IMG/VR virus record: IMGVR_UViG_3300037839_000350
Location: 1 to 26,287 of that record
Length of the DNA: 26,287 bases
Direction: 5' to 3' (one strand)
Origin: a virus
The position numbers and the translations under genes are program-made. Shown in pieces: positions 1 through 26,287 of the stretch. The stretch's first letter is position 1. Each line of letters begins with the position of its first letter. The notes under the pieces are model-generated. The model worked only from the letters and a program-made list of their open reading frames with translations, searched no databases and had not been told where the DNA came from.

Positions 1-28
1 CAACTATCAAGGAATCCTTGCAGGTTGG

Positions 29-55
29 CTTTAATAACCGCGAGTCTTATTAAAG
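29..55. repeat. AT-rich perfect inverted repeat downstream of the minus-strand block
   Basis: The arms CTTTAATAA (29-37) and TTATTAAAG (47-55) are perfect 9-base complements around a 9-base spacer. The repeat lies just past the stop codon of the last minus-strand gene in view. It could be a weak transcript end or a protein-binding site. There is no T-tract on the left (transcript 3') side, so it is not a standard intrinsic terminator. A second short palindrome, CAAGGA-A-TCCTTG, sits at 8-20. Confidence 0.45.
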
Positions 56-58
56 ACG

Positions 59-286
59 CTAGATGCTCTTGTCTCTGCCTGTAGCCATCTCCGGCCTACT
101 TATGTTGAAGGTGTAGTTCTCGAGACCCCGAACCTCCCTCATATCGATGCAGCGATGCTCGCCAGTAGAACAGACTTCAACCAGGTAGATCGGGTTATGA
201 GAGATTCCGTAGTCGATGGTGGCGATCCAAAGCGCTTCGCCTAATGGTGTTTGCACCCACCTGGGGCAGGGCAGGTAGGTTGTCAC
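59..286 (-). CDS. small protein of unknown function (75 aa)
   Basis: This is the last minus-strand gene in the window. It starts with GTG at 284-286, which overlaps the TGA of the preceding gene (283-285) in a GTGA arrangement, so translation is probably coupled. I recognise no family. The protein is soluble-looking, with several aromatic residues, three cysteines spread along it and a short motif near the middle with Ile-Asp-Tyr-Gly. Its position at the distal end of the replication operon is typical of small host-directed or accessory early phage genes, but that is inference only. Confidence 0.6.
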   Translation of the reverse strand: MTTYLPCPRWVQTPLGEALWIATIDYGISHNPIYLVEVCSTGEHRCIDMREVRGLENYTFNISRPEMATGRDKSI

Positions 287-489
287 CGGAAGTCCATCTT
301 CATGGCTTCTTCACTCAATTTCAGGCAGAGCTCACCATTCTCGTCAAAGAACCAGTCAATGAATCCCTCGTGGGTTAGGTAAGCGATACTCGGTTCTAGA
401 TCCTCGCAATCTATACCACCCAAACCCTCGTAGTTGTCCGGCTCGGTCACAACTTTATGGTAATCTTTTCTGTAAACTGTCAACCGCAA
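283..489 (-). CDS. small acidic protein of unknown function (up to 68 aa)
   Basis: The ORF is open from TTG at 487-489 and ends in TGA that overlaps the GTG of the next gene. The start is uncertain: no Shine-Dalgarno precedes TTG 489, and an in-frame GTG at 448-450 would give 55 aa. The body is acidic (Glu/Asp-rich, ending in a basic Lys-Met-Asp-Phe-Arg). I recognise no family. Its 5' part overlaps the tiny membrane ORF at 455-532 in another frame. A TTGACA-N15-TACCAT element (457-483, minus strand) lies over the N-terminal region and would favour the shorter start, if it is a promoter. Confidence 0.5.
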   Translation of the reverse strand: MRLTVYRKDYHKVVTEPDNYEGLGGIDCEDLEPSIAYLTHEGFIDWFFDENGELCLKLSEEAMKMDFR

Positions 490-532
490 CAGTTAGGAGC
501 AATATGAGGTACCAGTAAAACCAGTTGTTCAT
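455..532 (-). CDS. tiny hydrophobic protein (25 aa)
   Basis: The ATG at 530-532 overlaps the TGA of the 37-aa gene before it (529-531) in an ATGA arrangement, and the frame closes at TAA 455-457. The 25-residue product begins Met-Asn-Asn-Trp and carries a central Leu/Ile/Val run long enough for one short membrane helix, followed by a basic tail (Gln-Lys-Arg-Leu-Pro). No clear Shine-Dalgarno is present, so expression would depend on coupling. It could be a chance ORF. The exact overlap, matching its neighbours, is the main support. Confidence 0.4.
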   Translation of the reverse strand: MNNWFYWYLILLLTVAVDSLQKRLP

Positions 533-642
533 TTATTTTTAAAAGGTGCGGTTTTCCACTTCCCGAATTTGTTTTCGCAATACGGCACCGAAGGCTTTTT
601 AACCTTCCTGAATTTCGATAGGAGTCGTTTGAGCCACTTCAT
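529..642 (-). CDS. small highly basic protein (37 aa)
   Basis: The ATG at 640-642 overlaps the TGA of the primase-helicase gene (639-641), and GGAAG lies about 8 bases upstream. The 37-residue product is strongly basic, with more than ten Lys/Arg, an amphipathic N-terminal stretch (Met-Lys-Trp-Leu-Lys-Arg-Leu-Leu) and one cysteine. It fills what would otherwise be a gap downstream of the primase gene. The charge pattern fits a nucleic-acid- or membrane-interacting peptide. I recognise no family. Confidence 0.5.
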   Translation of the reverse strand: MKWLKRLLSKFRKVKKPSVPYCENKFGKWKTAPFKNK

Positions 643-2771
643 AGAGCTATCTTCCATAGGGTTGATCCATCTAGGGACTTGCGTTCTACCCCCTCATTCG
701 TCGCACAGAGGCTCGCCAGCATACGTCCAAGGGCCCTGGAGCTAGGGACGAACATCCTGACCGAGTTAGTCAGCTCAGCGTCGTTCTGGAGGGCAAGGAG
801 TAGACTTGTGGCAGTACCCTTCCAAGCGACTTCCGTTGGGTGATCGGCCTTATAGTTCTTTAGGAACAGACCCAAGAACTCGCTGAAGCCGTGGACGGAT
901 GAGGCCGCACGGGACTCAGAGAGAAGCATCGGATGGTGGTAGGACTTAACTCCGTACCGCTTTGACCCGAGGACTTCTTCGGGTAACTCCCAGTCACGTA
1001 GCCATGCTGCAAAGTGTGGGAGTTCTGCATCGAGAGTGTTCTCCAGCTCCACGTAACCGATATTGTCGAACGACGAGTTGCCCTGGAATTTGAAGAGGCT
1101 GATCTTATCCAAAATACTTCCGTCGGTGTGGGGGACAGCCTGGATGGATTCGGGATCGTCATTAAGCGTGTCGATGATTCGTCCGTTCCAGTTTACCGTT
1201 TCCGCATCGTGATACTTTCGGTGGTAGGTGTGCTTCGTATTTGCCACACCCTTTTTAATCATCCCACTAAACCGCTTGTGAGCCTCAGCGGAATCGGCGC
1301 TAGAAGAATCATCGACGTTCCAAAGACCCACCTCGAACAACTCAGCATTGAACGATGATCCCTGGACAAGGTAATCACTCGCATCGCAGCCACCTCCCAT
1401 AAGTTTCGAGACGATCTCTGTACCGAAAAAAGTCTTACCCTGTCCGACAGGGCCAGCAATAAATACGGCTTGGCCGGGGAGTAGCTTACCCTCGAGGGCG
1501 GAGACGTAGAATCTTTTGAGCCAACCCATGAGAAAAGGAAGGGACTCATGCGGATCAATCGCCGTGTCCAAGAAGTTCGCGATCCACGGAAAATTTTCAC
1601 CCCAGGGGGCTGAAAGTTCGGTGGGCGCCAAGACCCTAGTCTTCGCTATGTTGAGAACACGCTTACCATTTCGAACGAGTACGTCCCGAGGATCGTAGAG
1701 GCAGGGTACGGCACCTTGGACACGACGGGTTTCACGGATACGTCTCATCGCTTCGTCGACTTCGGATAACGCACCACGCTCGTCGGGGGCAGAGGATAAA
1801 GCATAGGTTCCCGTGATATCGTGCCGTGTGTTGGCACCTTCCACGCCAGTCCAGAAGTTAGACAAGTCACGCTTCCAGTAATATTTGCCATCAAACCAAT
1901 ACGATTGGAGAGGTCCACCGAAACGATCTTCTTGGAATTCTCTGACCCAAGCCGCGCCAAAGAGATCCGACCAAGATAGAAATGCTTTTGTTGACCTTGT
2001 GGAATAGCTGACCATTCCAGTTTTGGTGACTTGAGCCCCGATCCGATCCACACCATCTTCCATCCAGAACAATGGGCCACGCATTCCTTCTTCAAACGCA
2101 CCCAACCAACGCCCAGGGAAGGCTTGTTGGATCTTCTCGTAGACTTTATCGAGGGGGATTGCGACGTCACCCTCACCGCGATACTTCTTCGATTTTTCTA
2201 CAGCGTCGGCAAGGATGCTGTGAATCGCCTCGGAACGAATCGGTTGGTCGGCAAACTTAATCGCACCAGGCATCCAAGCGTAGTACTGGTCGGGTTTAAA
2301 GATGGCCTCGTCCAACCTTGGGAAGAGTGATTTTGCCTTAGTTTCTTTGACGAGTAGGCCGAGGAATTCTTTGAGGACTCCGGGTAGGACGTAGATTGGT
2401 TCCTCAAACATCCACACCACCCGAGCACCGTTGCTGAAGGTTTTATGGGCGTACATGGGTTTGAATCCGGGCTTCGACCCGCGTGCTAATCCTTCGAGCA
2501 ATACCTCATCCGTGATTGAATCCGTATCGTAGTCGGCAACTAATCCGTGCATGCGGCACGGCTCGTTATTTTTGTTTATGCGAACGTGAGGGTTTACACC
2601 CTCGAAAGCGGATACGAATGTTCCCTCGGTAGTATCACTAGCAGACCACTCGCGGAAAGCTTCCTTGTTGATGAATGAGGGCATAGACGCAGTAACTGTC
2701 CCGTCCCAGGGGAGGGTAGGGGAGGCAGTTCGTGAACGTAGGTTTGGTATTTTGAATAGGGTGGAGTTCAT
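639..2771 (-). CDS. primase-helicase, AEP-like primase with SF3/D5-like helicase (710 aa)
   Basis: This protein probably primes and unwinds phage DNA at the fork, alongside the polymerase encoded just upstream. The N-terminal part has an acidic Asp80-Tyr-Asp82-Thr-Asp cluster after a His-Gly-Leu-Val strand, as in archaeo-eukaryotic primases. The C-terminal part has a P-loop GPVGQGKT (about 440-447), a Walker B-like LWNVDD (483-488) and a sensor-like strand ending in Asn at about 537, the order seen in SF3/D5 helicases. The length fits phage primase-polymerase/helicase fusions. The stop overlaps the ATG of a 37-aa gene. The helicase half is firm; the primase half rests on one motif and on family architecture. 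Confidence 0.8.
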   Translation of the reverse strand: MNSTLFKIPNLRSRTASPTLPWDGTVTASMPSFINKEAFREWSASDTTEGTFVSAFEGVNPHVRINKNNEPCRMHGLVADYDTDSITDEVLLEGLARGSKPGFKPMYAHKTFSNGARVVWMFEEPIYVLPGVLKEFLGLLVKETKAKSLFPRLDEAIFKPDQYYAWMPGAIKFADQPIRSEAIHSILADAVEKSKKYRGEGDVAIPLDKVYEKIQQAFPGRWLGAFEEGMRGPLFWMEDGVDRIGAQVTKTGMVSYSTRSTKAFLSWSDLFGAAWVREFQEDRFGGPLQSYWFDGKYYWKRDLSNFWTGVEGANTRHDITGTYALSSAPDERGALSEVDEAMRRIRETRRVQGAVPCLYDPRDVLVRNGKRVLNIAKTRVLAPTELSAPWGENFPWIANFLDTAIDPHESLPFLMGWLKRFYVSALEGKLLPGQAVFIAGPVGQGKTFFGTEIVSKLMGGGCDASDYLVQGSSFNAELFEVGLWNVDDSSSADSAEAHKRFSGMIKKGVANTKHTYHRKYHDAETVNWNGRIIDTLNDDPESIQAVPHTDGSILDKISLFKFQGNSSFDNIGYVELENTLDAELPHFAAWLRDWELPEEVLGSKRYGVKSYHHPMLLSESRAASSVHGFSEFLGLFLKNYKADHPTEVAWKGTATSLLLALQNDAELTNSVRMFVPSSRALGRMLASLCATNEGVERKSLDGSTLWKIAL

Positions 2772-4534
2772 TTTTTATAACACTCGGCGTCATGTGATTC
2801 TGCGGCGATTGGGCACCCGGACAGCCAGTCGGGTGTTATCGCCATAAGTTTGTCGACGTCTTCGCACTTAACGTCCTTTTCAACTTCCAAGATCACTTCG
2901 TCGTGGATATGTGCGACCACTGGGAATCCGGCCTTTTCTAGCCGTAGGATCGCTTCACCGAAAACGTCTCGAGCAGTCGCCTGGACGAGGTTCTCAGTTA
3001 GCTTTCCACCCCAAAAAGGGAACTTAGGCCCACCCAATGTGACGCTTGCACGCCAATCAGGCCTTCCGTTTAGTCCCTTCTGACTCGTGATACCGAAATA
3101 TTTCTGTTGCCGTCCCGACGGCATTTCGACCATGTAATCCTCACGCACACTCGCCTTAAAGCCACGTTCCAGTTGGTTCCAGAGAGCCACGACCTTTACG
3201 TTCTTCCTGCGGTACGTATCTACGATTTCTTTTGAAGCACCCTCACTCAAATCAAGCCCAGCCATTAGTTTGGAGACCAAGACGAACTTTTTAGATCCGC
3301 AGCCGTAGCCAAGCCCCAATACCTGGGCCTTAGAGAGAGCGTAGATAGCCGGGCTAGTCTTCTTGAGAGTTCCTTTATCGCCCTTCCACATACCAGTAGA
3401 CACCGCGAAGGCTTCATAGATCCCGTACCCGTTACGAACTTGATCCAGTAACGTCTGATCACCACAGAGATGAGCCAGTACGCGAGGTTCGATCTGGGCT
3501 AGATCGGAGATGATAAACTTCTTCCCGAACCTCGGGATAATGCAGGAGCGTAAATCGACATCGAACATTCCGCTCTTCGGCAAGTTCTGGATATTGAATT
3601 TCGAATCTCCAGACCAACGACCTGTTTGCGCTCCAAAATATTTCAGACCATAGGGGACGGTTCCGTCTGGCCGCCGGCGCTTCCAGAGAATTTCAAGTTT
3701 CGCAAAGAGCATGTTGGCTTTTCGCCAGTCGCGCATCGCCAGAACCCAGGGGTACTTCTCGCCATGCTCCTCTTCCCACCTTTGGCAAGCGGGGTCATCT
3801 TCCGAAGTTGATGCTGGTACGGGTATGCCAGCCTCGCGGCAGGCCTTTGCCAAGCCACCCATCTTCAATATCTGTCCGGTGTGATCGTCATCGTCTTTCC
3901 ACGGGAGCTTTTCAGCCGCTTTGATCCGTATCCAGTCGAGGCGATTTAACCCAGCGTCGATATTGAGCGAGTTGACATTAAAACCACGCCACCCCATCTC
4001 GATCGTGTGACGTGAAAGAGCCTGCTCCATCTCCGGCATGCGGTCGGCGTAGGTCGTGTAGAGCTCGAGACAGGATATGGAATCGGCCAGAGCGTACTGC
4101 TTTATCTCGTCTTCTTTACCTAGGGCCACCGCTTCAGCCCAAGTCTTGCCTTTCATGAAAGCCCGAGGGTCTTTGTCTACAACCTTGCCCAGCAACTCCT
4201 TGGACGCACCCCCGAGATTACGGGGAGCCCCCATAAAAGCAGCAAGGTTTGCTGTACAGAAGTACTCGATAGGAAGGGCCTTGGTAATGCCACGTTCCCG
4301 TAGCAATTCCATAACAGCCCCGTCAAAGCTATAGTTATGTGCTACCCAGCGATGCCCGTGGATTTTGTCCCACGGAGCATCTTTAGGTGCTCCTACAAAA
4401 CTAACCCCCGGACCGACGACCGAGACCATATAGATGTCGGTCTCTGGACTACGCAGGTAGTGCCACTGACCGAGTGTCGTTATGCTGTTCGTCGTCGAGT
4501 AGGTTGTCTCAAAATCGATTGCGTACGTAAGCAC
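2768..4534 (-). CDS. family A DNA polymerase with 3'-5' exonuclease (588 aa)
   Basis: This is the replicative DNA polymerase. Proofreading motifs are intact: Exo I Asp7-x-Glu9, Exo II Asn67..Asp71 and Exo III Tyr147-x3-Asp151. Polymerase motif A is DLAQIEPR (Asp344, Glu349, Arg351), motif B is KAQVLGLGYG (Lys402-Gly411), and motif C is HIHDE (His544, Asp545, Glu546). A QNLPK motif lies at 316-320. The length is typical of phage polymerases lacking the 5'-3' exonuclease. At the position of E. coli Phe762 it has Leu406, and at Arg754 it has Tyr398. The start is GTG at 4532-4534, shortly after the stop of the upstream gene. It ends overlapping the primase-helicase start (2768-2771). Confidence 0.95.
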   Translation of the reverse strand: MLTYAIDFETTYSTTNSITTLGQWHYLRSPETDIYMVSVVGPGVSFVGAPKDAPWDKIHGHRWVAHNYSFDGAVMELLRERGITKALPIEYFCTANLAAFMGAPRNLGGASKELLGKVVDKDPRAFMKGKTWAEAVALGKEDEIKQYALADSISCLELYTTYADRMPEMEQALSRHTIEMGWRGFNVNSLNIDAGLNRLDWIRIKAAEKLPWKDDDDHTGQILKMGGLAKACREAGIPVPASTSEDDPACQRWEEEHGEKYPWVLAMRDWRKANMLFAKLEILWKRRRPDGTVPYGLKYFGAQTGRWSGDSKFNIQNLPKSGMFDVDLRSCIIPRFGKKFIISDLAQIEPRVLAHLCGDQTLLDQVRNGYGIYEAFAVSTGMWKGDKGTLKKTSPAIYALSKAQVLGLGYGCGSKKFVLVSKLMAGLDLSEGASKEIVDTYRRKNVKVVALWNQLERGFKASVREDYMVEMPSGRQQKYFGITSQKGLNGRPDWRASVTLGGPKFPFWGGKLTENLVQATARDVFGEAILRLEKAGFPVVAHIHDEVILEVEKDVKCEDVDKLMAITPDWLSGCPIAAESHDAECYKK

Positions 4535-4539
4535 GTACG

Positions 4540-4767
4540 TTACGGAATGATGATCAGGGGTTCGTCAGTTGAAGTTGACTCAGTTGACGTTCCTTCGCTT
4601 GATTCCATTTGCTCAAACCGATTAAGGTATTCTTCGACCATTGGTTTAAGCCGCGAAGTGACAAGATTCTCTAAATCTGTCGCCCCCTCTTTATCCAACC
4701 GAACCTCCATGGTTATTTCTTTTTTCTCAGTATCTTCAGTCACACTAATACGAATTGATGCGCTCAT
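4540..4767 (-). CDS. small acidic protein of unknown function (75 aa)
   Basis: A strong AAAGGAGG lies 9 bases before the ATG, so this start is secure. The product is acidic. The N-terminal half looks like two beta strands (Ser-Ile-Arg-Ile-Ser-Val and Glu-Ile-Thr-Met-Glu-Val), the middle is helical, and the C-terminal tail is rich in Ser/Thr/Glu and likely disordered. The gene ends a few bases before the polymerase start, so it may be a polymerase-linked accessory protein, but only position suggests this. Confidence 0.65.
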   Translation of the reverse strand: MSASIRISVTEDTEKKEITMEVRLDKEGATDLENLVTSRLKPMVEEYLNRFEQMESSEGTSTESTSTDEPLIIIP

Positions 4768-4807
4768 TTTTATTTTCCTCCTTTAGTAAATTTGCGAGTT
4801 CGAATTA

Positions 4808-4963
4808 TCACTCGATGCTCGCGCCGAAAGTCTTATGTACGCTCCCCACAACCTGTACGGGCTCCCGTATCGGGGCTATCCAGCCAAGGACAATCGCCCG
4901 CAGCTCCATAACCTCGACCTCGAGGCAGGAGACCCGTTTCGCTAGTTCCGAAAAATCGCTCAC
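4808..4963 (-). CDS. small helical protein (51 aa, GTG start)
   Basis: The GTG at 4961-4963 overlaps the TGA of the preceding membrane-protein gene (GTGA), with GGAGGG about 4 bases upstream. The N-terminal half has a heptad-like pattern (Phe, Leu, Val, Leu, Val, Leu, Ile at spaced positions, with Glu and Lys between), suggesting a short coiled coil. The second half is less regular and ends Gly-Ala-Ser-Ile-Glu. I recognise no family. Coupling and the strong ribosome site make it likely real despite its size. Confidence 0.6.
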   Translation of the reverse strand: MSDFSELAKRVSCLEVEVMELRAIVLGWIAPIREPVQVVGSVHKTFGASIE

Positions 4964-5091
4964 CAGTCCCTCCAACTATTCTTTCGTCGTTCATCTATCC
5001 ACCAAGCGACGTAACAGATGAGAAACACAAGAAAGGCTAGGCCGAGCAAGGCTCCGATTGATTGAACCAGAAAGAGGATGCCGGGAGTCAT
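4960..5091 (-). CDS. small single-span membrane protein (43 aa)
   Basis: The ATG at 5089-5091 overlaps the TGA of the upstream gene (5088-5090), and GGAGGA lies about 7 bases before it. After Met-Thr-Pro-Gly the protein is one continuous hydrophobic stretch of about 28 residues (rich in Leu, Phe, Val, Ala), then a charged C-terminal tail (Asp-Glu-Arg-Arg-Lys). This is the layout of a one-helix inner-membrane protein with a cytoplasmic basic tail. No family is recognised. It sits next to a second membrane-protein gene. Confidence 0.6.
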   Translation of the reverse strand: MTPGILFLVQSIGALLGLAFLVFLICYVAWWIDERRKNSWRDW

Positions 5092-5306
5092 TTACGGCTC
5101 CTCCGAGAAAACTTGTATGGGTTTGCTTTAGCCCTCGTCCCGATATTGCTAGGGAACGTGTAGTTCACGTAAGTCGGTGGCGTAGGCCGCGTATTACAGG
5201 TTCCAGATGTGTAATACGTCGTCTTTCTTGCCCAGTGGATATATCCGCAATAAGTTCCCGCACCGGCGATAAAGCCGATTATAAATGTGAATACTTCAAT
5301 GGTCAT
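5088..5306 (-). CDS. small membrane protein (72 aa)
   Basis: An AAGGAGG lies about 9 bases before the ATG, and the start overlaps the stop of the 67-aa gene upstream (5303-5306). Residues about 4-25 form a membrane helix (Val-Phe-Thr-Phe-Ile-Ile-Gly-Phe-Ile-Ala-Gly). The rest is polar with many Thr, Tyr and Pro, and ends very basic (Ser-Arg-Arg-Ser-Arg-Lys). It pairs with the single-span gene that follows. I recognise no family. A role at the host membrane during early infection is possible but unsupported. Confidence 0.6.
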   Translation of the reverse strand: MTIEVFTFIIGFIAGAGTYCGYIHWARKTTYYTSGTCNTRPTPPTYVNYTFPSNIGTRAKANPYKFSRRSRK

Positions 5307-5506
5307 TTTCGTGTTTCCTCCTTTTGTATCTTCGAGTGCAACTCAAGTTCCTTGACGATGTGGGCTGCGTATTCGAGCCTCGTTAAGATGTCGTCCACTT
5401 CCTTTCGCCCCGCAGCACTTACTCCTTTTGAGTACTGCCTCAAGTCCTTGCAGGCCGACTGCATGGTGTTCAGGCATATCCCCAGGCGCTTCGAGGAAAC
5501 TCTCAT
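5303..5506 (-). CDS. small helical protein of unknown function (67 aa)
   Basis: The ATG overlaps the TGA of the upstream gene (ATGA at 5503-5506), with a purine-rich GGAAAAGAA just before. The sequence is mostly helical, with two cysteines in the N-terminal third and a long charged C-terminal helix (Arg-Leu-Glu-Tyr-Ala-Ala-His-Ile-Val-Lys-Glu-Leu-Glu-Leu). No catalytic motif is visible and I do not recognise the family. Confidence 0.55.
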   Translation of the reverse strand: MRVSSKRLGICLNTMQSACKDLRQYSKGVSAAGRKEVDDILTRLEYAAHIVKELELHSKIQKEETRK

Positions 5507-5685
5507 TTCTTTTCCATTTCCTCAATAACATCGATCACTTTCCCGAGCCATCGGCTGTCCTGAGCGAAGATCATGTGGCGCACCCGTTCTGACTTCGGGT
5601 CACAACTGAAAGCGACATTACTGAACCACATAGACCCGACTCGAACGAAGAGGCTAAGCAGGAGGCCGTCGATCCAATCCCTCAT
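5503..5685 (-). CDS. small protein of unknown function (60 aa)
   Basis: The start overlaps the previous stop (ATGA at 5682-5685), with GGGGG about 9 bases upstream. The N-terminal half is hydrophobic (Leu-Leu-Leu-Ser-Leu-Phe-Val and a second stretch after Gly-Ser-Met-Trp-Phe) and might associate with the membrane. The C-terminal half is a charged helix ending Glu-Glu-Met-Glu-Lys-Lys. I recognise no family. Confidence 0.55.
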   Translation of the reverse strand: MRDWIDGLLLSLFVRVGSMWFSNVAFSCDPKSERVRHMIFAQDSRWLGKVIDVIEEMEKK

Positions 5686-5948
5686 CGTAAGATACCCCCA
5701 CGCTTCTTAATGCAGTCTTCAACTGCTTTACGGACGGCATACCCAAATAGTTCGTCTCTATCGGTCTTGACGAGTTGCAGACCCATATCCGCCAGTTTGT
5801 CAAAAGTTTGTTGATCCGTTTCCAGATCGAGCTCACACATGTCCACGTCTCTAATTTGCTTAATGGTAAGCGTACCGAGGTGCACATCGCCCTTCTCGAT
5901 TTGTTTACCGAATTTGCGCGTAGTTTTCATTACTGCCTTTTTCTTCAT
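5682..5948 (-). CDS. small protein of unknown function (88 aa)
   Basis: The start ATG at 5946-5948 is preceded by AAAGGGG and overlaps the stop of the 124-aa gene. A second in-frame ATG, six codons further in, has AAGG at good spacing and would give 82 aa. The N-terminus is very basic, the middle acidic (Asp-Val-Asp-Met-Cys-Glu-Leu-Asp), and the C-terminus helical and basic. I recognise no family. The mixed fold and conserved-looking core suggest a soluble DNA-metabolism accessory protein, which is only an inference from the neighbours. Confidence 0.6.
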   Translation of the reverse strand: MKKKAVMKTTRKFGKQIEKGDVHLGTLTIKQIRDVDMCELDLETDQQTFDKLADMGLQLVKTDRDELFGYAVRKAVEDCIKKRGGILR

Positions 5949-6319
5949 GCTAATTTCCCCTTTTCTGCTTTAAACAACAGGAACGCCGCTCTAACGAGTG
6001 CTCGTTCTAGGTGTGCTATTGCGTTTTCCCCCAGAGCGTCTGGACTTGGTCGGTTCCCATCGAACTGCATCATTGCCGTCGCTAGGTGATTGATGCACCT
6101 GTCGGCGTTATAACGCATTGAATCGGTATGAAACCATTGTCCAAAAACTGATTTGTCCGAGCCACGAGTCATAATCCTTTCGATCGTGGACGCTGCTTTC
6201 ATCGCAACGTCCACAATCGCCGGACCAAGAAGTTCCCGATCTGTTTCAAAGACCTGGAGGCTGTCGTCGGTCGTCGCAAGGTCTCCTTGCGCACCATGGA
6301 TGGGTACTTCTTGACTCAT
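5945..6319 (-). CDS. all-helical protein, weakly like phage DUF5664 proteins (124 aa)
   Basis: The first 35 residues are acidic and probably flexible. The rest is helical, with a paired arrangement: an Arg-Tyr-Asn-Ala-Asp-Arg-Cys-Ile-Asn-His-Leu helix, a Gly-Asn loop, and a second helix Ile-Ala-His-Leu-Glu-Arg-Ala-Leu-Val-Arg-Ala-Ala. A 'HL..A...G....... HL..AL..A.FLL' pattern resembles phage dATP/dGTP diphosphohydrolase-like DUF5664 proteins, but this protein is short and I cannot verify it. A different helical family is just as possible. It lies between the possible ssDNA-binding gene and the small-gene run. Confidence 0.6.
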   Translation of the reverse strand: MSQEVPIHGAQGDLATTDDSLQVFETDRELLGPAIVDVAMKAASTIERIMTRGSDKSVFGQWFHTDSMRYNADRCINHLATAMMQFDGNRPSPDALGENAIAHLERALVRAAFLLFKAEKGKLA

Positions 6320-6326
6320 ACTTGAC

Positions 6327-7070
6327 TTACTTTACGAGACCGCGAACGAACTCGATGAAAACGGCATCATGCTTCTTGCCCATCTTCACGGTTGGCACAT
6401 ACCAACTCCCGGCGGAATTGGTCTTAATTTCCGACGTCAGTCCGTAGGTCGCTGTATCAATCCCAGCCTTCAGCGCCATTTGGCTATCGGTGAACAGCTT
6501 CTTAGCTGTCTGGCGGTAGGCCGACTTGGTGAGAAGCCACTGAGCCAGTCCATACGAAGACCCCGCTTGTTCAAATGGGAACAAGGGATGATCCTTCGCC
6601 GGACTTTTCACGAGAACGATACAGGTGAGGGCTTCCGAGTACTTGTCGGAGCCTTCCTCTGCCGTCGGATCGTAGGCCAGCACGCCACCGGCCGCACGTA
6701 CGTCCCGAAGACTTGAGAAGGACTTAGGCATTTCGCCTGAGCCGTAGACGAGGTCTTGGAGGTAGAACTTGTTCATGCGAAGAATCGTGATTTCGCAGGG
6801 AACTTTCCCGTCACCGATGATGACTTCACGATTGTAAACGAACGACCCAGCGGGGAATACGTTCGAGAGTTCGCCAGTCTTCGCCACGAGGTTCATCCGT
6901 GGGATTGCCAGATCCCGTGCGCTGAACTCGCCATTCACCTGTCCATCCACACCTTGGACTTGAAAGGCGAGAGTGTCATTCGGTGTTTCAGCAACTGCTA
7001 AGGCAGAGCTCGATTTGGTTTCCGTTGTTGGTGCTGGGGCCGCGGGGGCCTTCGCAAATGATGTTTTCAT
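6327..7070 (-). CDS. putative ssDNA-binding or annealing protein (247 aa)
   Basis: The first 25-30 residues are a flexible Ala/Pro/Thr/Lys-rich tail, followed by a compact beta-rich domain that opens with Ala-Ile-Pro-Arg-Met-Asn-Leu-Val. An 'IPRxNLVxKxGEL' segment of this sort, followed by a strand set and a C-terminal 'GSWYVPTVK' region, occurs in phage proteins placed beside RecB-like nucleases and helicases and often annotated as single-stranded-DNA-associated. I have no motif that proves DNA binding. Placement directly after the DUF2800 nuclease and SNF2 helicase supports a recombination or replication role. An AAGGA lies 12 bases before the ATG in an A-rich leader. Confidence 0.55.
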   Translation of the reverse strand: MKTSFAKAPAAPAPTTETKSSSALAVAETPNDTLAFQVQGVDGQVNGEFSARDLAIPRMNLVAKTGELSNVFPAGSFVYNREVIIGDGKVPCEITILRMNKFYLQDLVYGSGEMPKSFSSLRDVRAAGGVLAYDPTAEEGSDKYSEALTCIVLVKSPAKDHPLFPFEQAGSSYGLAQWLLTKSAYRQTAKKLFTDSQMALKAGIDTATYGLTSEIKTNSAGSWYVPTVKMGKKHDAVFIEFVRGLVK

Positions 7071-7089
7071 ATTTTCTATATTCCTTATT

Positions 7090-7953
7090 TTATTTTTGTT
7101 TTATTCTTTGCAAATAGGCGATCTCCCCACCACCCTGGAGGACTCCAGCATCGGTGAGTTTATCTTCTATCTCCTGTGCGACTGCCGCTTTTGACCCTCG
7201 CGGGGCTTTGGCGGAGTACGCTTTCAGAAGTTGTGCTGCCGAAACTTCGCATACGGCTGCGAACTCTTCGGGGGTGAGTCGGTCTTTAACCAACTCAAAA
7301 GTGATTTGGGCATCGGTAATGGTGCGCCGTCCCGAGCGATGCTTTATCTCGAAGCCAGGGATGTCTTCACCAGTCTCGATCGCGAACTGAGTGTTTTCCT
7401 TTCGAACTCTGTCGCACCAGGGTTCGAGAACACGTCGTAGAATCTCTGCCTTCCCGCGAAGCTCAGGAGTAGCGAGTTGTTCGGGATTATATAGGTCGAT
7501 GAGTTCAGAGTCGGGTGTCAGCTCAACGAACTTAGAGGAGATGATGAGTGCCTTTTTATGTAAGGCGAGGCAGGTAGCTTTCGCCCCGCAGTACATACAC
7601 GCGTATTCGCTCGGCCTGAGTTCTTTAGTATCGTGTTTCGCGCGAGCAATTACGGTACTTACTCTTAACTTCATTTTGTCAAAATCAGCAGAACGAAAGA
7701 AAGCGTGTCGGCTTACACTATTCAACCGAGGCTGGGCGAAGACTACTTCCACCATTTGCACTTCGGGGTATTTCTCAAAGACCCCGATCGCGTACGCCCA
7801 CCCTTGCAAGTTGAACTCTGCGTCCTCGACGGGTTGCCACCCGAACTTGGCATCTGCAATGATGGCTCGATCGGCCTTCATCATCACGACGTCTGCCGTA
7901 CCAAAAGTAAGCCCGTTGCAGATTGAGAGCTTAAGCTCTTTTGAAATTGTCAT
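7090..7953 (-). CDS. DUF2800/RecB-type nuclease, catalytic C-terminal part (287 aa)
   Basis: This ORF carries the core PD-(D/E)XK residues of a RecB-like nuclease: Gly-Thr-Ala-Asp21, then Asp34-Ala-Lys36 and Gln50 in a Gln-Gly-Trp-Ala-Tyr-Ala helix. It also has a Cys119-x2-Cys122-x5-Cys128 cluster of the kind that binds an iron-sulfur cluster in AddB/Cas4 relatives. The domain's N-terminal section is encoded in the overlapping upstream ORF (7931-8173), in a different frame. I chose ATG 7951-7953 because GAGGAA lies 7 bases upstream. The frame is open back to ATG 7989 (299 aa), without a better ribosome site. The enzyme probably acts as a recombination exonuclease with the SNF2 and RuvC-like proteins. 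Confidence 0.8.
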   Translation of the reverse strand: MTISKELKLSICNGLTFGTADVVMMKADRAIIADAKFGWQPVEDAEFNLQGWAYAIGVFEKYPEVQMVEVVFAQPRLNSVSRHAFFRSADFDKMKLRVSTVIARAKHDTKELRPSEYACMYCGAKATCLALHKKALIISSKFVELTPDSELIDLYNPEQLATPELRGKAEILRRVLEPWCDRVRKENTQFAIETGEDIPGFEIKHRSGRRTITDAQITFELVKDRLTPEEFAAVCEVSAAQLLKAYSAKAPRGSKAAVAQEIEDKLTDAGVLQGGGEIAYLQRIKQK

Positions 7954-8173
7954 TTTGTAATTCCTCTTCAAGCGCTTTGAATAAGTCATTGACCATTGTG
8001 ACGCAACGCAACTGCTCCTCGTTCAACCCAGAGAAATCACCGGTCTCCAGAGCCTTGTGCATCATCGTGCCTTCCTCAGCTGCCGCAGAAGATGATCCGC
8101 TATCGGGTTGCCATCCGGCACAAGCTTCCCGATACATTAATTGCGATGGTGAAAATTGGTGGTGGGTACTCAT
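7931..8173 (-). CDS. DUF2800/RecB-type nuclease, detached N-terminal part (80 aa)
   Basis: The ATG overlaps the stop of the SNF2 gene (ATGA, 8170-8173). The product matches the start of DUF2800 nucleases: Phe-Ser-Pro-Ser-Gln-Leu opening, Cys18, and Ala-Glu-Glu-Gly-Thr-Met-Met-His39-Lys-Ala-Leu-Glu, where the His is the motif I metal-site residue of the RecB nuclease family and the Cys would be the first iron-sulfur ligand. It stops at TAA 7931-7933 in the middle of the domain, and the rest follows in the +1 frame. Either two chains assemble, a frameshift joins them, or the sequence has an error. Confidence 0.75.
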   Translation of the reverse strand: MSTHHQFSPSQLMYREACAGWQPDSGSSSAAAEEGTMMHKALETGDFSGLNEEQLRCVTMVNDLFKALEEELQNDNFKRA

Positions 8174-9435
8174 AGTGTTTCTAGATCTCCGTCATTGAGC
8201 GTTTCAATGTTCTTTAGTTTCGAGCGAACTCGCTTCATAACCTTTTCCTCGATCGATCCGTCTGCAAAAACAATTTGTTGTACACTTTTAGAAAGTGATC
8301 CAGCTCGGTGAATTCGTCCGAGAGCTTGCTTCAAATCGATTGCGGAATACGTCGGACAAATCAGGGAACTGCGAGGGCGTCCATTTAAGTCGTGGAGTGA
8401 GAGACCAACTCCGCCGGACTGTATCTGACAAAAAATATTAGGAACTTCGTTGCTCTGGAAACGGTCAATGGCTTCTTTTCTTTCTTCTTCAGTTTGTCCT
8501 CCTATGACCATCGAGGAGTCTGGCACTTCCTGACAAAGGCTGTCAAGGGAATTCCGAAAGTTACAAAAAACAACCACGCTTCGACCTTCATCGTTTAAGG
8601 AGCGAACGAGATCAACCAACACCGGAACGCGGAGTAGCTCAGCTTCCTGCCTCGCCCGCAGAATCTCCGTCATTGGGTGGGGCTTGTCGGAAGCTTTGCT
8701 TTGCTCCAGCTCAGCCAACCTGTCTGCGAGATCCTTCCAGATTGCGTCTACATCGCCACAATCATAGCTGATGCAGTGGACTTCATTGTCGGGGAAGGCG
8801 TCACCAAGATCCGAGATGCGTACGCGAGAAGCCTTAGAGGCTATCGCTTGGTGGATCTCTGCCAGCTTGGGCTTGCCACCGAAATAAGCGAAAGCGCCCC
8901 ACGGGGCTTTCTTAACTCCGTTCTTCAAGAGCCATGGGAAAAAGTCTGTATACTTGTGGAGGCCGAGAAGAAAACCCGTGGCCTTCATATCCATAGGGTT
9001 GCTCGCAAAAGTTGCCGAAAGCATGAGAGTATAAAAGGGACCAGATTGGATAAGCATTTTTCCGTTTAGGGAGTTGGGACCTTTGCACCGATGGACTTCG
9101 TCCCAAATTAACAGCGTTCCCTCGGCCAGCCCCGACCAGCACCACATGCCGCCCGTGAAATCACCATACTCCGTAGACCCCGCACGGAGCTTCTCGTAAT
9201 TTAAAATGAAGGTGGGGGTTAGCTTTGCCGTCTTACACCATTCCTTCCACGTTGGGATCACTGCCTTGGGGCAGATGATAGCGAAAGGCTTGCCTAGTTC
9301 TCGGGCTACCCAGACTGCTTTAGCCGTCTTACCAGTGCCAGTATCGCTCCAGTCGGCTGCCACCCGATGCTCACGCAGAGAACCCAGCAAAGCTTCGGCA
9401 GAAGGCTTCTGCCAGTCGTAGAGTTCGAGCATCAC
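8170..9435 (-). CDS. SNF2-family DNA helicase/translocase (421 aa)
   Basis: This protein is an ATP-driven superfamily 2 translocase, probably remodelling DNA for phage recombination or replication. Motif I is Asp31-Thr-Gly-Thr-Gly-Lys-Thr37, Ia follows as Ile-Ile-Cys-Pro-Lys-Ala, motif II is WDEVH (111-115), and motif III is SAT (140-142). The second RecA domain has VVVFCNF (287-293), IQSGGVGLSL (338-347) and motif VI QALGRIHRAG (370-379). It is shorter than cellular SNF2 proteins, as is usual in phages. The start is GTG 9433-9435 or ATG 9430-9432, both overlapping the RuvC-like stop. Confidence 0.92.
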   Translation of the reverse strand: MMLELYDWQKPSAEALLGSLREHRVAADWSDTGTGKTAKAVWVARELGKPFAIICPKAVIPTWKEWCKTAKLTPTFILNYEKLRAGSTEYGDFTGGMWCWSGLAEGTLLIWDEVHRCKGPNSLNGKMLIQSGPFYTLMLSATFASNPMDMKATGFLLGLHKYTDFFPWLLKNGVKKAPWGAFAYFGGKPKLAEIHQAIASKASRVRISDLGDAFPDNEVHCISYDCGDVDAIWKDLADRLAELEQSKASDKPHPMTEILRARQEAELLRVPVLVDLVRSLNDEGRSVVVFCNFRNSLDSLCQEVPDSSMVIGGQTEEERKEAIDRFQSNEVPNIFCQIQSGGVGLSLHDLNGRPRSSLICPTYSAIDLKQALGRIHRAGSLSKSVQQIVFADGSIEEKVMKRVRSKLKNIETLNDGDLETL

Positions 9436-9893
9436 TCTGTCTTTACTCCGTACTCAAGGAGTAAGAGGGCATCTGATATTGCCAAAGTTACGTCAAGATC
9501 TGGGAATAAAAATTGAGCTTTTGATTTTAGTTTGTTCTTCCATTTTGTACGGTTGCCTTCGCTGGTTCCAAGGCCGAGGAAGCCCTGCCACTTCTGGGGA
9601 CGAACCATAACAATGCGAGCACCTAGGGTTGTTAAGCAACCGAGGAGGAAACCAAAGTTCCGGCCAAAAACAAACATAGCCGAACCGGGCTGAGGCCGAC
9701 CTATGTATCCACCGACCTCTTCAATAATACAAGTTGGCTTATCGAGATGATAATAAATTTCTTTTAGTTTAGCGCAGATGTCGGGCTCTGTTTTCGGCAT
9801 CGCTACGGCTCGGGCTCCGTAAGCGAGCTTCCAAGCTATGCCACCACTTTTCCCTGGATCGATTGCGATAAATTCTTTGGCTGATGCGATCAT
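9432..9893 (-). CDS. RuvC-like Holliday-junction resolvase (153 aa)
   Basis: This is an RNase H-fold nuclease that would cut branched DNA before packaging or during recombination. The first strand FIAIDPGKSGG holds catalytic Asp12, the fourth strand has Cys-Ile-Ile-Glu58-Glu59-Val-Gly, and the last helix has Ser-Asp141-Ala-Leu-Leu-Leu-Leu-Glu-Tyr-Gly, matching the acidic triad or tetrad of phage RuvC-type resolvases. I start it at ATG 9891-9893, which overlaps the stop of a 29-aa upstream ORF like its neighbours. The frame is open back to a TTG at 9932, without a ribosome site. Confidence 0.85.
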   Translation of the reverse strand: MIASAKEFIAIDPGKSGGIAWKLAYGARAVAMPKTEPDICAKLKEIYYHLDKPTCIIEEVGGYIGRPQPGSAMFVFGRNFGFLLGCLTTLGARIVMVRPQKWQGFLGLGTSEGNRTKWKNKLKSKAQFLFPDLDVTLAISDALLLLEYGVKTE

Positions 9894-9979
9894 AGGATTA
9901 CTATTTTTTCTTTCATCGTTTGACCCTGGCAAGAAACCAACAGGCCGTCAATAACGAAATCTTGATTTATTTTTGACAT
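9890..9979 (-). CDS. possible 29-aa leader ORF of the minus-strand block
   Basis: The ATG at 9977-9979 opens a 29-codon frame whose TGA overlaps the ATG chosen for the RuvC-like gene (ATGA, 9890-9893). The product begins Met-Ser-Lys-Ile-Asn-Gln and ends Lys-Glu-Lys-Ile-Val-Ile-Leu. Only a weak AGTTAGG precedes the start. The ATGA coupling, which is the rule in this block, is the main support. It may be a leader peptide that couples translation, or a chance ORF. Confidence 0.4.
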   Translation of the reverse strand: MSKINQDFVIDGLLVSCQGQTMKEKIVIL

Positions 9980-9994
9980 GGCCTAACTTCGGAA

Positions 9995-11731
9995 ATGGGT
10001 GAGAGCCAAGGTTTTGAGCGGTATGGCCGAATTTGGCCGATGGGGACAACGGACGTCACTATTGAACTTGTAGCCTTCCGCGAAAACTTTTCTCCAGCGC
10101 GGGGAGGCCTCGGGAAATACGCGCATTTTCGGAAGATCGTTGAGATACTTTGGCCGTACGATAAAAAGAAATTCAAGGACGGCTTCCAGTGGAACCCGTG
10201 GGCAGAGAGAATTTTCGAGGCCGCTTGCGAGCATAAATTTTTAGGGATCTCTGGTCCGAAGTCTTCGAGCAAAACTCACTGCATCGGCATCTGGGGTTTA
10301 GTGAATTGGCTTTGCGATCCTTTTAATACTTTAGTACTCGTCACCACTACGTCGGTTCGAGAGGCTCGAAAACGAATGTGGGGAGTCATTCGGGAGAGGC
10401 ATCTCCAAGTCCCTGGCCTTCCCGGTAAGATCGTGGATTCGATGGGGAAGTTGATTATGGAGGACGCTGGCTCCGATAGGTCGAGCATTACTCTCATTCC
10501 TTCGGCCAAGGACAAGGAGAAGGAGGCCACCGAAAAGCTCATAGGCCTAAAGAATAAAAGGGTATTCCTTCTAGTCGACGAGGCTACCGATGTCTCCCCA
10601 GCTATCTTCGAGGCAGTACACAATCTGGATTCCAACCCCTACTTTCAAATCATAGCCCTTGGAAATTTTGCCAGTAGCTACGACCCCTTTGGTCAGTTCA
10701 TTACCCCTAAAGACACATGGAACAGTGTGAACTGCGAGATGGACGACTGGCCCATTTCCCGCGGGCATTGCATCCACTTGGACGGCGAGAAGACACCCAA
10801 CCTAGACTCGGACGACCAGTGGCCGTTTCTGCTTACCTCCAAGCAGCTCCGCGATGCAAAGGAGTACCAAGGAGAGAACTCACTTTCATACTGGCGGTTC
10901 ATTAGGTCGTTCCCGTCCCCTATTGGGGCGGAGCAGAATATCTACTCTGAGGCGGACATCCGAAAATACGAGGGAGAGCCGCAGCCTAAGTGGGACGGCA
11001 CACCCATCAAAGTTGCTGGCTTTGATCCTAGCTTTACCAACGGAGGAGATAGGTCGGTGCTGTATTTCGGCAACTACGGGAAGACGGATTTAGGCCTAAG
11101 CTGTGTTGCCTTCGGTAAAGCCCACTTATTGCGGGAAGACTCCACCAAAGCAAATGAGCCTAGAAACTTCCAGATTGCCCGACAGGTACGAGAAATGTGC
11201 GAGAAAGAGGGAGTTAAGCCCGAACACCTAGCGATCGACGCCACGGGCGCTGGGGACCCGTTTTGCGACATCCTGAGCGAGTTGTGGTCTCCACGGATCT
11301 TCCGAGTGAAGTTTGGAGAGAAGCCCACTACACTCCCGACTAGCGCCGTTTCGCCAGTAAAAGCCAATGAGAAGTTCTCGAACCGAGTTACTGAACTTTG
11401 GTACGTGGGGGTGGAGTTTTTGCGTTCGAGGCAACTAAAGGGTATTACACCCGACCTTGGGCGTGAACTTACCGCTAGGAAATATAGTACTATGTCGGGC
11501 GGTAAACTCGTTGTTGAACCAAAGAAGGACATGAAAGCTCGGATTGGGAAAAGTCCTGATTTGGCGGATGCTGCTTTCCTACTGCTAGATCTTTGTCGTC
11601 AAAGGCTGGGGGCGTACGCGGGTGGGAAGATGGCCGGCAATCGCCAAGAGAACTGGGGCAAGATGGCAAAAAGACTAGATGTAGCTTCTTACGGAGATAG
11701 GAACGTTTTAGGCGTTCATAACCTCTCTTGA
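9995..11731 (+). CDS. terL: terminase large subunit (578 aa)
   Basis: This is the DNA-packaging motor ATPase and nuclease. The ATPase has a P-loop GPKSSSKT (87-94), a Walker B FLLVDEA (191-197) and a coupling-like segment LGNF (222-225). The nuclease domain has Phe-Asp344-Pro-Ser, Leu-Ala-Ile-Asp415-Ala-Thr-Gly and a C-terminal Pro-Asp-Leu-Ala-Asp525-Ala, the three acidic positions of the RNase H-like nuclease. It opens the plus-strand packaging and structure block. The ATG at 9995 has no good Shine-Dalgarno, and Met16 (ATG 10040) is an alternative. No small-terminase gene is seen beside it. Confidence 0.95.
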   Translation: MGESQGFERYGRIWPMGTTDVTIELVAFRENFSPARGGLGKYAHFRKIVEILWPYDKKKFKDGFQWNPWAERIFEAACEHKFLGISGPKSSSKTHCIGIWGLVNWLCDPFNTLVLVTTTSVREARKRMWGVIRERHLQVPGLPGKIVDSMGKLIMEDAGSDRSSITLIPSAKDKEKEATEKLIGLKNKRVFLLVDEATDVSPAIFEAVHNLDSNPYFQIIALGNFASSYDPFGQFITPKDTWNSVNCEMDDWPISRGHCIHLDGEKTPNLDSDDQWPFLLTSKQLRDAKEYQGENSLSYWRFIRSFPSPIGAEQNIYSEADIRKYEGEPQPKWDGTPIKVAGFDPSFTNGGDRSVLYFGNYGKTDLGLSCVAFGKAHLLREDSTKANEPRNFQIARQVREMCEKEGVKPEHLAIDATGAGDPFCDILSELWSPRIFRVKFGEKPTTLPTSAVSPVKANEKFSNRVTELWYVGVEFLRSRQLKGITPDLGRELTARKYSTMSGGKLVVEPKKDMKARIGKSPDLADAAFLLLDLCRQRLGAYAGGKMAGNRQENWGKMAKRLDVASYGDRNVLGVHNLS

Positions 11732-11754
11732 CGAAATCGTTTCAATGTTAGAGT
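11728..11754 (+). promoter_or_regulatory. copy 1 of recurring TTGAC-N16-TTA element
   Basis: TTGACGAAATCGTTTCAATG begins here and is followed by TTAGAG, giving TTGACG and TAGAGT with a 15-base spacer. It lies before the portal gene (GTG at 11764). It shares TGACGAAAT with the copy at 13981 and the same spacing with copies at 15535, 17564 and, on the minus strand, 457-483. It may be a promoter for the packaging genes or another shared signal. Confidence 0.45.
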
Positions 11755-11763
11755 TGGGGACAC

Positions 11764-13974
11764 GTGTCTATCGAACTCGAATCGTTATCGGAGTCCGGGA
11801 AAGCGCCTAGGACGAGGATTAAGGATGCAAAATCTGCACATGCCATTTACATGTCGATGCGCCAATCTGATGACGCCTCGGCCATAGACCGTCAGAAAAT
11901 CCAAGCGATGTTGGATGGCGAACCTCCGTACTCCTCTTCGCAGCTCAAATCGCTGGGGCAAGGCTACCGAGCCAACCTAAACTTCGGTGAAGCAGCGGCA
12001 GCGCTTGAAACCTCCCTCGCAGCATATTCCGACTTAGTTAACTCTGTTGATCGCCTTATCTCCGTCAAAACCTCCGAAGGTGACCCCGCACAACGGATTG
12101 AATGGGAGAGCATCATTGCCGAAGAGTTCCACCGAACGATTACAGATTGGGACGAGTTCTTTTACAAACAGCAGCTACTCGCCCACCAGTTCGTTTCGCA
12201 AGGGGTAGGGGTAGCTTACTTCGAAGATAATCGTAATTGGCAGTGGAACGTTTGTGGGCTCCGAGACTTCAAGGCACCTCGCGGCACCCCAGCGTGCGAT
12301 ACCAAAATCGAAATCGCCACCATCGAGAGGAACTTCTTAGTAGGTGAACTTTATTCTTTTATTGAAAACGCCAAGGTTGCGGCAGAGCTCGGTTGGAACG
12401 TTGAAGAGACACGGAAGGCAATCTTACTCTCCACCGAGAACGGCAACGCCACCACCCGTGATTGGGAACGTTTCCAGGAGGAAGTTAAAAATAACGATTT
12501 GATGTATTCGCACAGCCGATCGAAAGTCGTCCGATGCGTTCACTACTTCGTAAAAGAATTTGATGGGACACTCTCCCATTATATTGGTACGCGAGCTGGG
12601 GATACTGATGATTTCTTGTTTAAGTGCCCAAGCCGTTTTGACCATACCAACGAGGCGTTCGTCCTCTTTAACTTCGGTATCGGCACGAATGGGCTTCTCC
12701 ACAGCATCCGTGGCCTTGGTTACAAACTTTTCCCCTTCGTCCAGTTGTCTAATCGGATGCGCAACGCAGTAGTAGACGGAGCAATGCTCTCCTCGGCCTT
12801 GATGATTCAGCCTGCAACTGGAGAAGATGTCTCCAACTTAAGCCTAGTTTACAATGGTCCCCTCTCGATCCTTCCTCCTGGGATCAATGTGATTGATAAG
12901 GTCATGCCGAACCTAGCGGCAAACGTTCTTCCTATTGTCCGTGATCTCGAGACTGTTCGAGCGAATAACACGGGAACATATAGCCAACGCCAGCTAATGC
13001 CCGATGGGGACGCACGAACCGCTACAGAAGTTAATGCCCAGCTCAGCCAGCAATCGATCCTTTCAACTCAGGCGATGAATGCATATTACGTTCCTTTTCA
13101 GAAACTCCTCTCAGAGCAATTCCGACGTCTAGCTACTGTTAAGTACCGCAAAGACGAACCCGCCGGCGAAGCCTCTATTGATTTCCGTAAAAGGATCGAG
13201 GCTCGTGGAGTTCCTTGGGAGGCAGTCGAGAATGTGTACCGAGTCCAAGCCGTTCGCGCCATCGGTGCCGGAAGTCCTGGAGCTCGGATGCTGGCCTTTA
13301 ACGAGTTCATGCAGATCATGCCTAGGTTCGACGAAGTTGGACAACGTAACCTTATTCGCGACCGAGTGGCTGCTCGTGTGGGTTATGATCAGGTGGATAG
13401 GTATATTCCCAAGGGCGAAGTCGAGAGGATCCCCATCGATGCGAAAATTGCCGAGCTCGAGAATGGCACGATGCAAGGTGGTCGAGGAGTTAGCGTTAAC
13501 CCAGGAGAGAACCACGCCGTTCACGCGAAGGTTCATATCGAGGACGCAGGACGATTCTTACAAGCTCTCGAGCAAAACAAGGTCGACCCCAAAACGGCTT
13601 TTGCTTACCTCCAACTCCAGTACCCACATTCTTCCGAGCACATCCAGCAACTGGCTTCTGATCCGACTCGAGAGCAAGAAATCGGGATGTACAAGCAAGC
13701 GCTCAACCAGATGCGCGAGGCTGTTGAAAATATTGGGAAACAGCTAGCGGCCCAGCAGCAGAAAGCCGCCCAAGCCCAACAGCAGGCTCAACAACAGCAA
13801 GGACAAAGCGACCCGAAAACTATGATTGCTGTCCAGAGGGCCCAAGTGGATTCTCAAATAAAAATGAGCCAAGCCAAACTTGATCAGCAGTTGAAGATGG
13901 CCGATGTTCAGCAGAAACTTGCAATTCGTGACGCTGAAGCAGCTCAAAAGATCAGAGCGAATTCTCTTGCCTAA
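11764..13974 (+). CDS. portal protein (736 aa)
   Basis: This is the ring through which DNA enters the capsid and to which the tail attaches. The assignment rests on position straight after the large terminase, on length close to P22-type portals, and on layout. A mixed N-terminal wing region is followed by a central segment with Leu-Ser-Asn-Arg-Met-Arg-Asn-Ala-Val-Val-Asp-Gly and a Thr-Ala-Thr-Glu-Val-Asn-Ala helix typical of podophage portals. The C-terminus is a long helix with a Gln/Ala-rich run (about 665-690), which would fit a barrel extension. The start is GTG, preceded by GGGGA. No other reading of this frame makes sense. Confidence 0.85.
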   Translation: MSIELESLSESGKAPRTRIKDAKSAHAIYMSMRQSDDASAIDRQKIQAMLDGEPPYSSSQLKSLGQGYRANLNFGEAAAALETSLAAYSDLVNSVDRLISVKTSEGDPAQRIEWESIIAEEFHRTITDWDEFFYKQQLLAHQFVSQGVGVAYFEDNRNWQWNVCGLRDFKAPRGTPACDTKIEIATIERNFLVGELYSFIENAKVAAELGWNVEETRKAILLSTENGNATTRDWERFQEEVKNNDLMYSHSRSKVVRCVHYFVKEFDGTLSHYIGTRAGDTDDFLFKCPSRFDHTNEAFVLFNFGIGTNGLLHSIRGLGYKLFPFVQLSNRMRNAVVDGAMLSSALMIQPATGEDVSNLSLVYNGPLSILPPGINVIDKVMPNLAANVLPIVRDLETVRANNTGTYSQRQLMPDGDARTATEVNAQLSQQSILSTQAMNAYYVPFQKLLSEQFRRLATVKYRKDEPAGEASIDFRKRIEARGVPWEAVENVYRVQAVRAIGAGSPGARMLAFNEFMQIMPRFDEVGQRNLIRDRVAARVGYDQVDRYIPKGEVERIPIDAKIAELENGTMQGGRGVSVNPGENHAVHAKVHIEDAGRFLQALEQNKVDPKTAFAYLQLQYPHSSEHIQQLASDPTREQEIGMYKQALNQMREAVENIGKQLAAQQQKAAQAQQQAQQQQGQSDPKTMIAVQRAQVDSQIKMSQAKLDQQLKMADVQQKLAIRDAEAAQKIRANSLA

Positions 13975-13980
13975 ATCTAC

Positions 13981-14007
13981 ATGACGAAATAGTGTCAAGA
14001 CTATGAA
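13981..14007 (+). promoter_or_regulatory. copy 2 of recurring TTGAC-N16-TTA element
   Basis: ATGACGAAATAGTGTCAAG is followed by ACTATGAA, giving the same 15-base spacing to TATGAA. Nine bases (TGACGAAAT) are identical to the copy before the portal. The downstream half overlaps the ATG at 14003, so as a sigma-70-like promoter it would start RNA past that codon. Either upstream transcripts supply the 94-aa gene, or the element is not a classical promoter. Confidence 0.4.
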
Positions 14008-14287
14008 CTTAAATGACTGGTGGAAACGCGAAGACTTGCAACTCCTCTGGAAACAAACTTGGGAATCTGAGCACATGGTAAAAGGATTAGAGGTTCTCAA
14101 AAACGTGGCTCTCCCCGCATACACGACTCCACCTACTGGTTGCGACGTCATTGACCACAACGCTTTGATGAATGCTCGCCGGGAAGGGTACTACGATGTT
14201 TTACGAAATATTGAGAACCTCAAAGAAACGAAAACTACAAACCCCGAACTACCCCAAGGTTGGGATAACGTGAAGAAGGAAGACTAA
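14003..14287 (+). CDS. small protein between portal and scaffold (94 aa)
   Basis: The ATG at 14003 has no Shine-Dalgarno and lies inside a recurring TTGAC-type element. The product has an aromatic, charged N-terminus (two Trp in the first 10 residues), a short His/Glu-rich middle and an acidic, Asn-rich end. It carries no membrane segment or recognised motif. Its place between portal and scaffold suggests a head-assembly accessory. Alternatives cannot be excluded. Confidence 0.65.
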   Translation: MNLNDWWKREDLQLLWKQTWESEHMVKGLEVLKNVALPAYTTPPTGCDVIDHNALMNARREGYYDVLRNIENLKETKTTNPELPQGWDNVKKED

Positions 14288-14290
14288 GTT

Positions 14291-15526
14291 ATGGCAACAG
14301 ATCTAGCACCCGAACCAACAGCAACAGCTGTAACCGCACCAGAAGCACTAGCGCCTGTCCCCGCTCCAGTTGTCAGCTTTAGCGACGCTCTCGATGCCGC
14401 ACTCAATGCCCCAACGAAAACCCCCGAAAAGGTTGAGACTAAACCAGAGGCAGTTGAACCTAAAGCGGAAGACACAAAAACCGAGCCAGAGACTATTTAT
14501 GATCGTCTAGCTAAGATTGGCTTAGAAGAGACGAAGGTAGAACCAGAAGTAAAGGCGTCTCCCGAGGCAAAAACTGAGACGGAAGATGTTAAGGCTCCCG
14601 CCGCTCAAACAGCTTTCGCGAAACTCACAAAGGAGCTACGAGAGGCCAAGACGAAACTTAAGGAATTTGAAAGTAAGGTGGCAACCCGTACTGATGCCGT
14701 CGAGGAGAAGGGGGCAAACCCCGAGACAGACACCCAGCTTAAAGAACTCCAAGCCAAGCTAGAAGCGTTCCAAACTGAGCGCGATGAGCTCGAAGGGGAA
14801 TTGCGCTTGTCCAAAGTTGAGGCTACTCGGGAATTTAAACAAACTATCGGGGAACCTATGCGAGAGATTGTTAAGTCTATCTCAGAGCTTGCCGCGATTT
14901 ATGAAATCCGACCCGATAAGATATTAGACGCCGCCAATGAGCCAGACTCCATGAAACGCCGCACCCTTCTCAAAGAGCTCACGGGAGAGATGGATGCCGT
15001 TGACGCTTTGTCGATTCGGAAATCAGCCGAAGATCTCGTTGCGCTTAACTCAAAAAAAGCAGAGATTATGAAAGAGAGCAAAAGTGCTCTTGAGAGTATT
15101 GCGAGGAGAGATCAGGAGAACGAGAAAGCTTCTCGTACGAAATACGACACCGAAGCTAAGAAGGCTTTTGGCGAGGTCTGGGACAGTTTCACCGAAGAGA
15201 TGCCACTTCTGAAAAAGATCGACGGGAACGACCAATGGAATACGACGCTTGACGGCCTCCGAACCCAAGCTGAAAAACTGGACTCCGAGCCACTTGACCA
15301 CCGTCAACGTGCCGCTTTGACGTACCAAGCAGTTACACTCCCCCTTGTTGTTCAAGTTTTTAAAGACTACGTCTCCAAGACGAATAAAGAACTAGCCAGC
15401 CTAAAAGGAAACCTAGCTGACTTTCGTAAAGCTACTCCGGGTGTTGGGGCAGGGCAGGCTCCCACAAAAGTTGAGCGTGGCAACCCGAATATGAGTTTCC
15501 TAGACGCGATGAACCAGTCTGTTTGA
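14291..15526 (+). CDS. scaffold-like protein (411 aa)
   Basis: This protein is very Glu/Lys/Ala-rich and almost free of aromatic residues in its first half. The N-terminal 100 residues are low-complexity, with Pro/Glu/Val/Ala repeats. Residues about 110-180 show a coiled coil (Ala-Lys-Leu-Thr-Lys-Glu-Leu-Arg-Glu-Ala-Lys and following heptads), and another helical part is near 300-380. This composition and its place directly before the capsid gene are typical of scaffold or capsid-assembly proteins that leave the procapsid. AAGGAAG lies upstream of the ATG. No protease motif is seen. Confidence 0.7.
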   Translation: MATDLAPEPTATAVTAPEALAPVPAPVVSFSDALDAALNAPTKTPEKVETKPEAVEPKAEDTKTEPETIYDRLAKIGLEETKVEPEVKASPEAKTETEDVKAPAAQTAFAKLTKELREAKTKLKEFESKVATRTDAVEEKGANPETDTQLKELQAKLEAFQTERDELEGELRLSKVEATREFKQTIGEPMREIVKSISELAAIYEIRPDKILDAANEPDSMKRRTLLKELTGEMDAVDALSIRKSAEDLVALNSKKAEIMKESKSALESIARRDQENEKASRTKYDTEAKKAFGEVWDSFTEEMPLLKKIDGNDQWNTTLDGLRTQAEKLDSEPLDHRQRAALTYQAVTLPLVVQVFKDYVSKTNKELASLKGNLADFRKATPGVGAGQAPTKVERGNPNMSFLDAMNQSV

Positions 15527-15534
15527 GTAAGGTA

Positions 15535-15561
15535 TTGACAGATTTCAAAAGGGGTTACGAT
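15535..15561 (+). promoter_or_regulatory. copy 3 of recurring TTGAC-N16-TTA element
   Basis: TTGACA (15535-15540) and TACGAT (15556-15561) are 15 bases apart, in the only sizeable intergenic stretch before the capsid gene. This copy matches the minus-strand copy at 457-483 at about 20 of 27 positions. Unlike copies 2 and 4, it leaves room for a normal leader ahead of the 43-aa ORF and the capsid gene, so this is the most plausible promoter of the set. Confidence 0.5.
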
Positions 15562-15585
15562 TTAATTTAGCTACTAGGAATTGAC

Positions 15586-15717
15586 ATGGGCGTATCCGCG
15601 GGCCGCCACCGCGTTAGTCGAGGACAAGTAGTACGGGCATTAAAAGCTTCGGGATGCCGCCGAGGAAACAAACACAGGAACTGCCATACTCTTCGAGTAC
15701 GGATCTACAGTTTCTAA
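15586..15717 (+). CDS. small basic protein ahead of the capsid gene (43 aa)
   Basis: The ATG at 15586 has AGGA seven bases upstream and a second TTGACA overlapping the start. The 43-residue product is strongly basic, with many Arg and several His, and has two cysteines about nine residues apart (positions 24 and 33). The N-terminal Gly/Ser/Arg region and the Gln-Val-Val-Arg-Ala-Leu-Lys helix could bind nucleic acid. It could be a capsid-linked peptide or a regulator, or chance. Ribosome site and composition favour a real gene. Confidence 0.5.
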   Translation: MGVSAGRHRVSRGQVVRALKASGCRRGNKHRNCHTLRVRIYSF

Positions 15718-15744
15718 ATTTACTTTTGAAAGGTTACAAAATTT

Positions 15745-17016
15745 ATGGCTACTACTTTTGACGATGTCGAGCAGCTGTTAGTCAGCGAATCCGGCCGTAT
15801 TGGACCGGATATCTACCGCAAAACTGTTGATACGAGCCCTTGGCTCAAATTGGTGCAACAGGACGCTTGGCCTGATGAGATGGGACACTCCGTCTCTGTT
15901 ATGGTTTACGAACGTTCGTTGCCTTACACCACAAGCGCTCTTAAGACTGCTTGGAACCCTATTGTTGCAAACACCATTAACGTAGGTGGCAACAATGCTG
16001 ACCAAAACGCTATCGCCCCCTTGGGTGGAGTGGTTGAGTTCGGTCAGACTCTCCGGACCTATGGCCTAGCCCATACGGCTCTCGAGTCTCCGAACCTGTC
16101 GTTGAACGATCTGCGCTTCCCGCTCAAACGGAAAGAACAGCTCTCCAACATCATGCAGATCCTAACTGAATCTACTGCTGAAATCTGGATTCAACGGTAT
16201 CGCGATCAGTACACCGAGGTTGCAGAGAACAAAATCCTTGCGATTCCGAGTGGTGCTGTTGCGGCAAATAGTGGGACAATTGATTATTCCGTAGGAGCTG
16301 CTCGGCAGGTCAACGGACATTTCCCGCTACCTAATAGCGAAACTTACGCAACAAGCAACGTTACTGTTCTGTCGCAGCTGACCCTCGATAAGGTGTATAT
16401 GGACCTTCTCCGTAACGGAGCAGGCGCAAACGCCTACGATCGTCAGAATGGCGCTCCTGTGTTCTTGGCGATTATGTCGCCCGAAACCAGTGACATGCTT
16501 ATCAAATCGGAAGCGGCCATCCGTCAGGACTTCCGCTGGTCTGACCGCGTCAGTGAGTTGCTCGCGCCTCTTGGCGTGCAACGCACGTACCGCAACTACC
16601 ATCACTTGGTGGATGCGTTTAACCCCCGATGGAACTACACCACAGCCGGTGGCTGGGCCCGAGTTTACCCATTCGTAAGAGTGGCTAACACAGGTACCGG
16701 ACGTCAGGGTTATAAGTATGACCTAAACGCTGCCTACACGGCCGCCGAATACGAAGATACCATCATCTTCGTTCCTGAAGTGTTCACGAGCTTGGTTCCC
16801 AAGCCCTTGAGCATTGGAAACGGCATGGAGTTCTCCCCACAAAACTATCGCGGTGAGTTTACGTGGAAGAACATTCTTGATCGTGCCACCAACCCTGACG
16901 GAACTCTCGGGTACTTCCGGGCCATTTTCTCAAATGGCGCGAAGCCCGTGTTCCCCCATCAGGGATACGTTATCCGCCACAAGCGGAACGTGTTGGCCAT
17001 TGGTTACAACAGCTAA
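15745..17016 (+). CDS. major capsid protein candidate (423 aa)
   Basis: The protein is soluble, low in Cys and Lys, and rich in Asn, Thr, Val and Pro, as coat proteins are. It sits right after a scaffold-like gene and is followed by a strong terminator. Length fits HK97-fold coats. The N-terminus is helical (Phe-Asp-Asp-Val-Glu-Gln-Leu-Leu-Val-Ser-Glu-Ser), with an extended stretch around 50-100. The C-terminal region has Phe-Arg-Ala-Ile-Phe-Ser-Asn-Gly. I rely on position and composition, and no capsid family is recognised by sequence. AAAGG lies 12 bases upstream. Confidence 0.75.
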   Translation: MATTFDDVEQLLVSESGRIGPDIYRKTVDTSPWLKLVQQDAWPDEMGHSVSVMVYERSLPYTTSALKTAWNPIVANTINVGGNNADQNAIAPLGGVVEFGQTLRTYGLAHTALESPNLSLNDLRFPLKRKEQLSNIMQILTESTAEIWIQRYRDQYTEVAENKILAIPSGAVAANSGTIDYSVGAARQVNGHFPLPNSETYATSNVTVLSQLTLDKVYMDLLRNGAGANAYDRQNGAPVFLAIMSPETSDMLIKSEAAIRQDFRWSDRVSELLAPLGVQRTYRNYHHLVDAFNPRWNYTTAGGWARVYPFVRVANTGTGRQGYKYDLNAAYTAAEYEDTIIFVPEVFTSLVPKPLSIGNGMEFSPQNYRGEFTWKNILDRATNPDGTLGYFRAIFSNGAKPVFPHQGYVIRHKRNVLAIGYNS

Positions 17017-17029
17017 GTAATTGAATTAA

Positions 17030-17071
17030 ATTGCTCCGAGAGGTTCTAACCCTCTCGGGGCAATCTTTTTT
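17030..17071 (+). terminator. rho-independent terminator after the capsid gene
   Basis: A 14-base stem (ATTGCTCCGAGAGG, 17030-17043, with CCTCTCGGGGCAAT, 17051-17064) pairs fully, with one G-T wobble. It has a 7-base loop and is followed by a T-tract at 17066-17071. It would end the high-level capsid transcript and limit read-through into the lysis genes. Confidence 0.9.
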
Positions 17072-17086
17072 CAGCTATGTCACCAA

Positions 17087-17371
17087 ATGAGAGGATGGCT
17101 TGACCTAACGGCCGCGATTGCTGAACAGGCAATTGCCGACTTAGACCTCGCCCTCACTCCGTGCAAAGCGAAACGCAAGCCAGACTGGGCTTTTACTCCA
17201 GAGCACTTTCGAGAGTTCTTCGGCTTAGCCGAACATTTGTATCGAGTCTGTGGATTCAAGTTAAATCCCGAAGCTGTTCGAGATCGACTGAACAAGCGCC
17301 TTCTTAAATTGGATAAAGTATATGCCTCGCAAGGAAGTAAACGAAATCTGCGTAAAACTAGCCGGCATTGA
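17087..17371 (+). CDS. small protein of unknown function (94 aa)
   Basis: The ATG at 17087 lies just past the terminator, with no Shine-Dalgarno. The product has an N-terminal helix (Leu-Thr-Ala-Ala-Ile-Ala-Glu-Gln-Ala-Ile-Ala-Asp), a Trp-Ala-Phe-Thr-Pro-Glu-His turn and a very basic C-terminus. The last 50 bases overlap the next gene in another frame. I recognise no family. It precedes the lysis cassette and may belong to the head. Confidence 0.55.
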   Translation: MRGWLDLTAAIAEQAIADLDLALTPCKAKRKPDWAFTPEHFREFFGLAEHLYRVCGFKLNPEAVRDRLNKRLLKLDKVYASQGSKRNLRKTSRH

Positions 17372-17552
17372 AGCTAAGCTTGATAGCTTAGCGGATCTGC
17401 TGACACGCCATGATGGTCATCTAAATGACCATAATGACCGACTACGGCATGTTGAGAAGCAGTTGAATATAGCTTTTGGTTGGGCGGGTGCTGTTGGCTT
17501 TGTGGCCTCGCTAATATGGTCATTTGTTTGGGACAAAATCCACGGGAGATAG
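17322..17552 (+). CDS. XhlA-like coiled-coil membrane protein, holin candidate (76 aa)
   Basis: An N-terminal coiled coil (Leu, Ile, Leu, Leu heptads, then His/Asp/Asn-rich repeats) leads to a single membrane span at about residues 52-70 (Gly-Trp-Ala-Gly-Ala-Val-Gly-Phe-Val-Ala) and a short basic end. This order, helix then one span at the C-terminus, is that of XhlA-type phage membrane proteins that work with holins. It opens the lysis cassette and overlaps the preceding gene. It could itself be the holin or a pinholin partner. Confidence 0.6.
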   Translation: MPRKEVNEICVKLAGIEAKLDSLADLLTRHDGHLNDHNDRLRHVEKQLNIAFGWAGAVGFVASLIWSFVWDKIHGR

Positions 17553-17563
17553 GCTCTTGCGTC

Positions 17564-17590
17564 TTGACAGAATCGTGTAAAACTTATCTA
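17564..17590 (+). promoter_or_regulatory. copy 4 of recurring TTGAC-N16-TTA element
   Basis: TTGACAGAATCGTGTAAAAC is followed by TTATCTATG. It shares TGAC, AATCGT and the TTA position with the other copies. The downstream half runs into the ATG at 17590 of the spanin gene, which has no Shine-Dalgarno. The element may be a promoter, for a leaderless message or a downstream gene, or a different signal. Confidence 0.4.
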
Positions 17591-17988
17591 TGTACACGCT
17601 TTTATTAGCGGTAGTTCTTTGTCTCTGCGGTTGTGCAACAACATCTAGTAAGCGTCTCCCAGATTTCTCAACTACGGAAGCTCGGCTCGACGCCGCTATG
17701 TTAGTGGCCAACCCCGAGGCGAAAGTCCAGATACAGAAAGCACGAGAACAACTCCAGTCGGCTAAAAACCTGTGCGTCTCCAACACCCTCCAGCTTGAGG
17801 AAGCTGTGCGAGATAAGAACGAGGCACAGACTCAATCGGAGTACTGGAAGGCGAAGCAACGCAAAGCCCTCAAAGAACTTTGGATCTACCGAGGAGCACT
17901 CATCGCCTTAGGCTTATTTATTTTCCGTAATTGGATCTTTGGTGGGGTTGCCTTTATTGCCCGTAAATTTGTTGGGGTTCCCTGGTGA
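17590..17988 (+). CDS. unimolecular spanin candidate, lipoprotein with C-terminal membrane span (132 aa)
   Basis: The N-terminus is a lipoprotein signal, a Leu/Val-rich helix ending in the lipobox Leu12-Cys-Gly-Cys15, with Ala at +2, which favours the outer membrane. A helical, charged middle (about 25-95) spans the periplasm. A C-terminal membrane segment (about 98-124, Ala-Leu-Ile-Ala-Leu-Gly-Leu-Phe-Ile-Phe) would sit in the inner membrane. One chain reaching both membranes is the u-spanin architecture, known from phage T1 gp11, which has nearly the same length. It would fuse the membranes at lysis. Its stop overlaps the next GTG. Confidence 0.7.
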   Translation: MYTLLLAVVLCLCGCATTSSKRLPDFSTTEARLDAAMLVANPEAKVQIQKAREQLQSAKNLCVSNTLQLEEAVRDKNEAQTQSEYWKAKQRKALKELWIYRGALIALGLFIFRNWIFGGVAFIARKFVGVPW

Positions 17989-18326
17989 AACGCTGGCTCA
18001 AAACTAGCGTCCAGGGTCTGTTGGCTTTAGCAGTCGCTATCATCATATTCTTCTTCCTTGGCCCAATCCTTCAGGGCTTTGACTCCACCGCAGGCGTAGT
18101 GGATCTAGGTAGTCTCCACGTCCTTGCCTTCGGTGGCGTCCGATTTCTCTTTTGTACTTTCCTAGCCTGGTCGGTGCTCCAGCTAGATTGGAGTATTTTA
18201 GACGGTTATATTGACCGAGGGCTATTGAAGGACGACTGGAATGATGCGTTCCCAAAGACGAGGCTAACTATTTTCGCCACCGTCTACGGTGTTCTGCTTC
18301 TCGCAGCCATCCTATCGTGCAAATAA
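17985..18326 (+). CDS. three-span membrane protein, holin candidate (113 aa)
   Basis: The GTG at 17985 overlaps the stop of the u-spanin gene (GTGA). The protein has three hydrophobic segments: about 10-28 (Leu-Leu-Ala-Leu-Ala-Val-Ala-Ile-Ile-Ile), about 41-66, and about 91-110 near the C-terminus. A short basic start and a polar loop with Asp and Arg lie between the second and third. Size and topology fit class I-like holins. It directly precedes the endolysin with a 10-base overlap. Holin function is inferred from topology and context. Confidence 0.6.
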   Translation: MKRWLKTSVQGLLALAVAIIIFFFLGPILQGFDSTAGVVDLGSLHVLAFGGVRFLFCTFLAWSVLQLDWSILDGYIDRGLLKDDWNDAFPKTRLTIFATVYGVLLLAAILSCK

Positions 18327-18841
18327 AATATGCGATTCTTATTGCGCTTCTTACCTACCCGTTGGTTGGTTGGGGAACTGCGCCGTCGCGGGAGCTCGTC
18401 ATTGAACAGGCTAGACAAGCTATCGGCATCCGGGAAGCCACAGGCCGCAACGACGGGTCCGTGGTGGACGAAATCTTATCATCCGTAGATCTTGCCGGGA
18501 CTAAAGCCCCTTGGTGTGCTGCCTTCGTTGTTTGGATAGGGGACAAGGCTTTTACGAGACCCTTCAACCCATACCCCCGAACCGCTTGGTCCCCGATAAT
18601 GCTAGTTCGCCCAACCTGGGATCGACAAAGAAGGGGAGTACCACTCAAACCAGCTGACGTCTTTGGGATCTGGTTCAACTCGATGGGACGAGTGGCACAC
18701 GTTGGTCTTGTGGAGAAAAACGAAGGGGAGTGGTTAGTTACTATCGAGGGCAATACCAATGGTGGTGGCTTACGAGACGGTGACGGGGTCTACAGACGCC
18801 GTAGGCTGGCTTCTAACGTATTGGGGAGGTCTTGGCTATGA
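18317..18841 (+). CDS. exported cysteine-peptidase (CHAP/NlpC-like) endolysin (174 aa)
   Basis: This enzyme would cleave peptidoglycan amide or peptide bonds. The first 22 residues look like a Sec signal: basic Lys4, a hydrophobic core Ile-Leu-Ile-Ala-Leu-Leu, then Gly-Trp-Gly-Thr-Ala as a possible cleavage site. The catalytic Cys is in Ala-Pro-Trp-Cys67-Ala-Ala-Phe, the His in Val-Ala-His128-Val-Gly, and the third residue in Ile-Glu144-Gly-Asn146, as in CHAP-type peptidases. GTG 18317 is in frame with these features and overlaps the holin stop. A signal peptide implies that export does not need a large holin pore. Confidence 0.8.
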   Translation: MQIKYAILIALLTYPLVGWGTAPSRELVIEQARQAIGIREATGRNDGSVVDEILSSVDLAGTKAPWCAAFVVWIGDKAFTRPFNPYPRTAWSPIMLVRPTWDRQRRGVPLKPADVFGIWFNSMGRVAHVGLVEKNEGEWLVTIEGNTNGGGLRDGDGVYRRRRLASNVLGRSWL

Positions 18842-19257
18842 GCCTACGTATTGGAGCCGTCGGGGTTCAAAAGGTATCGGCTAAGTTGCTCGAGAACGGT
18901 TTCTTGGTGTCACTTCCGATCTTTGATGAGGGCTATGACATGATCTCTGATTGGAAGGGGAGATTACAGCGTGTCCAAGTTAAATCTACTGGTGGCCAGA
19001 AAAATATGGAAAATCGTACAAAACTAAAGTTTCTTGCCGCTCGTGGCCCTGGCTACATACCCAGTAGTAATAAGCATGGTGTAAAAGAGACGTATGGTAA
19101 GAGCGATTGCGATGCTTTCATTTTTTATCACATTCCTCTCGATGCCCTTTTCGTAGTTCCACGAATCCGCCTACCCAAAACCAAGTCGATCTACCTACCG
19201 CCGAATTCTCTTTGGAGAGATAACTGGGACGTCTTGCGCAATTTTAAGAAGGGGTAA
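18838..19257 (+). CDS. stand-alone PD-(D/E)XK nuclease-like protein (139 aa)
   Basis: The ATG overlaps the endolysin stop (ATGA, 18838-18841) and has GGGGAGG eight bases upstream. The core is Gly-Phe-Leu-Val-Ser-Leu-Pro, then Tyr-Asp34-Met-Ile and Val-Gln47-Val-Lys49-Ser, the D-(about 12)-QXK pattern of PD-(D/E)XK endonucleases, including archaeal Hjc-like and PDDEXK_5 types. The usual N-terminal Glu of the helix is Val here (Gly-Ala-Val-Gly-Val). The protein lies between lysis and tail genes, where a nuclease is unexpected. It may be a free-standing selfish or homing-type element, or a packaging or resolution helper. Confidence 0.7.
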   Translation: MSLRIGAVGVQKVSAKLLENGFLVSLPIFDEGYDMISDWKGRLQRVQVKSTGGQKNMENRTKLKFLAARGPGYIPSSNKHGVKETYGKSDCDAFIFYHIPLDALFVVPRIRLPKTKSIYLPPNSLWRDNWDVLRNFKKG

Positions 19258-19266
19258 ACTTACGAG

Positions 19267-21681
19267 ATGGCAACCGGCGCTGAATTAACCCTTCAAGATG
19301 GGCAGTACAATTGGACTCGAGGGATGGACTCTTCTTTGGCGCCTCAAATCGCCGATCCCGAGTCTGTCCGCCTTGGTATTAATGTTACGTTCCGTGGCGG
19401 ACGAGCCAAGACCCGACCCGGCTTTCAGCAAATCTTTTTGGCCGACGATCCCGACTACCCCGGAAGCCTAGCTCTTTATTCCACAGGCCGCAATTCCAGT
19501 AATGTTAAAACTGGAAACTTCTTCCAAGGTTCTTTCTTTTACGTTAATAAGACCGACCCAACTAAGTCCTGCCTTATTGCTTGTTCGGGTGGGTATGTTT
19601 TTCGCATTAGGCCTGTTGAGGGGTATGTAGCGCGATTACCAGTCTCTGAGTATACGGTTGGCGGACAACCAGCCGACTTTCGGTGGGACGCCACTCGACG
19701 AGCGTATTATTGCCAAGCCGAGAAGTATTTAGTAATCCAGAACGGGCTTGATAAGCCGCTCATTTACGATGGCGAAGTCCTTCATCAAGTTGGCGTGGGT
19801 TCTGCCAGCACAATTGGAGGCCTCTCTTCCGTCCCAGTTGGCTCGTTTATGGCGTATGGGCAAGGAAGGCTTTTTGTAGTTAACCCAGAAAAGGATAGTT
19901 TTACCGCTGGCGACATTGTTTATGGCGGATCGACCAATCAAATTAACATCACCAGCACCTCAATCGGATCTACGACTACAGTAACTACTCCAGGTAACCA
20001 CAACTTAATTACTGGCGATGTTGTTTCGATTACTGGGCACAGTTCGGCTCCCGACATTAACGGGACGTGGCGGGTCACCTATTTGGGCCCCACAACCTTC
20101 AATATCCCAGTCGGAATATCTTGCGCTGGGACTGGCGGGTTTCTCGCAAAGTCTAATACTGGATCAGACTCCGACCTTCTTAGGTTTACCGAAACTACTT
20201 ATTTAAACGAAGGTGGAAGTTTTCAGATTCCCTCCCAGATGGGATCGATTCGTGGCATGGTGTTTCAACCAATCTCCGACACTGCTACCGGCCAAGGGGA
20301 TCTCCTAGTCTTTGGCGAAAGGGGAGCAGTTTCTTTTGCCGTAGCCAACCCTAGAGAAAACTGGAAAAACATATCGGGGTTTACAAGGGTCACGTTGGAT
20401 AACATTGGGCTCGTCTCAGATCGATCTCTCGTGACCATTAACAACGATTTGTTCTTTAGGAGTATAGATGGGATTAGAACCTATCGGCATGCTCGGGCTC
20501 AAGCTGAGGGCTACAACACGACCCCAGTCAGTTCGGAAATGGATTCTGTGATGGATTACGACACGGAAGGTCTTTTAGGCGATACCTCCGCTGTATATTT
20601 CGACAATCGTCTTTTATTTACGGTCAGTCCTCGTGAAGACTACGCAAACATTGCTTCAGAACCGATTAAGCTTCGTCCTATCTCGCATCAAGGGATTGGG
20701 GTTCTCGACTTTAACTCGATGGGTACCGCCGCCAGTAAACGAGCTGCGTGTTTTGACGGTGTCTGGACTGGCGTTAACACCCTTCAATTAGTAACTGGAG
20801 TCACTCGCCGTTTACCACGTTGTTTTGTCTTTGCCTATGATACCGAGTCGAACAGCAACATGTTGTGGGAAAACTATCCGTGGGCACTTTTCGATTTCCC
20901 ACTAGGGGTTTCCAGCCGAAAAATCAGATGCGCAATCGAGACGAGAGCTTTTGATTTTAGGACTCCGTTTAAGCTTAAGAAACTGGATCGTGGCGACCTC
21001 TGGATCTCAGAACTTTCTGGAGAGACCCTTGTTAACGCCTACTGGAGGCCAGACGAAAACCCTTGTTGGTTTAATTGGCATACCTTCAATACCTGTTCTG
21101 AAGTGGAAACTTGCATAACCGGGATCGCCTCAAGTCTTGCGACTGCCGGAATCAGCGTAACTACACTCTCTGGTAAAACTCAAGAACTGGCCACTACTTG
21201 GAAGATCTCTTTTACTGAGCCTTCTTCTCAGTTTTACGTACGGCTAGGGAATACTCGAACCTCGTTTGCCGAAAAGAATACGACGAATCAAACATGGTCG
21301 ACGACAACCGCTGGGACTCTTCAATCTGCATTGGTGGCTGCTCTGACGCCCGCTGCAAATGAGCTCTTACCGAGTGTTGTGAGCGTCGAGCGAGTTAATG
21401 ATGAATTCACAATAACCTTTAACGAGCCAGTCGAATCGCCCGTAGCTATTCCCGCTCCGTCAACTTGTGGGATTTACCAGCCCGCAAACGTTAAAGATCA
21501 GTACCGCTCGCAGATAAGACTCCCGTCACCCTCCAACGAATGTGTCACCTCAAACAATACTTTAGCCAGGTTGGGGCATTCGTTCCAATTCCGTTTTGAA
21601 TGGGAAGGTCAATTTGCGCTATCCAAAGTAATGTTTAATGCAGCTCAAGTTGTCGAACAGGTTGGCGGGGGTTGTCCATGA
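19267..21681 (+). CDS. tail tube/nozzle-like structural protein (804 aa)
   Basis: This is the largest protein in view. The N-terminal 60 residues have Gly-Ile-Asn-Val-Thr-Phe-Arg-Gly-Gly and Arg-Pro-Gly-Phe, like the start of podophage nozzle or stabilisation proteins, in which the chain forms a beta-propeller-rich tail piece. A Tyr-Leu-Val-Ile-Gln-Asn-Gly-Leu-Asp-Lys-Pro segment (about 157-167) follows. A Thr/Ser-rich beta domain is at about 215-300, and a second set of strands near 610-770. AGAAGGGG lies before the ATG. The role is inferred from length, composition and its place ahead of the fibre and adaptor genes. Confidence 0.6.
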   Translation: MATGAELTLQDGQYNWTRGMDSSLAPQIADPESVRLGINVTFRGGRAKTRPGFQQIFLADDPDYPGSLALYSTGRNSSNVKTGNFFQGSFFYVNKTDPTKSCLIACSGGYVFRIRPVEGYVARLPVSEYTVGGQPADFRWDATRRAYYCQAEKYLVIQNGLDKPLIYDGEVLHQVGVGSASTIGGLSSVPVGSFMAYGQGRLFVVNPEKDSFTAGDIVYGGSTNQINITSTSIGSTTTVTTPGNHNLITGDVVSITGHSSAPDINGTWRVTYLGPTTFNIPVGISCAGTGGFLAKSNTGSDSDLLRFTETTYLNEGGSFQIPSQMGSIRGMVFQPISDTATGQGDLLVFGERGAVSFAVANPRENWKNISGFTRVTLDNIGLVSDRSLVTINNDLFFRSIDGIRTYRHARAQAEGYNTTPVSSEMDSVMDYDTEGLLGDTSAVYFDNRLLFTVSPREDYANIASEPIKLRPISHQGIGVLDFNSMGTAASKRAACFDGVWTGVNTLQLVTGVTRRLPRCFVFAYDTESNSNMLWENYPWALFDFPLGVSSRKIRCAIETRAFDFRTPFKLKKLDRGDLWISELSGETLVNAYWRPDENPCWFNWHTFNTCSEVETCITGIASSLATAGISVTTLSGKTQELATTWKISFTEPSSQFYVRLGNTRTSFAEKNTTNQTWSTTTAGTLQSALVAALTPAANELLPSVVSVERVNDEFTITFNEPVESPVAIPAPSTCGIYQPANVKDQYRSQIRLPSPSNECVTSNNTLARLGHSFQFRFEWEGQFALSKVMFNAAQVVEQVGGGCP

Positions 21682-21860
21682 GCGAAGAATGCCAAGTCCT
21701 TGAGTGCGGTTGTTTCCAAGGCACATTTTCACAGATCGTTTACGGGGTTATCGAGGTAAGGGATTATCTTGCTGACGAAACTGGTATTGAGTTCTCCGTC
21801 GAAAACCCCCCAGAGTCTGGGTTTCAGCTGATTGATGGCGAATTTCTGGAGCTAAACTGA
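21678..21860 (+). CDS. small cysteine-containing protein (60 aa)
   Basis: The ATG at 21678 overlaps the stop of the 804-aa gene (ATGA), and its own TGA overlaps the next ATG (TGATG). The N-terminus is Cys-rich (Glu-Cys-Gln-Val-Leu-Glu-Cys-Gly-Cys), then the protein becomes acidic and ends Gly-Glu-Phe-Leu-Glu-Leu-Asn. An in-frame TTG at 21672 would add two residues. I recognise no family. It could be a small structural or chaperone protein for the tail. Confidence 0.55.
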   Translation: MSEECQVLECGCFQGTFSQIVYGVIEVRDYLADETGIEFSVENPPESGFQLIDGEFLELN

Positions 21861-22663
21861 TGAGCACCAAAATCAGTTTGCTCGCTGAAGCTACAGCTCC
21901 AACAGAGAATGTCCTTCTCCCAATGCTGGTTAGCGGAGTTACCCGAAAAACTTTCCTTTCAAATGTCCTTAGCCTCGTTACAGGCGGAACTGCTATTGCG
22001 GAAAACGTGACTGGCGGAACAAATATATCAGTAGTTTCTGCTGGAGTCTCCTCAACCAAACAACTAACTATTTCCTTTGACCTTCCCGGATTAATCGTCC
22101 CCTATTCTGGTCCCGACTCTTCAGTTCCCGCTAGTTGGCTCTTTTGTAACGGACAAGCTGTTTTACGATCTGGAATTTCGGGTTATCCCAGTTTGTTTGC
22201 GGTAATTGGCACGACATACGGGAGTGGGGACGGCACAACTACATTCAATGTTCCCGACCTGCGCGGTAGAATTCCTTTTGGCAAAGCTACCGGCTCTGGC
22301 TCCTCGAGCCCCTTAAATGGCGCAAGTTTTTCATCGGGCAACTTTTATACTCTGGCTTCTGCTGGTGGCGAGGAGACCCATCTTTTAACTTCTGGTCAAA
22401 CACCAGTTAAAGACCACACCCACACTGCTATTGGCACTATGACTGTATATGGTTCTTCCACCGATACCCAAAACTGGGATGACCCTGATACTTCCCCGCC
22501 TGAAAACTATTCCGATAATGGGTTTTTAGGTGAGGTCGCACCCGGAACTCAGAAAACAGTATCTTCGACAGGAACATCTTCTGCTCTCTCCCCCGCCAAT
22601 GCTTCGCTTTCACATACTAATATACCACCCGTCATAGTTCTGAATTATCTAATCAAAACTTAA
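21860..22663 (+). CDS. tail-collar domain protein 1 (267 aa)
   Basis: This is the first of three tandem paralogues. It has an N-terminal domain of about 40 residues (Ile-Ser-Leu-Leu-Ala ... Pro-Met-Leu-Val-Ser-Gly-Val-Thr-Arg-Lys) shared with the next two genes, probably an anchor to the tail. A phage tail-collar domain follows: Trp93-Leu-Phe-Cys-Asn-Gly and Phe-Asn-Val-Pro-Asp-Leu-Arg-Gly-Arg-Ile (129-138). A His-Thr-His cluster comes after. The C-terminus ends Asn-Ile-Pro-Pro-Val-Ile-Val-Leu-Asn-Tyr-Leu-Ile-Lys, as in collar and microcystin-dependent proteins. It probably forms a receptor-binding or short fibre tip. Confidence 0.8.
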   Translation: MSTKISLLAEATAPTENVLLPMLVSGVTRKTFLSNVLSLVTGGTAIAENVTGGTNISVVSAGVSSTKQLTISFDLPGLIVPYSGPDSSVPASWLFCNGQAVLRSGISGYPSLFAVIGTTYGSGDGTTTFNVPDLRGRIPFGKATGSGSSSPLNGASFSSGNFYTLASAGGEETHLLTSGQTPVKDHTHTAIGTMTVYGSSTDTQNWDDPDTSPPENYSDNGFLGEVAPGTQKTVSSTGTSSALSPANASLSHTNIPPVIVLNYLIKT

Positions 22664-22664
22664 T

Positions 22665-23414
22665 ATGCCTAATTTCAAGATCACCGACCTCACAACTTCT
22701 TCCTTTGTCACGGAGGACTCTGTTATGCCATGCGTTCAGAACGGAGTCACAAAACAAATATCCGTTCTCCAGATTAAAGAATATTTGGATGATGGAACGG
22801 TAACCGCAATCTCTCCTGGCCCAGGGCTTCTGTGCAACCCAAACCCAATCACAAGTTCTGGGGTAATTTCTTTCGAGTCACCCGGTTTGATGTCTCTTTA
22901 CGCAGGCTCAGCCGACCCCTCTGGGTGGCTCATCTGCGATGGTCGATCCCTCCTTGTTGCTAGCTACCAGCCTTTGTTTAACCAAATCAGTTACGTATAT
23001 GGGGGTTCGGGCTTAAATTTCAATTTACCTAACCTTATGGGTAGAGCCGTCTTTGGTTTGGACGATATGGGATCAGGAGCGGCTGGGCGGGTTACGATTG
23101 CGGGAGCGTCTACTCTTGGTCTTTCGGCTGGTTTCCGGGAACATACTTTAACAGTTGAACAAGCCCCTTTAAATAGCCACACCCATTCTGTCCCTGGTTC
23201 TTTTTCTGTTGTGGCCGACCCAAGGAGAACAGGGAACAACGATAGCTTATCTACTGGATACCCAAGACACGGCTTTAACACGTCTTCTGGCGCTGCCTCC
23301 ACGTCCCTCACTTTAACTATTGCTCCGTCATCTTCCGCTGGAAGTATCCCAGCGACAACACCGCATCCAAACCTCCCGCCCTTCTTGTTACTTAACTGGA
23401 TTATCAAAATATGA
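22665..23414 (+). CDS. tail-collar domain protein 2 (249 aa)
   Basis: This is the second paralogue, starting one base after the previous stop. The same anchor pattern appears (Met-Pro-Cys-Val-Gln-Asn-Gly-Val-Thr-Lys). The collar core is Gly-Trp-Leu-Ile-Cys-Asp-Gly and Leu-Pro-Asn-Leu-Met-Gly-Arg, where Asn and Met replace the usual Asp and Arg, so this copy is the most divergent of the three in the motif. His-Thr-His follows near residue 168. The end is His-Pro-Asn-Leu-Pro-Pro-Phe-Leu-Leu-Leu-Asn-Trp-Ile-Ile-Lys-Ile. It probably forms a mixed tip with its neighbours. Confidence 0.8.
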   Translation: MPNFKITDLTTSSFVTEDSVMPCVQNGVTKQISVLQIKEYLDDGTVTAISPGPGLLCNPNPITSSGVISFESPGLMSLYAGSADPSGWLICDGRSLLVASYQPLFNQISYVYGGSGLNFNLPNLMGRAVFGLDDMGSGAAGRVTIAGASTLGLSAGFREHTLTVEQAPLNSHTHSVPGSFSVVADPRRTGNNDSLSTGYPRHGFNTSSGAASTSLTLTIAPSSSAGSIPATTPHPNLPPFLLLNWIIKI

Positions 23415-24178
23415 GAATTTCTTACCTCCCTGAAGTAGCAAGTCCAACGGGCACCACTTTCTTCCCAGTATCCTCTGCGGGTGTTTCTAAAAAAGTGTCT
23501 CTACTTACTCTTAGCAACAACTGGCCCTCAGCGGGTAATATTTCAAAGATCTATTCGGGTCCCAACGTTCAGCTCTTACCCACCACCTTATCAACTACCG
23601 GGGTTGCTAGCTTTTATTTCCCTGGTTCTCTGTATCCATTTCCGGGATCTAGCATACCTTCTGGGTGGCTTTCTTGCGAAGGTCAAGCCGTCAGCCGAGT
23701 TACCTACAAAAATCTTTATAATACTATCGGTGTGATTTACGGGCCGGGCGACAACCGAACCACTTTTAATCTTCCCGACTTGCGGGGTAGATCCATTGCG
23801 GGTCTTGAGACTATGGGTGGGCTTAGCTCCTCCAACCGATTAACCAACTCACGGCCGAGCAGTGTTAACGCATCCGTTTTGGGAAATACTGGGGGAACCC
23901 AATCCTACGCGCTCTCCGCGCAAGAGGTCGGTTTAAACCCACACACGCATAGCCACTCATTAACTGTAAGTTGGGGTGGCGGCACAGAAAATGGGAACAC
24001 AGGCAATGGCGCGGATGCTGGGTACGCTGGACGTTGGCCTGCTGGTGCTTCGCTGGGTAGCACTTATACCCTAACCTGGAGTTATACATTTACTAATAAC
24101 GCAACCTCTAATTCGTCTTCTAGCCTTCACCCAAACCTACCCCCTCTTGTGTTTTTAAAATGGGTTATAAAGTACTGA
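23411..24178 (+). CDS. tail-collar domain protein 3 (255 aa)
   Basis: This is the third paralogue. Its ATG overlaps the stop of copy 2 (ATGA, 23411-23414). The anchor region has Phe-Pro-Val-Ser-Ser-Ala-Gly-Val-Ser-Lys-Lys, and the collar core is Gly-Trp-Leu-Ser-Cys-Glu-Gly and Phe-Asn-Leu-Pro-Asp-Leu-Arg-Gly-Arg. A His-Thr-His-Ser-His cluster and a Gly/Ser/Thr/Asn-rich variable region come before the end, His-Pro-Asn-Leu-Pro-Pro-Leu-Val-Phe-Leu-Lys-Trp-Val-Ile-Lys-Tyr. The variable region differs most from the other copies, which fits receptor-binding divergence. Confidence 0.8.
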   Translation: MRISYLPEVASPTGTTFFPVSSAGVSKKVSLLTLSNNWPSAGNISKIYSGPNVQLLPTTLSTTGVASFYFPGSLYPFPGSSIPSGWLSCEGQAVSRVTYKNLYNTIGVIYGPGDNRTTFNLPDLRGRSIAGLETMGGLSSSNRLTNSRPSSVNASVLGNTGGTQSYALSAQEVGLNPHTHSHSLTVSWGGGTENGNTGNGADAGYAGRWPAGASLGSTYTLTWSYTFTNNATSNSSSSLHPNLPPLVFLKWVIKY

Positions 24179-24179
24179 C

Positions 24180-24539
24180 ATGGCCTTAATCTCTGGTTCT
24201 CTCCCTCCTCAGACCTGCTATGGAACTCCGCAACAACTTCTCGACTTGTTTGCGCAATACCTCTCTCCTCCAACTCAAAACGTTATTCTGGAAGGTACCC
24301 TAACCAATTATAACCCAGGAACGGGGAACGCTGGAGCTTTCGCAACCGCCACTCTGTCGATTGCTGGGGCTAGTGTAGGAGACCCAGTGCTTATTGGGCT
24401 TCCTGCTAACCCATCAACCGGAGTTGTTTTTGACGGCTATGTAAACGCGGCCAATACGGTAACTGTTCGGTGTAATTATTTAACAACTACCGACCCAGCT
24501 CCTCAAACATTTAAGGTAAAAGTCTTTAAGGTTTCCTAA
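24180..24539 (+). CDS. small beta-rich virion-like protein (119 aa)
   Basis: The ATG at 24180 lies one base after the previous stop, and the last base overlaps the next ATG (TAATG, 24539). It is rich in Thr, Ala, Asn and Gly, with alternating strand pattern in Gly-Ala-Phe-Ala-Thr-Ala-Thr-Leu and Thr-Val-Thr-Val-Arg-Cys-Asn-Tyr-Leu. Nothing suggests an enzyme or a membrane span. It could be a fibre-attached or head-decoration protein. The family is unknown to me. Confidence 0.6.
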   Translation: MALISGSLPPQTCYGTPQQLLDLFAQYLSPPTQNVILEGTLTNYNPGTGNAGAFATATLSIAGASVGDPVLIGLPANPSTGVVFDGYVNAANTVTVRCNYLTTTDPAPQTFKVKVFKVS

Positions 24540-25819
24540 TGGCGCTAACCTTAATCGAAGCCAAGACAGCCCTGTCTCCCTTCGTGGATAACGGAGTTTG
24601 CTCGACCGATTCTAGGGTTGTAGCTCGAATCAACGAGGCGCAACGACGACTGCATAGCCTTCGCGCTTGGCTTGGTGTTTTGGCGAGGTACTCAGTAACT
24701 GTTTCAAGCGGACAATTTACTTTGCCTTCCGCAACGGGAAACATAACTACCCCCGCTGGTTTCGGCCTTGAAAGCGCCATTCGGGTTTCGTCCACTACCG
24801 CAACAGCGGGTTTCCTGACTAATAGTGTCCAAGCCTTCCTTGCCGATACGAGCGATGTTCTCCCCCTAAACTTTGTACCCACATCTACTGACTTTCGTAC
24901 CTACGCCATTGAAGGTACCGCACCAGTAAGAGTAGAGATTACGGGCAAGCTTAACTACGTGGCGGCTGTTGCGGACACAGATCTCCTCGTTATCGATGAC
25001 GTTGACGCACTCAAGTTGATGATCCTTGCGGTATACCGCGAGGAGAATAACCAGCTAGAGATGGCGCAGGCTTTAGAACAGAAAGCCGTGGAGAGGCTAA
25101 CCGTTAAGACTGATCGTACGCTTGAAGCAGCCAGGAGACTTAACTATCAGACACGTCGCGCAAGCACAGTTCCAGGCAGCCTAGGCGATTTCCGAGCCAA
25201 GCTTGCCCTAGATCTCGCAGAGGGTTTGCGAGCGAGCGACTCGGAGCTAACTGACTTGGCCAACAACGCAGAAGAAGCTCTCTTTGCGAGGGGAGCATGG
25301 TTTGGGACGATTGAGCATTATAAAGTCACTATTACAAATGCTAACGAAATTCTGCTCCCAACAGCCGTGGGGACTATCTTAGCAGTGACGATGGGTAACG
25401 CACCTATATCGATTTTTGACCGAAGCTACGACTACCACGAAAATGGTCCCGGCTATCAGCAAAAAGATTCTTCGGGCTTCAATATACTTGTCGATCGTGG
25501 TGAGGTTTACATCAACAATGAGTGGAAGCGTCGGTATTTCGTGAGGGATTCCGCAGCAACCGAGTGTATTGATATCCTAGCTAAGAAGAGGTGGCTCCAA
25601 AAAACCCGTGATTCCGATACAATGGACATTAGGAATTACCAAGCCTTAAAAGAGATGGTCATCGCTCTGCGTTCCCAAGACCCCCAAATATCGACCTTCC
25701 ACGAAAACAAAGCTGTCGCCCTTTTACAAAAAGAACTTTCCGAGAAACGTGGTGGGGCAAGGAATCAAATGCGGGTTCAGATGACTGGCTTCGCTGGTGA
25801 AGTGCGGGCTCTAATCTAA
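24539..25819 (+). CDS. adaptor-like protein with internal duplication (426 aa)
   Basis: This protein consists of two related halves, about 1-205 and 215-412. Residues 32-46 (Asn-Glu-Ala-Gln-Arg-Arg-Leu ... Arg-Ala-Trp-Leu-Gly) align with 242-256 (Asn-Asn-Ala-Glu-Glu-Ala-Leu ... Gly-Ala-Trp-Phe-Gly). In each half this is followed by a beta segment, and then by a long helical stretch (154-204 and 363-412, ending Ala-Arg-Arg-Leu-Asn-Tyr-Gln and Ala-Arg-Asn-Gln-Met-Arg). The helix, beta insertion, helix plan resembles head-to-tail adaptor or tail-tubular-A-like proteins, but two copies in one chain is unusual. It may occupy two sites in one ring. Confidence 0.65.
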   Translation: MALTLIEAKTALSPFVDNGVCSTDSRVVARINEAQRRLHSLRAWLGVLARYSVTVSSGQFTLPSATGNITTPAGFGLESAIRVSSTTATAGFLTNSVQAFLADTSDVLPLNFVPTSTDFRTYAIEGTAPVRVEITGKLNYVAAVADTDLLVIDDVDALKLMILAVYREENNQLEMAQALEQKAVERLTVKTDRTLEAARRLNYQTRRASTVPGSLGDFRAKLALDLAEGLRASDSELTDLANNAEEALFARGAWFGTIEHYKVTITNANEILLPTAVGTILAVTMGNAPISIFDRSYDYHENGPGYQQKDSSGFNILVDRGEVYINNEWKRRYFVRDSAATECIDILAKKRWLQKTRDSDTMDIRNYQALKEMVIALRSQDPQISTFHENKAVALLQKELSEKRGGARNQMRVQMTGFAGEVRALI

Positions 25820-25998
25820 TGGCCTTCCAAATTGCAGCTTCTTGTACGGTCGAGGCTTCAGATACTGGCGCCTTTTTCGCTGTTGATGTGTCAGACACCG
25901 GTGCCTTCTGTGTTTCCGATAGCTCGTGGCAGTTCTACACTCTCGCCCCTGCCGAGAATTGGGAGAACGTTGGCCTTATGTGGGAGTGGGCACTATGA
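25819..25998 (+). CDS. small protein with short internal repeat (59 aa)
   Basis: The ATG at 25819 overlaps the stop of the adaptor-like gene (TAATG), and its TGA overlaps the next ATG (ATGA, 25995-25998). The middle has a repeated Ser-Asp-Thr-Gly-Ala-Phe-x-x-Val unit (two copies about ten residues apart). The C-terminus has Trp-Gln-Phe-Tyr and Glu-Asn-Trp-Glu-Asn, then Trp-Glu-Trp. It is acidic and aromatic and has no membrane segment. I recognise no family. It may cap or attach a fibre. Confidence 0.55.
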   Translation: MAFQIAASCTVEASDTGAFFAVDVSDTGAFCVSDSSWQFYTLAPAENWENVGLMWEWAL

Positions 25999-26287
25999 GT
26001 AGCCTAACTAGTCGGACGATTGCGGCCTCCTACCTGGAGCTCCTAAAAACTGCTTCCGCCAGTGGTGTTACAAGCGCTCTCACGGTAATCGAAGATGGTG
26101 ACGCAACAGCGTCCGCGCTCCAGATATCCACTACCGGAATCCAGTCATCGGGCACTTTGAACGTTGTTGGGCCGACCACGCTGAATGGCCTTTACGTTAA
26201 TGGTACGGTCTCGATTAGTTCTCTTGCACTGTCTTCAACAACTCAATCCACGGACAAGGACACAGGATCTCTGGTTGTCGAGGGCGG
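25995..26287 (+). CDS. fibre-like structural protein, cut by the window end
   Basis: The ATG overlaps the stop of the 59-aa gene (ATGA), and the frame stays open for 97 codons to the end of the window. The visible part is rich in Ser, Thr, Ala and Gly, with beta-like repeats (Thr-Leu-Asn-Gly-Leu-Tyr-Val-Asn-Gly-Thr-Val). It ends in Ser-Thr-Asp-Lys-Asp-Thr-Gly-Ser-Leu-Val-Val-Glu-Gly-Gly, a pattern known from phage tail-fibre and virion structural proteins that carry a 'tTGalvv.GG' motif. The rest lies outside the window. Confidence 0.65.
   Translation, partial: MSSLTSRTIAASYLELLKTASASGVTSALTVIEDGDATASALQISTTGIQSSGTLNVVGPTTLNGLYVNGTVSISSLALSSTTQSTDKDTGSLVVEG

What the first reader, a model, noticed from the sequence alone, without database searches (positions are those of the whole stretch)
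7090..8173. DUF2800/RecB-type nuclease split into two overlapping ORFs
The N-terminal motif (Glu-Gly-Thr-x-x-His and a Cys) is in an 80-aa ORF and the catalytic Asp, Asp-x-Lys, Gln and three-Cys cluster are in the next ORF, read in the +1 frame. The overlap runs from 7931 to 7989. A GAGGAA lies 7 bases before an ATG (7951-7953) in the second frame, so two chains could be made and must then assemble both the active site and an iron-sulfur cluster. A +1 frameshift or a sequence error would explain it as well. If real, this is a two-piece nuclease in a family normally found as one chain.
Basis: partly seen in the sequence, partly recalled or inferred. Interest (0 to 1): 0.6.

Follow-up and report, generated by a model that had tools for sequence, protein, structure and literature searches.

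The report
Phage DNA-cutting enzyme in two pieces
A family of uncultured phages makes a DNA-trimming enzyme, one chain in nearly every other phage, as two separately started protein pieces; six related phages keep exactly the same break and a sister group seems to have joined the pieces again, so the break is not a sequencing error.

Summary
On the minus strand, an 80-aa ORF (8173-7931) carries the N-terminal Cys and the EGTxxH motif. A second ORF in the +1 frame carries D, DxK, QxxxY and the C-x2-C-x5-C cluster (DUF2800, E=1e-22). Five other IMG/VR phage contigs, whose second chain is 77-80% identical, have the same split at the same point. Chain 1 is always 80 aa from the shared start, the conserved ATG always lies 23 nt before the end of chain 1's stop codon, and purine-rich Shine-Dalgarno-like sequence precedes it. 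So this is neither a sequencing error nor a decaying gene: in the L004-L005 pair both chains are under purifying selection (dN/dS 0.02 and 0.04). A +1 frameshift is unlikely: the only slippery tetramer is missing in two members, and no conserved RNA structure supports one. Single-chain relatives exist at about 72% and 52% identity. A predicted structure places the break in the loop between the last N-terminal helix and the first core strand. Trees of neighbouring genes reject the split phages as one clade. The simplest history is one fission, kept across three lineages, then re-fusion in one. Mechanism: two chains by coupled translation, assembling one RecB/Cas4-type nuclease (assembly inferred).

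The parts
7931..8173 (-). Chain 1 (80 aa): three N-terminal helices of a DUF2800 / RecB-Cas4-type nuclease, with Cys18 (8122-8120) and the EGTMMH motif (8074-8057)
   Evidence: ORF; phrog_69 exonuclease hit; conserved in 5 other split contigs, exactly 80 aa from the common start; dN/dS 0.016 in L004-L005
7090..7953 (-). Chain 2 (287 aa from the conserved ATG): PD-(D/E)XK core with GTAD (7902-7891), DAK (7854-7846), QGWAY (7806-7792) and the CxxCx5C cluster (7599-7570)
   Evidence: Pfam DUF2800 1e-22; conserved in 5 other split contigs; dN/dS 0.042 in L004-L005
7961..7966 (-). Shine-Dalgarno-like GAGGAA, 7 nt before the chain-2 ATG, inside chain 1
   Evidence: anti-SD pairing -6.0 kcal/mol here and -4.3 to -11.7 in the other five
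7951..7953 (-). Chain-2 start codon ATG, invariant in all six split members
7931..7953 (-). Overlap of chain 1 and chain 2 (23 nt from ATG to end of the chain-1 TAA), same length in all six
8170..9435 (-). Upstream SNF2-type helicase; its TGA overlaps the chain-1 ATG (ATGA), so chain 1 is itself likely translationally coupled

Best explanation
The gene for a DUF2800 nuclease (RecB/Cas4-type PD-(D/E)XK fold with a four-cysteine metal site) was split in an ancestor of these phages by a frame-changing length change in the loop between the third helix and the first core strand. The GAG-GAA/G codons already coding Glu-Glu-Leu could serve as a Shine-Dalgarno sequence for an ATG 7 nt downstream, so the distal part became a separately started chain. 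Ribosomes translate chain 1 (80 aa), stop at TAA, and initiate or re-initiate chain 2 (287-288 aa) at the overlapping ATG. The two chains then associate without a covalent link. Chain 1 supplies the motif-I His and one Cys; chain 2 supplies D, DxK, QxxxY and three Cys. Together they form one nuclease that probably trims DNA ends for phage replication or recombination, next to the SNF2 helicase, RuvC-like resolvase and PolA genes. Shown: the split, its conservation, selection on both chains, the loop position in a predicted structure, and intact relatives. Inferred: separate translation, assembly, metal cluster and cellular role.
For: Six contigs share the split with fixed geometry: a 19-nt linker, ATG 23 nt from the end of the stop, and chain 1 of exactly 80 aa from the common start. 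The ATG is invariant, with SD-like sequence upstream in every member. The upstream +1 frame is closed in L006, so the ATG is the only chain-2 start there. All catalytic and Cys residues are kept across both chains in all six. Purifying selection acts on both chains: L004-L005 chain 1 dN/dS 0.016 (24 synonymous, 2 nonsynonymous codons) and chain 2 0.042 (90 and 15). Each of these records has one DUF2800 locus and no intact second copy. AF2 of the intact L012 protein (pLDDT 84.7) ends helix 3 at residue 72 and starts strand 1 at residue 80, and the split maps to that loop; a read-through window model has the same topology. Foldseek finds AdnA, Cas4, ACE1, RecE and MGME1 in the PDB and phage DUF2800 proteins in BFVD. 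The 7-gene tree places intact L009, L010 and L012 inside the split phages (monophyly rejected, p-AU 1.9e-5), which implies the two-chain state persisted through several lineages.
Against: No expression data. Four of six members keep an AAA-A tetramer before AGA in the overlap, which could support some +1 slippage. Fold matches to solved structures have modest TM-scores (about 0.25-0.41 by query length), and the C-terminal half has lower pLDDT. Chain assembly was not modelled as two separate chains. The SD-like sequence partly follows from the conserved EEL codons, which intact relatives also have.
Confidence: 0.77

Rival explanations
1. Programmed +1 ribosomal frameshifting (or transcript slippage) within the 23-nt overlap makes one fused nuclease, as in RF2 or antizyme; the ATG and SD-like sequence are incidental or stimulatory.
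For: The overlap is conserved. TTC/TTT/TCA-AAA-AGA in window, L004, L005 and L006 lets tRNA-Lys re-pair in the +1 frame. Coupling and recoding can coexist in homologous gene pairs (PMC3711429).
Against: L007/L008 read TCT-ACG-GGA-GCT-TAA with no re-pairing codon and no homopolymer of 4 or more in the overlap. The consensus RNA structure has no covariation support (term +1.42). The chain-2 ATG is invariant, which a frameshift would not require.
Confidence: 0.15
2. The gene is a degenerating pseudogene: a fixed frameshift, with the remnants not yet lost.
For: Phage genes are often disrupted; intact relatives exist.
Against: Strong purifying selection on both pieces, invariant catalytic residues, and no further disruption in six contigs at 77-80% identity. 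The split persists through several branchings.
Confidence: 0.05
3. Sequencing or assembly error in the window.
Against: Five other contigs from different metagenome datasets share the identical frame change; two of them have no A-run there.
Confidence: 0.01
4. On the history only: the split arose independently three times from an intact ancestor, instead of once followed by re-fusion.
For: Compatible with the tree shape if intact L009-L012/L066 kept the ancestral state.
Against: The six junctions are clearly homologous (NNN-[AG]ATGA[CT]NATT..., 19 nt), while intact relatives have unrelated 33- or 24-nt linkers. Two changes suffice on the trees.
Confidence: 0.1

Closest known systems
DUF2800 (PF10926) / phrog_69 phage exonucleases
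   Same: Sequence family, motifs, four Cys and replication neighbourhood (PolA); the single-chain L009-L012 proteins are direct homologues at about 72% identity
   Different: Single chain of about 350-430 aa in the relatives examined, including Escherichia phage vB_EcoM-689R2, Caulobacter phage GB2A and Bordetella phage vB_BbrP_003; here two chains
Cas4 / AddB 'iron-staple' nucleases (PMC3466216)
   Same: RecB-type nuclease with one N-terminal Cys and three later Cys; fold match to Cas4 and AdnA
   Different: Those are one chain; DUF2800 is a separate sequence family; the metal is untested (the related DUF3799 structure 3L0A has zinc, per PMC3466216)
Split phage enzymes: Aeh1 NrdA-a/NrdA-b, phage 25 gp43A/43B, T4 topoisomerase large subunit (PMC2988022, PMC3653736)
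   Same: One ancestral chain encoded as two polypeptides that must reassemble; shown functional for Aeh1 NrdA and phage 25 polymerase
   Different: Those splits are tied to homing endonuclease or other inserted sequence; here no insert, only a short overlap, and an apparent re-fusion in a sister branch
Translationally coupled overlapping gene pairs (PMC10666635, PMC3711429)
   Same: Overlapping co-directed genes, enriched for subunits of one complex
   Different: Usual overlaps are 1, 4 or 8 nt with longer ones rare; here 23 nt, with an internal SD-like sequence

Membership tests
DUF2800 (PF10926) | Profile match above curated cut-off | tested here: met
   Chain 2: 81.3 bits against cut-off 21
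DUF2800 (PF10926) | Full-length single chain including the N-terminal ~100 positions | tested here: not met
   N-terminal part is in a separate ORF; chain 1 alone gives no Pfam hit but hits phrog_69 N-terminally
RecB/Cas4-type PD-(D/E)XK nuclease | Motifs: His (EGTxxH), D, [DE]xK, QxxxY | tested here: met
   All present, divided over two chains, in six of six
RecB/Cas4-type PD-(D/E)XK nuclease | Fold | tested here: met
   PDB matches AdnA, Cas4, ACE1, RecE, MGME1 at prob about 1.00 but modest TM
RecB/Cas4-type PD-(D/E)XK nuclease | Nuclease activity | not testable with these tools
   needs biochemistry
Iron-staple (AddB/Cas4) Fe-S nucleases | Four Cys: one N-terminal, then C-x2-C-x5-C | tested here: met
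   Cys18 of chain 1; CMYCGAKATC in chain 2
Iron-staple (AddB/Cas4) Fe-S nucleases | Bound Fe-S cluster | not testable with these tools
   zinc is an alternative
Programmed +1 frameshift gene | Conserved slippery site | tested here: not met
   AAA-A present in 4 of 6, absent in L007/L008
Programmed +1 frameshift gene | Conserved stimulatory RNA structure | tested here: inconclusive
   No covariation support (term +1.42), but only six sequences
Translationally coupled gene pair | Conserved co-location of downstream start and upstream stop | tested here: met
   ATG 23 nt from end of stop in six of six
Translationally coupled gene pair | Dependence of chain 2 synthesis on chain 1 translation | not testable with these tools
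   needs reporter constructs

The most novel reading that the evidence does not exclude
A trans-assembled RecB/Cas4-type nuclease: one catalytic residue and one of four metal-ligand cysteines come from a separate 80-aa subunit. It arose by a short frame-changing fission without any mobile element, was maintained for a long time, and was reversed to a single chain in one phage branch.
Probability: 0.6. Interest if true: 0.6.

Novelty: new variant of a known kind. Interest (0 to 1): 0.47.

Why it matters
If true, it is a natural two-piece nuclease whose active site and metal cluster both straddle a subunit boundary, with natural single-chain versions before and apparently after it. That makes a ready test of how gene fission is tolerated and undone in phages, of how a metal site assembles between chains, and gives a natural break point for split RecB/Cas4-type nucleases. 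It also warns that annotation pipelines may call such genes broken.

Tried and rejected
Sequencing error: rejected by five other contigs. Pseudogene: rejected by dN/dS and motif conservation. Conserved slippery site and RNA structure: not found. Junction DNA pattern scan gave one extra contig, L046, which on reading is an unrelated chance match. Chain 1 against isolate phages: no match. Sequence search of the PDB with the family profile: no match; only the fold search gave relatives. First choices of four-letter word for a read-through model (AATG, CAAA) hit other places in the gene; AATT was unique and was used only to fold and to scan the profile. Single-gene trees disagree in detail: helicase, ssb-like and ruvC are weak or conflicting, so the re-fusion claim rests on PolA, chain 1, the concatenations and the shared insertion. 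With the DUF2800 pieces alone the one-clade test is not significant (p 0.19).

Full report
What is there. The window is a 26,287-base IMG/VR virus record with a replication module on the minus strand: DUF5906 protein, family A DNA polymerase, the finding, an SNF2-type helicase and a RuvC-like resolvase. At the finding, an 80-aa ORF (8173-7931) and a 299-aa ORF (7989-7090) overlap in different frames. The second matches Pfam DUF2800 from its internal ATG onward, lacking the family's first ~100 profile positions; phrog_69 'exonuclease' matches both pieces in order. The start used by chain 2 is best taken as ATG 7953, the M conserved in all split relatives.

The split is conserved. Searches of IMG/VR gave five further contigs with the same split: L004 (=L002), L005, L006 (=L003), L007 and L008, 77-80% identical in chain 2. 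In all six the linker from the Glu-Glu/Gln-Leu codons to the Glu-Leu codons of strand 1 is 19 nt, the chain-2 ATG lies 23 nt before the end of the chain-1 TAA, chain 1 is exactly 80 aa from the common start, and chain 2 is 287-288 aa. An SD-like purine stretch precedes the ATG in each (anti-SD energy -4.3 to -11.7 kcal/mol; other window genes 0 to -11.3). In L006 a TAA closes the chain-2 frame immediately upstream of the ATG. Sequencing error is excluded.

Both pieces are functional. Between L004 and L005 chain 1 has 24 synonymous and 2 nonsynonymous codon differences (dN/dS 0.016) and chain 2 has 90 and 15 (0.042), like intact relatives (0.05-0.15). dS is saturated for many more distant pairs, so I rely on the close pairs. 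Cys18 and EGTxxH in chain 1 and GTAD, DAK, QGWAY and CxxCx5C in chain 2 are kept in six of six. Each split record has one DUF2800 locus, so no intact copy covers for the split within the sequence held.

Intact relatives. Single-chain homologues occur in L009, L010, L011, L012 and a Verrucomicrobia MAG contig, L066 (about 72%, 33-nt linker), in the L013-L030 group (about 52%, 24-nt linker where measured), in more distant contigs including Pontiella and Kiritimatiellales genomes, and in isolate phages (418-433 aa). The host is probably Verrucomicrobiota (inference from L066-L069).

History. The polymerase tree (p-AU 0.00035), the PolA+DUF2800 concatenation (0.00057) and a seven-gene concatenation (1.9e-5) reject the split phages as one clade. 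They place the intact L009/L010/L012 group beside L007/L008, inside the split phages. The chain 1 tree (97/93 or 93/92 at the relevant nodes), chain 1 plus chain 2 (97/97), and a one-residue insertion shared by L007/L008 and the intact group but absent from the outgroup (AKDHKPED) agree. Helicase, ssb-like and ruvC trees are weak or conflicting, and the DUF2800 pieces alone do not reject one clade (p 0.19), so recombination cannot be excluded. The simplest reading is one fission followed by one re-fusion (two changes). Three independent fissions would have to produce the same homologous 19-nt junction.

Structure. AlphaFold2 of intact L012 (pLDDT 84.7) gives helices 9-17, 30-44 and 52-72, then strand 80-89. 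The split falls in the loop 73-79, so no helix or strand is cut. A read-through model of the window has the same topology (pLDDT 84.3). Foldseek finds AdnA, Cas4, ACE1, RecE, MGME1 and 3L0A in the PDB with probability near 1 but TM by query length of only about 0.25-0.41, and DUF2800 phage proteins in BFVD. This supports a RecB/Cas4-type nuclease with an AddB/Cas4-like four-Cys site (PMC3466216). The metal may be Fe-S or, as in 3L0A, zinc.

How it works. Two mechanisms could make product. (a) Separate chains by coupled translation: supported by the invariant ATG, SD-like sequence and fixed geometry. Overlapping gene pairs are enriched for subunits of complexes, though overlaps this long are unusual (PMC10666635). 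(b) A +1 frameshift: possible at AAA-A in four members, but L007/L008 have no re-pairing codon, and no RNA structure is supported by covariation. I favour (a) at 0.77. Assembly into one active site is inferred from the shared motifs and selection, by analogy with the functional split Aeh1 NrdA and phage 25 polymerase (PMC2988022).

Novelty. Split phage genes are known, usually tied to inserted homing endonucleases or inteins (PMC3653736; PMC2988022). A split DUF2800 or RecB/Cas4-type nuclease was not found in the papers searched, though that library is partial. I rate it a new variant of a known kind.

Noticed in passing
window 21860-24178 (+): Three tandem paralogous proteins, each with a Phage Tail Collar domain (PF07484) near the middle; possibly duplicated tail-fibre or receptor-binding genes.
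   Followed up: partly
window 18832-19257 (+): A second, unrelated PD-(D/E)XK endonuclease (PDDEXK_5, 1.9e-13) in the structural-gene half, starting at the end of a CHAP-like lysin gene 18317-18841.
   Followed up: no
L066 around 2560-2698: In the Verrucomicrobia MAG contig the otherwise intact DUF2800 ORF has an altered C-terminus, consistent with a frameshift or sequence error there.
   Followed up: no
window 8170-8173 (-): Helicase stop and chain-1 start overlap as ATGA, so the helicase and the two nuclease chains may be translationally coupled in series; L002 has an extra 57-aa ORF (4626-4799) at this junction.
   Followed up: partly
window 6327-7070 (-): A 247-aa protein beside the nuclease, conserved in nearly all close relatives, with no confident Pfam or PHROG match; possibly a single-strand-binding or annealing protein.
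   Followed up: no
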